A stretch of DNA of 64,000 nucleotides from NCBI GenBank assembly GCA_903904835.1, contig CAIVEI010000162.1:62001-126000 (forward strand), given 5' to 3'. The notes below the pieces were generated by a model that was not told where the DNA came from, searched no databases, and saw nothing but the letters and a program-made list of their open reading frames with translations. The position numbers were made by a program, and so were the translations under genes. Below, in pieces: positions 1 to 64,000 of the stretch; position 1 is the stretch's first letter; every line of letters starts with the position of its first letter. Source of the DNA: an uncultured Schlesneria sp. Lineage in GTDB: Bacteria > Planctomycetota > Planctomycetia > Planctomycetales > Planctomycetaceae.

Positions 1-153
1 CCAAATCAAGGGGCAATGATTCTGGCGTATCTTGTCCTTGTGGCGACGTTCATCGTTGGGGGAGCTTTGGCCATAATTGGGTCGATCATGACAATTCTCG
101 TTATTCGAAAGGAGCATCGAGATCACGGACTGACCAATAACAACCCGCAATGA
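1..153 (+). CDS. C-terminal fragment or small membrane protein
   Basis: The frame is open from the window edge to a TGA stop. An internal ATG at position 16 would give a 45-residue protein: a hydrophobic segment of about 25 residues (MILAYLVLVATFIVGG and onward) followed by a short charged, Asn-rich tail. It is either the end of a larger membrane protein cut by the window edge or a one-helix small membrane protein. No family is recognised and no ribosome binding site is visible in the few bases available. Confidence 0.4.
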   Translation, partial: PNQGAMILAYLVLVATFIVGGALAIIGSIMTILVIRKEHRDHGLTNNNPQ

Positions 154-432
154 TCGAACATTTGACGAAGCCCATGCGGAGAAATCCAAAGGATTCAAGG
201 TACGATTATCAGATTCAGTTCAAACTGAATAAACGGTTCCATTCCCCTGTCAACAAGTCGACGACCGTTCAATCAAGATTCCTTGAGGTAAGCGGCGTCA
301 CAGCGCGAACGAGGCTCGCATGATATCCCGCCCACCCTTCAAAGACTTTCGTGAGGAAGCGAGAATCGGAAACTATCATGGACTTCATATTCTTCTTAGA
401 AATCCAAAGGTGGCGGAAACCGGATATCGGAT

Positions 433-655
433 TCAGCCTTTAACTTCTTTTCCAAATGAGTCGATCACCAATTGTGAGGTGGCCCCAAGCAAACGGCAGG
501 CGACTCAGAGATTGAGTGTTTCGACGCCTTAGGTCGCTATGGCGTCGATGCCCCGACACGTGTTTCGTCAATTGCTTTGTAAATTCCTTGTCCATAAACA
601 ACTGCATTTGGTAATGTCATTTCGTCTTGACCGTTCTGGAGTGAACTGATACCAG
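433..655 (-). pseudogene. Decayed paralogue of the small membrane protein at 3763-4056
   Basis: Read on the minus strand, this stretch ends in codons for LLGATSQLVIDSFGKEVKG and a stop. That is almost identical to the last residues of the intact gene at 3763-4056 (LLGGASQLVIDSFGKEVKG). Further upstream another frame gives GIYKAIDE, matching WLYKSIGE of the intact gene. In-frame stops and at least one frameshift separate the two parts, and no start is visible. It is therefore a pseudogene produced by duplication. The two copies flank the genes at 669-3722. The upstream (higher-coordinate) limit is approximate. Confidence 0.75.
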
Positions 656-668
656 AACGCTCGATTTT

Positions 669-1952
669 TTGTTGAACCATGAAGTCACATGGGAAACTCT
701 TTCCTTGCATCGCTGGCTCGCCCTTGCATGGATCTGGGGATTGACCAACGCCGTTGCGTATGCCGGTGAATTGGCCCCGAGTCCACTGATGAATCTTAAA
801 CGGCCTCGAATTTTTGAGGTTCGCGGTTCCCAGTTTCCATTGCTAAACGATTCGCCCAAGCGGCAAGCCCCCACGTTTGACGCACAGATCGGAATGGCTT
901 CTGACGGCAACTTAGTCGAGTTTCATGGTCCGATTCTCGACAACGTTTTCGTTGACGAAGAGGCAGCCGACGACATGTCAGATAGTCAATCTGGCCGAAT
1001 CTTGATGACTCAGTATTCAGAGGAATTTCAAGAGGGGCAACGGGAAAATACTTTCCCACCGCCGCCGCCGGTACCAACACCATTATCTAACGAAGCGGTA
1101 CCACTCGATGGAGCCCCTCGTAACTCCACAACCAAGCCGAAAGTTGACGAATACAAGTTTCAAAACCAATATTCTTCGCTGGCCTGGATCGCAGGGGCGA
1201 ACGACCGACTGGGGATGATTGAACTCCTTTTCAACCCGCCAAGCCGAGTCTGGTATGACCCGACCCGGCCGGTCACCACAACATTCGTCGATATTGAATG
1301 GGGTGCCCGATGGCTTAACGGCCCTGACATCACGGACCTGCCGCCGCAACTTTTTAATATCGGGATTGATGTCGGTGACAGGTTTCAATTCAATGATGCC
1401 ATCTCAGTGGACGTCATGATTTCCCCGAGCTGGTACACCGACTTTTCCAATAAAGGGGTCCAGTCGTTCCGAATGCCGTGGCATCTGGTGACGTACTATA
1501 CAATTGAAGAAGACTGGTACTGGGTGGCGGGTGTCACTGACCTGGCGCGTGATGACATCAAATATCTTCCCGTCCTGGGGACAGTCTATGCACCGAAGGA
1601 GGTGGATGTCCGATTGGATCTTGTCTTCCCAAGACCCAAGATTTCCCGGAAATTGGCTCAGATTTCGAGCGTTGAAAACGGCCAGACATTCAAAGGGAAC
1701 TCGTACTGGCTGACACTGAGTGGGGAACTGGGGGGCGGTTCATGGGCGATCAGCCGAGAAAACCGGGCCTATGATGTTGTGACCTATCGTGACTACCGTC
1801 TCGTTGCGGGTCTTGAACAGCATCGTATCAACGGCCAAATTACACGACTCGAAGGGGGTTGGATTCTTGGCCGGTCCGTGGATTACCGCTCCAACATCGG
1901 GAACTACAATCCTTCCGATACGTTCATGATCCGAATTTCCAGTGAGTATTGA
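669..1952 (+). CDS. Secreted beta-barrel-like protein, unknown function
   Basis: The 427-residue product begins with a hydrophobic stretch (HRWLALAWIWGLTNAVAYA) that looks like a signal peptide. A Pro-rich linker (FPPPPPVPTP) follows, then a C-terminal region of about 270 residues rich in alternating hydrophobic and aromatic strands that ends in Tyr. This pattern suggests an outer-membrane beta-barrel such as the planctomycetal DUF6268-like proteins, but the family assignment is uncertain. The start is uncertain too: TTG codons at 669 and 708 are both possible and no in-frame ATG precedes the signal peptide. The gene is monocistronic, with the DUF4236 gene following about 200 bases downstream. 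Confidence 0.7.
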   Translation: MLNHEVTWETLSLHRWLALAWIWGLTNAVAYAGELAPSPLMNLKRPRIFEVRGSQFPLLNDSPKRQAPTFDAQIGMASDGNLVEFHGPILDNVFVDEEAADDMSDSQSGRILMTQYSEEFQEGQRENTFPPPPPVPTPLSNEAVPLDGAPRNSTTKPKVDEYKFQNQYSSLAWIAGANDRLGMIELLFNPPSRVWYDPTRPVTTTFVDIEWGARWLNGPDITDLPPQLFNIGIDVGDRFQFNDAISVDVMISPSWYTDFSNKGVQSFRMPWHLVTYYTIEEDWYWVAGVTDLARDDIKYLPVLGTVYAPKEVDVRLDLVFPRPKISRKLAQISSVENGQTFKGNSYWLTLSGELGGGSWAISRENRAYDVVTYRDYRLVAGLEQHRINGQITRLEGGWILGRSVDYRSNIGNYNPSDTFMIRISSEY

Positions 1953-2150
1953 TTTTCTTCGAAAAATAAAATGGTGTCAGGGACGGAATATTTGATTCAG
2001 TTCCTGCCACGTTTAGTTTTTGTGCGGCCGGAGAAATTCGCCATGATTGTTGACACTGACTTGTGTCGCGTCGCAAAAATCTAACAATTTCGGAAACCTC
2101 CCGGCTCAAACTGCAAGGGGGGGATCTACTGGAATACTGCGAGCAAACCG

Positions 2151-3722
2151 ATGGGCTTGTACATTAGAAAGAGCGTGCGCGTTGGGCCACTTCGGTTTAA
2201 TCTTTCGACGTCCGGTATCGGCGTGTCAACTGGCTTACCCGGATTTCGTGTAGGAATTGGTCCGCGCGGAACGCAAATTCACTTGGGTCGTGGCGGTTTC
2301 TATTACCGTCAAACCATTTCGCCCCGCGCTCCGCAATACAGGGAGGGTGACAACAGACCTCAGGCCACTCACCAGGATCGATCCTGGACACACGGTCCGA
2401 TGACTCCCATCGAATTCGGTAGTGTTACAGATATGGTCGATTCGAATTCATCTGACCTTCTGAATGAGATAAAGCAAAAACGTGCAAGATTTACTTGGTG
2501 GCCCATCTGCTTGACGGCCACCCTAGTTCTCGTCGCGCTCTATCTCACTGAAAATTACACGCATTCATTCGCATTGCCTTCCATCATCCTGTTGATCATC
2601 GCAACTTTCGTCATTCATCAATGGGACCAATTGAGGAAGTCCGTAGTATTGATGTACGATCTGGACGAGAACTCGATTTCGGCCTACGAACACCTTTGTG
2701 CTGCAGTCAACGAATTGAAGAGTTGCTCAGCCGTATGGCAAATCACATCCCATGGTCAGGTTTACGACCCGAAATACCATGCCGGCGCAAACAAAATCAT
2801 TGATCGCAAACCCATTTCGTTCGCCTATTGTGATCCGCCGTTCGTCAAGACAAATCTGATGATTCCATGCGTCAAAATCGGTGATCGATCATGGTATTTG
2901 CTTCCAGATCGCGCTCTGGTCTACGCATCGAATGGAATCGGAGCCGTAGAATATGAGGCCCTTGTCTTCGCCACGGCATATACCGAAGTCATTGAGGATG
3001 GCGAGTTGCCGGCCGACTCAATGATCGTGAGATACACCTGGCGATTCGTAAACAAAGACGGTGGTCGTGATCAACGATTTAATAACAACAAGGAATTGCC
3101 CGTTTGTCGTTACGAATTGCTGCATTTATCTGTGCCTGCGGTCCTCGACGAGTTGCTTCAGATTTCTCAATTAGGTGTCGCCGGTCGATTGCAATTGGCG
3201 GTCATGCAAGTTGTTCAGGAGATATTTACGGCCAAGGTGGCGGAACAAGTACGCTTGATCGAGGAAGAACGTCGTCGAAATCAAGAGTTGGCACAAAGAT
3301 CTCTCAATTCCTCTAGGCACATTACGGATGAGGCTGTTGAAGATTCGTCAAGTCCCGTCGAAAGCGACGATATTTATACAGCGTTGTTTGAACTCTGCTG
3401 CACAATCATGATTGCAGATGGCCGAGCCTCAACAAGTGAAAAAGAAACGATTCGTGAGGTCATGCGAAGAGTGAATTCCAAGTGGCCGGACGATGAGCTT
3501 GATAATCGAATTGCCCTTTTCATCAACGATGTTCGCAGCCTTGGTTATTCGACAGTTCTGTCCCGGTCAATGTCGCGTTTGCCATTGTTCAAACGAAAGG
3601 GGCGAGACAAAGTCTTGCTTAAGAGCATTGATTTAGTCGCGAACGCGGATGGCGCGATTGCAAAGCGTGAAATCGAATTGTGTGATCGAGTACGGAAGTT
3701 TATGGACGACGGGGGTTCTTAA
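2151..3722 (+). CDS. DUF4236 - transmembrane - TerB-like protein
   Basis: The 523-residue product has three parts. Residues 1-50 (GLYIRKSVRVGPLRFNLS and a Gly-rich continuation) match the DUF4236 signature. Residues 115-132 and 140-157 form two transmembrane helices. Residues about 405-523 form a helical domain with acidic patches (IMIADGRASTSEKE and DLVANADGAIAKREIELC), the pattern of TerB/tellurite-resistance-like domains. The middle region is unassigned. TerB-type domains are associated with metal binding and membrane stress. The combination suggests a membrane-anchored stress sensor or scaffold, which is inference. ATG is the start. Confidence 0.8.
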   Translation: MGLYIRKSVRVGPLRFNLSTSGIGVSTGLPGFRVGIGPRGTQIHLGRGGFYYRQTISPRAPQYREGDNRPQATHQDRSWTHGPMTPIEFGSVTDMVDSNSSDLLNEIKQKRARFTWWPICLTATLVLVALYLTENYTHSFALPSIILLIIATFVIHQWDQLRKSVVLMYDLDENSISAYEHLCAAVNELKSCSAVWQITSHGQVYDPKYHAGANKIIDRKPISFAYCDPPFVKTNLMIPCVKIGDRSWYLLPDRALVYASNGIGAVEYEALVFATAYTEVIEDGELPADSMIVRYTWRFVNKDGGRDQRFNNNKELPVCRYELLHLSVPAVLDELLQISQLGVAGRLQLAVMQVVQEIFTAKVAEQVRLIEEERRRNQELAQRSLNSSRHITDEAVEDSSSPVESDDIYTALFELCCTIMIADGRASTSEKETIREVMRRVNSKWPDDELDNRIALFINDVRSLGYSTVLSRSMSRLPLFKRKGRDKVLLKSIDLVANADGAIAKREIELCDRVRKFMDDGGS

Positions 3723-3762
3723 ACCCAGTAAATTCAACAACGAAAGGAACCGAAGTTCGGTT

Positions 3763-4056
3763 TCAACCTTTAACTTCCTTCCCGAAGGAATCGATCACCA
3801 GTTGCGAGGCGCCTCCAAGCAAACCACCAACTACAGTTACGACGAGCGTTCCGGCGACGAAGGTCGCTATTGCATCGGTGCGCCAGCCTGTGGCTTCGCC
3901 AATTGACTTGTAAAGCCACGGACCAAATCCGATTGCAACGGTCCAACCAATACTGATCGGCAATGCCTTCTCAAAAAACGTTGCCTTGTAGTTCGTATTT
4001 GGTTGCGACGGTTGTTCGCCTGACAATTTTTCTTGAGGTTCGATCATTTCAGGCAT
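3763..4056 (-). CDS. Small two-helix membrane protein
   Basis: The 97-residue product has a polar N-terminus, a helix around ISIGWTVAIGFGPWLY, and a second Gly/Val-rich helix (TFVAGTLVVTVVGGLLGG) before a short charged tail. It starts 20 bases after the stop of the large ThuA/dehydrogenase gene on the same strand, so it may be cotranscribed. A broken copy lies at 433-655. No function is recognised. Real coding is supported because the decayed copy preserves the same C-terminal residues. Confidence 0.7.
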   Translation of the reverse strand: MPEMIEPQEKLSGEQPSQPNTNYKATFFEKALPISIGWTVAIGFGPWLYKSIGEATGWRTDAIATFVAGTLVVTVVGGLLGGASQLVIDSFGKEVKG

Positions 4057-4076
4057 TCTTCGATCGCTTACAGGGC

Positions 4077-7000
4077 CTACTTCCCTTCGGCTTTCGTTGG
4101 CGTTTCCACCGTGATCGCCATCACGATGGGGGATGACTCGGTGTCGTTGCCCTTCACCAGTTCGATCGTGTCGATCTTTTCTGTTCGTTTGGGGATGATC
4201 GAGAAATACCGGATCTGCTGGCCTCGAAGTCGATAAGCGAACTTGCTCTGGGGGACGTCGACGCGACTGATGTAATCGGCGAAATGCTCGCCGTTGATCA
4301 GTTCATGCACCTCGGTCTTGCCGTCGGCATATTTCAGTTGAACATTGATGGCAACCGTTCCCTTCTTGCTCGCTGGCCAGCCCCAGCCGCTGATCCCGCC
4401 AAGCATGTGAATCGCCGTGGCGGGTGAATTGCAGGTGAGTGAAACACTCTTCGGCATGCGAGGTGGTTTGTCACCGTTGCTTCCGTTCAACATGATCGCG
4501 TTGGCGATCCGGTCGCCGGATGGGTCAACCAGTACGAAGGGGATGCCTTCGAAGATCTTTGGTGACCAGTCAGGGAAAATCAGTTTCTGTTCGTCGTGCT
4601 GTCCGTCATGGAACATTTCCTTGGTACTGACAACTGTGGCAACCTTATTGATCGGGATCGGCAGGTATTTGCCTCGCTGCGTCAGGAATTCCAGCAGATT
4701 GGCGATCTCTTCCGGTTTGACCTGTTTTTCAAAACCTTCAGGCATCAGCGACTTGGTTGAGGCGACCAGTTCATCGATGTCGTCTCGCTGGATGGCATGC
4801 TTTTTCCCTTCGGCGTCGAAAATCTCGACGGCCGTTTTTGATTCGGAGGCGAGCAGACCATTCATGACGCGGCCATCGGTGAGTACGACCGAGTAGACTC
4901 GGAAATTTCCTTCGACACTGCGGCTGGGATCGATGATGTGAGTCAGCAATTCCTTTTTGGGATGAACGGCCATCCCTGTCAGGTCAGGTCCAATTTTTGT
5001 CCCTTCACCGCTGTGCGTATGGCATTTCGTGCATTGTTTCTTAAACACTTCTTTGCCTGCGACGGCATCGGCTGTCAGTTCGGTGAGCGGCATCAGTTCG
5101 TCGATCACTTTCTGACGATCAGGATTGGGGAGACCACCACCTCGCGAAAGAATCTTTTTCGCGCGATCGGCCAGCCTCTTCGTAGGATGTGCCGTCAGAC
5201 CTTGCTTCTGATCGAGCGACAATTCGCCAGCTTGAATCGCTCCTTGATCGATTCCGTCGAGTAGGGCCTCGCTCCAGTCCGCTCGGCTGAGTAACGCTCG
5301 CAAAGCGGAAGGCCGGACGGATGGTGTCAGTGTTCCCAGTGACGCAACCAGAGTCGAACCGACTTCCGGTGCTTCGCTGGTTCCGAGCGCTTCGATCAGA
5401 CCCTTACTGAGTTCTGGTGACGTCCGTGGCGTGATGATCGACAGAATATCCTTGGCGACCGCTGGGTCGAGTCGTCGGAAGTTAACCAACTGAAGGGCAG
5501 CCTCACGTCGTGCTGCTTCGGTTTCTTTGTCGTTCCTGGCGATCGTCAGGAATGATCCCGCGATCTCGGTCCCGTATTGTTCCATCTTCTTGCTGCCAGC
5601 ACGTGTGGCAAAGGTCGCCATCGGACCTCGAGTGGCTGGTGGCAGCTTCTTCAGCAGGTCAACCAGAGCGTTTTCCGTGGCATCGTCAAACGTCGTGGCT
5701 TTGCCCTTCGGCCAGCCCTTCGCCAATCCCGTGATGATGGCCGAGTTCACTCGACCGATCGTTTCGGTCACTGCGGCATTGTCGCTTGTTTTGCCGAGCA
5801 GCGGCAGCAGCGAGCCAATCGAATCGACCGGCGCCCCACGCCCGTAATGCTCGGCCACAATGGCAATCAGTTCCGTCGGTGGACTTGCCTGTTTTCCACC
5901 GATATTTTGAACGACCGATTTCAAAAAGTGCGAGTCGTGTCGTGCGGCGGCGGCGACCATCGCGTCGCGTATCCAGCGATCTTCCAAGTTTCCAGGTGAT
6001 GCCATCGCCAAGCGAACCTCTTCACCCGCTTCGGCTGAAGCAGGTAATTCCGCCAACGTCAGTAGTGCTGCAAGTCGGACCTGTGGATTCTTGTCGCGTA
6101 AGACACCGCTCTGCTGAATCGCTGCGATGATCTCATCGTTGCGAGGAAGAACCATCAAGGCATTCCGGCGAACTCCGGCTGACGGATGATTCAACGCCCG
6201 AATAACGACTTTCAGAGCATCGCGGTTTTTGCCGTCGAGTGCCCCTCGACCATGCAATGTCCACAATGCATGATTGATATCCGTTGCGAGTCCGATCTCG
6301 TCGATCGACTGTTCTTTGACCATGTCGATCAGTGGCTGAACAACATCATTATCGCGATTTTCAAGCATCAGCCGCTGAGCATGTCGGCGCCAGAAGAAAT
6401 TGGGCGAGTGCAGGGCAGCCAGCAACTGTTCGGCATTGGCTCTGGACAGATCCAGAGATTTGCCCGCCATCATTGCGCCATCGTCGGACGACTTCGAGGC
6501 GAGCTCGTTTTTGGATGCGGCTGGATCACCCACACCGGTATAGACAATCCGATAGATTCGACCGTGCTTCTTATCGCGTAGATTCGATTCGTAGGCCATC
6601 CCTTTGCCTGTCTTGAAACCTGCCGGAGTCGGATTGTGTTGAATGATGAAGTTGTACCAGTCAATCACCCACATATTTCCGTCGGGGCCAACCTCAGCCA
6701 TGATCGGGCCTGACCATTCGTCATTGCTGGCCAGCAGGTTCCACGAATTCTTCGATCGGAAGCCGGCTCCGTCTTCTCGGATGACAAACGTCGCCACGAG
6801 ATGGCCGGTCGCTTCCGTCACGAAGGCGGTTCGGTTCCAGTATTCCTTCGGATAGTTACGAGCTGTGTAGAGAGCATGGCCTGCAGCGGCAGTGAATCCA
6901 CCGTGATGGTCAACCTGCCGGACTTTGCCTTCATCGAGTGGTTCGAATTTATTGCTGTCCGCGATTCCGCCTAAAACAGACGATGACCAACCCCGTACCG

Positions 7001-8597
7001 CTTCATAATAGCGGTTTGGAATTGGCATGAATTCGCTCGGGTTACCGTTGGCGGTTGAGCCAAACACCAGACCTTCTTCACTAAGTCCCAGCCCCCATGT
7101 GTTGTTGTTCGTTGATCGCAGGAATTCCAGGTCCGTCACCACAGGATTGGGCTGTGCGGACTTGCCATTGCCAACTTCAGTACCGCTCGAAGCGTTCGCT
7201 TCTTCAACCTTGAATCGGAAAAAGCCCTGCCGGAACGAAGTCACTTTTCGGCCATCCGTCAGCACGGGTGACGAGTTGTTGTAGCCCTGCATGGCGTAAT
7301 ACCAGTTATCCAGACCGTACTGGAAATTACTGACTTCTCCGTGAGTGTCACCCATCGACCAGCCGGTGATCAGGACTTTGCGGAAATCGGCTTTGTCGTC
7401 GCCATTTGTGTCTTTCAGATAGATCGTTTCCGTTCCATCCTGAACGATGGCTCCGCCACGGTAAAATGTAATGGCGGTCGGGATACTTAGCTTCTCGGCG
7501 AAGACCGTGAATTTGTCGGCAACCCAATCGCCGTCGGTGTCTTCCAGAATTCGAATTCGGTCACGCCCCTCGCCCGGTGGCTTGAGTTCGTTCGGATAAT
7601 CCAGCGTTTCGCAGATCCAGAGGCGACCTCGTTCGTCCCAGTTCATCGAAATCGGTTTTCCTTCGAAATCCTTTTCTGAGGCGAACAATTTCACTTCAAA
7701 ACCGACTGGCGTAACGAAATGTTTCATCGATTCTTCGGGTGAAGCGGGAAGTTGCATCTTGCGTTTTGCATTTTCGACTGTGCCCCATTGTTTTCCGGGT
7801 GGATAGAAGGGAATGTCGGCTTCGATGTACTCGAAGGGCTTCAAATCGGCAGAGAGCTTGGTCATCAACGGTTTGTCAGCGAACGAAGGAACGACGCTGG
7901 GATCTTGTCCGCAAGCCCAGCGGATCCCTCGTTCAACAAGATTGTGAAATCCGGGATTGGCAAACGTACGAGCGTCGTGACCCCAGGCGGTGTAGAAGAC
8001 TCGACCTTTTCCATGGGTCCTGACCCATGTCCATGGCTCTTCGGTTTGCCCTTCTGTACGAGTTTCAAGAACCGTTCGGTTCAGAGGATTGTGTTTCGTG
8101 TGGACGTAGGTCTCATCCCAGCTCTCGAACCCCTTGAAACCCTTCATCACGGGGTGATCAGGTTCAGTGACCGTCGTTCGGAACGTTCCTGTTCCATGTT
8201 TCATAAACTGGGCGCCGATCAAACCGACAACCGCATCGTTGTTTCGAAAGCAATAACTGGCACAGTGAAGAGGAATAAATCCTTTTCCACCGGCGACATA
8301 GTCAAGCAGCGCTTTCGCCTGATCATCGGTGATCGCATCGATGTTTGCGTAAACGACAAGACCGTCATACCCGGCCAACGTCGTCGGGTTGAGATCCGCA
8401 GGGACATCAGAATAGACCAGATCGATCTTCTGTTTCGCCAAGGCAGGCTGAAGCTGTTTGAATCGAACCGCAGGCTGGTGATGCCCGTTATCGCCGAGAT
8501 ACAGAAGTTTCAGACGACCCTGTTCCGCCGCTGAAGCCGTTGTTGAAACCGCACACAAGAATGTCGCCGCGAGTGCCAGCGTTGTTGTCAGTCGCAT
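4077..8597 (-). CDS. ThuA - PVC-type dehydrogenase - HEAT - cytochrome c protein
   Basis: This very large secreted protein has about 1506 residues. The start is placed at the ATG that begins a clear signal peptide (MRLTTTLALAATFLCAVSTTASA); an upstream in-frame extension is unlikely. Residues about 27-235 form a ThuA-like domain (LYLGDNGHH, PLHCASYCF, HGKGRVFYTAWGHD). Residues about 280-700 are the beta-propeller of PVC-type membrane-bound dehydrogenases (MNWDERGRLWICETLDYPNE). HEAT/PBS-lyase-like repeats follow. The heme site CTKCH is at residues 1189-1193, followed by the usual GPDLTGM and an LTDGRVMNGLL segment. The C-terminal domain is unassigned. Such proteins are thought to act in periplasmic sugar or glycan oxidation, but the substrate is unknown. 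Confidence 0.88.
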   Translation of the reverse strand: MRLTTTLALAATFLCAVSTTASAAEQGRLKLLYLGDNGHHQPAVRFKQLQPALAKQKIDLVYSDVPADLNPTTLAGYDGLVVYANIDAITDDQAKALLDYVAGGKGFIPLHCASYCFRNNDAVVGLIGAQFMKHGTGTFRTTVTEPDHPVMKGFKGFESWDETYVHTKHNPLNRTVLETRTEGQTEEPWTWVRTHGKGRVFYTAWGHDARTFANPGFHNLVERGIRWACGQDPSVVPSFADKPLMTKLSADLKPFEYIEADIPFYPPGKQWGTVENAKRKMQLPASPEESMKHFVTPVGFEVKLFASEKDFEGKPISMNWDERGRLWICETLDYPNELKPPGEGRDRIRILEDTDGDWVADKFTVFAEKLSIPTAITFYRGGAIVQDGTETIYLKDTNGDDKADFRKVLITGWSMGDTHGEVSNFQYGLDNWYYAMQGYNNSSPVLTDGRKVTSFRQGFFRFKVEEANASSGTEVGNGKSAQPNPVVTDLEFLRSTNNNTWGLGLSEEGLVFGSTANGNPSEFMPIPNRYYEAVRGWSSSVLGGIADSNKFEPLDEGKVRQVDHHGGFTAAAGHALYTARNYPKEYWNRTAFVTEATGHLVATFVIREDGAGFRSKNSWNLLASNDEWSGPIMAEVGPDGNMWVIDWYNFIIQHNPTPAGFKTGKGMAYESNLRDKKHGRIYRIVYTGVGDPAASKNELASKSSDDGAMMAGKSLDLSRANAEQLLAALHSPNFFWRRHAQRLMLENRDNDVVQPLIDMVKEQSIDEIGLATDINHALWTLHGRGALDGKNRDALKVVIRALNHPSAGVRRNALMVLPRNDEIIAAIQQSGVLRDKNPQVRLAALLTLAELPASAEAGEEVRLAMASPGNLEDRWIRDAMVAAAARHDSHFLKSVVQNIGGKQASPPTELIAIVAEHYGRGAPVDSIGSLLPLLGKTSDNAAVTETIGRVNSAIITGLAKGWPKGKATTFDDATENALVDLLKKLPPATRGPMATFATRAGSKKMEQYGTEIAGSFLTIARNDKETEAARREAALQLVNFRRLDPAVAKDILSIITPRTSPELSKGLIEALGTSEAPEVGSTLVASLGTLTPSVRPSALRALLSRADWSEALLDGIDQGAIQAGELSLDQKQGLTAHPTKRLADRAKKILSRGGGLPNPDRQKVIDELMPLTELTADAVAGKEVFKKQCTKCHTHSGEGTKIGPDLTGMAVHPKKELLTHIIDPSRSVEGNFRVYSVVLTDGRVMNGLLASESKTAVEIFDAEGKKHAIQRDDIDELVASTKSLMPEGFEKQVKPEEIANLLEFLTQRGKYLPIPINKVATVVSTKEMFHDGQHDEQKLIFPDWSPKIFEGIPFVLVDPSGDRIANAIMLNGSNGDKPPRMPKSVSLTCNSPATAIHMLGGISGWGWPASKKGTVAINVQLKYADGKTEVHELINGEHFADYISRVDVPQSKFAYRLRGQQIRYFSIIPKRTEKIDTIELVKGNDTESSPIVMAITVETPTKAEGK

Positions 8598-9007
8598 TCC
8601 GAAACTTTCTGCAAGAAAATCGAGGACTTTGAGTTTGAACGAATCAATCGAAATGAGGGAGTAACCCAGATTCAACCAAAAAACGAATGTGAAACACAAC
8701 CGAACCAACGATTAATCGAAGGATACGGTGACAAAACGATCTCCCCTGGAACAGGTTCAAACGTGTGAAAAGTGAATAACGGGAAATCATGGTCGTGCGA
8801 AGAATTATATCTTTTTGATCGCGTTTCGGCGACCGTCAGACGACATGCGCCGTTCAAGTCCCGATTCACGCAGGGTGAGGTCGAGCCTTCGGGGCCTACC
8901 AATTCGGCGCCATGCACTACAACACAGCCAATCAACCAGCTAATCTCACCACCCCAAACGGCGAAACCGCCGATCAGAAAAATTATCACCGCCTGAAAGG
9001 ATACGCG
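8598..9007. other. Divergent intergenic region
   Basis: This 410-base gap separates the divergent ThuA/dehydrogenase and YhcH-type genes and must hold both promoters. I see no confident -35/-10 pair, no strong hairpin and no convincing small gene. The open frames in it have no homology I recognise. Confidence 0.4.
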
Positions 9008-9478
9008 ATGATTGTTGACAACATTAAAAACCATGCCAAGTACATGCATCTTCCCCCTCGAATCGTGCATGCGATCCAGTACATTGGCAGCACGGACTTT
9101 ACGTTCGTTGAAAGTGGCCAGTACGAACTGGATGGCAAAAAGCTGGTCAGCATGGTCCAGCGTTACAAAACAAAGCTCCCCGAACAGGCAATCTGGGAAT
9201 CGCATCGCAAATACATCGACGTCCAGTTCGTCGCCGGAGGCTACGAACAATTCGGCCATGCGCCGCTGGCCAACGCTCCCAAAGTCAAAACGCCGTATAA
9301 TGAAGAGCGGGATGTGATCTTCTACGAACCGGGCACCGAAATCATCGATGCCCCGATGGGAACGTTTATGATTTTCTACCCCGACGATATTCACGCCCCT
9401 GCGCTGGCGATCGGAAATCCCCCGACCGCCAGTGAAGTGGTGAAGGTTGTCGTCAAAGTGGCGGTTGAAGGTCTTTAG
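9008..9478 (+). CDS. YhcH/YjgK/YiaL family protein
   Basis: The 156-residue product matches the DUF386/YhcH family of small beta-barrel (cupin-like) proteins. Visible family features are the N-terminal MIVDNIKNHAKY, the central WESHRKYIDVQFVAGG and the C-terminal FMIFYPDDIHAPALA, whose His and acidic residues form the metal site. Family members are linked to sialic acid or other sugar acid catabolism, with anomerase-like activity proposed. The start at 9008 is supported by AAAGGA six bases upstream. No sugar-acid operon surrounds it here. Confidence 0.88.
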   Translation: MIVDNIKNHAKYMHLPPRIVHAIQYIGSTDFTFVESGQYELDGKKLVSMVQRYKTKLPEQAIWESHRKYIDVQFVAGGYEQFGHAPLANAPKVKTPYNEERDVIFYEPGTEIIDAPMGTFMIFYPDDIHAPALAIGNPPTASEVVKVVVKVAVEGL

Positions 9479-9547
9479 AGGTGCGTCTGCCCAACGGACA
9501 ATAACGTGATTTTCGGTCGGGAAAACAGGGGCGAGTGGAAGCGTCTT

Positions 9548-9643
9548 GTGCCACTGCTTGACTGTACTCTGTCAAGCAGTGCTCTTCGACAACGTTTTTT
9601 TAGCGAAGACACTGCGTCGAAGAAGACTCCAATGCAGTGGCAC
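9548..9643. repeat. GTGCCA four-arm palindromic element, copy A1
   Basis: The element runs from GTGCCACTGCTTGAC to GCAGTGGCAC. The first arm pairs perfectly with a nearby second arm (ACTGCTTGAC with GTCAAGCAGT, 10 bp, 8-base loop). A CTCTTCG box follows. The third arm (CACTGC) pairs with the fourth (GCAGTG) around a loop holding GAAGAC. The outer GTGCCA and TGGCAC also complement each other. Related copies are at 35814-35911, 61035-61131 and 63771-63872, with a half copy at 57513-57570. This copy lies between convergent genes. Confidence 0.8.
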
Positions 9644-9734
9644 ATCAGGTCGGCGCCGTTTTAAACAATCCCAGTATGGAGCTGCCCAACGGGATGACCC
9701 GTGAAGGTTTTTCCCGAGACACGAGTGGCTCTTA

Positions 9735-10061
9735 TTATGTGTTTCCGTAATGGACTGCCAGCCAGATCGTCGGCTCGTCAGGAGTAGTCCATTCGACTCG
9801 ATGCTTCGTATGGGCGGGAATGTTAATGAAATCGCCAGGCTTCATTTCAATCGATTGATCGTCCATCTCGAACCGCAACCGAGCCAATCCCTTTAAAAGA
9901 ACGACCCATTCGTGCTGGTCCTGGTCGTACCAGAACCCTTCGGGCGAGGTATGGCCGTGTGAGACGATCCGTTCAATCCGAAAGGTGCCCGCTTCAAGAA
10001 TCGTCGTGAAGAGTTCTTCTGGAAGATCCGCCGGGAGGTATGTGAACAAATTATGATTCAT
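9735..10061 (-). CDS. Small cupin-domain protein
   Basis: The 108-residue product is a single cupin barrel. Typical features are HEWVVLLKGLARLRFE, EMKPGDFINIPAHTKHRV and a final WLAVHYG strand. The histidine in DQHEW and the HTKHRV histidines could form a metal site. Its ATG overlaps the stop of the upstream PH-like gene by 4 bases (ATGA), so the two are probably translationally coupled. The substrate is unknown. Confidence 0.85.
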   Translation of the reverse strand: MNHNLFTYLPADLPEELFTTILEAGTFRIERIVSHGHTSPEGFWYDQDQHEWVVLLKGLARLRFEMDDQSIEMKPGDFINIPAHTKHRVEWTTPDEPTIWLAVHYGNT

Positions 10062-10501
10062 GCCGAGATTCTTTGAGTCAAAAAGCTTGCCAGATTTTCG
10101 GCGTCATCAGTGCCGATCCGCAAAACCCCGCGTTTTAAATAAACGACGACACAGTCGCGACCCCACAAATTCCACACCATACCACCACGAATGCTGGCGT
10201 GAATGCCCCATCCGTCCAGAATCAACGTCCGACCGATCTCAGCCTTTTCGATATCCGCGTAACGAACAGTTCGGCGGAACAGCGGGACCGGACCAAAACG
10301 AATTGTCAATTCGTCTCCAAGGTCGATTACCGTCAGGTGATGAAACGCGGGAGCCAGCAGAGTTAAGAACAAAGCAACGCCGCCGCAAATATAAATTCCC
10401 ACCGGATCACCACCTATTGCACACGCCAGAACAATATTGGCAAAGGCGATGCCGTAGAGTAACAGACAAAGCGGAGCTTTCTGGGTGTGGGCGTATGTCA
10501 T
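10058..10501 (-). CDS. Membrane protein with PH-like C-terminal domain
   Basis: The 147-residue product has two N-terminal transmembrane helices (LCLLLYGIAFANIVLACAIGG and GIYICGGVALFLTLLAPAF). A beta-rich region with the pattern of bacterial PH/YcxB-type domains follows (LTIRFGPVPLFRRTVRYADIEKAE and VVVYLKRGVLRIGTDD). No enzymatic motif is seen. It lies 17 bases downstream of the esterase gene and overlaps the cupin gene by 4 bases, so the three form a likely operon. Its role is unknown. Confidence 0.7.
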   Translation of the reverse strand: MTYAHTQKAPLCLLLYGIAFANIVLACAIGGDPVGIYICGGVALFLTLLAPAFHHLTVIDLGDELTIRFGPVPLFRRTVRYADIEKAEIGRTLILDGWGIHASIRGGMVWNLWGRDCVVVYLKRGVLRIGTDDAENLASFLTQRISA

Positions 10502-10518
10502 ATTGGCTTCAGAAAGAG

Positions 10519-11409
10519 TTACTGCGATTTCGGCTCAAGAAATCCCTGGATTTTCATCCATTCGGCACAGCGTTTGGGCCAGTCGTTAATCGGTTTGCCA
10601 TCCTGACGCATGCCGAATCCGTGCCCTCCCTTTGAGCAGATATGTAACTCCGCCGAGAGATTTAGCTTTTTGTATTCGAGGTACAGCCTGGCCGCTTCGA
10701 CCGGGTTCGCTCCGTCATCATGGGCGACCAGCAGGAAGGCCGGAGGAGCGTCGGCGGGGATACTGAATCCCGTCCGAAACTTCGATTTGTCATTCGTGTC
10801 GAGAAAACCACCTCCATAGATGAACACCAGAAAGTCGGGTCCGCGTGGATCATCCAATTCGGGTAGCTGCTGATACGTCCGGGTTCCTCGATCCCATGCC
10901 GCATGCCCGGCAAGGTTCGCTCCGGCCGAAAACCCCAGCAAACCAACTCGTTTTGGATCAAGTTTCCATTCGGCCGCATGCTGCCTGACCAGTCCCATGG
11001 CGCGCTGAGCATCCTGGACGGGCAGTTCAAACATTTCCCGTTCGTCACGAGTCGGCGTGCGGTACTTGAGCAGCACAGCCGTCACCCCCAACGAATTCAA
11101 CCATTCGCAAACCTGCGTTCCTTCGTGAGCGTACGAAAGAAACACGAACCCACCTCCTGGCGCGACAATCACCGAAGCCCCGTTCGGCTTCTCCGGCAGG
11201 TAGACGGTCATCGTCGGATCGCTGACATCAGAAACGCGATCACGTCCGACCCCTCCGTAGGACTGGATCAGCTTCACGGTGTTTTCCGACTTCGCCACCA
11301 TCGACGTGGGAGGTCCATCCGGCCAAAGCTTGAAAGTGATCGGCTCGGCGGAGGCCGCAATTTCGGCTAAAAACAATAGACCCAAAAGACTCAGCAGGTT
11401 TGTTTTCAT
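10519..11409 (-). CDS. Secreted alpha/beta hydrolase (acetylxylan esterase/BD-FAE-like)
   Basis: The 296-residue product starts at the ATG preceding a signal peptide (MKTNLLSLLGLLFLAEIAASA). Alpha/beta hydrolase features are the oxyanion-hole segment VIVAPGGGFVFLSYAHEG, the nucleophile elbow GFSAGANLAG, the acid region LLVAHDDGANPVEAA and the terminal catalytic His in HGFGMRQDG. Planctomycetes carry many such periplasmic esterases, usually annotated as xylan esterase or endo-1,4-beta-xylanase B-like. The precise substrate cannot be told from sequence. It is the first gene of the esterase/PH-like/cupin operon. Confidence 0.85.
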   Translation of the reverse strand: MKTNLLSLLGLLFLAEIAASAEPITFKLWPDGPPTSMVAKSENTVKLIQSYGGVGRDRVSDVSDPTMTVYLPEKPNGASVIVAPGGGFVFLSYAHEGTQVCEWLNSLGVTAVLLKYRTPTRDEREMFELPVQDAQRAMGLVRQHAAEWKLDPKRVGLLGFSAGANLAGHAAWDRGTRTYQQLPELDDPRGPDFLVFIYGGGFLDTNDKSKFRTGFSIPADAPPAFLLVAHDDGANPVEAARLYLEYKKLNLSAELHICSKGGHGFGMRQDGKPINDWPKRCAEWMKIQGFLEPKSQ

Positions 11410-11624
11410 GTTCGCGCCAGCTATCGGAGACCAGTTTTGCAGTGAAGAAGTATTTACAGAGCTTACGATTAACCGTTTCTTGATCGCAACGCCGCCGGAC
11501 TTCGATCGAGCATGCAATCTCTTGGTTCACTGGAAATTGTTGCTTGCAATTCCAATCGACGACAGTTGATTGAGAATCGTCAGAAATCGCACTTCAATTG
11601 ATCGAATGCGAAACCCGCCCGTGT

Positions 11625-12998
11625 TACATCCGCAAAAAAATTGCACATTTTGGCACCAGGCGTCCACAAAAAACTTTTCATGAGCACCTTCCAAACGTTG
11701 AGAAAGTATTTCTCCCCCCCATTGACAGACGATAAATTTTTTTATATTTTCATGTCGCAGCTTGTTTGATGGAGAGGTAGATATCCGCGAGAATTCATGT
11801 GAAGCCGAATTTGCCAGCATCTTTTTGATGTTGTTGATCTTATTCAGTTGGACATTTTGACCGTGCCAGACGTTGTTTGGAACGAGCTAAAGCCCATTCT
11901 ACGGCTTTTGGCTCGCCTGGATTTTCAAACACACAAACGGGACGACGACAATTGATCTTTGACGTCTTGGAATCAATTGAAAACCAATCGCCAGCGCGGC
12001 CATCAAACGGTGCGTGGGTGGGGAGACCGTTGAAATGGAGAAATTCAGACTTCGTCGAAGTCTGGTGAACTCAGGTGAAGTCGCGCGAACTTTATTTCGA
12101 GGAAAAAATCGAATGTGGTACCGCAAACCCTATGAAACACGAGGAATGGTCGAAGTCGCTCGAACTCGCGCGAACTTTTCGATCAAATCGTGTAGGGTGC
12201 GGGCCGAAACGGTAGAAAGTAGTGATGAGACAGTAGTTTTTAGAAAAGACACGAAAAATCTGGGGGGATATCCCGCTCGGCTCAACTGGCGGGAATGATG
12301 GGATTCGAACTCGATCGAACTGTGTCGAACTCGATCGAACTCAGGCGCCATGAAAAAAGCGACGAAAACACTATGAATTACGACGGATGGTCGAAGTTGA
12401 TCGAACTCGATCGAACTTTGACACCAAATTTCTCGGAACCACGGGAATTCGACGAGGCGCTACAGTTGCGCGAGGATTCCCATAGTTGCCCAAGGCGTTT
12501 CATCGTTGCCCAACCAGAGTTGCCTGAGCTCCGCCATTGTTGCCCATCCAGAGTTGCCCAAACGTTGTGAGACTCGAAGTTTGAAAAAGCCTTGGAAATC
12601 CCCAATGTTGCCTAAGAGCTTCCATAGTTGCCCAAGCTGTTTCATCGTTGCCTAACCAGAGTTGCCTGAGCTACGCGATTGTTGCCCATCCAGAGTTGCC
12701 CAAACGTTGTAAGACTCGAAGTTTGAAAAAGCCTTGGAAATCCCCAATGTTGCCTAAGAACTTCCATAGTTGCCCAAGCTGTTTCATCGTTGCCCAACTA
12801 GAGTTGCCTGAGCTACGCCATTGTTGCCCATCTAGAGTTGACCAAACACTGTGAGACTCGAAGTTTGAAAAAGCCTTGGAAATCCCCAATGTTGCCTAAG
12901 AGCTTCCATAGTTGCCCAAGCCATTTTATCGTTGCCCAGCCATAGCTGCTTCTGCTCCGCTAGAGTTGCCCAAACATATTGAGTGTCGAATTTCGAGC
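11625..12998 (+). repeat. Complex modular repeat block L (inverted partner at 38.5-39.9 kb)
   Basis: Four modules occur in order. 11625-11760 is AT-rich and, read on the minus strand, contains TTTGGAAGGTGCTCATGAAAA. 11879-11976 holds GGAACGAGCTAAAGCCCATT and related sequence. 12010-12440 is rich in TCGAAC and TCGATCGAA words, with the phrase around GGATGGTCGAAGT present twice. 12460-12998 is a tandem array. The block at 38475-39895 shows the same modules in the same order on the opposite strand with similar spacing, at an identity I judge to be roughly two thirds. No gene is credible inside. Confidence 0.8.
12553..12978 (+). repeat. 142-bp tandem repeat array within block L
   Basis: Units begin GTTGCCCAAACG at 12553, 12695 and 12837 (the last as GTTGACC), so the period is exactly 142 bp. 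A partial unit precedes them and a diverged one starts at 12965. In one unit the word GTTGCC recurs at 12553, 12607, 12627, 12647, 12661, 12681 and 12695. The steps are 54, 20, 20, 14, 20 and 14 bp. 142 is not a multiple of three, so the repeated open frames are not a repeat protein. Confidence 0.85.
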
Positions 12999-13135
12999 GG
13001 ATCATTTTCACGAACGGCGCAAGTGTCGCCGCTACTGATGTGCGACGTTGGTTTCATTCGGTTGCGGACAAAGGTATCCTTTTTTATCGCGAAATACTCC
13101 ATCACTTTCCGCTTGACTTGGGAAACTCGCTAACC

Positions 13136-14476
13136 ATGAAAACGTTGACGCTCGTGCTTTCGTTTGCTGTGCTTTACGGGATCTCCGCTTCGGTATCAGG
13201 ACAGGACTATGTCCTCCATTCGTTTACCAAGTTGCGACTGAATGACCAGTTCTGGGGCGAAGGGGCCAACGTTGGTGACTTCAACCGCGATGGTAAAATG
13301 GATGTCGTGAGTGGTCCGTACTGGTATGCAGGACCTGATTTCAAAGGCCGGCTCGAGGTTTATCCGGCGAAGCAAACGTTCAAACTCAGGAAGGACGATG
13401 GAACTGAAGTCACCATTCCGGGTTTCGAAGGTTCGCTCGGAAAGAACAATGCGTATTCGGACAACTTTTTCACATTCACTCATGACCTGAACAATGATGG
13501 ATGGATTGATGTTCTTGTCTATGGTTTTCCTGGTGCGCAGGCGACCTGGTACGAGAACCCAAAAGGCGAAAAGAAGCATTGGACGCCGCATGTTGTCTTC
13601 AACACGGTCGACAATGAATCCCCTCAATGGCTGGACGTCAACGGAGACGGCAAACCAGATATTCTCAGCGGTGCTACGCTTCCGACCGACGGGGGAAACA
13701 AAGGTTTCGTCGGTTATGCAACCGTCGACTGGTCGGCAGCGGACAAGCCGTGGACGTTTCACAAGGTCTCGGCGCCCGGGAATTGGCAACGATTCACTCA
13801 CGGACTTGGTGCCGGCGATATTAACGGTGACGGACGAACCGATCTGATGGTGTCCAATGGATGGTGGGAACAACCCGACTCTCTGGCCAGCGATCCTGAG
13901 TGGAAATTACACTCTGCTGGATTTGGTGGCGGCGGAGCTCAGATGTATGCCTATGATGTTAACGGTGACGGCCTTAATGATGTGATCACCAGTCTTCAGG
14001 CACATGGTTACGGTCTGTCATGGTTCGAACAGTTTCGAGAAGCGGGCGAGATCAAGTTCCGCGAACATCGGATCATGGGCAGCGAACCAAAACAGAATCG
14101 TTATGGATTAAAGTTCTCGCAGATTCACGCGATCGACCTGGTTGATATGGATGGAGACGGTTTAAAGGATATCGTCACAGGAAAGCGTTTTTGGGCACAT
14201 GGTCCCGGGGGCGATGCAGAGCCAGACGCGCCCGCCGTGGTCTATTGGTTTAAGCTGACCCGTAATTCGGATGGATCAGTTGATTGGGTGCCACAATTTG
14301 TCGACGACGATTCGGGAGTAGGAACTCAAGTTCTGGCGACCGACGTAAATGGCGATGGAAAGCCAGATATCGTCGTCGGTAATAAAAAAGGAACCTTCGT
14401 CCACCTTCACGAAACGAAGAAGGTGACGAAGGAAGTTTGGGAACAGGCCCAACCAAAAGTTCTCGTGCAACCATAA
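13136..14476 (+). CDS. Secreted VCBS/FG-GAP repeat protein
   Basis: The 446-residue product begins with a signal peptide (MKTLTLVLSFAVLYGISASVSG). It carries at least seven calcium-binding FG-GAP/VCBS loops of the form D-x-N/D-x-D-G-x-x-D, for example DFNRDGKMDV, DVNGDGKPDI, DINGDGRTDL, DMDGDGLKDI and a second DVNGDGKPDI. It should fold as an integrin-like seven-bladed propeller outside the cytoplasm. No catalytic residues can be assigned. The start is the ATG just before the signal peptide; the longer upstream frame runs back towards the repeat block and is not credible. Confidence 0.88.
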   Translation: MKTLTLVLSFAVLYGISASVSGQDYVLHSFTKLRLNDQFWGEGANVGDFNRDGKMDVVSGPYWYAGPDFKGRLEVYPAKQTFKLRKDDGTEVTIPGFEGSLGKNNAYSDNFFTFTHDLNNDGWIDVLVYGFPGAQATWYENPKGEKKHWTPHVVFNTVDNESPQWLDVNGDGKPDILSGATLPTDGGNKGFVGYATVDWSAADKPWTFHKVSAPGNWQRFTHGLGAGDINGDGRTDLMVSNGWWEQPDSLASDPEWKLHSAGFGGGGAQMYAYDVNGDGLNDVITSLQAHGYGLSWFEQFREAGEIKFREHRIMGSEPKQNRYGLKFSQIHAIDLVDMDGDGLKDIVTGKRFWAHGPGGDAEPDAPAVVYWFKLTRNSDGSVDWVPQFVDDDSGVGTQVLATDVNGDGKPDIVVGNKKGTFVHLHETKKVTKEVWEQAQPKVLVQP

Positions 14477-14595
14477 ATTCAATCCTCGCTTTTGAAACAG
14501 AGAGTTGCCGCGGCAGTCAAACGAGATACACTTGAGTTGTGGTTCATCGACGATTTCGTCGGTGAACGAGTTGACTCACCGAGACCGTTGGACCT

Positions 14596-15168
14596 ATGGA
14601 TTCGAATGCCGTCTTCGCTATCGGATTGCTGATTGTCGGTTTGGCAATTCTCGTTGCGGAAATCTTCATCCCCTCCGGGGGATTGCTGGGGGTGGTGACA
14701 TTTCTCAGCTTGTTGGTTTCGATCATTTTTGCGTATCGCGCCTGGGGGGTATCGCACCCCAATCTGTTTGGGGCATACTGTTTGCTGCTGCTGCTGCTTG
14801 TCCCGACGGTGATTGGGACCGGTTTTTATATGCTTCCGCGAACTCCTCTTGGCAAAAAGGTATTACTCGAAGCTCCGGAAGCGGAAAATGTGCTTCCGTA
14901 TCTGGAAGAATCTCGACGCCTTGAAAAGCTGGTTGGGCGATTTGGAGTCGCAAGGACCAATTTACTTCCAGGGGGACTCGTAGAAGTTGATGGGTTGCGC
15001 TTGCATGCTGTCTCAGAGGGTCTGATGGTCGAATCGGGAGCATCGGTCGAGATTATTAATGTTCGTGGGAGCCAGGTTGTGGTCAGACCGGGAAATGCAC
15101 CGTCCAGCTTTACGGATCAAAAGACTGAAGAACCAACGGGGCTCGACTTTGAGTATCCGTCGAGTTAG
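14596..15168 (+). CDS. NfeD-like membrane protein
   Basis: The 190-residue product has an N-terminal helix ending in the NfeD signature (GLAILVAEIFIPSGGLLGVV). More transmembrane helices and a C-terminal OB-fold region follow (GRFGVARTNLLPGGLVEVDG and SGASVEIINVRGSQVVVRPG). NfeD proteins partner with flotillin/stomatin-type scaffolds. That fits the flotillin-like gene 175 bases downstream on the same strand. The serine-protease domain of long NfeD proteins is absent, so this is the short form. Confidence 0.88.
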   Translation: MDSNAVFAIGLLIVGLAILVAEIFIPSGGLLGVVTFLSLLVSIIFAYRAWGVSHPNLFGAYCLLLLLLVPTVIGTGFYMLPRTPLGKKVLLEAPEAENVLPYLEESRRLEKLVGRFGVARTNLLPGGLVEVDGLRLHAVSEGLMVESGASVEIINVRGSQVVVRPGNAPSSFTDQKTEEPTGLDFEYPSS

Positions 15169-15343
15169 AAACGTGATGGGAATCAACGGCTCGTTGAGTT
15201 CCGATCAAACGAAGTGGAAAATCGTATTTTGTTCTGAAGACTGTACAAAATCGGGACAATCCCAGCCGCTTTGCGATTAGGCTAGCGAATTCGCAGATCA
15301 CAGAGTACTAAGGTCGAAACATACATCAAGGGATGTCACACAG

Positions 15344-16375
15344 ATGCACTCGTTCGTGTTGGCACAAATGAATCCGCTGGTGATGGTCGCGATTATTGCG
15401 GTCATTGTCATCCTGGCGTTGATCTTCTTCGCCGTCTTCGCGCGTTTTATCAGCTTATACATTCAATGTTGGATGACCGGAGCCGATATTTCATTGCCAC
15501 ATCTGGTGATGATGACCATCCGGAAGGTCAACCCTGCAATCATCGTTCGAGCTAAGATCATTGCTGTACAGGCCGGTTTGACCGAGGTCTATCAAATCAG
15601 TACGCGCGACTTGGAATCTCATTACCTGGCGGGCGGAAACGTTCCGAACGTCATTCGAGCTCTCGTCGCCGCTAAGAAGGCAAATATCGATCTCGACTGG
15701 CAGACGGCACAAGCCATTGACCTGGCGGGGCGTGATATTCTCGAAGCGGTCCGGACCAGCGTCTATCCGAAAGTGATTGACTGTCCTGATACCCGTAAAG
15801 GACAGATGACCTTGGATGCGGTAGCAGGTGACGGCATTCTACTGAAGGCTCGTGCCCGCGTGACAGTGCGAACGAACATCCACCAATTAATTGGTGGAGC
15901 CACAGAGGAAACGATTGTCGCACGCGTCGGCCAGGGGATCGTGCAAGCGATTGGTTCCACCAAATCTTATAAGCTGGTGCTGGAAAATCCCGAGATGATC
16001 TCGCAAACCGTGCTCAATCAAGGATTGGAAGCACAGACTGCATTTGAGATTGTCTCCATTGATATTGCTGATATTGATGTGGGAGAAAACATCGGAGCCC
16101 GGCTGTCGGCAGATCAGGCCGAGGCTGACATGCGTGTCGCACAGGCCAAAGCGGAACAGCGTCGGGCCGATTTCACCGCACGAGAACAGGAAATGGTTGC
16201 TCATGTCCAGGAAAATCGGGCCAAGGTTGTGTTAGCCGAGGCTGAAGTTCCCGTCGCCATTGCAGAAGGTTTTCGTAAAGGGACGCTGGGACTGATCGAC
16301 TATTATGACTTGAAGAACGTTCAAGCGGATACACAGATGAGAAACACGATCGCAGGAACGAGCATCTCGAAATAA
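15344..16375 (+). CDS. floA: Flotillin-like protein FloA
   Basis: The 343-residue product has one N-terminal transmembrane helix ([20 protein letters not shown]). The family-typical body includes [54 protein letters not shown], and a helical C-terminal region with [17 protein letters not shown]. Length agrees with FloA/UPF0365 proteins (about 330). FloA scaffolds functional membrane microdomains. Together with the upstream NfeD and the following hypothetical and glycosyltransferase genes it forms a same-strand cluster. An alternative start is Met9. Confidence 0.93.
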
Positions 16376-16425
16376 CGATGCAGTCGGAGGCGTGAATGTC
16401 TCTATAAAAGCTTTGAGGTCGCTTT

Positions 16426-17040
16426 ATGTTTTTTCCAGTAATCAGTGCCGTCCCTGACATCTCACAAGTCATCGGGCTATGCGTTTTAGTCATTTCGGTT
16501 ATCAGTTGGTTTATCAACATTGTGCAGGGAAACACCCCTGACGGAGTTCCGCGAGCAAAACAACAAAACCCAAAGCCACAATCCGCTCGCAGCGAGATTG
16601 AGGTATTGCTGGAACAGATTTCCGGTAGCAAGAAAAAGCCGGTGGGACGCGAACAGCAGACACAAGTACCGAGACCACCCAGGCCACAGCAAGAACGTTC
16701 AACGAATGTTGGAAGATCGAATACAGCGCGACCTGGATCTCAATTGCCCAAACCGACGGCAAAGCACGCGAGCCGCGTCGCCGATATGCACCTGGCATCT
16801 TCGAATCTTGGTAACGAGGTTCGTACGCACCAGATGGGGAACAGAGTTGACGCAGCGGTTCAGCAGGAAATTACAGCCGCTGTACAACATGATCTTGGCA
16901 ACCGGATCGCTGCAGCCAAACCGGTCCAGGAACAAGCCATGCATCCGCTGATCAAGGTTCTACGCGACCCGAACGGTATTCGGCAGGCAATCCTGCTCAA
17001 CGAGATTCTGCAGCGACCTAGGGCCAAGAGACATGTCTGA
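16426..17040 (+). CDS. Membrane-anchored hypothetical protein downstream of FloA
   Basis: The 204-residue product has one N-terminal transmembrane helix (IGLCVLVISVISWFINIV). A long Pro/Gln/Arg-rich, probably disordered segment follows, then a compact C-terminal motif (HPLIKVLRDPNGIRQAILLN and EILQRPRAK). It lies 50 bases after floA and its last 8 bases overlap the glycosyltransferase start, which implies cotranscription. The function is unknown. The tail motif looks like a conserved docking or regulatory helix, which is inference. Confidence 0.75.
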   Translation: MFFPVISAVPDISQVIGLCVLVISVISWFINIVQGNTPDGVPRAKQQNPKPQSARSEIEVLLEQISGSKKKPVGREQQTQVPRPPRPQQERSTNVGRSNTARPGSQLPKPTAKHASRVADMHLASSNLGNEVRTHQMGNRVDAAVQQEITAAVQHDLGNRIAAAKPVQEQAMHPLIKVLRDPNGIRQAILLNEILQRPRAKRHV

Positions 17041-18148
17041 AATTGAGCCTTCGATCCTGCTGTTCGCGGGACGGTTTACAGTTCGCGGAAGCTGTTCCTA
17101 CTCATTACGTCTCGCGGAACAATTGCCATTGCAGGGGATGAGAAGCGTCGTTGTTTGCCCCGATGCACGGCGTGTTGAGCCGGAGCGACGGCGAGAGCTT
17201 CAAATCAGAGAATTTTCTCATCTTCAATTGCCACTTTGGGGCTGTGTTGTCGTGCGGATGATGCTGCGGCAGCTACAACTCGACCCGCCCGACTTGATTC
17301 ACATTCAGTCACGAAACGTAGCACAACAGGGAATGTGGCTGGCTCGCGAACTGAAGCGCCCGTTTGTGTTAACTGTACATGATTACTTGCAACCGTCCGA
17401 GCGATTTGTCGTCGATCGCCGCTGGTGCCGGCGGATCATTGCAGTCAGTGATTCCGTGAAGTCAGATTTTCAAAAGAGGGCAGGATTACCGAGCGACCTC
17501 ATTTCCGTCGTTCATAGCGGTGTCAATACAAATGACGAGGTCGATGAAACCAGCATTTTAACGGCGAATCGTGTTCCAGTTGTTGGAACGGCGGGCCCGC
17601 TGGAGGCAGTCAAAGGATTTCCCTTTTTCCTGGGTGCGGCGGCCCGAGTCCTGGCAACGGGACGTGATGTCGAATTTGTCATTGCAGGAGCCGGTCCCGA
17701 AGAATCGAATTTGCGGCGACTCGCTCGTGAACTCAAGATCGATTCGCACGTGACATTCAGTCCCAATTTACTCGAGTTCGGTGACGCGTTATCTGCCACG
17801 GACATTTTCTGCCTTCCATCGCTGCAACAGGGAATTGGCACGATCATGCTCGAAGCCATGTCGAAGGGGCGCCCCGTGATCGCATCTCGCGTCGGGGGCA
17901 TTGATCAGGTTGTGCGAGATGGCGAGACCGGATTGCTGGTTCCACCTTCTGATAGCGATTCCTTAGCCAAACGCATTCTGGAACTCCTTGATGACCCGAC
18001 GAAAGCTCGCGAAATAGGCCGCGCCGCGCGGGTTGAGGTTGCTCGTGACTTCAGCGTGAATCAAATGGTCTCGAAAACTGTCGCAGTTTATCGCGAAATT
18101 CTGGAAGCGAAACCTGCGAACCGTGAACCGGTGCTGGCTCGTCGATGA
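17033..18148 (+). CDS. Family 4 glycosyltransferase
   Basis: The 371-residue product has GT-B fold features: N-terminal LLFAGRFTVRGSCSYSLRLAE, central VVHSGVNTNDEVDE, VVGTAGPLEAVKGFPFFL, and the C-terminal nucleotide-sugar site GTIMLEAMSKGRPVIASRVG (E-x7-E type) with GIDQVVRDGETGLLVPPSD. It presumably transfers a sugar to a cell-surface polymer or lipid. Its ATG lies inside the end of the preceding gene. The acceptor and donor cannot be deduced. Confidence 0.9.
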   Translation: MSEIEPSILLFAGRFTVRGSCSYSLRLAEQLPLQGMRSVVVCPDARRVEPERRRELQIREFSHLQLPLWGCVVVRMMLRQLQLDPPDLIHIQSRNVAQQGMWLARELKRPFVLTVHDYLQPSERFVVDRRWCRRIIAVSDSVKSDFQKRAGLPSDLISVVHSGVNTNDEVDETSILTANRVPVVGTAGPLEAVKGFPFFLGAAARVLATGRDVEFVIAGAGPEESNLRRLARELKIDSHVTFSPNLLEFGDALSATDIFCLPSLQQGIGTIMLEAMSKGRPVIASRVGGIDQVVRDGETGLLVPPSDSDSLAKRILELLDDPTKAREIGRAARVEVARDFSVNQMVSKTVAVYREILEAKPANREPVLARR

Positions 18149-18226
18149 CAGCCGGTTTTGTTGTACGCTACTGCTGACAGCTTTGTAACGCCATTGGTTC
18201 TCATATCATCCCCGGTAGATAAAGAG

Positions 18227-18254
18227 CACTGGCGAGCGAAAGTGCCCGCCAGTG
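18227..18254. terminator. Hairpin between convergent genes
   Basis: CACTGGCG at 18227 and CGCCAGTG at 18247 form an 8-bp stem around a 12-base loop, between the glycosyltransferase gene and the convergent nucleoside phosphorylase gene. There is no clear U-tract, so it is at best a weak or factor-assisted bidirectional terminator. The CACTG/CAGTG arms recall the GTGCCA element family but the rest of that element is missing. Confidence 0.4.
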
Positions 18255-18277
18255 ACACACGGAGCGTTGGTTTCACA

Positions 18278-19051
18278 TCACTTCGACTCGTGCAATTGAC
18301 GGACGACCCCATCCAGAAACTTTGCCAGTCGTTCGGCGCAAAGCATCGCATTTTCTCGCAAACGCCACATATCCTTATAACTGCCCGGTCGTTTCCAGAG
18401 TGCTCCAATGACAGCTCCAACTCGAACCGACCCCGTTTCACCGACAAGACTTAATACTTCATGAGGCAGGTCGGCGGAGAGATCGTCACTGACGGCGCGA
18501 ACGGCAAGGAACCGCTCTTTCCTGTCACGACACAACGCCGCAATCGCATAAGTTTCCATATCAACCGCGATCGCGCCGGTAGTTTCCGCCAATCGATGTT
18601 TTTCGGCAATTTTGCGAACCATCTTGTCGACAGTGAGCGTCCGCCCTACTGTCAGCCCGCGTGACGGATCGGTCATCATTCCCACGTCAATTTTCAGGGA
18701 ATCCCCTTGAATTGTTGTGACATCGCTGGCAACGACGATCTGACCAATTTGCAAGCTCGGGATCAGTGCGCCACAGAATCCCGTTGAAACAATCCATCGC
18801 GGCTGGTGAGCATCGAGCAGTGCGGCAGTCGCTCGATCAGCACGAGTTGGCCCGAGTCCCGATTCGACAATTGCAATCCGGATTTTTCCGTAAAAGCCAC
18901 CGCGAAAAGTAAACCGTCCACCCGTATAGGTTTTCACTTTTGAACAACGTGCCAAGAATTCGCTGAGTTCCAAGGGGAGTGCACAGACAAGTCCGATATC
19001 GGCTCGCGTCGCGTCTTCTTTCGATTCGCCGGTTGCAGGGTTTTCCGTCAA
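18278..19051 (-). CDS. Nucleoside phosphorylase/MTA-SAH nucleosidase family protein
   Basis: The 257-residue product shows the PNP/UDP family fold: IGLVCALPLELSEF at the N-terminus, VESGLGPTRADRAT, the ribose/phosphate region STGFCGALIPSLQIGQIVVAS, and the base-binding signature AVDMETYAIAALC with a late Asp in AVSDDLSAD. Members cleave the N-glycosidic bond of methylthioadenosine, S-adenosylhomocysteine or other nucleosides. Hopanoid-associated phosphorylases have the same fold, so the substrate is not certain. No biosynthetic partner gene is adjacent. Confidence 0.85.
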   Translation of the reverse strand: MTENPATGESKEDATRADIGLVCALPLELSEFLARCSKVKTYTGGRFTFRGGFYGKIRIAIVESGLGPTRADRATAALLDAHQPRWIVSTGFCGALIPSLQIGQIVVASDVTTIQGDSLKIDVGMMTDPSRGLTVGRTLTVDKMVRKIAEKHRLAETTGAIAVDMETYAIAALCRDRKERFLAVRAVSDDLSADLPHEVLSLVGETGSVRVGAVIGALWKRPGSYKDMWRLRENAMLCAERLAKFLDGVVRQLHESK

Positions 19052-19385
19052 TTCAGTCTTTCAAAATAGATTTTGTCAGAAAGGCCACTGAGGAAACGCT
19101 TTATTCGTCATTATGGCTTTCAATTGTTTGGGCGCGAATGACCGCCAAAGTTTCGCGCATCGTACCAGTCTCCCTGATCCTTCTGTAAGGCTTTGACGTA
19201 AATGAGTTCGGCAAGAACGGCTGATATCGGGAATAACTAACGAACTGGTTGAGGTCCAGATGCCGAAAACTTCAGTGCGGAAATGAGAACCGTCAACTTT
19301 GCCAAAAGGCACTCGCGTCACACCGATGACGATTCATTATTTCCTGTTTCTTCAACGACCGTTTTCGTCCACAGAAAGGAAATCT
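19052..19385. other. Intergenic region
   Basis: The gap between divergent genes carries the promoter of the small secreted protein gene. GAAAGGAAA just upstream of 19386 is a good ribosome binding site. I see no structured RNA, repeat or credible gene. Confidence 0.4.
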
Positions 19386-19568
19386 ATGAGAAAACTGCTG
19401 ATTCTGGCAGCCGTTGCAGCAGTAACACTTACAAGTGTCGAAATACAAGCGGCTGGTCGACGTGTTCGTCCACAAACTTCGTCAAGCGTGCAAACGCCAT
19501 TCAGTCGATTGATGGACTTGGAACGTCGAAAGAACGCGTATTTGCGTCAAATGGTCTTCGGCCGCTGA
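19386..19568 (+). CDS. Small secreted basic protein
   Basis: The 60-residue product has a strong signal peptide (MRKLLILAAVAAVTLTSVEIQA). The short mature chain is rich in Arg, Ser and Thr and ends PFSRLMDLERRKNAYLRQ plus MVFGR. The start is fixed by a Shine-Dalgarno-like GAAAGGAAA eight bases upstream. The mature peptide of under 40 residues is probably an amphipathic helix. I do not recognise a characterised family. Confidence 0.7.
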   Translation: MRKLLILAAVAAVTLTSVEIQAAGRRVRPQTSSSVQTPFSRLMDLERRKNAYLRQMVFGR

Positions 19569-20127
19569 TTCAAAACGAACTTGGGTTAACGGTACTGGAC
19601 AAAGTGTAGGGAAACCCGGCTACGAAGCCCTCGTCGCAGCTGCGGGACGCTTCACATGGTTTTTGAGGGCTAATGACGGCTGATTCCGGCGTTGACCGAG
19701 AACAGCGATTCTCGCTAAGCCTGAGTCCAGCAGGTTTACAAATTGTTAACAATGCCGCGTGGGCCCTCCACGCGGCATTGTTTGTTTTAAAACGCCCAGC
19801 TTTCGAGGTGATGATTGACGTCGTGAAATGTCAACAAGTCCGTCCTCGATGTTTCCGAAATACCCCGATGGTTAGGTCGATTGATTCTTGATGGAGTTGT
19901 CAAACATTCTTAACTCCACGACCCAACTGTGTTTAGCTAGTCTCGTCGATGAAAACGTAGACATTTCGGCACAGAACTTGATCACGGATGACAAAGTTGA
20001 AGCGTCACGACATTGAATGAGCCGTGACGCCGGGCCTCGGAATTCTGGTTCGTGGATGCTTCAAACGTCGAACACGGCAGACTTCCGTATCAATTGATTG
20101 ATCAGTCGACTGTTCCGGGACACTATA
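19569..20127. other. Long intergenic region with a strong terminator
   Basis: A classical terminator sits at 19751-19788, 180 bases after the small secreted gene. The transcript would therefore have a long 3' untranslated region, or a separate small RNA could end there. The remaining 340 bases up to the sigma-54 activator gene show no convincing gene or motif. Confidence 0.4.
19751..19788 (+). terminator. Rho-independent terminator
   Basis: AATGCCGCGTGG pairs perfectly with CCACGCGGCATT (12 bp) around a 5-base loop and is followed by GTTTGTTTT. It ends transcription from the small secreted gene or from an unannotated small RNA. Confidence 0.85.
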
Positions 20128-21591
20128 ATGTCAAAGCCAGTGATCGTCGTACTCAGCAGCGACCAGCGAATGGCATCTGAGCTTCCGGGACTGTTCCAAG
20201 GACGGGCCGAGATTCGATCCTGCAACTCGTTTGAGCAATTGAACGAAATTGCAGATCAAGCTGGACTTGATGCGCTGGTCGCCGATTTTCGGAGTGCTTC
20301 CAGTGGCGGACATCAAGAAGCACGGATTATCGAAACCGTGCAGCAAAGTCATCCGAGAATTCGACTGGCGATGGTCACGCCGAATGTTTGCCCGGAAACA
20401 CTTGAGCGTTGTGCCGCAATGGCAAAGATCACTCATTTGCGCGGGCATCTTGACCGCGCTGCGCTTCTACACGCATTTGGACCACTTTTTTCCGAAGACA
20501 TGAATATCAACAAACGTGACCCTGAAAATCTTGATGCAGCGATCGGAGGGAAGATTCACGGCACTGCTGAACCACCGCTCGGTGTTTTAATGGGAATCAG
20601 TCGGCGTTATGAAACGAGCTCGCCGTATCTAAAACAAATGCTTACTGATTTAGAAGTTGCAGCAGCTCATAATGTGACAATTCTCCTGATCGGTGAAACC
20701 GGTGCAGGAAAGACGTACCTGAGTCGTCTGATTCACGAGGTATCGCCGCGCCGTTACGAGCCATTTGTTCATGTCGCATGTGGCGCACTACCAAATGATT
20801 TGATCGAGAGCGAACTTTTCGGCCACACCAAAGGCTCATTCACAAGTGCTCACCAAGATAAAGAGGGAAAATTTATCGCCGCGCGTCGAGGCTCATTGCT
20901 GCTCGACGAAATCGATGCACTCGGACTTGAACAGCAGGTCAAACTTTTACGTGTAATAGAAACAGGTGAATTTGAACCCGTAGGTACCAACGACACTCAA
21001 GTCTGTCAGGCGAGACTGATCGTTGCCAGCAATCTCGAATTGCAGCCACTTGTTGAACAGCACCGTTTTCGATCCGATCTTTATTATCGATTGAACATGA
21101 TGAAATTTGTGATCCCACCGCTTCGTCACAGGAAAATGGACGTGATCCCGCTGGCGAAAAAGTTCGTGCGTCAATTTTCTATAAAGCACGAAGTACAAAT
21201 CGATGAGATTGACCCGAAAGCCTTCGACACGCTGTTGAATTATCCTTGGCCGGGAAACGTTCGCGAACTCGAACACGTTATTCAACGCGCGGTGATCTTT
21301 TGTCGAAACGGACGTCTTTTGAAACAAGACTTACCACAGCACATTTTATCTGGAAACGCCGGGCCGACAAATGATCCGACGGTGGTCCTGCCGAAATCAC
21401 AGATTGCGAAAGAACTGAACGGCAAACATGAAGCACTCTCACTGGGAAATCAAATTGCGTTAAGCGAAAAAGAGATCATCGAGCAGTCATTGTTTAAGAA
21501 CAGCTTTCGTCGTACAAAAACCGCTCAGGAACTCGGCATCAGCCGCGTTACCCTGTATAACAAGATGAAGAAATACGGCTTACAACGCTGA
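20128..21591 (+). CDS. Sigma-54-dependent transcriptional activator
   Basis: The 487-residue product has an N-terminal receiver-like domain (Asp53 in LVADFR sits at the phospho-acceptor position, but the flanking residues are atypical). A AAA+ domain follows with Walker A GETGAGKT (residues 189-196), Walker B GSLLLDEIDAL and the arginine region FRSDLYYRLN. A Fis-type helix-turn-helix is at the C-terminus (TKTAQELGISRVTLYNKMKK). The sigma-54 contact loop, normally GAFTGA, reads GSFTSA at 236-241. The start is the ATG after TTCCGGGACACTATA; an upstream in-frame ATG is less likely. Its target genes are unknown. Confidence 0.9.
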   Translation: MSKPVIVVLSSDQRMASELPGLFQGRAEIRSCNSFEQLNEIADQAGLDALVADFRSASSGGHQEARIIETVQQSHPRIRLAMVTPNVCPETLERCAAMAKITHLRGHLDRAALLHAFGPLFSEDMNINKRDPENLDAAIGGKIHGTAEPPLGVLMGISRRYETSSPYLKQMLTDLEVAAAHNVTILLIGETGAGKTYLSRLIHEVSPRRYEPFVHVACGALPNDLIESELFGHTKGSFTSAHQDKEGKFIAARRGSLLLDEIDALGLEQQVKLLRVIETGEFEPVGTNDTQVCQARLIVASNLELQPLVEQHRFRSDLYYRLNMMKFVIPPLRHRKMDVIPLAKKFVRQFSIKHEVQIDEIDPKAFDTLLNYPWPGNVRELEHVIQRAVIFCRNGRLLKQDLPQHILSGNAGPTNDPTVVLPKSQIAKELNGKHEALSLGNQIALSEKEIIEQSLFKNSFRRTKTAQELGISRVTLYNKMKKYGLQR

Positions 21592-21609
21592 AAAGAAGGA
21601 ATCGTTCGA

Positions 21610-21852
21610 ATGACGGGATATACGGTACACACGGGGTCAACGGTCAAATTCTCGTTGAGTTGGGATCGGATTTTTTCCGCGTCCAACTCGAAAAAGAGCG
21701 AAACGGAAGAAACCAAAGCAAAAAGAACGACCGCTGCAAAGCCGTTGATGAAGTCAGCAAAAAAGAAGTCGGATGAAAAATCCCAGGAACTGCCTGCGAC
21801 GACAAAGAAAGCTGTGCCAAAGAAATTCAGTTCCAAGAGAGTCAAACGATAG
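21610..21852 (+). CDS. Small Lys-rich protein next to the sigma-54 activator
   Basis: The 80-residue product has an ordered-looking N-terminus (MTGYTVHTGSTVKFSLSWDR) and a Lys/Ser/Thr/Ala-rich tail that resembles a nucleic-acid-binding or disordered basic tail. It starts 18 bases after the activator stop with AAGGAA as ribosome binding site, so it is very likely cotranscribed. I have the impression that similar N-termini occur in other planctomycetes, but no function is known to me. Confidence 0.75.
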   Translation: MTGYTVHTGSTVKFSLSWDRIFSASNSKKSETEETKAKRTTAAKPLMKSAKKKSDEKSQELPATTKKAVPKKFSSKRVKR

Positions 21853-22250
21853 GTCGAAGTTAAACTTTACTGATGATGCCTGATAAGCATGCGGCCATCC
21901 GTAGTCGTAAGAATTGACAGCGCGTCTGTGTAATGCCCAATCAACCAGTCGCCGATAGCTCTTTTGGCAGAGCGATCGACTTCGCAAAATCGAATCAATA
22001 TGCCGACCGGAAAATTGACGGCCTTTAACCTATTTGACCCTACCACGGACGGTGTTGAGCCGAGCCGTTTACATAGAGCAGCCTCCTGGGGATCTCTCCT
22101 CTGGAGGCTGCTCGTCGTTTTAGAATGTTTCATACGACGAGATTCGGCAAACGTCGCTGAAATCGATCTTGAGCGAATCGCGAATCTTTGTCAGATTACG
22201 GCATCTGCTTGAATCCCTTCGTCAATAACATTCTTCGCGATCGTGTTCGA
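21853..22250. other. Intergenic region with terminator and orphan frame
   Basis: A strong hairpin lies at 22076-22113. On the minus strand, 21867 to about 22030 is an open frame of about 55 codons with plausible codon use (ending RAIGDWLIGHYTDALSILTT and DGRMLIRHHQ). It lacks a convincing start and runs into the hairpin. It may be a gene fragment, but I cannot support it as a gene. Confidence 0.35.
22076..22120 (+). terminator. Rho-independent terminator
   Basis: GAGCAGCCTCC pairs perfectly with GGAGGCTGCTC (11 bp), followed by GTCGTTTTAG. It probably ends the activator/small basic protein transcript, about 220 bases after the last stop. Confidence 0.7.
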
Positions 22251-22814
22251 ATGTCATCACGACTCATTTTTTACTGCTCGATTTTATTGTTGGCCACAAC
22301 TGCTTCCGGTTGTGTGTCGATGGATATGAGCGGCCCGCCAGTCGCAAACCCCGTCTTCGTTCGTGCCAATAATCCTGAAGAAGCGTGGGAACGAACGATT
22401 GATGTCGTCCACGATTATCTGTTCGAAATTGAGCGTGAGAATAAGTTGGGTGGTGTCATCGAGACTCGATATAAAACCGGTGCGGGAATGCTTGAACCAT
22501 GGCATCCTGATTCGGTCGGTGCCGTCAATCGTTGGCAAAGTTCGTTTCAATCGATCCGCCGAAAAGCTTATGTCCGCTTCACGCCAGCAAATGGCGGTTA
22601 TCTTGTTGGGGTAGAAGCAATCAAAGAACTCGAAGATGTACCTCGCGCAGCAAATTTTGCGGGCGGAGCGACGTTTCTCGACAATAGTGCGCTTCAACGC
22701 GATCTCAATCCCGTCGTCGGACAGGCCACACCTTCAGGTTGGATTAGCCAGGGCCGCGATCCCGCCCTTGAGCAAGCGATGCTTCGAACGATTAATCGCC
22801 GATTCGTTGAGTAG
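22251..22814 (+). CDS. Predicted lipoprotein, unknown function
   Basis: The 187-residue product has a lipoprotein signal (MSSRLIFYCSILLLATTASGC, lipobox Cys at the end). The mature part includes NNPEEAWERTIDVVHDYLFE, IETRYKTGAGMLEPWHPDS and VRFTPANGGYLVGVEAIKE. It looks like a compact alpha/beta domain exported to the periplasm. I know of no function. The ATG directly before the signal peptide is chosen as start. The next gene is also a lipoprotein on the same strand. Confidence 0.8.
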   Translation: MSSRLIFYCSILLLATTASGCVSMDMSGPPVANPVFVRANNPEEAWERTIDVVHDYLFEIERENKLGGVIETRYKTGAGMLEPWHPDSVGAVNRWQSSFQSIRRKAYVRFTPANGGYLVGVEAIKELEDVPRAANFAGGATFLDNSALQRDLNPVVGQATPSGWISQGRDPALEQAMLRTINRRFVE

Positions 22815-22959
22815 GAACCAAAGGAATCGACCAAAGCTTTGTCAATCTTCTGTTTTGACGACAGAAAGCTGACGTTGTGAGATTTCCTAAATCCAGCTAG
22901 TGTTTGCGACATGCGCGGTTAAGGTTGATCGCTGTAACAAATTTGCCATGGATGGCGAA

Positions 22960-23799
22960 ATGAAATCCGTGATGCTGACATTGGTGTTGGCTGTGTTTTT
23001 GAATTGCGGCTGCGCAGGTCGAATGAACACGGACCTGCTACAGGCTCGAATCCGCGAACAGGCGACTCAGTTATCTGAATCTCAGCGTGAAATCGCGAAG
23101 ACTCGAACGGAACTTAAGCGAACGAAGGACGAGACGGAACGATTGAAGTCGGAACTGGCCCAAACAGGCCACGAAAATGTTTCGGCGAACCCTCTTCAAG
23201 GCAAAATCAGCAAAATACACATTCATTCGCTGGCGAGCGGTGGGCTCAATAAGGATGACAAGCCCGGCGATGATGCGGTCGTGGTTCAGTTTGTACCGGT
23301 CGATTCGGAAAACGAACCAGTTAAAGTCCCGGGAGAACTGGAGATCAGATTACTCGATCCGCTGCTACCGGAATCCGATCGCGAACTCGGTCGATGGACT
23401 TTTTCAGCGGACGATTGCCGCAGGCACTGGACCCGAGGAATAACGAGTTCCGGATTTCAATTCACTTTGCCTTTTGAAGTGACACCTTTGCACACGGACC
23501 TTGTCGTCCACCTGAAATTTCAGACGCTGGACGATCGACGATTTGACACAAGTCAGGTAGTGAAGGTCGTACTTCCGCCGGGAAACGCCCGGATACAGAT
23601 TAAACGGCAGCGTCCACGACCAGTCCAAACCGTTGAAGATTCAGACGAATTTCTGCCTCCGGTAGGTGACGGACTGCAAACTCATGTCGACTCTGACGAC
23701 TGGGCTCGCGACGAAACCGACGATCCTGCGTCGAAACCAGGTCATACCGTTCTTCATTCTTCGAATTGGACGGATGCGACGATTCCCCTTTTGCGGTGA
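22960..23799 (+). CDS. Predicted lipoprotein with coiled coil
   Basis: The product has about 279 residues. A short hydrophobic signal (MLTLVLAVFLNCGC) contains a lipobox-like Cys. A coiled coil of about 50 residues follows (QATQLSESQREIAKTRTELK and onward), then a beta-rich domain (DAVVVQFVPVDSENEPVKVP, ELEIRLLDPLLPESDRELG, VVHLKFQTLDDRRF). The C-terminal tail is acidic and polar. A start at 22948 is also possible. The function is unknown; an envelope structural role is inference. Confidence 0.75.
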   Translation: MKSVMLTLVLAVFLNCGCAGRMNTDLLQARIREQATQLSESQREIAKTRTELKRTKDETERLKSELAQTGHENVSANPLQGKISKIHIHSLASGGLNKDDKPGDDAVVVQFVPVDSENEPVKVPGELEIRLLDPLLPESDRELGRWTFSADDCRRHWTRGITSSGFQFTLPFEVTPLHTDLVVHLKFQTLDDRRFDTSQVVKVVLPPGNARIQIKRQRPRPVQTVEDSDEFLPPVGDGLQTHVDSDDWARDETDDPASKPGHTVLHSSNWTDATIPLLR

Positions 23800-24129
23800 A
23801 TCCTCTGTCGGGGTCAAGATGGTCAATTCGGATCAATTCGTCGATCGGAATCAGCTAAAACCGCGCGAATGACGAATCAATGGAGTTTCATGGTTCTTCG
23901 GTTCCACTCACTATTGTGGGGTGGTCACCCCTGTTAAACGAGGCACGTTTTGCTAAACTTGCCCGCTTCGACGGTACCGCGACAACCGCACGTTGACAAA
24001 TTTTGTCATCCAATCGGCACTGACTTTTAGTGCCAGAAAAACGCTTTGAAAGTCAAGGAAAGACCCACCGTCCTGCGGGACGACGGCTTTATAATAATCC
24101 ATCGCTCATTTGCTGAAGGGGCATTCGTC
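23800..24129. other. Intergenic region
   Basis: This is 330 bases upstream of the SEC-C/TPR gene. It holds a small hairpin (GGCACT...AGTGCC, about 24015-24033) and GAAGGGG before the next start. A TTGACA at 23993 has no matching -10 box. Nothing else is recognised. Confidence 0.4.
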
Positions 24130-26271
24130 ATGTCTGCCGATATTTATGGTCCGTGTCCGTGTGGAAGCGGAAAGAAGTTCAAATTCTGTTGTCATCCTAT
24201 TGCTGATGAGATGGAACGTATTGAACGACTGATGGACAGTAATCAGCCTCGCGTTGCATTGCAGCAATTGGAGCTATTGGAAACGAAACGTCCAAACAAT
24301 GCCTGGGTCGCAAACACTCGCGGCATGCTTTTGCTGGATTTGAACGAAAGCCCCGTTGCGCGCGATGTCCTGAAACAGGCCCTTGAGGCGCATCCTGACA
24401 ACGAACTTTCGATTGTCCTCTACGCCGTAGCAATGCTCCATTCCGAGGGTCCTGTTCCAGCGAAGCGAGCTATTCATCGCGCCTTCCAGCGGAGTGCGAA
24501 AAAGCTTCCAGGGCTTGTGAGCGATCTGGCAACGACACTTGCAGCGGTACACGCACAGGCCGGTCATATGATGGCCGTCCGGGAACATCTTGCACTGGCA
24601 CTCAGGTTGGCTCCTGAGGAACGACGACAGGATCTGTTCGTTCAATTACTTGAAATTGACGGAGCGGACGAGATTGCCTACCCAATTCGTGGTTCACACC
24701 AGTTACCGAGCATCTCTGCAGCGGATGACCTTCAAAAAGAGATTCGAAAAGGACAGAAGTACGCCGCTGTTGGCTGCTGGAGCATTGCGGCTGATGTTTT
24801 TGCGGCACTCGCCAAAGACTCGCCAGAGAAAGCCGAATACTGGCACGCGACCGGACTTTGCCGCGCTTGGGATGGTGACGAAACGATTGCAGCGGAATCG
24901 CTTCACCGTGCTGCTCATTACTATTCTGATCTCGGCATTGCGGTCGAATGCGAAACACTTGCTCAAATCCTCGACGCGAAACTGACAACTGATGTCGTCG
25001 AAGAATGCGTTTATCGCGGCCAAGTCAGTTCGGTATCGCGACTGCTCACTCTGTTAGACGGGCAGCCCTATATCGAAAGAATCAAGGTACCTGAAGAAGG
25101 CGAACCAGCAAATCGTCCGGTTGCCGCATACGCTATTCTTGATGTCGAAGTTAATCAGACTGACTTTTCGCAATTGACGCTCGACAACGTTCCCAAAATG
25201 CTGGGCAAGGTTGTTGTCCACGACGCCGACCCGAAGGCGAATAGTCCTGCGATCATCATGGTGGCAGGACGACGCGGGCCGAATCTCGAGACCGCGAAAT
25301 CGACTTTGACTTCGGCAAGTGGCGACTTGATTACATGGGACCAGGATGGAACTCAGCCACAAGTTGTTGGCATGATTTCCAAAGAATCGCAGATACTAGA
25401 GAACAACTGGTATCTCCCTCACAAAATGCCGTTTGTACGTCGTCGCGAACTTCTCAATCAATTCTGGCAAAAGATCGCCAATCAAACCTGGCCACAGACT
25501 CCACTCAAGGTCTTACAGAACAAAACTCCCGAGCAAGCGGCCAAAGATCCATCGCTCAAGGTCCCGCTACTTGCTGCGGCACATATCTTGGACGCTTCCG
25601 CGCAACAGCGAGAGCGAGGAATTGGGCTGACTGGTCTTTTCTCTCGACTCGGCATTGAGCCACTTCCACCCCTGGAGATTTCCAGCGAGACTGGCTTGGG
25701 TAGCCTCTCGATCATGCAGTTGAATCGACTGCCGATCGAACAACTGAATGATCATCAACTTGTGACGGTTGTAAACCGATCGATGCTAATTCGCCATGAC
25801 GAGACTCTATACAAGGTTCTTAAGCTGGCGATTGATAGACCAGCGATTGCCGAACAAATTGATCGCGTTCGAGTTGTGCGGACGCTCGCGGGAATTGCCT
25901 CAGCAAATGGTCAGCGCGACGAAATGTTTGAATGGATCAATCGAGGCCGAAACCTGCCTGTCCCCGAAGGAAAGACCCCCTTTCAAAATGCCTGGGGGTG
26001 GGATATGGCAGAATTTGGAGCCAGACTTGAAGACCCCTCGGATCCTCAATTGAAGCCGCTACTGAATCGTTTTGTCACGTACTATGCACCAAAAGTTCCT
26101 CAAATTCGGCAACATATCGAGCAGACTCTGGAGGCGTTTGACATTCCTTCGCCCTGGTCCTCGGTGGAAATCATTACGCCGGACAGTATTCCCGCACTGG
26201 GAGGCGTCTGGAATCCAGCAGCTCCTCAACCGGTTCCTGCGGCAGGTAAGATCTGGTTGCCAGGTCAGTAA
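24130..26271 (+). CDS. SEC-C zinc motif plus TPR protein
   Basis: The 713-residue product opens with a SEC-C zinc motif (GPCPCGSGKKFKFCCH, ligands Cys9, Cys11, Cys20 and Cys21/His22). Tetratricopeptide-like helices follow (RVALQQLELLETKRPNNAW, ANTRGMLLLDLNESPVARDV, VREHLALALRLAPEERR), and then a long C-terminal region without a recognised domain. SEC-C motifs mediate binding to SecB or ribosome-associated partners, so a chaperone or quality-control role is possible. GAAGGGG supports the start. Only 3 bases separate it from ribD. Confidence 0.85.
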   Translation: MSADIYGPCPCGSGKKFKFCCHPIADEMERIERLMDSNQPRVALQQLELLETKRPNNAWVANTRGMLLLDLNESPVARDVLKQALEAHPDNELSIVLYAVAMLHSEGPVPAKRAIHRAFQRSAKKLPGLVSDLATTLAAVHAQAGHMMAVREHLALALRLAPEERRQDLFVQLLEIDGADEIAYPIRGSHQLPSISAADDLQKEIRKGQKYAAVGCWSIAADVFAALAKDSPEKAEYWHATGLCRAWDGDETIAAESLHRAAHYYSDLGIAVECETLAQILDAKLTTDVVEECVYRGQVSSVSRLLTLLDGQPYIERIKVPEEGEPANRPVAAYAILDVEVNQTDFSQLTLDNVPKMLGKVVVHDADPKANSPAIIMVAGRRGPNLETAKSTLTSASGDLITWDQDGTQPQVVGMISKESQILENNWYLPHKMPFVRRRELLNQFWQKIANQTWPQTPLKVLQNKTPEQAAKDPSLKVPLLAAAHILDASAQQRERGIGLTGLFSRLGIEPLPPLEISSETGLGSLSIMQLNRLPIEQLNDHQLVTVVNRSMLIRHDETLYKVLKLAIDRPAIAEQIDRVRVVRTLAGIASANGQRDEMFEWINRGRNLPVPEGKTPFQNAWGWDMAEFGARLEDPSDPQLKPLLNRFVTYYAPKVPQIRQHIEQTLEAFDIPSPWSSVEIITPDSIPALGGVWNPAAPQPVPAAGKIWLPGQ

Positions 26272-26274
26272 GTC

Positions 26275-27390
26275 ATGCCGGACGCAAATCCATTTGATGA
26301 ATTGATGATGCGGCGAGCCATTGAATTGGCTCGCCGCGGATTTGGTTTTGTCGAGCCGAATCCGGTCGTCGGAGCGATTGTTGTCGATTCATCGGGAACG
26401 GTCGTAGGGGAGGGTTGGCACCAGAAATATGGTGGTCCGCACGCCGAGGTTCATGCTCTCTCGCAGGCAGGGACAAAAGCGTTCGGATCGACGTTATACG
26501 TCACATTGGAACCCTGTTGTCACTTCGGTAAAACGCCCCCCTGCTCGCGCGCGGTCATCGCTGCGGGGATTCATCGAGTCGTAATTGGCACGCGTGACCC
26601 AAACCCACAGGTAAATGGCGGCGGGATCGCAGAACTTCGAAATGCTGGCATTGATGTGGAAATTAGCGCATTAGTGCATGACGCCAAAAGGCTGGTTGCC
26701 CCGTTTATCAGTCTCGTCACGCAGTGCCGACCTTGGTTTCACGGGAAGTGGGCGATGTCATTGGACGGCAAGATTGCAACTCGTTCAGGCCATTCGAAAT
26801 GGATAACGAATGAAGCGTCTCGCGCTGTTGTGCATCAGCTCCGAGGCAGAATGGATGGCGTTCTTGTCGGTATTGGAACTGCGATCACTGATGACCCCGC
26901 ATTGACGGCGCGCCCCAGAGGGCCACGAATTGCAACTCGTATCGTGGTCGATACGGTCGCGCGGCTTCCCGCAGAATCGCAACTTGTCCAGTCCGTGTCA
27001 GATGCTCCAGTTCTTGTTTTGACGACAACTGCCGCTCCTGCCGAACGATGCATACGACTTCGTGACGCTGGTGTTGAAGTTTTCACGATCCCATCTGATT
27101 CCAACGGAAAGCCTGATCTGAACGAAGTCTCGGTTGAATTGGGGCGTCGACGTTTTACAAATGTATTAGTCGAAGGGGGCGGGCAAATGCTTGGAGCCTT
27201 CTTTGACAAAAGTCTGATCGACGAAGTCCATGCGTTCATAGCACCAAAGCTTATCGGTGGTTGCGACGCGCCCTCTCCGCTTGCAGGACTTGGTCTGGAC
27301 CTGGTGACCGAAGGTCCATCAATTGATCAACCCGTAGTCGAGATGCTCGATGGTGATCTTTATCTACATGGCCCGCTGAAACGACGCTAA
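26275..27390 (+). CDS. ribD: Bifunctional riboflavin biosynthesis deaminase/reductase
   Basis: The 371-residue product has an N-terminal cytidine-deaminase-like domain with zinc ligands His56 (PHAEVHAL), Cys81 and Cys90 (EPCCHFGKTPPC) and catalytic Glu58. The C-terminal reductase domain includes KWAMSLDGKIATRSGHSKWI, RGRMDGVLVGIGTAITDDP and LVEGGGQMLGAFFDKSLIDE. It converts the pyrimidine intermediate of riboflavin synthesis by deamination and NADPH reduction. Its length matches RibD. It follows the SEC-C/TPR gene by 3 bases; no other rib gene is in the window. Confidence 0.95.
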   Translation: MPDANPFDELMMRRAIELARRGFGFVEPNPVVGAIVVDSSGTVVGEGWHQKYGGPHAEVHALSQAGTKAFGSTLYVTLEPCCHFGKTPPCSRAVIAAGIHRVVIGTRDPNPQVNGGGIAELRNAGIDVEISALVHDAKRLVAPFISLVTQCRPWFHGKWAMSLDGKIATRSGHSKWITNEASRAVVHQLRGRMDGVLVGIGTAITDDPALTARPRGPRIATRIVVDTVARLPAESQLVQSVSDAPVLVLTTTAAPAERCIRLRDAGVEVFTIPSDSNGKPDLNEVSVELGRRRFTNVLVEGGGQMLGAFFDKSLIDEVHAFIAPKLIGGCDAPSPLAGLGLDLVTEGPSIDQPVVEMLDGDLYLHGPLKRR

Positions 27391-27411
27391 AACTGGCAAC
27401 ACAAATAAGAA

Positions 27412-27442
27412 CCGGAGGTGGCTTATTGAAAACCACCTCCGG
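27412..27442. terminator. Bidirectional terminator hairpin
   Basis: CCGGAGGTGG and CCACCTCCGG form a perfect 10-bp stem between convergent ribD and the Cys-rich gene. The T-richness on either side is modest, so it could serve both directions. Confidence 0.65.
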
Positions 27443-27475
27443 CGATCTCATCTTAAACGAAACGCTCGCGGCCAA

Positions 27476-28840
27476 TCAGTGACCGCATTGACCTGGTACA
27501 CAAACAGAGCCACCTTGGCAGGGGTCTGACGAGCACGCAGTCTGAACGGGAACCTTACGGCAGATCTTACGAGGGACACAAACCACTTCGGATTCAACGA
27601 TTTGTCGAGGAACACATTTGGTCTTGCAAACCATCTTCGTTTCGCAAACCTGACGGCAGGTCGTGTAAGGCACCTTCCGGGTCCGAACTTCCTGTGTCAT
27701 CGTGCAGGTCACGTACGGAACTTTCTTGGTGATAGTTTCACAGGTCCATGAGCAGGTCGTGTATGGAACCTTCTTCGTAATCGTTTCGCAGGTCCACGAG
27801 CAGGTTGTGTAGGGAACCTTCTTCGTTACGGTTTCGCAGGTCCACGAGCAGGTCGTGTATGGAACTTGCTTTGTCACCGTGTGACGTTCATAACGAACGC
27901 AGGTGTAAGGAACCTGCTTTACAACGGTCTCAGGAATCTTGCGGCACACGGTGTAGGGCTGCTGGCAGTGACGAACTTCCTGCTCCATCCGGGTGCAGGT
28001 GACTTGTCGGGTTTCGGTCCGAGGAACCCAACGTCGGCAGGTCACCGTACGGCAAGTTTGTTCGCAGGCGGTATGGCAACAACCCTGTTTGTATTCGCAA
28101 GAGTTGCTCAGCGGATTCCATCCCCATGTACCTGGATCACTAATGCACTTTTTGACGATCGGACCAGGAACCTGTTTGGTTTCTGTCACCCAATCACCGG
28201 TGCAGACTGTGATTTCTTTTGTTTCGCACACGGGCTTGCAAACCGTGTAGCAGACATCGCGGTAACAGGTCTGGGTCTCGGTACGATAGGTCGTGCAGCA
28301 AACGTCACGATATTTCGTTTCGCAGACGGGCTTGCAAACCGTGCAACAAACGTCGCGATAGCAGGTCTGGAAGCATGGTTTGCGGATTGTACAGCAAACG
28401 TCGCGATAGCATGTCTGATAACATGGCTTTCGGACCGTGCAACATACGTCTTTGTAGCATGTTTGAAAACATGGCTTCCTGACGGTACAGGTGACGTCGC
28501 GGTAGCACGTCTGATAGCATGGTTTGCAGACCGTGTAGCATTCATCCCGATAACAGGTTTCGTGAACGTTTCTCGTGCAGGTAACCGGATATTGTTCTGT
28601 AACCTGATCGTAGACCGTCCGGCAGCGATTCACCACCTTTTGTTCGTAAACAGTTTCACGAACCTTTTTATAGCGGGTGCCGCAGCAACTTTTTGCAGCG
28701 CAGTAATCCCCGCAGGGCGCACACGCCTCTGAGGAACAACACTTGTAGCTGGCCGCCCCGCAATACGAGGCCTCGACTCGTGCGTCGGACGCAAGCGCCA
28801 GCATGCTCGCTACGACGATCCAGAATGCGTGTCTCATCAA
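27476..28840 (-). CDS. Secreted Cys-rich repeat protein (YTV-type wall protein)
   Basis: The 454-residue product has a signal peptide (FWIVVASMLALASDARVEA). It contains two series of 16-residue repeats. The first is of the type KPCYQTCYRDVCCTVR, about four tight copies plus degenerate ones. The second is KKVPYTTCSWTCETVT, with three near-identical copies and two or more relatives. Cysteine is extremely frequent, so extensive disulfide cross-linking outside the cytoplasm is expected. It resembles the Cys-rich YTV-motif proteins reported in the cell walls of planctomycetes such as Rhodopirellula. A structural envelope role is inferred. Confidence 0.85.
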   Translation of the reverse strand: MMRHAFWIVVASMLALASDARVEASYCGAASYKCCSSEACAPCGDYCAAKSCCGTRYKKVRETVYEQKVVNRCRTVYDQVTEQYPVTCTRNVHETCYRDECYTVCKPCYQTCYRDVTCTVRKPCFQTCYKDVCCTVRKPCYQTCYRDVCCTIRKPCFQTCYRDVCCTVCKPVCETKYRDVCCTTYRTETQTCYRDVCYTVCKPVCETKEITVCTGDWVTETKQVPGPIVKKCISDPGTWGWNPLSNSCEYKQGCCHTACEQTCRTVTCRRWVPRTETRQVTCTRMEQEVRHCQQPYTVCRKIPETVVKQVPYTCVRYERHTVTKQVPYTTCSWTCETVTKKVPYTTCSWTCETITKKVPYTTCSWTCETITKKVPYVTCTMTQEVRTRKVPYTTCRQVCETKMVCKTKCVPRQIVESEVVCVPRKICRKVPVQTACSSDPCQGGSVCVPGQCGH

Positions 28841-28981
28841 TCGGTCCCTTAATCCCTGTCAGAACGGCATGTCAAAGTGGTCGGTCACGATGGGTGTCTG
28901 TGCGGGTCCGCAACGGCGAAATTCCGTTATCAATCAGAATCGGCCGTCAAGGTCCGCCAACTTGAGCCAAAGCGCGTAGAT

Positions 28982-29311
28982 TCACGCGCCGCATTCCATC
29001 GCGATTTCACCATCCGTGGCTCTCCAGAGCCTTGATCCGCTCAGGTCACCCCAACCTTTCGTCAAGATCGGCAATATTTGCCACCACTCCGCAAGGCAAA
29101 TGCACCACACGCGGTTAGAATCGTCCAACATTGCCTGAAGACTCTGATTCATTCGGTTTAGCCAGTCGAACTGGAATAACTGGTATAGATTGACGGGCTT
29201 AAGATGGATTCCAGCGAGATGACCGTAGTTTCCCGGAATTGGGACCAGCAACAGAGGCTTCGCGTCGAGATTCCGTTTGGCCTGAAGTGACTCGCAAAAA
29301 CCCGATCGCAA
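28982..29311 (-). CDS. Hypothetical protein, weak support
   Basis: The frame encodes 109 residues with plausible codon use (for example LLLVPIPGNYGHLAGIHLKP and VWCICLAEWWQILPILTKGW). It has no signal peptide, no recognised domain and no clear ribosome binding site. It lies between the Cys-rich gene and the methyltransferase gene, all on the minus strand. It could be a real gene, a fragment of a larger one, or chance. Confidence 0.35.
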   Translation of the reverse strand: MRSGFCESLQAKRNLDAKPLLLVPIPGNYGHLAGIHLKPVNLYQLFQFDWLNRMNQSLQAMLDDSNRVWCICLAEWWQILPILTKGWGDLSGSRLWRATDGEIAMECGA

Positions 29312-29380
29312 AATGACGTATTCAGCCTGCCGACAATCTTTGCGCTCTGTCTGAAGTATCTTTTTTGACAGGGATGAGAC

Positions 29381-30112
29381 TTAGTGCCGAGTACATTCCC
29401 AAATTAAAATTGCTGCCGTTGCAGAGACATTCAATGACTCAACACGACCGACGCCTTCTAATGTTATTAATTGCTCGCAAACAGATGCGACTTCGGGCGA
29501 GAGCCCTTGTTCTTCGTTTCCTAACACAAGTGCGCACGGTCGATCCGTCATTCGAACTAGATCCGGTCTACCCCCTCGGGTTGCCGCGCCGACGACGTAA
29601 TAAGACGCACGGATTGCTCGAATGAAACCAGCAAGATGATCAACGCATAAAACCTCAACGTGATCAAGTCCGCCTTCGGCCACTCGATAGGTCGCTTCGG
29701 TGGGAAACGCGGCTTGGGGGTGATCCGGAACGATAAGCTTCGTAACACCGAAGAACGCGGCAGACCGAATAATCGCTCCCAGATTATGAACGTTGCTGAT
29801 TCGATCCAGCAGCAAAAGCGTTTCTCCCTGAGATGACCAGCGACGAACGTCATCTAACGTCGGAACACGAATTTCTTGCGGTTCCACCACGACAACGATT
29901 CCACCGTGGTGGATTGACCCGGAAATCCGTTCCAGCTCTTCCGACTCGACACATCGGTAGACAAGCCGTTCCTGAGCCATCCATCGGCAGAGATCGCCGA
30001 CATGTACTGCTGTGGCGCGGTTGAAGAACAGGCGTTTTACCGAATCTGAATCAACTTCGAATCGTGAGCGAACCGCTTTCAAACCACAAATGACCAACTC
30101 TTTCGACCGCAT
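29381..30112 (-). CDS. SpoU/TrmH family RNA 2'-O-methyltransferase
   Basis: The 243-residue product has the three SPOUT motifs: motif 1 NVHNLGAIIRSAAFFGVTKL, motif 2 CALVLGNEEQGLSPEV, and motif 3 LNVSATAAILIWE, which form the knotted SAM site. The N-terminal substrate-binding domain is present (KELVICGLKAVRSRFEVDSD). RlmB-like 23S rRNA guanosine methylation is the most likely activity, but tRNA substrates cannot be excluded. ATG is the start. Confidence 0.9.
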   Translation of the reverse strand: MRSKELVICGLKAVRSRFEVDSDSVKRLFFNRATAVHVGDLCRWMAQERLVYRCVESEELERISGSIHHGGIVVVVEPQEIRVPTLDDVRRWSSQGETLLLLDRISNVHNLGAIIRSAAFFGVTKLIVPDHPQAAFPTEATYRVAEGGLDHVEVLCVDHLAGFIRAIRASYYVVGAATRGGRPDLVRMTDRPCALVLGNEEQGLSPEVASVCEQLITLEGVGRVESLNVSATAAILIWECTRH

Positions 30113-30634
30113 GGCACTAACTTTCTGACCCGTTGATTAACATAACCGCTGAAGACTCATCGTCGAACTAATTTCTCGATTGTGGTCGATTCACATCACC
30201 TTTTACCAGCCGATTGACTGTAACTCCCCTTTCCTTGTCATCCCAGAGAAAGCAAATTCGTCATCAGAATTGCCGAGAACTCGCTCGCCTGCCAATTCTC
30301 ATTAAGCGCAAGGTCACCGCATTGTTGCCGATTCGCTAGTTACGGTATGCCGAACGTATGACCTCCGCTGCGTAACCCTCTTTCATTCGATTGTAAGCCG
30401 AAAGTCTTTATGAGCCCTAACGTTAAAAGCTCTTCGGAAATCCCCGTAACGAACTGGCACGCAGTCTGCATTTCCAGCAGTTCAACCTCAAATGTGCAAC
30501 CCGCAATATGAGGTTTAAAAGTTGACCACGTTAGCACACTGTTAATGGAGCCAGTTCCCCCTCAATGGTTGAATGACACCACTGCAAACTTGGTATGGGG
30601 AACTAACTGGATTAACGGCATTAGGGAGATTTCC
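30113..30634. other. Intergenic region between divergent genes
   Basis: The stretch is comparatively AT-rich and holds the promoters of the methyltransferase and WD40 genes. A sigma-54-like site is at 30455-30470. An in-frame ATG at 30545 would extend the WD40 protein by 30 residues but has no ribosome binding site. I see nothing else. Confidence 0.4.
30455..30470 (+). promoter_or_regulatory. Candidate sigma-54 promoter (-24/-12)
   Basis: TGGCACGCAGTCTGCA matches the consensus TGGCACG-N4-TTGCA at all but one position. The GG and GC elements have the required 10-base spacing. It points towards the WD40 gene. A match this good is expected roughly once by chance in a few such windows, so it is only a candidate. 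A sigma-54 activator is encoded at 20128-21591. Confidence 0.3.
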
Positions 30635-31726
30635 GTGTTACGATCTCAGAAAGCAATCGAACGAAAACAATCTCTGATTCGACGAGGGGGGTTGCTTTAC
30701 TTCGGAGCTCTGCGCGAGCTTTTTATCATTGCCTTGGCTGTGGGATTTGTAACGACGTCCCTTTGGCAGGCGAACTCGTTGCTTAACATGCATCTATCTT
30801 CACAAGCGTCAGATACTGCACATACTGATATCCTGCCAGTAATTAATCTCGCTCTCGATTCAAAAAACTTGACTCTTTTCACGCGTGCAATAACGGGAAA
30901 GCTGAGTCAAATCTCGCTTGAAACAGGCAAATTGACTTCTCGACCGATTCCAAACGACTCCGTTGCTGTCGCAATGTCGTCGCACGCTTCCACGATTGCC
31001 GTGCTGGAAGAATGGGCTGAGGACCGTCGAATACATTATCGGGTTGATATCATCAAAGATGATCAAATCGTCGTTTCCGAAGAACTGAAGTTAGAGCTGT
31101 ACTCGGATGCAAGCGTCTACATTTCGTTGGACGGTAACGTTGTAATGGGTTTTAGCGGTGAAGGGAAAGGCGTCGGATGGGATTTAACGAAATCCTCGAC
31201 ACGCCGTTGGACGATTGATGTCGGTCCGATAAATCATATGAATTGTCTCAGCCCTGATGGTCAGCGCCTCTTTGTCACATCGAAAATTGGACCTCCCTTT
31301 ATCTGTGATTCTCAATCGGGCGAGACGAGAATTCCGCTTAATCATGTGGCGCGGGCGAGTCAGTGTGTCGCCTGGTCGGCCGACGGAACTCGACTCGCGG
31401 TCGGAGATCTGAGTGGAGGAGTTCACGTCTTCAATGCCCTGAACGGTCAGCGAATATGGCACGAAAAAATCAAATTGGAATTTGCAAGGTCCGTGGCATT
31501 CTCGAGTGACGGTTGCAAACTCGCCGTTGGTGGATTCGATGAAATCATTCGCGTTTGGAATCTATCCGAACCTGATTTGCAGCCAGTCCAATTGAAAGGT
31601 CAAATTGGAACCATCAGAAGTCTCGTATTCAATGCATCAAATGAGAATCTGGTTTCCGGCAGTTATAACGGCACAATCTTAGAATGGTCGCTGGCGAATC
31701 AGAACTGCGTTCGAAAATTCCAATAG
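30635..31726 (+). CDS. Membrane-anchored WD40 repeat protein
   Basis: The product has about 363 residues. A GTG start with AGGGAGAT upstream is preferred; an ATG at 30545 would add 30 residues. A basic N-terminus precedes one transmembrane helix (LFIIALAVGFVTTSLW). The rest is beta-propeller-like, with recognisable WD40 units near the C-terminus (CVAWSADGTRLAVGDLSGGV, SVAFSSDGCKLAVGGFDEII, SLVFNASNENLVSGSYNGTI). The arrangement resembles the C-terminal half of planctomycetal kinase-WD40 proteins, but no kinase domain is present here. Confidence 0.7.
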   Translation: MLRSQKAIERKQSLIRRGGLLYFGALRELFIIALAVGFVTTSLWQANSLLNMHLSSQASDTAHTDILPVINLALDSKNLTLFTRAITGKLSQISLETGKLTSRPIPNDSVAVAMSSHASTIAVLEEWAEDRRIHYRVDIIKDDQIVVSEELKLELYSDASVYISLDGNVVMGFSGEGKGVGWDLTKSSTRRWTIDVGPINHMNCLSPDGQRLFVTSKIGPPFICDSQSGETRIPLNHVARASQCVAWSADGTRLAVGDLSGGVHVFNALNGQRIWHEKIKLEFARSVAFSSDGCKLAVGGFDEIIRVWNLSEPDLQPVQLKGQIGTIRSLVFNASNENLVSGSYNGTILEWSLANQNCVRKFQ

Positions 31727-31949
31727 AAATGCCGCGACAGAGACGTTAACCCCATGAAAACGCCGCCGTTTCCCCATTGAATTCCAAGGAGAATCTTACA
31801 ACCAGACTTCAATGCCACCTGAAATCGTCACATAATGGAACGAATTTACTGGTTTACAACAGAGAATTCCGATACGATCGCGTTCGTGAATCCTGCCGTG
31901 TTACGTGCGGTTAGCACTCCCACCCGAATTTGTTCCATCCGACCAACTT

Positions 31950-34319
31950 ATGATTTTTTCACGCTCTGCACTGGCCTCTTTACTTTTGTTTGTTGCCGTC
32001 TTGCCCCCTTTAACGAGCAGGACCGGGGTGATCGTGGCTGCCGATCCTGCACCTTTGGCCAATCGCTTTTCTGATGATGGTGTGGCCTTCGTCAGTAAGC
32101 ATTGTGTTGAATGCCACGGCGAGAAAGATCCCAAAGCTGACCTCAATCTGGTTATCGACAAAAATGCCGATTCGATGGTCAAGCGTCGCTCCGTGTGGGA
32201 AAACGTCGTGGAAATGGTCTCGAATGGCCAGATGCCTCCACACGAGAAACCCCGCCCTGACCAGACTGAAATCGATCATTTTGTCGGAATCATCAATGGT
32301 CTTTTCGACGACGTTGATCTTCATGCAAAACCGGACCCTGGACGCGTCACCGTCCGGCGACTGAATCGCACCGAGTACAACAATACTGTGCGAGATTTGA
32401 TGATGATCGATTTCAATGCCGCAGAGGACTTTCCGTCGGACGACATTGGCCACGGCTTCGATAACATCGGAGACGTCTTAACAATGTCGCCCGTTTTGAT
32501 GGAACGGTACCTCGCCGCCGCCGAATCGATCGTCCAAAAAGCAATTCTGATCGGTGAGCCGCCGAAACCTCCCAAGCGGCGTTCGGTCGCGACGTTTCTT
32601 CAGACAACGCAAAAGGAAGCGTTCGAAGTTCCCTTTCGTAAATTGGATACTGTCGGAAAACTTTCGATCGCTCATAAACTGACCGTTGAAGGCGAATATA
32701 AGTTTCGTTTTCGAGGCTGGGGTCGCCAACTCGGCGACGAACCAGTCAAGGTGGCGTTTCAGGTCGATGACAACGAAATCGAAACCGTCGAAGTCAAAGC
32801 AACCGGTCAGGACAGAGACAAACGTGTTTACGAAGCAAAGCCGGTTCAAATCGGTTCGGGCGAACACCGAATTTCGGTTACTTTCCTCAATGAATTCACT
32901 GACCCCGCCGTTGAAAAGCCCGAGGAAGCTAAACGAGCACTGTTCGTCGAATGGTTTGAGTTGGAAGGACCCAGTGACATGGTCCCTCTCTCTCATAAGC
33001 GACTTTTGGCCTGCCAGGCAGATAAGTTAAAGCCAGATCAGGCACGTGAAATTTTGACTCGATTTGTCAGTCGCGCCTATCGCAGACCAGCGACTCCAGC
33101 GGAAGTCGAGCGGTTGGTTGTGCTCGTGACAAACGGACTGGATGAAGGTCTCACTTGGGAAGCAGCCATGCAGCGAGCGATGCAAGCTGTGCTCGTCTCG
33201 CCCAAGTTTTTGTTCCGCCTGGAACTCGACGATCGACCCGAAAGTCCCGAACCAAGTGCTCTGGACGAATTTCAACTTGCGTCGCGGATGTCTTACTTTC
33301 TCTGGAGCTCAATGCCCGATGAGGAACTATTTGCATTGGCGGGTAAGGGTGAATTGACGCCGAATATTGACGCTCAGGTTCGCCGAATGCTCGCCGATCC
33401 AAAATCCAATTCGCTCGTCGAGAACTTCGCCATGCAGTGGCTGCAATTACGTCGACTGAAAACCATTACTCCTGACCCGAAACTCTTTCCTTCATTCAAT
33501 GAAGGATTACGATCCGCCATGCTGAAGGAAACGGAACTCTTCTTCCACGCAATCATTCGCGAAGATCGCAGCGTCAATGACCTGATCGACGCCGATTTTA
33601 CGTTCGTTAACCGACCTTTGGCCCAACACTACGGACTGGAATCCGCCATGACCAAACCGCCTGAGGGCGAACGGCGAGGGCGACGGCGTGGGGACCAGGG
33701 TCGTGAATTCGAACGAATCACACTCCCTGATAAACTTCGAGGCGGACTGCTGACTCAAGCGAGTATTCTGACCGTCACATCGAATCCCACTCGGACATCA
33801 CCCGTCAAACGAGGCCGCTGGATTCTTGAACAAATCCTCGGTTCGCCCCCTCCTCCTCCGCCACCAAACGTTCCTGAACTGGCAGAAGGAGACAAAGCCC
33901 AGTTGACTGGTTCGCTCCGACAACGGATGGAGCAACATCGAGCCAACCCCGCATGCGCCAATTGCCATGCGAAAATGGATCCGTTGGGATTTGCCTTTGA
34001 AAACTACAATGCAATCGGTGGATTCCGTCAAAAAGATGGCGAGTTTCCGATTGAAACAGGGGGAGTTTTACCCGGCGGTAAGACATTTCAAGGCCCGGTC
34101 GAGTTAAAGTCGATCCTGAAGGAACAGCACGCAAAAGTCGGACGAAACCTGGCCGAAAAATTGATGACTTACGGCTTAGGCCGGGGTTTGGAGCATTACG
34201 ACCGACGTTCAATCAAGAAAATCCAGGAAGAGCTTGAGAAAAACAATTACAAATTTTCAACGCTTGCCATCGAGATCGTGAAAAGCGACCCATTCCGTAT
34301 GCGACGCGGAAGCGAATAA
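31950..34319 (+). CDS. DUF1592-type cytochrome c domain protein
   Basis: The 789-residue product begins with a signal peptide (MIFSRSALASLLLFVAVLPP). An N-terminal cytochrome c-like site CVECHGEKDPKADLNL follows. The ordered domains DUF1587 (VRRLNRTEYNNTVRDLMMID), DUF1595 (RAYRRPATPAEVERLV), DUF1592 (ELDEFQLASRMSYFLWSSMPD region), DUF1588 (RTSPVKRGRWILEQILGSPP) and DUF1585 come next. A second CxxCH is in CANCHAKMDPLGFAFENYNA. The pair with the downstream DUF1552 gene is characteristic of planctomycetes and thought to be an exported redox pair, with unknown substrate. Confidence 0.92.
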   Translation: MIFSRSALASLLLFVAVLPPLTSRTGVIVAADPAPLANRFSDDGVAFVSKHCVECHGEKDPKADLNLVIDKNADSMVKRRSVWENVVEMVSNGQMPPHEKPRPDQTEIDHFVGIINGLFDDVDLHAKPDPGRVTVRRLNRTEYNNTVRDLMMIDFNAAEDFPSDDIGHGFDNIGDVLTMSPVLMERYLAAAESIVQKAILIGEPPKPPKRRSVATFLQTTQKEAFEVPFRKLDTVGKLSIAHKLTVEGEYKFRFRGWGRQLGDEPVKVAFQVDDNEIETVEVKATGQDRDKRVYEAKPVQIGSGEHRISVTFLNEFTDPAVEKPEEAKRALFVEWFELEGPSDMVPLSHKRLLACQADKLKPDQAREILTRFVSRAYRRPATPAEVERLVVLVTNGLDEGLTWEAAMQRAMQAVLVSPKFLFRLELDDRPESPEPSALDEFQLASRMSYFLWSSMPDEELFALAGKGELTPNIDAQVRRMLADPKSNSLVENFAMQWLQLRRLKTITPDPKLFPSFNEGLRSAMLKETELFFHAIIREDRSVNDLIDADFTFVNRPLAQHYGLESAMTKPPEGERRGRRRGDQGREFERITLPDKLRGGLLTQASILTVTSNPTRTSPVKRGRWILEQILGSPPPPPPPNVPELAEGDKAQLTGSLRQRMEQHRANPACANCHAKMDPLGFAFENYNAIGGFRQKDGEFPIETGGVLPGGKTFQGPVELKSILKEQHAKVGRNLAEKLMTYGLGRGLEHYDRRSIKKIQEELEKNNYKFSTLAIEIVKSDPFRMRRGSE

Positions 34320-34429
34320 AACTCGACGGAATACCATGTGACCGAATCATTCACTGAAAATTACTGAAACTGATCGGACGACCCAATCGTCCCATTACGA
34401 CCTCAAAACGAAGACATGAGGAACATACG

Positions 34430-35770
34430 ATGAGCCGAGATCCCATTTCCCGACGGTTGGTCTTGAAAGGCCTCAGCACCGCGATCGCTTTGCCATGGCT
34501 CGAAGCGATGGGTCCAATGGCCTCTTGGGCAGAAGAGGCCTCGCCAACGAAAACCGCTCCTAACCGGATGGCATTCCTTTACGTTCCGAACGGCAAAAAT
34601 ATGGCCGATTGGACTCCCGCGACGGAAGGGAGTGCGTTCGAGCTCACGCCAATTCTCGAACCGCTGGCTCCAGTACGAGACGACATTACGATTCTGACGG
34701 GACTGACTGCCGATGGTGCCCGCGCTCATGGTGACGGTGGTGGGGATCACGCGCGTGCTTTGGCGTCGTTTTTGACTGGTGCTCATCCTGTTAAGACCGA
34801 TGGAACCGATATTCGTAACGGAGTGTCTGTCGATCAGGTTGCCGCGTCACGGATTGGCGATCAGACTCGGCTGGCTTCCCTGGAGATCGGCTGCGAATCA
34901 GGTGCGATGGCTGGCAATTGCGACTCGGGTTATAGCTGCGTCTATTCCTCGACGATGGCCTGGCGATCAGCGACTCAGCCGCTTCCCAAGGAAGTTAATC
35001 CAAAGCTGGTCTTCGAACGATTGTTCGGAGTTGGAGCGGGTGCGGATCGAGTCAAACGGGACAAGCTTCGCCAAAGCGTGCTCGATTTCGTTCGTCAGGA
35101 CGCCAGCGATTTGACCGGCAAGCTTGGAAAAAACGATCAGCGGAAGCTCGACGAATACTTCAGTTCCATCCGAGATATCGAACAGCGAATTGCGCGAGCG
35201 GCCACACTACCGGAAGTGAAAGCCCCTGATTATCCGGTTCCTGCAGGAGTCCCCGGTGACTTCCAGGAGCATATTCGACTCATGTGCGACTTGATGGTGC
35301 TCGCCTTTCAGACCGATTCAACCCGAGTCTGTTCGTTCGTTCTGACGAACGAAGGAAGCAATAAAGCCTACCCGTTCATTGGAGTCTCCGAAGGGCATCA
35401 CGAACTGTCGCATCATGGCAATGACCCGAAGAAGAAAGAAAAGATTCGCGACATCAATAAGTTCCATGTCACTCAACTGTCGTACCTCTTGCAGAAGCTG
35501 AAGGCCATTCCTGAAGGTGAAGGAACTCTGCTCGACAATTGCCTGATCGCTTACGGCAGTGCGAATTCAGACGGCAACGCACATAACCATGATGATCTTC
35601 CCGTTCTGCTCGCAGGCAAAGGTGGTGGTACGATTCGGTCGGGACGACACATCCGTTACCCCAAGGAAACTCCGATCAGTAACCTTTGGTTGTCGATGCT
35701 CGAACGAATGGACGTCAAAATTCCATTCCTCGGAGACAGCACGGGTGCATTGACCGGCCTGATGGGCTGA
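34430..35770 (+). CDS. DUF1552 protein, Tat-type signal
   Basis: The 446-residue product has an N-terminal twin-arginine-like export signal (SRRLVLKGLSTAIALPWLEA). The DUF1552 body follows (NRMAFLYVPNGKNMADWTPA, ILTGLTADGARAHGDGGGDH, GVSEGHHELSHHGNDPKKKE, LIAYGSANSDGNAHNHDDLP). The many His and Asp residues are reminiscent of the alkaline-phosphatase-like DUF1501 superfamily. It lies 110 bases after the DUF1592 gene and is presumably its partner. Confidence 0.92.
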   Translation: MSRDPISRRLVLKGLSTAIALPWLEAMGPMASWAEEASPTKTAPNRMAFLYVPNGKNMADWTPATEGSAFELTPILEPLAPVRDDITILTGLTADGARAHGDGGGDHARALASFLTGAHPVKTDGTDIRNGVSVDQVAASRIGDQTRLASLEIGCESGAMAGNCDSGYSCVYSSTMAWRSATQPLPKEVNPKLVFERLFGVGAGADRVKRDKLRQSVLDFVRQDASDLTGKLGKNDQRKLDEYFSSIRDIEQRIARAATLPEVKAPDYPVPAGVPGDFQEHIRLMCDLMVLAFQTDSTRVCSFVLTNEGSNKAYPFIGVSEGHHELSHHGNDPKKKEKIRDINKFHVTQLSYLLQKLKAIPEGEGTLLDNCLIAYGSANSDGNAHNHDDLPVLLAGKGGGTIRSGRHIRYPKETPISNLWLSMLERMDVKIPFLGDSTGALTGLMG

Positions 35771-35773
35771 AAT

Positions 35774-35800
35774 CATCAGGCAGGCTAATCCGGCCTGATG
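35774..35800. terminator. Hairpin after the DUF1552 gene
   Basis: CATCAGGC and GCCTGATG form an 8-bp stem four bases after the stop region of the DUF1552 gene. No U-tract follows. It sits immediately upstream of the GTGCCA element A2 between convergent genes. Confidence 0.45.
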
Positions 35801-35813
35801 ACGAGAGAAACAT

Positions 35814-35911
35814 GTGCCACTGCTTGAGAGTCCTCGCTCAAGCAGTGCTCTTCGAGTTTCTTCTCGAAACTAGAAGACACTGCTTAACCGAAGACGGTAA
35901 AGCAATGGCAC
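35814..35911. repeat. GTGCCA four-arm palindromic element, copy A2
   Basis: ACTGCTTGAG pairs with CTCAAGCAGT (10 bp). GCTCTTCG follows. The second hairpin pairs TGCTTAACCG with CGGTAAAGCA (9 of 10 pairs) around AAGA. The outer GTGCCA pairs with TGGCAC. It lies between the convergent DUF1552 and exchanger genes. Confidence 0.8.
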
Positions 35912-35958
35912 CCGAAGTTTCGAACGACTGATCCGGGTTCTTTGTTTCGACTGCCAGA

Positions 35959-36891
35959 TCAGGGTTCTGTCCCAAACCACCAGGCAGCGATAATCGAACC
36001 GGCATATAAAGCCAGTAACAGCAGTCCGCGGTTTCGCCCCAGGACTGCACCCTTGATTGGCACCAGCGCCAAAACTGTCAGAATACCGAAAATCACGCTC
36101 GGCAGAACCGCAACGACTGACTGTGGGAACGGGTGAATTGCTCCTGCCAGTCCAATGATGAAAAGGCAATTGAAGACGTTGCTACCGAGCACCGTGCCGA
36201 TTCCGACTTCGTCGTGTCCTCGCAGCTTCGAAACAACTGCCGTGGCCAATTCCGGAGATGATGTCCCGAACGCAACGATTGTCACTCCGATCAGGAACGG
36301 GCTGACACCCAGCATTTCACCCAAAGCCGTTCCCCCTGCCACAATCAACTTGCCAGACAGAACAAGCGTGAACAACCCGATGACCCCAAACACGACGGCG
36401 ATCAACGCCTGCCGCCCCGTTGAGGTCGCCTCAATTCCATCGCGAGCCTGAAGTGCGTCTCGCAAAACCCAGAAAAACCAACCACAAAAAACAGCAAGAC
36501 AGATGATCGCATCCGTCCGCGAAAAATCTCCGTCGGCCAGCAGCAGACACAGAATCACTGGAGCGGACAGAGCCGTCACAAACTCCCGTCTGTATAAGGC
36601 CCAGATAAACGAGATCGGTCCCATGACGATCAGCACACCCAGGACCAGGCCGATATTTACAACGTTGCTGCCTAACGCGTCTCCAAGAGCGATCTGAGGT
36701 TCACCCGCAATGGCGGAGTTGATCGCTACCGAGATTTCCGGGCTGGATGTCGCGAATGCCGCTAACGTCGCGGCCGTGACCGCCTTGGGAATTCGCAACC
36801 ACCCGGACACGCCAAGTACACCACGCAGAAACAATTCACCACCCACGACAGCGCAAATCACACCACCGAGAAATTCGAGCACCGGATACAT
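35959..36891 (-). CDS. Sodium/calcium exchanger family (CaCA) protein
   Basis: The 310-residue integral membrane protein has the two inverted alpha-repeats of the CaCA superfamily: AAFATSSPEISVAINSAIAG with GDALGSNVVNIGLVLG, and AFGTSSPELATAVVSKLRG with GTVLGSNVFNCLFIIG. About ten transmembrane helices are expected, as in YrbG-type exchangers. It probably exchanges Ca2+ or another cation for Na+ or H+. ATG is the start. It is monocistronic and divergent from the DUF1501 gene. Confidence 0.92.
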   Translation of the reverse strand: MYPVLEFLGGVICAVVGGELFLRGVLGVSGWLRIPKAVTAATLAAFATSSPEISVAINSAIAGEPQIALGDALGSNVVNIGLVLGVLIVMGPISFIWALYRREFVTALSAPVILCLLLADGDFSRTDAIICLAVFCGWFFWVLRDALQARDGIEATSTGRQALIAVVFGVIGLFTLVLSGKLIVAGGTALGEMLGVSPFLIGVTIVAFGTSSPELATAVVSKLRGHDEVGIGTVLGSNVFNCLFIIGLAGAIHPFPQSVVAVLPSVIFGILTVLALVPIKGAVLGRNRGLLLLALYAGSIIAAWWFGTEP

Positions 36892-36986
36892 TCAGCCTCC
36901 TGCAATTTCCGACGGATTTTCGTATAAACGTTTACTGCTGATGATAATTCGATTCGTGATTCGACTGACGGTCAAGGGACCTGCAA

Positions 36987-38435
36987 ATGACCCACCCTGC
37001 TTTTCGTTCTGCATCCTGCTGTCCAGGGCGTCTGCCTTCATTCGTCACTCGTCGCGAAATGCTGGCCTCGTCCGCGAACGGATTCGGCCTGCTTGCGCTG
37101 TCGGGGTTATTTGCCAGTTCCAGTTCTGCCGCGTCGGCTCGAAGTGAAACTCTGTTACCTCAACCTCATTTCCGCCCGAAGGTCAAAAATGTGATCTTCT
37201 GTTTTATGGACGGTGGAGTTTCCCATGTCGATTCATTTGACCCGAAACCGAAACTGGCCGAATTGGACGGCAAGCCGTGTACGGAGTCTAAGAACCCCAC
37301 CGCCAACGTCAATCGACAATGGCTGAAAAGCCCTTGGGACTTCAAACAGCATGGCCAATGCGGCATGCCCGTCAGCAGCCTGTTTCCACACATCGCCCGC
37401 TGTGCCGACGATATCGCCGTGATTCGATCGATGAAGGCGGACCTGCCGATTCATTCCACCGGCGTTCTTTTCCTTCACACAGGTTCCAACAATGCCGGTC
37501 GCCCCAGCCTCGGTTCATGGGTCAATTACGGACTTGGCTGCGAAAGCCAGAACCTGCCTGGCTTTGTCGTATTGAGTTTCGGAGTTGTCCCGTGCGGAGG
37601 TCTGGAAACATTTTCAAACGGTTTCCTTCCCGCCAGCCATCAGGCAACGCTGCTACAGGCAGACGGTTTGCCGATCGACAATATTCAGCCAGCAGACAAA
37701 GATCCTCGCATCCAATTAGCAAAGCTGGCACTGTTGAAAGAGCAGAACAAAGCTTTTTCCAGAGGACTCGGCGGAGACGATGCCGTGGAATCAGCCATCA
37801 AGAATCACGAGATGGCGTTCCGCATGCAATCACTGGTCCCCGACGTTCTCGATTTGTCACGCGAGACCGAAGCAACTCAATCGATGTACGCGATCGATTC
37901 CAAAGTCCCCTCGCAAAGGCTTTACGGAATCCAGTGCCTTCGAGCCAGACGATTAATTGAATCCGGCGTTCGCTTCGTCGAGATTACCTGTCCTCCCGGC
38001 GCATCCAACGGGACCTGGGATCAGCACGGCGACCTCAAGAATGGTCACCAGAAAAATGCTCTCGATACCGATCAGGCCATCGCGGGATTGATCACCGACC
38101 TGAAACAACGCGGGTTATTCGACGAGACTCTGATCGTGTGGGCAGGTGAGTTTGGTCGTACGCCGCATTCAGCAGGTCGTGACGGACGCGATCATCATCC
38201 TGAAGGTTTTTCGGTATTTCTGGCAGGCGGAGGTGTCAAAGGAGGCTCGATTTACGGAGCCACCGATGAACTGGGAATGTACGCCGTCGAAAACATCTGC
38301 ACCATCCACGACCTGCACGCAACGATGCTGCACCTGCTGGGCCTCAATCACGAACAACTGACATTCCGTTTCAGCGGGAGAGATTTCCGCCTGACTGACG
38401 TCCACGGTCACGTCGTACATGACATCTTGAGTTAA
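36987..38435 (+). CDS. DUF1501 protein, Tat-type signal
   Basis: The 482-residue product has a twin-arginine signal (TRREMLASSANGFGLLALSG). The DUF1501 core includes VKNVIFCFMDGGVSHVDSFD, SMKADLPIHSTGVLFLHTGS, GLITDLKQRGLFDETLIVW, GEFGRTPHSAGRDGRDHHPE and IHDLHATMLHLLGLNHEQLT. These sulfatase/alkaline-phosphatase-like proteins are abundant in planctomycetes and usually follow a DUF1553 cytochrome gene; none is adjacent here. The enzyme activity is unproven. Confidence 0.92.
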   Translation: MTHPAFRSASCCPGRLPSFVTRREMLASSANGFGLLALSGLFASSSSAASARSETLLPQPHFRPKVKNVIFCFMDGGVSHVDSFDPKPKLAELDGKPCTESKNPTANVNRQWLKSPWDFKQHGQCGMPVSSLFPHIARCADDIAVIRSMKADLPIHSTGVLFLHTGSNNAGRPSLGSWVNYGLGCESQNLPGFVVLSFGVVPCGGLETFSNGFLPASHQATLLQADGLPIDNIQPADKDPRIQLAKLALLKEQNKAFSRGLGGDDAVESAIKNHEMAFRMQSLVPDVLDLSRETEATQSMYAIDSKVPSQRLYGIQCLRARRLIESGVRFVEITCPPGASNGTWDQHGDLKNGHQKNALDTDQAIAGLITDLKQRGLFDETLIVWAGEFGRTPHSAGRDGRDHHPEGFSVFLAGGGVKGGSIYGATDELGMYAVENICTIHDLHATMLHLLGLNHEQLTFRFSGRDFRLTDVHGHVVHDILS

Positions 38436-38474
38436 ACGGAATTTGCAGAAACAACAGAAAACGGTTTGAACAAA

Positions 38475-39895
38475 AGGGAACTTTGGTCAACTATGGAGAT
38501 TTTTAGGCAACATTGCCGATTTCCAGGGGCTTTTCGAAATTCCAGACTCAAAATGTTTAGGCAACTCTGATGGGAAACTCTGGCAGAGCCTACGCAACGC
38601 TGGTTGGGCAACCATGAAACAGCGAGGGCAACTTTGGAAGTTCTTAGGCAACATTGCGATTTTGAGGGGCTTTTCGAAATTCCAGACTCAAAATGTTTAG
38701 ACAACTCTGATGGGAAACTCTGGCAGAGCCCAGGAAACGCTGGTTGGGCAACCATGAAACAGCGAGGGCAACTTTGGGAGTTGTTAGGCAACATTGCGAT
38801 TTTAAGGGCCTTTTCGAAATTCCAGACTCAAAATGTTTAGGCAACTCTGATGGGAAACTATGGCAGAGCCCAGGAAACGCTGGTTGGGCAACCATGAAAC
38901 AGCAAGGGCAACTATGGAAGTTCTTAGGCAACATTGCCGATTTCGAGGGGCGTTTCGAAATTCCAGACTCAAAATGTTTGGGCAACTTTGGCGAGGATCA
39001 GGCAGCCATGAAACTCCTTGGGCAACTATGGGAAGTTTCAGGCAACATTGCCGATTTCCATGGTGACATGAAATGCGATTCAAGATTTTTAACCACGGAT
39101 AACGCGGATGGGCACTGATAAATCCCAAAAACGATGACAAATTTCTTGTCGTCTTATCCGTGATCATCAGTGCCATCCGTGGTTAAATTCTTCGTAGCAA
39201 GATTCTTGACGTCCGCGACCCGATTAAGAAATACGTTGTCGGAGAAATCTTCTTCCCTTCGCTCCCTTCCTTACCTTCTGTTCAAAAATCTTCTCTTCCG
39301 TTCTGCTGGTATCACGGTTTCAGGAAATTTCGTGTCACAGTTCGATCAAGTTCGACCAAGTTCGACCATTCCCCGTATTTCATAGGTTTTTTGTCATCTT
39401 TTCGTTGCGCCCGACTATGAAGCAGTTCGTTCGAGTTCGATCGACTATTTTCTACTTTCTCAAAACGACTTTCTCGCCGCTTCGGCACCGCCACGGATCA
39501 GCCCGCAGCGATTGATGCCTGCGGGGGCGATCCGTAATTCATTCCAAGATGTCAAAGACCAATTGCCGTCGTCAGATTTTGATTTCGGAAATCCAAGCGA
39601 GCACAAAGCCGTAGAATGGGCTTCAGCCCGTTCCAATTAACAGCTTTTGCAGTCGAGGGGCCGCCCATTCGACCAACGTCGCTAAACTCAAAACAACTTT
39701 GATTCCGTGTGATTCCTCGCGGATTCCGTTGTCTCTGCCAAACAGTTAGCGACATAAATATACAAGTTTTTTACATATTTTCAATGAAAAACGTGAGACA
39801 CTTTCTTAATATTTGGAAGGCGCTCATGAAAATCGATTTTGCATGTTGTTTCCGACTTTTTCTTCACCGAGTCAGAATACAAATTTTTGGCAGCC
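38475..39895 (-). repeat. Complex modular repeat block R (inverted partner of block L)
   Basis: Read on the minus strand the modules follow the order of block L. The AT-rich segment with TTTGGAAGGCGCTCATGAAAA lies at 39748-39895. The GGAACGGGCTGAAGCCCATT segment is at 39538-39636 and the TCGAAC-rich segment at about 39180-39470 (again with GGAATGGTCGAACT). A 140-bp tandem array is at 38475-39060. Module spacings agree with block L to within about ten bases in the best-aligned part. A short direct repeat (GTGCCATCCGTGGTTAA and its inverse) is embedded around 39095-39185. Confidence 0.8.
38551..38980 (-). repeat. 140-bp tandem repeat array within block R
   Basis: The phrase AAATGTTTAGGCAACTCTGA starts at 38551, 38691 and 38831, giving a 140-bp period. 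A diverged unit starts at 38972. Within a unit the CAAC of GGCAAC recurs at 13/14- or 20-bp steps, the same rhythm as in block L. The words are the reverse complement of the GTTGCC words of block L. Confidence 0.85.
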
Positions 39896-39929
39896 GAAAT
39901 CGGTCGGTCTGCAGAACGCGATGCACCCC

Positions 39930-40221
39930 TTCGTTCCCGTGGCTGCTCCGGGATCAGCCCAAAGGACTATAGTGACTCTACGACGGTGTGGAAACGGGAT
40001 TCTTTCGCATCGTCCGATTGCCTGAGACGGCGCTCGCGGAAATTGCGATGATTCAAAAACGCTTCCAGACTCTGCGACCACAGCTCGCCGACATGACGCT
40101 GTTGCTGCGGGCCGAACGGGAAAAATGGCATAAGATCTTTACGATCGACCGTCGTGACTTCTCAGTGATGCAAAAAAAGAGTCGGCACAAACTCGTGCTG
40201 ATCCTGGAAAGGTTGGGTTGA
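39930..40221 (+). pseudogene. Remnant of a PIN-domain (VapC-like) toxin gene
   Basis: The last 75 codons read like the C-terminal half of a PIN nuclease: a helical LYDGVETGFFRIVRLPETAL, then LADMTLLLRAEREKWHKIFT and IDRRDFSVM, where the Asp residues of LADM and TIDRRD are the usual acidic pocket. Upstream in the same frame, PWLLRDQPKGL resembles the preceding PIN helix but is followed by TAG and TGA stops, and the N-terminal half is missing. It abuts the outer end of repeat block R. No antitoxin gene is visible. Confidence 0.6.
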
Positions 40222-40262
40222 ATTCCGCCTCGGACGTCGGGGAAACGGCTTTTTCAGTTGCG

Positions 40263-43091
40263 TCACCAGTAAATAAACCGCTGCAACAATTCTCGCTGGC
40301 CGGGGATCAGTTCGTTGGTGTTGGCGATCAGATAACAATTGTCCTCCAGATCGAGCAACACCTTGCCGTGCTCGCCGAAGTTCTGCACGTATTGCTGCGA
40401 CCAGCGCATTGTGAACTCGGCGGGCCCCGCTTCGGTTTCGACCACGAAATCGAGGCACCCATGTTGTAGCTTGATGCGATGAATTGCCGTGATCCGACGA
40501 TGCAGATAACGCCGGTCGAGAGCCGTTCGCAGCATCCGTTGTACGTCATTCGGCCACGCGGCTAACGCCCGAATGATACCGACTTCTTTTTCTTTCCCGT
40601 CCTTGTCACTCACCGCCAGACTGATAAAGCTCTCGGCTTGCGTCGCGGGAAAACAACGAACGGCCCCGATTCCCCGATGGATCGTTCCATCCGCGAGTTC
40701 AAGATCGAGCGACTCATGAGCACCGATGCGGAAGGTGGCCTGGCCCGGCTCAAGCCAGTGTGGAGAAAAGTCGATCAACTCGGCAGGTGTTGGTTCTGTA
40801 TCGTTCATGGCGGGGACCGCCGCTGCAGGTGCGGCATCGAAGATCGCTTCAATCTGACTGTCGCGGGCGAACTGAGTCTGGATCTTGACCAGGCGGGCGT
40901 ACGTCCCGTCGATCGCCATCAATTCGGGGTGCGACCCCTGTTCGGTTAACCGCCCATCGTCGAACACAAAGATCCGATCGGAATCGCGCAGGGTACTGAG
41001 GCGATGTGCGATCGCCAACGTCGTTCGTCCCCGCACCAGCACTTTCAGTGCGTCTTGAATCGCCTGTTCCGACTCGGTATCGATACTGCTGGTCGCTTCG
41101 TCCAGTATCAACACTTTGGGATCGTATAGCAAAGCGCGGGCGATCGAGATTCGCTGCCGCTCGCCCCCTGAAAGGCCCGCTCCCCGTTCCCCGACCCAGG
41201 TGTCGTAGCCCAGCGGCTTGCGCAAGATGAATTCATGAGCCTGTGCTGCGCGGGCCGCTGTGACGGTCTCTTCCAGACTGGATTTGGGACGGCCGTAGAT
41301 CAGGTTGTCGAAGATAGTTCCGCGAAAGAGAAAAGGCTCTTGCAACACGACTCCGACGTTCTGACGAAGGGTCGGCGTTGCCAGGTCTCGCAGGTCGATC
41401 CCATCGAGAAGCACCCTGCCCTGATTCACGTCGTAAAACCGGCTGAGCAGATTCACCAGGGTCGTTTTACCACTGCCGCTACGTCCGACGATTCCGATCC
41501 GCTGGCCCGGTTCAATGGTGAAACTGACATCCTTCAGGATCGGTCGATGACGCTCATAGCCAAAGGTGACATTCTCGAACCGGATTTCTCCCTTTAAGTT
41601 CGTCAGTTCCGTTTGATGCTTGGGTTCTTTCGTTTCGACCGGGGCATCGAGCAGTTCAAACACGCGATGGCAGCCTGTCAGAAAACTGGTCAGCCAGGTT
41701 GTCAGTTGTGACAGGGTCGAAAGGGGAGCGTAAAACATTGCGAGGTAGGCGAGAAACGCCATCAGCGAACCGAGCGTCATGGAATCGCCCAGGACATCGC
41801 GTCCGCCGACGTACCAGACAATCAGTCCCCCCAGACTGAAAATCAGGGCCATCACCGAGGAGAACGTGGCATTGGCGTTATCAACTTGCAAGCGAGAATC
41901 GCGCAGGTATTCACTGGAACTGGTGAACCGATCAAACTCACGTGGTTCCTGGGCGAAAGCCTTCACCACCCGAATGCCCGAAAGCATCCCCGATATCGCT
42001 CCCGCCTGTTTGCTGCTGGAATCCCAGTAACGATAATAGACGGGATAAACACGACGCCAGAAATAGAGACTGCCAGCGACAACGAGCGGTGCGGGAATGA
42101 GTGTGAAAACAGCCAGTTTGGGATTGAGCGTAAACAGCATCACTCCCACGGCAACAACCTGCACGATCTGCAGCAGGAATCCGCCTGTCACCTGTTGCAG
42201 GAGCGTATGTAGTACCTCGCTGTCGTAAGCGACACGACTGACGAGCGAACTGACCTGATGACGATCGTAGTAGCCAACCCCCAGCGTCTGCAGTTTTTGC
42301 ATGAGCTGCGACCGCAAATCGAAGGTCAGTTCGACTCCGACCCTTGTCGAGAGACTTCCCTTGGCCCAGTTGACGACCCCCAGCAGGACACGGGTGGCGG
42401 CCAATCCGAGCACCACTACCAGCAGGGTCATCAGCAGTTGACTGGTTTGAGGAGCCGATTGACCTTTTGCCAGAATATCGTCGACAAGATACTGCTGGAG
42501 CTTTGGCGGGACCAGTTCCATGGCCACACCAACCAGCATCAGGGCCGACATGGCCAGTGCCCCGCGCCAGTGTGGACGCAAGATTTGCCAGAGCCGACCA
42601 ATAATTGCCTTGCGTGGGATGCAGCGGGGACAGGGTTCACCTTGCGCGGCGAGACTAATCGCACATTTGGGACAGTGCATTCGATCAGGCTCTTCCTCCT
42701 CGATCGCGGGAACATCCCCTTTTGTCCGCAAGTCTTCTAATTTGCCAGCGACTTTATGGAACCGGTCCGCCAGTGAATTCGAATGCCTCAGCAAGTCGAC
42801 CCACGCCCCGTCGACGTGTGCCTGGAGGAATCCCGAACCGACCGTTCCGACTGCTCGGAATCGGTCGACCCGGGACACGGGGAGATGGTTCACCAGTTCG
42901 GGTGAGTTTCCGTCGGTAACAACCGCGACATTCTCATGCGTGATGACCAGCCAGTGCTTGCGCAAGTCACCTTGCAGCCCCAGATCGGTCTGGGTTGAGA
43001 GGACGACCGGGACGCCGTTCAGTCCCCTGTCTTCGAGCAAACCTTTTACTTCAACCGGCAAATCGTCCTGATTCACTCTGTTCACTGCCAT
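40263..43091 (-). CDS. ABC exporter fused to a C-terminal DUF1854 domain
   Basis: The 942-residue product has four parts. Residues 1-130 are PH-like. Residues 140-160 hold a zinc ribbon (CPKCAISLAAQGEPCPRC). The type IV exporter core has six membrane helices and a nucleotide-binding domain: Walker A GIVGRSGSGKTTLVN, signature LSGGERQRISIARALL, Walker B KVLILDEATSSID, switch His in AIAHRLS. The last 140 residues match DUF1854 (HWLEPGQATFRIGAHESLDL, DRRYLHRRITAIHRIKLQHG). DUF1854 proteins and such transporters are linked to cyanophycin metabolism in other bacteria; no cyanophycin gene is in this window. Confidence 0.9.
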   Translation of the reverse strand: MAVNRVNQDDLPVEVKGLLEDRGLNGVPVVLSTQTDLGLQGDLRKHWLVITHENVAVVTDGNSPELVNHLPVSRVDRFRAVGTVGSGFLQAHVDGAWVDLLRHSNSLADRFHKVAGKLEDLRTKGDVPAIEEEEPDRMHCPKCAISLAAQGEPCPRCIPRKAIIGRLWQILRPHWRGALAMSALMLVGVAMELVPPKLQQYLVDDILAKGQSAPQTSQLLMTLLVVVLGLAATRVLLGVVNWAKGSLSTRVGVELTFDLRSQLMQKLQTLGVGYYDRHQVSSLVSRVAYDSEVLHTLLQQVTGGFLLQIVQVVAVGVMLFTLNPKLAVFTLIPAPLVVAGSLYFWRRVYPVYYRYWDSSSKQAGAISGMLSGIRVVKAFAQEPREFDRFTSSSEYLRDSRLQVDNANATFSSVMALIFSLGGLIVWYVGGRDVLGDSMTLGSLMAFLAYLAMFYAPLSTLSQLTTWLTSFLTGCHRVFELLDAPVETKEPKHQTELTNLKGEIRFENVTFGYERHRPILKDVSFTIEPGQRIGIVGRSGSGKTTLVNLLSRFYDVNQGRVLLDGIDLRDLATPTLRQNVGVVLQEPFLFRGTIFDNLIYGRPKSSLEETVTAARAAQAHEFILRKPLGYDTWVGERGAGLSGGERQRISIARALLYDPKVLILDEATSSIDTESEQAIQDALKVLVRGRTTLAIAHRLSTLRDSDRIFVFDDGRLTEQGSHPELMAIDGTYARLVKIQTQFARDSQIEAIFDAAPAAAVPAMNDTEPTPAELIDFSPHWLEPGQATFRIGAHESLDLELADGTIHRGIGAVRCFPATQAESFISLAVSDKDGKEKEVGIIRALAAWPNDVQRMLRTALDRRYLHRRITAIHRIKLQHGCLDFVVETEAGPAEFTMRWSQQYVQNFGEHGKVLLDLEDNCYLIANTNELIPGQRELLQRFIYW

Positions 43092-43731
43092 CCCGTTCTT
43101 GCCTGTGTACCCTGAGTCATTTCATTGTTCCCGCGAAACCGTCGCGGTTGTGAGTTTTCGAACATTCAAACGGCGAGCGCAAGCAGTAGCATGGGCTTCA
43201 GCCCGTGCGCAACAACGTCTTTTGCGTGCTAAAGCTCACACAACAAAAACTCTCAACCGCGTTGCGATCCCAAAAGGAAATTCCCACATCGGAATCGGTC
43301 TTGTGACACGGAACCCTGTACTGCCAAGCCGAAGGAAATCGATCCGTTTTCCCCGGTTTGATCGGGCAATAGTATGCAGTGTCGAACAGAAGAAAAGGCG
43401 CGAATTTCCGAATGGAAAATTTCGATCGTGGACCGGAAATGGTCCACGGGGTCATTTCATTTTCGGCAATAACAGTGTTCCCATTCACGGTCCCAAAGAG
43501 CAAGGTGCGCAGTACTCGCAATCCCGGCGATAGACCGACTTGCTCTTGCTGACGTCAAATTGAGTTGTCATGCTCATTCTCGGGCGTCTTGCTGAGAAAT
43601 ATTCTCTTCTTGTTCATACCCAAAAACATGACATCGTCGCCGTTTTCCTGCATGATCATTTTCATCCAATTTACGGAAATCTCTTCGGAAATGCCGGACA
43701 TGCCAACCTACCTCACGCCCCGTAACAGAGG
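43092..43731. other. Divergent intergenic region with hairpins
   Basis: A GGGCTTCAGCCC hairpin lies at 43189-43208 and a second perfect 7-bp hairpin (GTGGACC...GGTCCAC) at 43428-43447. The region must carry promoters for the ABC exporter and the secreted beta-helix-like gene, but none is clear. No credible gene is seen. Confidence 0.4.
43172..43210. repeat. Short dispersed GGGCTTCAGCCC element
   Basis: GGCGAGCGCAAGCAGTAGCA followed by TGGGCTTCAGCCCGTGC resembles the segment at 39595-39632 (GCGAGCACAAAGCCGTAGAA then TGGGCTTCAGCCCGTT) and, inverted, 11879-11916. GCATGGGC and GCCCGTGC form an 8-bp stem with loop TTCA. It is a third, isolated copy of one module of the large repeat blocks. Confidence 0.6.
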
Positions 43732-45450
43732 ATGCATAATATGATCAACCAATGGTCGAACGAATTCTCTGCCGCAAACGCTTGGTTCCGGCTTTCGCCC
43801 AAGCGGACCGTAACACGTGCGTTCGTGTTTTCCTGCTTGCTCGCATGGTTGACTCAATCGACGACATTTGCCGATGACAGCGACCGTTCATCCGCAGTTT
43901 CGAGACAAGAGGTCGGGACAGACAATATTTCGACGGATCAATGCGCCGATAAAGCGACCGGACCAGCGTCAGGTGAGAATTTAATTCTCGTACCGGGGTC
44001 TGGTTTTTCTGGCGAAACAGAACAGCCCAAATCTCGGGGATCGGGCAAAGGAAGTGAAGAGAACGCTATTGCCCGATGGGACGTTATTCCGTTCCAGGTC
44101 TTCGATAAGACGATGAATGTCGGGGTGATTGCGTTTCACATGAACGAAATTGAAAAAGTCTCTTTTTCTGTGGAAGGAGGACCCTGGAAGGATGTCCATT
44201 CCATGAAATTGAACCCCGAAACCGACGTCGTGGAGTACTGGGTCACTCTTCGAGCAAGTGACTTTGCTGACGGGCCTGTTGAAGTTCGCGCCATCGCTTA
44301 TCCAACGGCAGGCGTCCCAAGGGTCTTGCAAGGGAAATTCCCGTTCAACGAGAAGACTAAGAAACACGTCGAAAACGGTGAACATTCCATGTGGCTCTTT
44401 GCGAATTCCGGTGACAAATTGAAAAATACCGAATTTTTTGTCAGCCCAAGTCTGGGGAACGATGACAACGACGGAAGCGCTGCAAATCCCGTTAAGTCGC
44501 TCGCCAAGGCCCTGACACTAGCAAGCAAACAAGAGGGATCAAGCATCATTTTGACAGAAGCAGGCGAATATTTCCCCGACCGAACGGCCGAAGGCGAATC
44601 GAAAAACACTCGTTGGATTACGGTGAAACCAAGGGAAGGACTTGCGCAAAAGGATGTCAAGATTGTTGGCAAGGGCCAAGGAGTAAGAATTTTTACGAGA
44701 ATAATGCGATTACGGTGGCAGGGACTGACGTTTCGACCCGATACGTATGCCTATATCAATGAACTCTCTGCGACGCAGGAGCATTTAGAATGGTATGATC
44801 ACTGCCATTTCACGACCCCCTCAATCGAAATTAACGAGGCCCTTCCGTATAGGTCGAGAGTGTACATGACGAACTGCAGATTCGACTCGTTTATTTATGG
44901 CGCCTGCGGAGCTCTGCTCGTAAGAGGCTGCGCCGTGAAAGATGTCATGGATGCTTTCCAAAACTCTCAGTTAGTCATCAACTGCCGCGTCGAGCGAGCG
45001 AGGCCATCAATAGATGAAGGTACTGCGCACCATCCGGACCTGTATCAGTCTTTTACAGATAGAAAGAACACCATCGTCTATGGTATGAAAGGCGATGATA
45101 TTGGCGGAATGCAGATCCTCTTTATCAATCAGCCTCTTGCCGAAGGGGCAGATATGACGGACGCGGCATTTGTTGATTTCGATGTGAAAACATCTGACAA
45201 AAAGGGAGGACCCCCATTTTCTCAACTGCAAGGACCTCTGAACCACATTTTGTTCAAGAATGTTAAAATAGCAAATCAAATGCTTCTGTGGCGAACAGAT
45301 CTTAAGGACACCAACGGTTTCGTCGCCAGAAACGTCATATTCGAAGATTGCTATTTTTATAACCGACTCAATAGCCGAACGATGCTTCCTCGTGGCGTTA
45401 CGGTGAGAGGTAGCAAGAAAAAAGTCACGAAAGCCATAGAAGGCCAGTAA
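43732..45450 (+). CDS. Secreted beta-helix-like protein
   Basis: The 572-residue product has a long N-terminus with a hydrophobic signal segment (RAFVFSCLLAWLTQSTTFA). An Ig-like region of about 130 residues follows (VGVIAFHMNEIEKVSFSVEG, YWVTLRASDFADGPVEVRAI). The DUF1565-like opening of a right-handed beta-helix comes next (FFVSPSLGNDDNDGSAANPV with KSLAKALTLA) and then many short hydrophobic coils. Such proteins bind or cleave polysaccharides; no catalytic residues can be named. Met1 or Met4 may be the start. Confidence 0.75.
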   Translation: MHNMINQWSNEFSAANAWFRLSPKRTVTRAFVFSCLLAWLTQSTTFADDSDRSSAVSRQEVGTDNISTDQCADKATGPASGENLILVPGSGFSGETEQPKSRGSGKGSEENAIARWDVIPFQVFDKTMNVGVIAFHMNEIEKVSFSVEGGPWKDVHSMKLNPETDVVEYWVTLRASDFADGPVEVRAIAYPTAGVPRVLQGKFPFNEKTKKHVENGEHSMWLFANSGDKLKNTEFFVSPSLGNDDNDGSAANPVKSLAKALTLASKQEGSSIILTEAGEYFPDRTAEGESKNTRWITVKPREGLAQKDVKIVGKGQGVRIFTRIMRLRWQGLTFRPDTYAYINELSATQEHLEWYDHCHFTTPSIEINEALPYRSRVYMTNCRFDSFIYGACGALLVRGCAVKDVMDAFQNSQLVINCRVERARPSIDEGTAHHPDLYQSFTDRKNTIVYGMKGDDIGGMQILFINQPLAEGADMTDAAFVDFDVKTSDKKGGPPFSQLQGPLNHILFKNVKIANQMLLWRTDLKDTNGFVARNVIFEDCYFYNRLNSRTMLPRGVTVRGSKKKVTKAIEGQ

Positions 45451-46049
45451 TTTCGACATCAACGGGATGAAATATCGCAGTTCCCTGATTCGGCTTCGGG
45501 TTGCATCAAAACCCCTCGGAACAAGAGATAGAAATCGGCTTTGTGATCGCTTCTTGAAATCCGCTCACCTGGAATTCGCTCTCCGCACAATTGAACATGA
45601 GTACACGCCCCTAAATCACGTGGAAGCTTAAGCAGGGGGAAATCCGCTTGACAGTACCAGCGACCGTATCGTCCAGTGAGCGGAACCTCTGTTGAGTTTT
45701 CGTGAAGGGCGAAAGTAATTCACGAGTTACAAATTCATCCCTCCCGGTGAAACCAATTCGGCAATTTCTGAAGCCAAATTTGCGACTTCGAAAGGATCAG
45801 TCCACCGATGTCGAGAACGCCCGGTAGCCGCAATGGCCGACTTGTGACACTCGTTTTAACCTTAAATTCACAAATTGGCATATTGCTGTGCAGATAACAG
45901 ATTGACTTCCTCACATATGTGCGTTACCTTGAAGGTTCGCACAGACCTGTAACACTTTTTAACAAAAACTACGATTTTGCGTGGCCAAGTGAGTTTCCAT
46001 GCTCGCTTTCATTTTTTGTTCGGTTTTCTGAAGAAATTGGAGAAATGGA
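45451..46049. other. Intergenic region upstream of the DUF1559 gene
   Basis: These 599 bases show no credible gene, repeat or strong hairpin. A candidate promoter is at 45902-45930. The long leader from there to the DUF1559 start (about 110 bases) shows nothing I can identify. Confidence 0.4.
45902..45930 (+). promoter_or_regulatory. Candidate sigma-70 promoter
   Basis: TTGACT and TACCTT are separated by 17 bases, upstream of the DUF1559 gene on the same strand. The -10 match is poor (4 of 6), so it is only a suggestion. Confidence 0.25.
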
Positions 46050-47066
46050 ATGATGTTTCGACGACGTGGTTTTACTTTGATCGAATTGCTGGTGGTAATT
46101 GCCATCATTGCAGTTCTGATCGCATTGCTGCTTCCTGCCGTGCAACAGGCACGTGAAGCCGCACGACGCACGCAGTGCAAGAATCAGCTCAAGCAGCTCG
46201 GTCTCGCATTGCACAATTATCATGACACGTACAAAGTATTTCCGCAGCAGACATACGGTACGCAGGCAGCGCCTGGCAGTTACGGCACTGAATGGGGTGG
46301 AAACAGTGTTCACACGATGCTGCTGCCGTACATCGATCAGGCGACGGTGTATAATCAGTACAACCTCAACATGTACTCGTACCAGTCTCCCAATCGAAGT
46401 GCAACTCCCCCGGGCCCTGGCGATACCAACATTCCGACGTTCATCTGCCCATCGGACTCGAATCCTCCCGGTGCCGCGCCTGGTCAGAATACATTTTGCT
46501 GGAATACAGGGCCAAATCTCGGCTGGGACGGAAGTCTCACCAACGGCAGTGTAGTCGGGCCGTTCCATTTGCATGTTTCCATCGGCATTCGTGACATCAC
46601 TGACGGAACGTCAAATACGATTGCAGCAGCAGAAATCATCAGAGGGGACAATAACGCCGCCGTCTTCACTCCGAACCAGGACTTCGTTCGCGCCGTGCCG
46701 AACACTTGGATTACCAAACCGACTGCGGCGAACCTCATCGCCTATGATGCCGCCTGTAAGGCGCACGGTACGGCCACAACCGGCGACGCGATCAGCTACG
46801 CGGGCTTCCATTGGGCCTCTCCGATGATGTACGACACGATGATCAACACTGTTTCACCGCCGAATACTTATCAGGCCTGTCATAGTTGCACCGGCTGTGG
46901 AGCGGGCGATGGGGCAGGCGTCTGGCCGGCACGCTCGCGTCATACGGGTGGGGCTACCCATCTGATGTGCGACGGTGCAGTGCGCTTCATCAGCAACAAC
47001 ACCGACATCAATACGTACCAGTCCGTTGGTAGCATGAATGGCAACGAAACTGTGGGTGATTTCTAA
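46050..47066 (+). CDS. DUF1559 pseudopilin-like protein
   Basis: The 338-residue product has a type II secretion/type IV pilin N-terminus: [20 protein letters not shown] with the prepilin cleavage site after Gly and the conserved Glu5, then [20 protein letters not shown]. The DUF1559 body follows ([26 protein letters not shown]-like [14 protein letters not shown]) and ends in the H-X9-DG type motif ([20 protein letters not shown]). DUF1559 proteins occur in large numbers in planctomycetes and may be surface pseudopilins. Terminators follow it. Confidence 0.95.
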
Positions 47067-47095
47067 GCCTACCGTTCAGTTCCAGCAATGATCAT

Positions 47096-47148
47096 CGCTT
47101 GCGGTTTGTATCGGGAACTGCCCCGATACTACCGCGAGCGAATTTTTT
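47096..47148 (+). terminator. Strong rho-independent terminator
   Basis: CGCTTGCGGTTTGTATCGGG pairs with CCCGATACTACCGCGAGCG (about 19 pairs, few mismatches) and is followed by AATTTTTT. It lies 30 bases after the DUF1559 stop. Confidence 0.9.
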
Positions 47149-47202
47149 GACGTGTCAGGGAATGTCCCCTTGCACGAATCCTTTGTCAGCATGTGTGATC
47201 CC

Positions 47203-47236
47203 AAGCAGGAACTATTCTGGTTCCTGCTTTTTTTTG
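47203..47236 (+). terminator. Second rho-independent terminator
   Basis: AAGCAGGAAC and GTTCCTGCTT form a 10-bp stem followed by at least eight T residues, only 55 bases beyond the first terminator and 17 bases before the next gene. It either backs up the first or ends a short RNA. Confidence 0.9.
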
Positions 47237-47252
47237 GGTAGTGGAGATGTGA

Positions 47253-48896
47253 ATGAACAATCGGGCGGGCAAGCAGGTCATAACGCGATGCTTAACGCCA
47301 GATTCTGTCACTGTTTCGGTTTCACCGAGTGCTGTAAAGAGGGGCGTAATGTCCGCCCTCGCGTTTGCGATTTTCTTTCTTCAGGGCTGCGGCAAAGCGA
47401 CCGACAGTAAATCCACAGCGATTAACATCGCTCCTGCAGCAACCAAGCCGGACCTTGAGTCCCAAATCCGGCGTTTCTGCGGCGACTGCCATGCCTTTCC
47501 ACCCCCCGAAAGCTTTCCGCGAAACAACTGGGCCGAAGAGGTGAATAAGGGATTCAGTTTCTTTTACGACTCGTCGCACCCTGACAGGAATGTCCCCCCT
47601 CTACAGGCCACGATCGACTATTTTCAGGCACGAGCGCCGAAGAAGCTACCGCTTCCTGTCATTGCGAGCCTTGCACCCCCGAGAGATGGACAGGAATTTG
47701 AGCGGCTCGATCTTTCGTCGGTGGCATCACATGGGGCACCGGCCGTAGCGCACCTGGCATTTCTTACGGCAGGGTTCGCGAAACAGCCCGGCTTGATTAT
47801 CAGCGACATGCGTTCGGGCGAAGTCCGCCTCTGGAAAGCAGATGGGCCGGCAACGACCTCTATGGAGCTCGCACATCTGTCTCATCCAGCGCACGCAGTG
47901 ACAACGGATTTGGACGGCGACGGGATCAATGAACTTGTGGTTGCCGACCTGGGCAGCTTTCTCCCTGATGACCATTCGCTGGGCAAAGTATGGTGGCTTC
48001 GGCCCCAGGCGGACGGAGCCACCTGGCAGGCGGTCGAGCTTGCCACCGGGCTGTCACGAGTCTGTGATGTTGAACCAGCCGACATCGATGGCGACGGTGA
48101 TACAGACTTTGTTGTTGCAGAATTTGGATGGCGAAAATCGGGCCGCATTCTGCTCTTGAGGAACCAGGGGATGAAAGACAATGTTCCGATTATGGAGGTC
48201 GAGGTTCTTGATAAGCGCCACGGCACCATTCACGTTCCTGTTACCGACCTCAATGGAGATGGCCGTCCCGACTTTGTTGCCCTGATCAGTCAGGAGCACG
48301 AAGTCATCGAGGCGTTCTTGAATCGCGGGGATGGGCAGTGGGAGCGGCAACCGATCTACGCGGCGCTTGATCCTTCTTTCGGTTCAAGTGGTATCGAGCT
48401 TGTTGACCTCGATGCTGACGGCGATCTCGATGTTCTTTACACAAATGGCGACAGTTTTGATAGCGCGTTGATTAAGCCGTATCATGGCGTACGCTGGCTG
48501 GAGAACAAGGGGACGTATCCGTTCACAGTTCATCACATCACTGCATTTCCGGGAGCCCATCGGGCGTTGGCGGCCGATCTGGATGGCGATGGCGACCTGG
48601 ATTTGGGGGCCGTCTCCCTGCTACCCGGCCCCCTGTCGGATTTGAAACAGCCCGACAGTATTCCAGGCGTGATCTGGCTGGAGCAGGTGGGCAAGGACAC
48701 AACCACAGGAGAAATACAATTCTTGCTGCATCGGATTGAAGGAGCCACGTGTAATCATGCGGTCTGCGCCCTGTGGGACTGGAACGGCGATGGGGCCATC
48801 GACATTATTGCGGGTAACTATGACTGGCTCAACAAGGAACAACCGGCAATTACGGTTTACCTGAACCGGCTGACTCAGTGCCGCGCACCGCACTGA
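47253..48896 (+). CDS. VCBS-repeat lipoprotein with a heme c motif
   Basis: The 547-residue product has a lipobox (AIFFLQGC, Cys46). It has one CxxCH heme motif at 76-80 (RRFCGDCHAFPPPESFPRNN), then a propeller with many FG-GAP loops (DLDGDGINELV, DIDGDGDTDFVV, DLNGDGRPDFV, DLDADGDLDVL, DWNGDGAIDII). A later ATG at 47349 with GAGGGG upstream is an alternative start but would leave a signal without basic residues. A periplasmic redox or binding role is inferred. The end overlaps the convergent CRTAC1 gene by 47 bases. Confidence 0.85.
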   Translation: MNNRAGKQVITRCLTPDSVTVSVSPSAVKRGVMSALAFAIFFLQGCGKATDSKSTAINIAPAATKPDLESQIRRFCGDCHAFPPPESFPRNNWAEEVNKGFSFFYDSSHPDRNVPPLQATIDYFQARAPKKLPLPVIASLAPPRDGQEFERLDLSSVASHGAPAVAHLAFLTAGFAKQPGLIISDMRSGEVRLWKADGPATTSMELAHLSHPAHAVTTDLDGDGINELVVADLGSFLPDDHSLGKVWWLRPQADGATWQAVELATGLSRVCDVEPADIDGDGDTDFVVAEFGWRKSGRILLLRNQGMKDNVPIMEVEVLDKRHGTIHVPVTDLNGDGRPDFVALISQEHEVIEAFLNRGDGQWERQPIYAALDPSFGSSGIELVDLDADGDLDVLYTNGDSFDSALIKPYHGVRWLENKGTYPFTVHHITAFPGAHRALAADLDGDGDLDLGAVSLLPGPLSDLKQPDSIPGVIWLEQVGKDTTTGEIQFLLHRIEGATCNHAVCALWDWNGDGAIDIIAGNYDWLNKEQPAITVYLNRLTQCRAPH

Positions 48897-50655
48897 GACC
48901 CTGTTCGACAACAACAGTCATGTGGTCCACCTGCAAATCGGTCGGTACTTGATCGGGACCGGTTGGCCAGATGACGGTGGCGCCGGTCAGCGTGGCCCCT
49001 GCGGGAATTCCGAAAACCATCCGAGAATCCCCTTGGGATAAGTAGCTTCCTCCGCCCGAAACCTGGCGTGTCTGATCGCCGCGCGTTGTGTGCAGCACGA
49101 CGCGTGCACCGATCGCCGAGCGATTGCACCTTGTTCCGACTAACTGCAGGCTGACCCAGTGATTCCCGTCCGCATGCTGGTGTGAGGACGCATGGTGCCT
49201 GGGCGTTTCATTCAAAACAACGGCGGCCGGCTCATTCGTATGAGCGACGACAACATCCAGGTCGCCGTCGTTGTCGATGTCGCCCAGCGCAAGCCCGCGC
49301 GCCAGGTGTGGCGTCGAGAAATAGCTGTCTGGAGAGAGCAACGCTCGGCGAAACTCCCCTTTTGACAGGTTTTCGAGGAGGATTGGCAACTGCCGGTCAG
49401 TTCCCTGAGACGGAAAATAGATTACGTGGCCATTCGCAACCACGATGTCCTCGTCGCCATCGAGATCGAGGTCCCCAGCCGCCGTACCGAAACCGACAAA
49501 GAGCGAACCGATTGCGGTGACGCCCGACTCCCGGCTGGCATGAATGAACTGGGCGTCCCCTTCATTGCGGTAAAGTGCAAACGTTTCCTTCTCGAAGTTT
49601 GTGACCCAGATGTCGGGGAGGCCGTCGCCGTCAAAATCGGCGATGGCGACTCCCATACTTCCGTTGGGCATCCCTTCCTGATCGACAGCCACGCCACTCT
49701 GCAATGCGGACTCTTCGAGTCGTCCGCTTCCGTCGTTCAGATAAAGGAAATTCTCAGTGGTATCGTTTGCAACATAGATATCGAGATCGCGATCGAGGTC
49801 AACATCCGCTAAAAGCACCCCAAGTCCTTTTCCCTCAGGCTTCAGGCCCGCTGCTTGGGTCGCATCGCGGAATGTGCCATCTCCGTTGCTGAAGTAGACG
49901 ATGTCAGTCAGTCCGTCAAACGCGCGCGGGGGGCACACGTCGCGGCGCCCCCCGTCAGCATTGCAGATGGGGTCGTGCTCGAACGACCAGTTCACGTAGT
50001 GCGCAACGTACAAATCGAGACTGCCATCACCATTCAAATCTCCCCAGCCAGCGCTCGAACTCCAGGCATTATCGAGCAGTCCGGCGGATGTGTGCACTTC
50101 CTGGAATGTCCCGTCTCCCTGGTTTTTGAAAAGCTGCAACCCGCCATACCCCGTCAGCAGCAAATCGGTGAAACCATCATTGTCAAAGTCGGCTGCGGCA
50201 CAGCCATGACTGTAAAACGGAGCCTGTGCCACTCGGGCGAGTTCACCGATTTCAACAAACTTGCCCTTGAGACGACCACTACTCTCACCTTGATTGCGAA
50301 AGAACGTCGACTTGCGGCCTTCAATTGTTTTCGACGCAGTGAACGCTCCGCCCCCGGGAAAGAAGACATCAATCGACCCGTCAAGGTCGTAATCGAAGAG
50401 CCCCACTCCACCCCCCAAAGATTCGAGAATGGCGTAATTCTGTGATTCTCTTCCATTGTGGTAGATTGCGGAAACACCGAGTTCCTTGGCCGCATCACGA
50501 AACTGGAAATGGGTCGGTTGCCCCGATTTGCCGTCTGATGAAATCGGGGCTTGAGTCGTCGAGGGCAATTGCTGCGGCCGGCATCCAATGCAGTAAAAAC
50601 AAGCCAGAACGACAAGCCAAGACGCAAAAAACCTCGCGGCGGCGGAGTCAATCAT
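48850..50655 (-). CDS. CRTAC1-type FG-GAP/UnbV lipoprotein
   Basis: The 601-residue product has a lipoprotein signal (FFASWLVVLACFYCIGC). Repeated FG-GAP loops follow (DYDLDGSIDVFFPGG, DFDNDGFTDLLLTGYG, DLNGDGSLDLYVAHY, DVDLDRDLDIYVANDTTE, DIDNDGDLDVVVAHTNE). The C-terminal ASPIC/UnbV domain includes NHWVSLQLVGTRCNRSAIGA and GGGSYLSQGDSRMVFGIP. Such proteins are predicted adhesion or carbohydrate-binding propellers. Its ATG overlaps the stop of the upstream TPR gene by 4 bases, so the two are coupled. Confidence 0.92.
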   Translation of the reverse strand: MIDSAAARFFASWLVVLACFYCIGCRPQQLPSTTQAPISSDGKSGQPTHFQFRDAAKELGVSAIYHNGRESQNYAILESLGGGVGLFDYDLDGSIDVFFPGGGAFTASKTIEGRKSTFFRNQGESSGRLKGKFVEIGELARVAQAPFYSHGCAAADFDNDGFTDLLLTGYGGLQLFKNQGDGTFQEVHTSAGLLDNAWSSSAGWGDLNGDGSLDLYVAHYVNWSFEHDPICNADGGRRDVCPPRAFDGLTDIVYFSNGDGTFRDATQAAGLKPEGKGLGVLLADVDLDRDLDIYVANDTTENFLYLNDGSGRLEESALQSGVAVDQEGMPNGSMGVAIADFDGDGLPDIWVTNFEKETFALYRNEGDAQFIHASRESGVTAIGSLFVGFGTAAGDLDLDGDEDIVVANGHVIYFPSQGTDRQLPILLENLSKGEFRRALLSPDSYFSTPHLARGLALGDIDNDGDLDVVVAHTNEPAAVVLNETPRHHASSHQHADGNHWVSLQLVGTRCNRSAIGARVVLHTTRGDQTRQVSGGGSYLSQGDSRMVFGIPAGATLTGATVIWPTGPDQVPTDLQVDHMTVVVEQGLSAVRGTESAGSGKP

Positions 50656-52001
50656 GGTGGCGAAGCCTCGGGCTGTCTGTCTGTTTGGGGTGCTTCCGCT
50701 GCGGCCAAGGAGGCGTGTTGCTGTGCCAGACGGTCAAAACTTGGATTCTGCTTCGCTTTGTCTGCGTAATACTGGGCGAGGAGCGCGTGAGTCGCTTTGT
50801 GATTTGGATCTCTGGCGAGCACACTCTTCAGCCAGAATTCGGCCGTCTTCCGCGAACCATGCAGCATATAGAGTTCGCCGACGCGAAACCGCTTCTCGAT
50901 CTGCGGGTCACCGAGCTTCGCGACGATCTCGTCCACCAGCCGGTCCACCTCCCGCAACGCAGTTCGTGAGTTCTGAACGCGTTCGAATTCCTCTGCCGCT
51001 TTGGCGCGCTGCCCGACCCCGCGCATCGCCACCGCCAGCGCATACCGGGCCTTCAGATCATTTGGATCGAAGTCAACCGCCTGCTGCAGCAGTGACAAAG
51101 CTTCAGCGTGATGCTCCAGTGCGGATTCCAGCGTACCGAGTTCGAATTGCGCAACCAGTGTTTCAGGGACCTCGCCGACACTTTGATAACTTGTCAGAAT
51201 CTCGGACTGCGGTTCACGGACGACTTCTTTGAGAATCTTCAGCGCTTCTTCAGTCCGCCCCAGCCCCCTCAGGCATCGGGACCGATTGATGCGGGCGGCT
51301 GCGTTGTGCGGCATGGATTCACATCGCGTGAACATCTCCAGGGCTTCTTCGATCATGTTGCGAGAAAGCAGCAGCCGTCCCAATGCAAATTGTGACGCAT
51401 GGTGGGCCGGGGCTTTCTTGATCGCCGCACGATATTCGAGTTCGGCTTCAGCCGAGCGTCCCTGATGGTCATAGATGCGTCCGCGAGCGTAGTTTGCCTG
51501 CGGATCAGAAGGATAAGCCTCTTGCCACGCGGTCAGCACGGCAATGGCTTCCTCAAACCTGTGGCAAATGACCAGGCCATTTGCATACGCCTCGGCGATT
51601 TCTGCGCCGTCTCCCTGCTGATCGATCAGCATTTTGTCGAGGCGAAGCTGGATCCGGGTGATCTCACCCGATTGGGCCAGCGCGAGCAATTCTTCCCTGT
51701 CGACGCGATCCTTGGGCAGTCCGAACTTCAAGGCGCGTTTGAGGTGCTCGCCGACCTCGTCGAGTCTTCCCTGTTTTCTGAGCGTCCGGGCGATGATCAA
51801 TTCTGATTCGCCAGAATGAAATGAGAGACGCTGCGCCAGGTGAGCCCACCAGAGAGCACCTTCTAGATTTCTCGATCCGACCGCTTTTTGCGCCATCAGA
51901 TTAGGAATGTAAGCGAACCAACCCCATTTGCCGCCTGCCAGAAGAAATAAGCCAACCAGAAGCAGCGTGACCGCAACGCGTTTATTTCTGCTGTTCTGCA
52001 A
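50652..52001 (-). CDS. TPR protein with N-terminal membrane anchor
   Basis: The 449-residue product has one N-terminal helix (RVAVTLLLVGLFLLAGGKWG). About a dozen tetratricopeptide helix pairs follow (FEEAIAVLTAWQEAYPSDPQ, AEAELEYRAAIKKAPAHHAS, LGRTEEALKILKEVV, HAEALSLLQQAVDFDPNDLK). It probably scaffolds the CRTAC1 protein encoded immediately downstream; TPR/CRTAC1 pairing is frequent in planctomycetes. The role in a complex is inferred. Confidence 0.88.
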   Translation of the reverse strand: MQNSRNKRVAVTLLLVGLFLLAGGKWGWFAYIPNLMAQKAVGSRNLEGALWWAHLAQRLSFHSGESELIIARTLRKQGRLDEVGEHLKRALKFGLPKDRVDREELLALAQSGEITRIQLRLDKMLIDQQGDGAEIAEAYANGLVICHRFEEAIAVLTAWQEAYPSDPQANYARGRIYDHQGRSAEAELEYRAAIKKAPAHHASQFALGRLLLSRNMIEEALEMFTRCESMPHNAAARINRSRCLRGLGRTEEALKILKEVVREPQSEILTSYQSVGEVPETLVAQFELGTLESALEHHAEALSLLQQAVDFDPNDLKARYALAVAMRGVGQRAKAAEEFERVQNSRTALREVDRLVDEIVAKLGDPQIEKRFRVGELYMLHGSRKTAEFWLKSVLARDPNHKATHALLAQYYADKAKQNPSFDRLAQQHASLAAAEAPQTDRQPEASPP

Positions 52002-52055
52002 GGAAGTCTTCTCGAAATTGATTGTTGCCGGTCACGAAACAACGGCGAGACAAAT

Positions 52056-52135
52056 TGGGGATGCTGGGACTCGAACCCAATACCAACAGATTATGAGTTC
52101 GGCGAACGATGTGCCAGCCTGAGTCTTACGATTTT
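52056..52135 (-). pseudogene. tRNA-Met(CAU)-like remnant
   Basis: On the minus strand the 3' half has tRNA geometry: anticodon loop CTCATAA, five-base variable region, T-arm TTGGG-TTCGAGT-CCCAG and acceptor strand CATCCCC plus A. The anticodon stem is poorly paired. The D-arm region is degenerate (GTAAGACTCAGGCTGG recalls GTAGCTCAGCTGG). The 5' acceptor strand that should read GGGGATG is absent. It is best read as a decayed tRNA or an insertion-generated fragment, not a functional gene. Confidence 0.55.
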
Positions 52136-52160
52136 CGACCCGAAACACACCGCGAAATGT

Positions 52161-52217
52161 TAGCCCGACGCACAAGCAGGGAGAACAAAGCAAGACCCTC
52201 GCTTGGGCGTCGGGCTA
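52161..52217. repeat. TAGCCCGACGC hairpin element
   Basis: TAGCCCGACGC and GCGTCGGGCTA form a perfect 11-bp stem, with an inner CAAGC/GCTTG stem continuing it. The 57-bp palindrome lies in the long gap beside the tRNA remnant. I recall similar GTAGCCCGACGC hairpins as dispersed repeats in other planctomycete genomes, but only one copy is visible here. Confidence 0.65.
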
Positions 52218-52483
52218 CCGAATAATCCAGGCCGATTATTCAAAGCAAATCTACTGCCAATTCCGCCAACCCGGCGATTGAGCCCGTCATTGAGATCCAT
52301 TGACGCGAGTCTCGCCGCGATTGTTTGTCGCCGATTGACGCGTGCTCGTTGACCGCATAAACTTGATTGGTGAATACACAAACACGGAATCTGTCTCAAT
52401 TTTCGAGCATTTACAGGCTGGACGTATACAAACTCCCCTGTTCTCAACCGTAACAATGATGTTCACCTTTTGGAGGTTTTGGA
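52218..52483. other. Intergenic region
   Basis: The region leads to the small lipoprotein gene. TTTTGGAGGTTTTGGA just upstream of 52484 is an excellent ribosome binding site. No promoter, gene or repeat is clear in the remainder. Confidence 0.4.
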
Positions 52484-52822
52484 ATGCGTAAGTCTATCGC
52501 CAATCTTATTTGTGGATCTGCTTTGCTGATGATGTTTTGCGGTTGTGGTAAACCAACTGCACCAACTGCACCCGCCGGGACACCGGTTCCTGTAGCATCT
52601 GCCGGCCAGACTGATTCGAAGGAGACCTTGAAGAAGACTTTGGAGGGTATCAGGAGGTCAGGACAACTCACCAGCGCGATGGCTGGGATGAAACAAACAA
52701 TTGAGCAGTTGCAAGATTTGGACCTTTCCGATGAACTGCTGAAAGATCTGGCAAAACTCGAGAAGGCAAGGACACCAGAAGAGGTCAAGGCCATATCAAA
52801 GAGCATGATGGGAAGGCTTTAA
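52484..52822 (+). CDS. Small predicted lipoprotein
   Basis: The 112-residue product has a lipoprotein signal (MRKSIANLICGSALLMMFCGC). A Pro/Thr/Ala-rich linker (KPTAPTAPAGTPVPVASAG) follows, then a helical domain of about 65 residues (LKKTLEGIRRSGQLTSAMAG and onward). An excellent GGAGG ribosome binding site and a strong terminator bracket it, so it is a well expressed monocistronic unit. The function is unknown. Confidence 0.82.
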   Translation: MRKSIANLICGSALLMMFCGCGKPTAPTAPAGTPVPVASAGQTDSKETLKKTLEGIRRSGQLTSAMAGMKQTIEQLQDLDLSDELLKDLAKLEKARTPEEVKAISKSMMGRL

Positions 52823-52865
52823 GATCTCTTGAGAATCGTGAAAAAAACAAGGTCTTTTTTCATAA

Positions 52866-52914
52866 GACTTTCCGAACCCCGACTTTTACCGAGTGGGTTC
52901 GGAAAGTTTTTTTG
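52866..52914 (+). terminator. Rho-independent terminator
   Basis: ACTTTCCGAACCC pairs with GGGTTCGGAAAGT (13 bp) and is followed by a run of seven T. It ends the small lipoprotein transcript, 45 bases after its stop. Confidence 0.92.
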
Positions 52915-53044
52915 TGGACGTTTCCGGCGAATCTCATGGTGCGCGTCGAAGAGCCGCTGTGGAATTCAAAAAAAAGTTGCTGACATCATTCTTTTGTCGT
53001 CACCACGAGTGAGGTTCATCGGCGAGTTTCTGAAAGAACAACAC

Positions 53045-53761
53045 TCATCGTGGATGTGTTGCACGGAACGATTCAGCCATCGTTGTTGCTTTCGGGGCAA
53101 TCGTTTGCAGGCCAATACCGATTGCCGAAAAACAGATGGCGAGTATCAGGATGGGACCTAACGTTCGGCGCATGACACTTGAAAACCAGTGTCGATTGCT
53201 CATTCGGTTCACTCGCCGTGCGATACCAAAAAACAAGACTCCATCGACCAGAACTTCGGCCAGCATAACGGGGGCCTGATAGATCACGAAAAGACTCGCC
53301 AGAATGGTCGAGACGATCGCGGCGATGATCAACAATACGACCAGTATCCCGTCGCCATCAAACCCTCCGAAGTCAAATCCGGTTCCTCCGCCGTTGGGTT
53401 TCTCTGCAAGCGTCGCTGGGGATCCGCCTCCGCCGGTCGGGATGGGTTGCGGGATTCCCGATAGATCCGTGCAGTGCCATGGGGCCATGTCTTCGACAAA
53501 TCTCTTCCGCTTGGCTCGGTGGTGGGATATGAAAAACGACAGTTCCAGCAGAAACACCAGGTAAGCGATTCCCACCGAAAGGGGATAGCGGATGACCATC
53601 GAATCCATGCCGACCGCATGCAGCCAGATTGAAGCGAGAACTCCTGTCAGCGTCGCAATTGCCGTGAATATCAGCATCAAAATCTGTGACTGACCGTGAA
53701 GTTCCATGTATGCGGTGAGATATTGAATTGCACGCTCTCGGGCCGTATTCGAAACCGCCAT
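53045..53761 (-). CDS. Four-helix membrane protein, unknown function
   Basis: The 238-residue product has two helices near the N-terminus (ILMLIFTAIATLTGVLASIW, PLSVGIAYLVFLLELSFFIS), a Gly/Pro-rich cytoplasmic loop (PIPTGGGGSPATLAEKPNGG), and further helices (ILVVLLIIAAIVSTILASLF and beyond). GGAG eight bases before the ATG at 53761 supports this start over an upstream GTG. No family is recognised. Confidence 0.72.
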   Translation of the reverse strand: MAVSNTARERAIQYLTAYMELHGQSQILMLIFTAIATLTGVLASIWLHAVGMDSMVIRYPLSVGIAYLVFLLELSFFISHHRAKRKRFVEDMAPWHCTDLSGIPQPIPTGGGGSPATLAEKPNGGGTGFDFGGFDGDGILVVLLIIAAIVSTILASLFVIYQAPVMLAEVLVDGVLFFGIARRVNRMSNRHWFSSVMRRTLGPILILAICFSAIGIGLQTIAPKATTMAESFRATHPR

Positions 53762-54276
53762 GGGTATGTCTCCGAACTTCACGGACCTGAATCGATTCCA
53801 TTGAAGGGCTCACTGTCAGCCAGACATCAACCCAATCTGGCAAACGACGGTCATGTACGCCGCAATCGCGACAACGGCACAAACGCTGCACTGGATCATA
53901 CAAATCTGACTTATTGCGAACAGACTCACTGAAATCTGTCGGATTTTGTGACTTATTCGGAAATTCTTCGCGATTTTTCGTGATCGGCAAAACCACCGCA
54001 ATCGTTTGTCGCGTGGAAAAACATCTCGCGGTTCGGTATCACGAGGAGAGGTTTTTCTGCCGCGATCCGGCTGTGTGATATTTGATTAATGCGTGGCTAT
54101 CGTCAGCAGAGCAAAATCCGAAGAGATCGGCTGAACGCCGATTCTCCTGCGCCGATGGCTGCGGGTTAAACGAGGAATTTGCCTCGCCAATTTTGAAATT
54201 TGAATGCCTGACCGCAGATGGCAGACCTGGAAGCGGTTACTGACGAATTCTTGAAACTTACAGATTGATTTGTGAC
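53762..54276. other. Divergent intergenic region
   Basis: This 515-base gap separates the membrane protein and lactonase-type genes. It contains no strong hairpin, repeat or convincing gene. The two divergent promoters must lie here but cannot be pinpointed. Confidence 0.4.
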
Positions 54277-55551
54277 ATGACTCGAACCGATCGTTCCCGA
54301 CGTATGTTTCTTTTGAGAAGTTCTGTGGCTTTGGCAGGGACCGGCCCGCTGATCAGTGGTCTGGTGAATGCCCACGTCGACGATGTCAACGCTCCGCTGC
54401 TCGCTTATGTTGGTACGTTCAGCTCTCCTTTAAAAGATGTCTTGCCGACCCAGGTTGATTTGCCACCTGGCAATGGTCGCGGAATCCATTTGTTTCAAGT
54501 CAATCGTACGACCGGCGCGATGACGGCGGCTGGTCTTTATGAAATGGGGACCAGCCCGAGCTGCCTGGTCGTCAATTCCGAACGGAATCGACTTTATTCC
54601 GCCAATGAAACTGATCGTCAGGGTGCGAACAAAGAGGGGACTGTCAGTTCCTTTTCGATTAATCCCAAGGATGGTCAGTTGACTCTGCTGAACACTGTTC
54701 GCTCGGGCGGTGCAGGTCCAACTTATGTCAGCATTCATCCTTCCGGGCGTTTCTTGCTGGTGGCCAATTATTTCGGGGGAAGTGTTGCCGTTATCCCGAT
54801 CATGCCGGACGGCCGACTGGGTGAAGCAACCGACATCAAGAACGACAGTGGCAAGGTTGGTCCGACGAAGGCGACGAACGCACCGCCAGGGAGTTTTGCG
54901 ATCAGCGGACATGATCGAACCCATGCTCATATGATTGAATCGGACCCGTCAGGTCGGTTTGTGCTGCATGTAGACCTGGGTCTGGATCAAATCTTCGTCT
55001 GGAAGTTTGACGACAAAAACGGCAAGTTGATCGCAAGCGAACAGGGGGCAGTCTCATTGCCGCCAGGTGACGGGCCACGCCATTTTTCGTTTCATCCGAA
55101 CGGTCGCTGGTTCTATTCCATCCAGGAAGAAGGCTCGACCGTGGTGTTGTTTGACTACGATGCCAAATCAGGTCGGTTAAGTTCGCGGCAGACGATTTCG
55201 ACTTTGCCGCCGGGTTTTGCAGGGAGTAATTTCTGTTCAGAAATCCTGGTTTCTGCCGATGGTCAATTTCTTTATGCAGGAAACCGACTTCACGACAGCA
55301 TCGGGATTTTTTCGATCGGCGCTGATGGTGAATTGACTTATCTCGGAGAAGAATGGACCAGAGGAAACTATCCTCGCAGTTTCAACTTTGATCCGACCGG
55401 CAATTTCCTGTATTGCTGTAACCAGCGAGGCGACAACATCGCTGTCTTCGAAGTCGACCACAAAACGGGCCGCCTGAAATTTACGGGGCATTACGCTGCC
55501 GTCGGCAATCCTTCGATCATCGTCTTTCTTGATCTGGCCAAAGTGGTTTAA
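54277..55551 (+). CDS. Lactonase-family beta-propeller (6-phosphogluconolactonase-like)
   Basis: The 425-residue product begins with a twin-arginine-like export signal (RRMFLLRSSVALAGTGPLIS). The seven-bladed lactonase propeller follows (GNGRGIHLFQVNRTTGAMTA, GGAGPTYVSIHPSGRFLLVA, GDGPRHFSFHPNGRWFYSIQ, LVSADGQFLYAGNRLHDSIG, NYPRSFNFDPTGNFLYCCNQ). Cytosolic relatives hydrolyse 6-phosphogluconolactone. Export makes another lactone or a binding role more likely here. The start at the second ATG gives the better signal. Confidence 0.85.
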   Translation: MTRTDRSRRMFLLRSSVALAGTGPLISGLVNAHVDDVNAPLLAYVGTFSSPLKDVLPTQVDLPPGNGRGIHLFQVNRTTGAMTAAGLYEMGTSPSCLVVNSERNRLYSANETDRQGANKEGTVSSFSINPKDGQLTLLNTVRSGGAGPTYVSIHPSGRFLLVANYFGGSVAVIPIMPDGRLGEATDIKNDSGKVGPTKATNAPPGSFAISGHDRTHAHMIESDPSGRFVLHVDLGLDQIFVWKFDDKNGKLIASEQGAVSLPPGDGPRHFSFHPNGRWFYSIQEEGSTVVLFDYDAKSGRLSSRQTISTLPPGFAGSNFCSEILVSADGQFLYAGNRLHDSIGIFSIGADGELTYLGEEWTRGNYPRSFNFDPTGNFLYCCNQRGDNIAVFEVDHKTGRLKFTGHYAAVGNPSIIVFLDLAKVV

Positions 55552-55910
55552 AGGTCGCGGTGGGCGGCTTCCATGGAAAAGGCGGGAATGCAGACAGCGA
55601 CATATTCGGCTCCTTCGGTTTCTGGCGTGCTGTATTGAACCCACTCGCCGGCATGAGTGATCACTGTCTGACCTGCGTGAACATCCAGCGTGCCGCCCCG
55701 ATGAGTGATGCGGACCGTCCCCTTCAGTACCAGAGTGTATTCCTCGAACGTTGGTGTCTGGCCTGGCTCAATCCAGCCTGGCGGGCATTGCAGAAACGCG
55801 ATACTGACCTGGTCGTGTCCGGTTCGGAGTTTTCCGATGTATTCGTCGATCAGAATGGTTTTGTTTGTCGTTGCTTCGATGGTGTGTGGCTTATCGATCA
55901 ATGTTGGCAT
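55548..55910 (-). CDS. Cupin-domain protein
   Basis: The 120-residue product is a single cupin barrel (PTFEEYTLVLKGTVRITHRG, GGTLDVHAGQTVITHAGEWV). AAGGAA upstream supports the ATG at 55910. Its stop overlaps the convergent lactonase-type gene by 4 bases. It is distinct from the cupin at 9735-10061. The substrate is unknown. Confidence 0.85.
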   Translation of the reverse strand: MPTLIDKPHTIEATTNKTILIDEYIGKLRTGHDQVSIAFLQCPPGWIEPGQTPTFEEYTLVLKGTVRITHRGGTLDVHAGQTVITHAGEWVQYSTPETEGAEYVAVCIPAFSMEAAHRDL

Positions 55911-56196
55911 TTGATGTGTTCCTTGGGGAGTCACAAAGCTGGAAATAAATACAGAGACTTCGCCCCAGATCGTAATTGGTCACGACAAGTTTGGCTCGTA
56001 AGTTGACCGGAAAAGTGATGAACTTCCGCGTGGACACCGTTTCCAATGAACAGGTCACGTTCATTGGAATTCGTCTTTCGTCGCCCCCCTCATGATGGAA
56101 TCTAGGGACGTCTTTAGCTAGCCTATGAGACTGCCCGATCCGTTGTCGGTGATGGATACCGACACGATTATTTTATTTTCTGAAGGAAGATCAGTT

Positions 56197-56775
56197 ATGT
56201 TGACACGTCGCCAAGTTCTTGCCGCGTCTGTTGCCGCGACGACTCTCGGTTCATCACTTTTTGCCCAAAATGAAAAAGACCTGCCGAAAGTCTTTTTCGA
56301 CATCACGATTGGCGGTAAGGCCGCCGGTCGAATTGTGATGGTATTGAGGTCAGACGTGGTTCCCAAGACTGCCGAAAACTTCCGCGTACTTTGTACTGGC
56401 GAGAAAAAAGGGCTCGGTTTCAAGGGTTCGTCGTTCCACCGCGTCATCCCAGGCTTCATGTGCCAGGGTGGTGACTTCACCAACGGTGACGGAACGGGTG
56501 GAAAATCGATCTATGGCGAAAAGTTCAAAGACGAAAACTTTGAATTGAAGCACACCGGTGCAGGCGTGTTGAGCATGGCGAACGCCGGTCCGAACACCAA
56601 TGGATCGCAGTTCTTCCTGTGTACCGCGAAAACCGCATGGCTCGACGGCAAGCACGTCGTCTTCGGCAAGGTTGTCGAAGGGATGGATGTTGTTCAGGCC
56701 ATCGAAAAAGTCGGTTCCCAGTCAGGTCGAACTGCGGCGAAAGTCGTAATCGAAGATTGCGGCGAAGTGAAGTAG
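56197..56775 (+). CDS. Exported cyclophilin-type peptidyl-prolyl isomerase
   Basis: The 192-residue product has a twin-arginine-like signal ([20 protein letters not shown]). The complete cyclophilin fold follows, with catalytic Arg in [40 protein letters not shown] and [12 protein letters not shown]. It catalyses proline isomerisation during folding outside the cytoplasm. GAAGGAAG supports the start. A cytosolic paralogue follows directly and a terminator separates them. Confidence 0.93.
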
Positions 56776-56836
56776 GATCTCGACAACGACTTGTTCGAAT
56801 CCTGTCGATTTCCATCGCACTTTGCAGGATAAAACG

Positions 56837-56867
56837 GGGGCTTCGGTTTTATCGAAGCCCCTTTTTT
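56837..56867 (+). terminator. Rho-independent terminator
   Basis: GGGGCTTCG and CGAAGCCCC form a perfect 9-bp stem with a 7-base loop, followed by six T. It lies between the two cyclophilin genes. Confidence 0.92.
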
Positions 56868-56907
56868 CAGTTAATGACTTATCGCCACAGATGAAAAGGA
56901 TCATCAA

Positions 56908-57414
56908 ATGTCAGAACCAAACCCCAAAGTCTATTTCGAGATCAGCATCGGCGGGACACCCGCGGGCCGGATTGAAATGGAATTGTTTAAAGACACCGTA
57001 CCGAAGACAGCCGAAAACTTCCGTGCACTTTGTACCAACGAAAAAGGTTTCGGGTACAAGGGATCGTCGTTTCACCGCGTCATTCCTGAATTCATGCTCC
57101 AGGGTGGTGACTTTACCAACCATAACGGGACGGGTGGAAAATCGATTTACGGCAATAAATTTGAAGACGAAAACTTCAAATTGAAGCACACCGAACCTGG
57201 GTTGCTGAGCATGGCAAATGCCGGTCCAAACACCAATGGATCTCAGTTCTTTATCACGACCGTTGTGACATCATGGCTGGACGGAAAGCATGTAGTCTTC
57301 GGCAAAGTGACAAAAGGGATGGATGTCGTTAAGGCTGTTGAAGCTGTCGGGTCCTCGCCATCGGGCAAGACTTCGAAGAAAGTTGTCATCGAAGATTGCG
57401 GCGAAGTGAAGTAG
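56908..57414 (+). CDS. Cytosolic cyclophilin-type peptidyl-prolyl isomerase
   Basis: The 168-residue product lacks a signal peptide and spans a complete cyclophilin domain: [40 protein letters not shown] (catalytic Arg in FHRVIP), [20 protein letters not shown] and [18 protein letters not shown]. It is a close paralogue of the exported enzyme directly upstream, indicating tandem duplication followed by loss or gain of the signal. AAAAGGATCATCAA precedes the ATG. Confidence 0.94.
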
Positions 57415-57475
57415 GATCGCGATGGGCGATCGGTTTTTGACCGAATGAATCTGGTCGCTCAACGAAATAACCAAA

Positions 57476-57507
57476 GGGGGCATTGATTTGATCAATGCCC
57501 CCTTTTT
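57476..57507 (+). terminator. Rho-independent terminator
   Basis: GGGGGCATTGAT and ATCAATGCCCCC form a perfect 12-bp stem with a 3-base loop and are followed by TTTTT. It ends the second cyclophilin transcript. Confidence 0.93.
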
Positions 57508-57512
57508 CGCTT

Positions 57513-57570
57513 TCGCGTTATCGAACCATGAAGCCACGCCCTTGTCGAAGACTCCAAACCGTGCCACCCC
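57513..57570. repeat. Half copy B2 of the four-arm palindromic element
   Basis: GCGTTATCGAACCATGAAGC and the following bases to CCAAACCGTGCCACCCC closely match the right half of element B1 (63816-63874). The left half, with its hairpin and GGGTGGCACGG end, is absent. It lies between the second cyclophilin gene and the convergent oxidoreductase gene, directly after a terminator. Confidence 0.75.
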
Positions 57571-57696
57571 AAGTTTCTACCGCTGTATTGACCGTTTGGC
57601 ATAACGCTATTTCCACACAAAGGTTTGAGCGTTTTATGATGCCAGCCTCGCCCTCCCGAAGAAGTTACCGCATCGGGGAGCTTTCACAAGCGGGTG

Positions 57697-59001
57697 CTAC
57701 GTCGCGGTCAACGTCGGGCCGGCAAGCAACTGATTGGCGGCGATATCTTCGCCGCAGTTTAGCCGACTTGTGTCGAACTTCACTTCGCGTTTCAGTCGAT
57801 AGGCGATGTTACCGAGATGACAAAGCGTGCTGGCGGCGAGACCGGTTTGAAGATCGGCTACCGGAGATTGGCGATTCTTCACGCAATCGACGAAATTTCT
57901 CAGATGAGCACCCTGCAAGTCTGATGCATCGGCTGTCACGTTTTCGGAGTGGTCGTAAACCTTCCAGCCACCTCGGTCGACGACAAGCGTGCCCCGTTCT
58001 CCGTGAAAAGAGACTCCAGAACTGCGGCCTTCTAATCCATGTGACGACCAGAGCCGGTGTTCCCACAGGATCGATTTGTCGTGGAACGCGAATTGAACGG
58101 CCAAAGTGTCTGGCGTTTCCTGATCGTCGTCAAAGGAATATTTGCCACCCATGGCCGAGACGCGTGTCGGCAGATTGACCGCCAGGCCCCACCGTGCCAC
58201 GTCGAGCATGTGAACGCCCCAATGAGCCAGTTCGCCGCCGCCGTAGTCCCAGAACCAGCGCCAATTGAAATGGAACCGATTCGGGTTAAAAGGTCGAGCT
58301 GGGGCAGCTCCGAGCCATTGAGCATAGTCAACGTTAGAGGGGACATCACAATCGAGTTTGTGTCCAATCGATTTACGGCGGTGCACCATCCAGGCCTTGG
58401 CCAGATTGACCTGACCCAGCTTGCCGCTGCGCAAAAAGTCGATCGCTGAAATAAAGTGCATTCCGCTTCGCTGTTGCAACCCGACCTGCACGATCCGGTT
58501 TGACCGATGTGCGGCAGACAACATTTCGGCTCCTTCCGCAGGGAAGTGAGTTGCCGGGCTTTCCACGTAAACATCTTTACCCGCCTGGCAGGCCAAGGTT
58601 GCCATTGCCGCATGCCAGTGATCCGGTGTTGCGATGACAATTGCGTCGATTGAAGAATCATCGAGCAGACGTCGGAAATCCTTCTCAACCGACGGAGCTT
58701 TCTGTCCTGCTTCGGTCGCAGCACGAATGGCGGGGGCAAATTGAGATTCATCGACATCACATAGTGTTCGAATCTCAACGTCACCGAACTTCGCGAGTTC
58801 CGCCGTTAACAGCTTTCCCTGGTTTCGGACCCCGATGACACCGACGGTCAGCCGCTCATTTGATGATCGGCCCTCAGCGATGACTGAGGTGGCTGCCGAC
58901 AGTCCGACGACACCGACTGCAACTCCGGCCGCACGCTGAGCGCTTCGGCCAAGGAACTGGCGTCGATTGACGGCACTGATATTTAGCGGATCGGAACTCA
59001 T
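57697..59001 (-). CDS. Gfo/Idh/MocA family oxidoreductase, Tat-type signal
   Basis: The 434-residue product has a twin-arginine signal (NRRQFLGRSAQRAAGVAVGV). The NAD(P)-binding domain includes LTVGVIGVRNQGKLLTAELA and IDAIVIATPDHWHAAMATLA. The second-domain signature includes KDVYVESPATHFPAEGAEML and GGGELAHWGVHMLDVARWGL. Planctomycetes export many such dehydrogenases acting on sugars; the substrate is unknown. The usual EKP of this family reads ESP here. It starts 7 bases after the stop of the esterase-fusion gene, so they are likely cotranscribed. Confidence 0.9.
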   Translation of the reverse strand: MSSDPLNISAVNRRQFLGRSAQRAAGVAVGVVGLSAATSVIAEGRSSNERLTVGVIGVRNQGKLLTAELAKFGDVEIRTLCDVDESQFAPAIRAATEAGQKAPSVEKDFRRLLDDSSIDAIVIATPDHWHAAMATLACQAGKDVYVESPATHFPAEGAEMLSAAHRSNRIVQVGLQQRSGMHFISAIDFLRSGKLGQVNLAKAWMVHRRKSIGHKLDCDVPSNVDYAQWLGAAPARPFNPNRFHFNWRWFWDYGGGELAHWGVHMLDVARWGLAVNLPTRVSAMGGKYSFDDDQETPDTLAVQFAFHDKSILWEHRLWSSHGLEGRSSGVSFHGERGTLVVDRGGWKVYDHSENVTADASDLQGAHLRNFVDCVKNRQSPVADLQTGLAASTLCHLGNIAYRLKREVKFDTSRLNCGEDIAANQLLAGPTLTAT

Positions 59002-59008
59002 TCCACAA

Positions 59009-61018
59009 TTATATCCGATCCAGGGAGTCGACCCAACGTCCAATTTCGTCGATCACGATTTCTTCGGGATATTTTGCTCCGAATCCCTTGATTGTCGTGA
59101 ATGAAACGGGAAATTTGAGTTTACGCAAGGCGTCGACGGCGGCATTTACTTTTGACAGACTTTTGTCACCGTCGCCGCAGACGAAAAAGAACTGCTGACG
59201 AAATTCCGGGTCGTTATCCGTTGGTCTGGCCAGGAACGGAGCACCCGCAATCACGATACCTCGGACAAGGTCTCGGTGTTTTGTACCGACCATGCACGCA
59301 ATTCCAGCCCCGGTCCCAAACGAATGCAGCACAATACGGTTGGCGTCGATCGTATATTTCCCTCGGATATGGACAATCAATTGCTTGATAAACTCTGCTT
59401 CGCCCGGCTGCCAACCACTCGGTTTATCAGCCTTGGGTGCGACAAGAATCAGGCCGCGTCGATCACATACCGATTTCCACTGCTTAAGCACCGCAGCTTC
59501 CATCGGGTCTCCGTTGGGATGAATCCAGACAACCAGGCCGTACGTGTGCGTTTCGCTATACGTATCGGGAACATAGGCCCAATAGTCATGGTCGCTTCCC
59601 TCAAGCGTGGCGGTGAAACGTCCCGTTTTGATTTTGTCGTCCGATTTCTTTTCCCCTTTTTCCTCGACCTGTTCGTTCCCTGCAGCGACTTCTGGAACGA
59701 TCGGTTCGATCAAATCGGCCGACAGTTCCTCGATGATCTGTTCCGGCAGCGAACCGAGCGTGGCTTCAACAGTCGTTTCTTGCCCCTCGCGAGTGTATGT
59801 GACTTTCACTCGATCACCAGGTCGGCTGCGCCCGACCAGATCACTCAGTACTCGGGCATCTTTCAATTCGACATCATTGAATTTGACGATTCGATCGCCT
59901 CGTACCAATCCAGCCTGTTCGGCTGGACTTTTTGGGAAGACGAGACGTGCTGACGTGCCGATTTCGGTTGAATCTGGCGAAACCACTTTTCGCTGCGGCA
60001 AAATTCCGAGAAAAGGAATTTCGTAGGGAATGAGTTCACCTACCAATGTGACCTCGGCCGGCACGGACGTGTCAGCTCTCGAGACAACGAGCTTTACCGA
60101 ATCGCCTGCATATTTTCGGCCAATGATGTGTTTCAACTGCGCGACTCGAACAATCTTTTCACCATCGGCTTCAATCACGCGATCATTCGTTTTTAACCCT
60201 GCTTGCTGAGCTGGCGAATTGTACCGAACTCGATCAATGATTGCGGGGACGTTTAACTGCTGGCCACCCACAAAAGTGATTCCCATCAGGCCCGGCAGCA
60301 AATCGGTTCCTTGTTTCAACCGATCCAGTGAAGAATAGATATCCTCCATGGGTATGGCGAAACCAATCCCGCCGTCGTACCACTCGACGCCTGCCATGTC
60401 ACCGCTTCCCATCGGAGAGAGCGGTGCGATAACACCCAGCACTCGACCTTCGATGTCGATCAGAGCACCGCCGTAGTTCACTGGCGAGGTTTTGGCATCC
60501 GTTTGGATTGCCTTTCCCCAAACGCGATTCACGGCACTGACGATTCCGACGCTCAGGCTGGGGGTGGAGTTATCGAGGGTTCTTCCAAGCGCCAGTGCCC
60601 ACTGACCAACTTTGGTCTCGTTCTTTGGAGCGGGCTTTGCTGGAATCAAACCATCGACATCGACATGCAAAAGTGTGAGTAACCTCAGTCGATCATTGGC
60701 GACCTGTTTGGCTGCCAACCGGCGGCCATCGGGTAAGGTGACCAGAATCGATGCAGGTTTCCCGACAAAATTGAATGAACTCGAAATGATGTAACCGTCT
60801 GCGGAGACGACGACGCCCGATGTCGGCCCCGCTCCCAGCAGGACCTCATCGACCTGTTCGAGCCCTCCGACCGTTTCAATACGGACGACACTTGGGTCCG
60901 CAAGTGCGGCAGCCTGCTTGAACGCGGTTTCTTCGAGGGCTTCAATGACTCCGTCAGCCCCCATCGCTTTCGAGGCGAGGGACAGGCTGATGACGAACAA
61001 AAAACTTATTAATCGCAC
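59009..61018 (-). CDS. HtrA-like pseudoprotease - double PDZ - esterase fusion
   Basis: The product has about 669 residues. The GTG start at 61018 opens a signal peptide (RLISFLFVISLSLASKAMGA); longer frames would run through repeat element A3. The trypsin-like domain keeps the HtrA framework but lacks the triad. His is Phe82 (GYIISSSFNFVG), Asp is Leu113 (NDRLRLLTLLHVD) and Ser is Tyr182 (TDAKTSPVNYGGALI). Two PDZ domains follow (SPAQQAGLKTNDRVIEADGE, SPAEQAGLVRGDRIVKFNDV). An acidic linker leads to an alpha/beta hydrolase domain with nucleophile Ser in VLHSFGTGAG. The hydrolase may be active; the protease should not be. Confidence 0.88.
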   Translation of the reverse strand: MRLISFLFVISLSLASKAMGADGVIEALEETAFKQAAALADPSVVRIETVGGLEQVDEVLLGAGPTSGVVVSADGYIISSSFNFVGKPASILVTLPDGRRLAAKQVANDRLRLLTLLHVDVDGLIPAKPAPKNETKVGQWALALGRTLDNSTPSLSVGIVSAVNRVWGKAIQTDAKTSPVNYGGALIDIEGRVLGVIAPLSPMGSGDMAGVEWYDGGIGFAIPMEDIYSSLDRLKQGTDLLPGLMGITFVGGQQLNVPAIIDRVRYNSPAQQAGLKTNDRVIEADGEKIVRVAQLKHIIGRKYAGDSVKLVVSRADTSVPAEVTLVGELIPYEIPFLGILPQRKVVSPDSTEIGTSARLVFPKSPAEQAGLVRGDRIVKFNDVELKDARVLSDLVGRSRPGDRVKVTYTREGQETTVEATLGSLPEQIIEELSADLIEPIVPEVAAGNEQVEEKGEKKSDDKIKTGRFTATLEGSDHDYWAYVPDTYSETHTYGLVVWIHPNGDPMEAAVLKQWKSVCDRRGLILVAPKADKPSGWQPGEAEFIKQLIVHIRGKYTIDANRIVLHSFGTGAGIACMVGTKHRDLVRGIVIAGAPFLARPTDNDPEFRQQFFFVCGDGDKSLSKVNAAVDALRKLKFPVSFTTIKGFGAKYPEEIVIDEIGRWVDSLDRI

Positions 61019-61034
61019 GAGTGCAAAAAGTCTG

Positions 61035-61131
61035 GTGCCACTGTTTGGCCGGCTTCGGTCAAACAGTCCTCTTCGATTGGGACCAAAACCATTGAGACAC
61101 TGCTTCTCTGAAGACTGCAAAGCAGTGGCAC
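61035..61131. repeat. GTGCCA four-arm palindromic element, copy A3
   Basis: ACTGTTTGGCC pairs with GGTCAAACAGT (11 bp with one G-T pair). CCTCTTCG follows. CACTGCTT pairs with AAGCAGTG around a loop holding GAAGAC. The GTGCCA and TGGCAC ends match. It lies 17 bases upstream of the pseudoprotease-esterase start and downstream of the homoserine dehydrogenase gene. Confidence 0.8.
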
Positions 61132-61308
61132 GAAGTCCGAAAACCGATCGTTGGCAAAGTGCGACGAAGTTGTTCAGCTCGGGGAAATTGCTGCACATTT
61201 TGGCTTAAGTACTCCAAAAACTTTGTTCGTCACGACCACCGATGTCGGCCAATGTTGAGTCGATGAATTGTATCACCGAATGATGATCCGGTGGGAATCT
61301 CGCAAAAA

Positions 61309-62622
61309 TCAATTTGCCACAGCCAAGACCATTCTTGGAGAACGGACCGAAACCAGTCTGTCCAGATCTCGTTCGGCGGCAGCAAGACTTCCTGCCGTCG
61401 TGCGATGGGTCATGATAATCAGCGGAACGATCGGTACAGCCGTGGAATCGGCATCGACTTCCGGGGCTTCTGGCTGAATAACTGTTGCCAGACTGATGCC
61501 ATGTCGACCGAGAATTCCAGTGACTTCCGCCATCACGTTTGGCCGATCCTCGACCGAAAGACGCAGGAAGTAACGACTGGAAGCTTCCTGCGCATTAATC
61601 AGCGGGAATTCCGGCGTCGTCCGCCAGAGATCGAGTTGTGCAAACGTCAATTGAGCACGCCCGATCGCAAGATCGATGATGTCAGCAGTCACGGCGGAGG
61701 CGGTCGGTAGTTGGCCAGCGCCGCGGCCCGAATACCAGACGCTTCCAACGACGTCACCATCCAGCAGAATTGCGTTGAAAGGTCCATGAATCTGTGCCAG
61801 AGGACGATCGTTCCGAATCAGCGTTGGTCGGACACTCATTTCGAGTTTTCCGCCGACCAGTTTGACGCTGGCGAGCAGCTTGATGACGTAGCCGAGTTCG
61901 GTCGCATGCTTGATGTCGACCTGTTCCAGTTTATCGATTCCGGTGACATGAAATTCAGACGCCGTCACTTTCGTTCCAAATGACAGTTGAGCGAGAATCC
62001 CCAGTTTTTGCGCCGCATCAGTCCCGTTGACATCAAGAGTCGGATCGGCTTCGGCGTAACCGAGTTTCTGGGCATCACGCAAGGCGTCGCCATAAGACTG
62101 ACCCCGAAGCAGCATTTCCGTCAAGATATAGTTTGTGGTTCCATTCAGAATCGCCTGGATGCCGACGATCTGGTTGGCGGCCATCGACTGGCCCACGGCA
62201 GCGATAATAGGAATGCCGCCTGCGACTGCCGCTTCGAAACAGACAGTTCTTCCATATCGGCGAGCTGCGGCGAAGATCTCGTCGCCATGTTCGCATAACA
62301 GGGCCTTGTTGGCGGTGACGACGTCTTTTCCCGATTCAAGTAATTGCAGCACAACTTCCAGGGCGGGGTGGATGCCCCCCATTAATTCGACGGCAACCTG
62401 AATATTTGGGTCTCGAATCACCGACTGAAGATCGTCGGTCAGGACTCCCTGGCCCAGCGTCACGTCGCGAGTCTTTTTGAGATCGCGAACGACGGCTCGT
62501 CGAATTTCGATCGATCGACCCGCTCGCTGCCGGATTCGTTCCGGATGTTGTGTCAAAATTTTGGCAACGCCAGTACCGACATTGCCCAGTCCAATGATGC
62601 CAATTTGTAAAGCCGAAGTCAT
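61309..62622 (-). CDS. hom: Homoserine dehydrogenase with ACT domain
   Basis: The 437-residue product has an N-terminal NAD(P) motif (IGIIGLGNVGTGVAKILTQH). The catalytic core includes GKDVVTANKALLCEHGDEIF, GGIPIIAAVGQSMAANQIVG, ILNGTTNYILTEMLLRG and KLGYAEADPTLDVNGTDAAQ, with the conserved Lys and Asp residues. The C-terminal ACT domain (YFLRLSVEDRPNVMAEVTGI) gives feedback control by an amino acid. It reduces aspartate semialdehyde to homoserine for threonine and methionine synthesis. GGAAAGC upstream of the ATG supports the start. Confidence 0.95.
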   Translation of the reverse strand: MTSALQIGIIGLGNVGTGVAKILTQHPERIRQRAGRSIEIRRAVVRDLKKTRDVTLGQGVLTDDLQSVIRDPNIQVAVELMGGIHPALEVVLQLLESGKDVVTANKALLCEHGDEIFAAARRYGRTVCFEAAVAGGIPIIAAVGQSMAANQIVGIQAILNGTTNYILTEMLLRGQSYGDALRDAQKLGYAEADPTLDVNGTDAAQKLGILAQLSFGTKVTASEFHVTGIDKLEQVDIKHATELGYVIKLLASVKLVGGKLEMSVRPTLIRNDRPLAQIHGPFNAILLDGDVVGSVWYSGRGAGQLPTASAVTADIIDLAIGRAQLTFAQLDLWRTTPEFPLINAQEASSRYFLRLSVEDRPNVMAEVTGILGRHGISLATVIQPEAPEVDADSTAVPIVPLIIMTHRTTAGSLAAAERDLDRLVSVRSPRMVLAVAN

Positions 62623-62841
62623 AAAAAGCTTTCCGAACTTGTCGTTTTCCATGCCACCCGTTAAATCCGGCATCACAAAACGGTTCTCTCCTTGTCAGCC
62701 GCGACGGGATGACGCATCCTAATCGCCAAATTGAGGGATTACCAACACGACGGAATCATGAAAACTCGAACACCCACTTTGCCAGAAAGAGCCTACCCCT
62801 CCGAAAGGGGGACTCTGCCGGTCGGACGAATTCACGGAACG

Positions 62842-63663
62842 ATGATGTCGGAAACGGTCTTACGAATCGGCGCAGTCAGCTACCTGAACTCAAAACCGCT
62901 GGTCGAAGGGCTGGCGGAATTGCTCCCAGAGACCCAGATTCGCCTCGATTTTCCCAGCCGATTAGCGGATCACCTGGTTTCCGGCAAGCTCGACATCGCT
63001 CTCGTTCCCAGCATCGAATACTTCCGAGGTCACGATTACGAGATTATTTCCGACGCCTGCGTGGCGGCTCATGGGCCAGTTCTAAGCGTAAAGCTTTACA
63101 CGAGAGTCCCTTGGGGAGAAATTCGCACATTGGCGTTGGATGAAGGTTCTCGCACCAGTGCGACGCTCGCCCGAATTTTGCTGGCAGAGCGGCATGGTGT
63201 TTTTCCCGCATTGGAACCGCTGCCGCTGAATCATCGCACGGAGGATACAACAGCAGATGCTGTTTTGCTGATTGGTGACCGAGCGATCCTGCCACCGAAG
63301 GAACAATTTCTCGCGACGTTGGATTTAGGTGAAGAGTGGCACAACTGGACCGGCCTTCCCTTTGTCTTCGCGATGTGGGTCGCAAATGTCCGCGCCAGAC
63401 GACCGAACGGGGATATCGACACGGTGACCAAAGCGTTATGCCAGTCGCGGGATCTGGGAATTTCTCGGTTGAACGAAATTGCTCAGCGAGAAGCACCATT
63501 GCTGGGACTGTCGTTTCCGACGACGATCAGCTACTTATCCAGGAATCTTCAGTTTCATCTCGGTAACGCTGAGAGGAGCGGTTTGAAAATGTTTTATGAG
63601 CTGGCTGCGGGGTTGGATCTGGCCCCGAAGGGCGTGGAAATGGCGTTCCGGCCTGCTACTTGA
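62842..63663 (+). CDS. mqnA: Chorismate dehydratase MqnA
   Basis: The 273-residue product has the MqnA/MqnD family features: RIGAVSYLNSKPLVEGL at the N-terminus, LDFPSRLADHLVSGKLDIAL, PSIEYFRGHDYEIISDACVA, LDEGSRTSATLARILL and WTGLPFVFAMWVA. It performs the first committed step of the futalosine menaquinone pathway, dehydration of chorismate. Two adjacent ATG codons (62842 and 62845) follow CACGGAACG; the longer upstream frame is unlikely. No other mqn gene is in the window. Confidence 0.93.
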   Translation: MMSETVLRIGAVSYLNSKPLVEGLAELLPETQIRLDFPSRLADHLVSGKLDIALVPSIEYFRGHDYEIISDACVAAHGPVLSVKLYTRVPWGEIRTLALDEGSRTSATLARILLAERHGVFPALEPLPLNHRTEDTTADAVLLIGDRAILPPKEQFLATLDLGEEWHNWTGLPFVFAMWVANVRARRPNGDIDTVTKALCQSRDLGISRLNEIAQREAPLLGLSFPTTISYLSRNLQFHLGNAERSGLKMFYELAAGLDLAPKGVEMAFRPAT

Positions 63664-63770
63664 CGACAACGGTTCATTGCAAGAGCGAGGCACGCCTGAT
63701 GAAACGACCCGAAGATGGCAAGATTGAGTCACGGGGATGATGTGCGTTTCGGATCAAAAGCTGCGAAAAT

Positions 63771-63872
63771 GGGTGGCACGGTTTTACCGTCTTCGGTAAG
63801 GCCGCGCTCTTGTTAGGCGTTATCGAACCACGACGACACGGCCTTGTCCAAGACTCGAAAACCGTGCCACCC
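63771..63872. repeat. Four-arm palindromic element, copy B1 (GGTGGCACGG type)
   Basis: GGGTGGCACGGTTTT at the left end pairs with AAAACCGTGCCACCC at the right end (15 bp). CGGTTTTACCG alternatively pairs with CGGTAAGGCCG (11 bp, two G-T pairs). The boxes GCTCTT, GACACGGC and AAGACT occupy the same places as GCTCTTCG, GACACTGC and GAAGAC in the A copies. It is the same architecture as A1-A3 with changed arm sequences. A half copy is at 57513-57570. Confidence 0.8.
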
Positions 63873-63885
63873 CTCGAAGTCGGTA

Positions 63886-63945
63886 AACGCAACGGCTCGG
63901 CGGGAGCCTCGCCCTTCTACAAAGTTGCGGGCGAAGCCCGCCCAA
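63886..63945. repeat. Short GC-rich hairpin pair
   Basis: CTCGGCGGGAGCCTCGCCC is followed by a perfect 6-bp hairpin GCGGGC-GAA-GCCCGC at 63927-63941. It lies between element B1 and the window end. Copies of such GGCGGGAGCCTCGCCC strings elsewhere in the genome seem likely but cannot be checked here. Confidence 0.4.
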
Positions 63946-63984
63946 GGAAATTTGTCAGAGTGAAATTGGAATCGGGGAATTAAC

Positions 63985-64000
63985 GTGTCTACAGAAGTGA
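63985..64000 (+). CDS. Possible start of a truncated gene
   Basis: GTG TCT ACA GAA GTG is preceded by GGGGAA with good spacing, so a gene may begin here and continue past the window. Only five codons are visible. Confidence 0.25.

Follow-up and report, generated by a model that had tools for sequence, protein, structure and literature searches.

The closest described counterparts of the repeats considered here are the REPtrons of Pseudomonas and E. coli, in which REPINs (or BIMEs) are paired with a TnpA-REP gene, or RAYT. As in those systems, the present repeats are inverted doublets that occur in high copy, lie mostly outside genes and form tandem clusters, and a RAYT gene is flanked on both sides by the same REPs, here with the same neighboring gene in two genomes (G001 and G005). 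Unlike the Pseudomonas and E. coli repeats, with their GT[AG]G foot, those described here have the foot GTGC, and so lack the GTAG/GTGG found at the hairpin foot of a canonical REP. They differ also in that the left and right hairpins are consistently unlike one another, that at least one subfamily carries outer inverted arms, and that in several carriers, the genome of origin included, a RAYT was not found.

Planctomycete RAYT systems as such are already known, since R. baltica is reported, in the accessible portion of PMC3733652, to hold several families of REPs and numerous genes for tyrosine transposases flanked by repeats. The class 3 TnpA-Y1 REPtrons of Planctomycetes and Acidobacteria, as far as the available text of PMC6006769 describes them, resemble the present system in their planctomycete host and in the atypical REP-like structures near the gene, but they have the foot CnGA and the Y motif YV[VI][AENY]EQ, whereas we find GTGC and YIHQNP. 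Two further comparisons come from the same accessible portion of PMC3733652. TIRtrons (TIRYT) pair a gene resembling a RAYT with inverted repeats, which in certain species also make up a dispersed family, in dimers or clusters; their likeness to the present repeats is one of description. The CGTC-tagged REP superfamily likewise consists of tagged palindromic repeats in several phyla, but its tag is CGTC and it is reported without association to a transposase gene, as opposed to GTGC and a RAYT here. The REPIN/RAYT kind is known, while GTGC is a foot other than GTAG, CGTC or CnGA, the feet described in the available parts of these sources. The literature searched, which was mostly non-subscription and taken without figures or supplements, describes neither a GTGC foot nor a planctomycete GTGCCAC repeat.

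The window copies, their family and their anatomy

Three copies lie on the plus strand of the window, by which we mean the whole 64-kb stretch of Schlesneria DNA that was analyzed. A1 (9548..9643, 96 bp), A2 (35814..35911, 98 bp) and A3 (61035..61131, 97 bp) are each recognized by sequence and by a covariance-model match, A2 and A3 by folding as well. We consider it very likely that these elements are REPINs/BIMEs, that is, pairs of inverted REP hairpins with the 5' foot GTGC, non-autonomous and copied in trans by a RAYT. Accordingly labeled, A1 is an inverted REP doublet, or REPIN core, that opens with a left foot GTGC (9548..9551, plus strand), the same foot as in the RAYT-flanking REPs discussed below, followed by a left REP hairpin (9552..9581, plus strand) that is supported by folding and by covariation over 120 copies. 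A central linker, with TCTTC and GAAGA boxes at its two ends (9582..9609, plus strand), is read from the sequence; beyond it come the inverted right REP hairpin with GAAGAC in its loop (9610..9639, minus strand), again supported by folding and covariation, and the right foot GTGC, read on the minus strand (9640-9643). The hairpins are at 35818-35847 (left) and 35878-35907 (right) in A2, and at 61039-61068 and 61098-61127 in A3.

A first-pass annotation, made before this analysis, had drawn the three copies as four-arm palindromes. It placed them correctly, and the outer GTGCCA/TGGCAC clamp, the CTCTTCG box, the GACACTGC arm and the GAAGAC loop that it listed are all found in the copies; the arms, too, are as drawn, except that the last arm of A2 is GCAATGGCAC, one base off. 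All six strands (A1-A3, both strands) outfold nearly all dinucleotide shuffles, with z values of -2.4 to -8.5 as DNA and -3.0 to -10.3 as RNA; for the weakest of the six, 4 of 200 shuffles fold at least as well. A1 and A2 are each flanked by convergent ORFs (8912-9478, plus, and 9735-10061, minus, for A1; 34430-35770, plus, and 35959-36891, minus, for A2). A3 is overlapped by a long ORF on the minus strand (59009-61198), through its 5' part, and the true start of this ORF may lie downstream of A3. The window copies look old, since their nearest neighbors on other contigs are 81-84% identical.

That A1-A3 belong to a real repeat family is confirmed by searches of their own genome (G000), an 8.18-Mb draft in 211 contigs. 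There are 31 hits there to a strict pattern for the left half, compared with 0 for the reversed-pattern control, and a covariance model built from 18 copies gives at least 150 matches, of which the 150 scored are all at E <= 1.4e-7. Two places match on both strands, leaving at least 148 distinct ones, where the first-pass annotation had named a lack of further copies as the result that would count against it. At E <= 0.01 the model matches in 19 of 59 genomes, the own genome included; these comprise 14 of the 15 Schlesneria genomes (G009 has none, and G007 one weak match only, E 0.003) and five outside the genus. The own-genome copy analyses below cover 120 of the at least 148 places, the 28 left out being mostly low-scoring.

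The consensus reads GTGC-CACTGCTTGACC-GTCTTC-GGTCAAGCAGTG-CTCTTCGA, linker, (G)GAAGA-CACTGCTTCTCC-GAAGAC-TCC.AAGCAGTG-GCAC, and consists of two inverted hairpin units with GTGC feet on opposite strands. The four-arm description thus holds in form, its arms being those of two inverted REP hairpins. The earlier proposal of two alternative folds also holds insofar as both can be drawn, but covariation prefers the two local hairpins. Over the 120 own-genome places these have 90.8% of cells paired, 150 double-changed cells compared with 43.5 in shuffles (counts of sequences, not of independent events) and a covariation score of 0.231, compared with 0.097 for shuffles and 0.052 for the best slid version; none of 500 shuffles reaches their pairing, their double-changed cells or their score. 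Twelve pairs show a double change, compared with 8.6 in shuffles, and 6 of 500 shuffles reach 12, but this measure alone does not discriminate, since slid versions also reach 10 to 13. The long-range fold proved the weaker: it is 87.3% paired, with a score of 0.162 (0.099 in shuffles), and shares conserved columns with the local hairpins. Its pairs with a double change are at shuffle level (9 as opposed to 9.9), so the arms covary mainly inside each hairpin. The covariation that the first-pass annotation had put forward as its own check is therefore present, though mainly within the hairpins.

Almost all doublets (329 of 340) join one left-type and one right-type half, and 95 halves stand singly, in a count that covers the loci fetched to that stage and takes overlapping loci more than once. 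Members of a subfamily have linker and flanks in common, which makes the doublet the unit copied. In subfamily S1 (20 copies) the outer inverted arms CTaGTGCGTTGTC / GACAACGCACTAG are kept about 28-33 nt outside the clamp, giving a unit of about 160 bp, and the S1 consensus folds as one long nested hairpin. The clamped stretch of about 97 bp that was originally delimited is therefore the conserved core but not always the full unit. Complementarity between the outer 50-nt flanks, taken over the 120 copies, is slightly higher for a copy's own pair of flanks (6.49) than for swapped partners (5.95 +- 0.15). In the single-contig genome G003 the copies are arrayed at regular spacings of about 154 and about 190 bp.

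RAYT genes flanked by the repeat hairpins

At three loci the same hairpins stand on both sides of a Y1/HuH gene: L089, in another genus of the same family (G015), and the Schlesneria loci L299 (G001) and L371 (G005). The two proteins tested score 85.9 and 91.1 bits with the NCBIfam model NF047646 (REP_Tyr_transpos), for which the cutoff is 80. With PF01797 (Y1_Tnp; gathering cutoff 23), L089 lies above the cutoff at 30.1 bits and L299 below it at 18.8 bits. The RAYT translation contains the motifs EHVH and YIHQNP. A homolog at E <= 0.001, at any closeness and with other Y1 genes included, is present in 47 of the 59 genomes.

The linkage extends beyond these three loci. Fifty RAYT loci were tested, 30 of them selected by the search and 20 picked by hand from the better scores; the main count is of the 47 with at least 38% identity, which come from several families. 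Of these 47, 29 have the word GTGCCAC/GTGGCAC no more than 300 bp away on one side or both, 22 of them on both, as opposed to 4 and 1, respectively, at a control distance of 700-1000 bp from the same genes. The three loci below 38% identity have it on either side in two cases and on both sides in one. Other Y1 genes, for which 28 loci in five Schlesneria genomes were usable (17 of 45 were dropped for a contig end near the gene, and gene ends are approximate, set by rule from the domain match), have it on either side in 6 cases and on both in 0, the same counts as at their own control distance. GTGCCAC/GTGGCAC is shared by more of the RAYT genes than any other of 7,044 distinct 7-mers. Eighteen of the 47 lack the word nearby. 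Within Schlesneria, the word brackets all five RAYTs that are 63-100% identical to the G001 protein (which is one of the five), at no more than 300 bp on either side; six clade members of the genus are more distant, and among these the word is present at L408 (both sides) and L413 (one side) only. Of 78 distinct GTGCCAC words near RAYTs, a hairpin finder has 42 starting a hairpin, 26 of them exactly after GTGC; the 36 that it rejects include imperfect stems and words that read outward from the end of an element.

The RAYTs of L299 (region 34-5889) and L371 adjoin the same helicase-like gene, and on its other side the G001 RAYT is next to a DNA methyltransferase-like gene, both names coming from reading of the translations and not from a family search. 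Six other Schlesneria genomes were searched for the helicase-like neighbor: G000, G002, G003, G006 and G012 have no full-length homolog, and G013 has one at 33% identity. As five of the six, including the RAYT carriers G006 and G012, are without a full-length one, a fixed RAYT site is seen in two species only. Beside the RAYT gene of L089, positions 1028-1570 hold a fragment resembling a RAYT start (80% over 35 aa) with an adjoining REP, which suggests a local duplication of the REPtron. L089, outside Schlesneria, is itself one of four left-right pairs wider than a doublet, and contains the RAYT. The other three gave no autonomous composite of left half, gene and right half within Schlesneria: the spacing of 120 bp in L329 and of 350 bp in L273 leaves no room for the RAYT gene, and the ORFs of L282 are ordinary genes.

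The first-pass annotation had left three options for the repeat, namely a structured RNA, a bidirectional 3'-end element and a small non-autonomous mobile element. It is the last that these results support, in the more specific form of a REPIN that a RAYT probably mobilizes, and the repeat has probably spread by jumping. Reasoning from known RAYT systems, we infer cleavage, strand transfer and mobilization of the window's own copies along the following lines. A RAYT is a single-strand HuH/Y1 enzyme related to the IS200/IS605 transposases. Once a strand becomes single-stranded, for example during replication, each REP could fold; the enzyme would recognize foot and hairpin, nick beside the doublet and rejoin the doublet elsewhere, mostly between genes. 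A RAYT gene that is itself flanked by REPs, as in the relatives described above, constitutes a REPtron.

A broader proposal, to which we give roughly even credence, is that GTGC defines one more REP superfamily besides GTAG, CGTC and CnGA, linked to a clade of RAYTs that is widespread in the window's planctomycete class, with the foot as a different guide and the left/right heterodimer with its outer arms as the transposing unit, which would have outlived its enzyme in several species. Guide-dependent cleavage rules have been described for a Marinomonas REPtron, in the accessible part of PMC8266576; by extrapolation from these, a GTGC foot should, if the proposal is true, direct cleavage to GC or GA and not to CT. 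A natural variant of the foot would offer a test of the model in which a guide sequence sets the target choice of a RAYT, in a well-defined planctomycete REPIN/RAYT system with a foot unlike those studied so far. A conspicuous repeat that annotation would pass over also receives an explanation.

Gene context and competing explanations

The 120 own copies, placed relative to ORFs of at least 80 aa from a crude ORF caller, comprise 53 in tandem gaps, 28 in convergent gaps, 10 in divergent gaps, 21 inside ORFs and 8 that are unclassifiable, so that 91 of the 112 classified copies lie outside ORFs of this size. Where copies fall inside ORFs, 16 of the 20 listed ORFs are no longer than 450 nt. Convergent gaps exceed divergent ones (28 vs 10; p 0.005 against an even split), although the window's own baseline of 4 convergent and 3 divergent gaps is too small for judging this excess.

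Such an excess is what one would expect of a bidirectional 3'-end element, a terminator or mRNA stabilizer used by the host and kept under selection. The fate of A1 speaks partly for this reading, in that four species retain the element behind one and the same upstream gene (its orthologs are in G001, G002 and G005) and that in the left stem of the G002 ortholog a T-A pair has become A-T, both partners having changed. The orthologous copies, however, are partly decayed in the right half, and a preference for convergent gaps is usual for REPs. As an account of the origin of the repeat this reading is unlikely, and what the first-pass annotation took for a possible 3'-end function may instead be a side effect, or a secondary role, of a REPIN.

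Inverted ends, dispersed copies and, in S1, the outer arms CTaGTGCGTTGTC / GACAACGCACTAG would also suit a MITE of a DDE-type insertion sequence, with terminal inverted repeats, a double-strand transposase and a target-site duplication. There is no direct repeat at the core boundary, however, the mean longest common string over 120 copies being 3.25 as opposed to 3.23 +- 0.08 after shuffling (the outer boundary provided a single usable case); the internal hairpins, moreover, are structured and covary, and the same hairpins flank RAYT genes, all of which makes a DDE element very improbable. The strong folding and the covariation would equally befit a structured or regulatory RNA acting in transcripts, but both strands can fold (the minus strand of A3 weakly), orientation in tandem gaps shows no significant preference (32 vs 21, p 0.17), the 64-kb window has 0 Rfam matches at gathering thresholds, and the linkage to RAYT genes would go unexplained, so that we set this option of the first-pass annotation aside as the least probable.

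Copies without a close RAYT, and other repeats

A homology search of the own genome, G000, finds no cognate RAYT, the best match (28% identity, E 2.3e-11) being another Y1 gene, although in a draft of 211 contigs a RAYT may lie in an assembly gap. The genome has 15 PF01797 genes, and GTGCCAC/GTGGCAC flanks none of them on both sides at 300 bp or less; at one, L036, the word lies at about 480 and 390 bp. L036, L037 and L042 each have one REP half within about 1 kb, that of L037 degenerate. More generally, G000, G002 and the single-contig G003 all carry the repeats, and among the matches listed they have no RAYT above about 34% identity, save short fragments (one of 43% over 62 residues in G002, and short ones of up to 40% in G003).

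Copy number in Schlesneria does not follow RAYT presence. The carriers of a RAYT of at least 63% identity (G001, G005, G006, G012 and G013) have at least 70, at least 70, 52, 55 and 35 copies, respectively, and the Schlesneria genomes without one have at least 70, at least 70, 51, 13, 1, 30, 0, 31, 50 and 45. In G005, 17 of 52 sampled copies have a neighbor at least 95% identical, compared with 0 of 21 in G001, 0 of 4 in G002 and, with the same filter, 0 of 9 in the own genome; as these samples differ in size and were not subsampled, they give no more than a hint that G005 has been active recently. When all 120 own copies are taken, the closest neighbor reaches 96.9% identity. As no cognate RAYT was found in their genome, A1-A3 are most likely inherited and now immobile copies. 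A comparison with empty sites was made for the A1 site alone and then dropped, because congeners are too diverged between genes. Having both RAYT-bearing and apparently RAYT-less carriers, Schlesneria lends itself to the study of REPIN persistence without the enzyme.

Further repeats came to light alongside these. The window contains a tandem array at 12480-12949 (142-bp unit, 3.3 copies, 92% match) whose six frames are mostly broken by stops. Both this array and a stretch at about 12054-12436 have matches at numerous sites in G001, G002 and G005, and hence represent further dispersed repeat families. At L004, L009, L013, L024 and L273, left element halves precede another repeat, GTAGCCATCATCGCTCCGCGTGATG (some bases differ in L024), whose sequence resembles that of a GTAG REP in which the stem is bulged; the combination of left half and GTAGCCATCATCGCTCCGCGTGATG is possibly a chimera of two REP families. 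Hairpins inside an ORF are reported for subclass 2.4 genes in the available text of PMC6006769, and a GTAG-footed hairpin lies inside a Y1 transposase ORF at L042 (1514-1563; G000:C162), about 20 kb to the right of the window.
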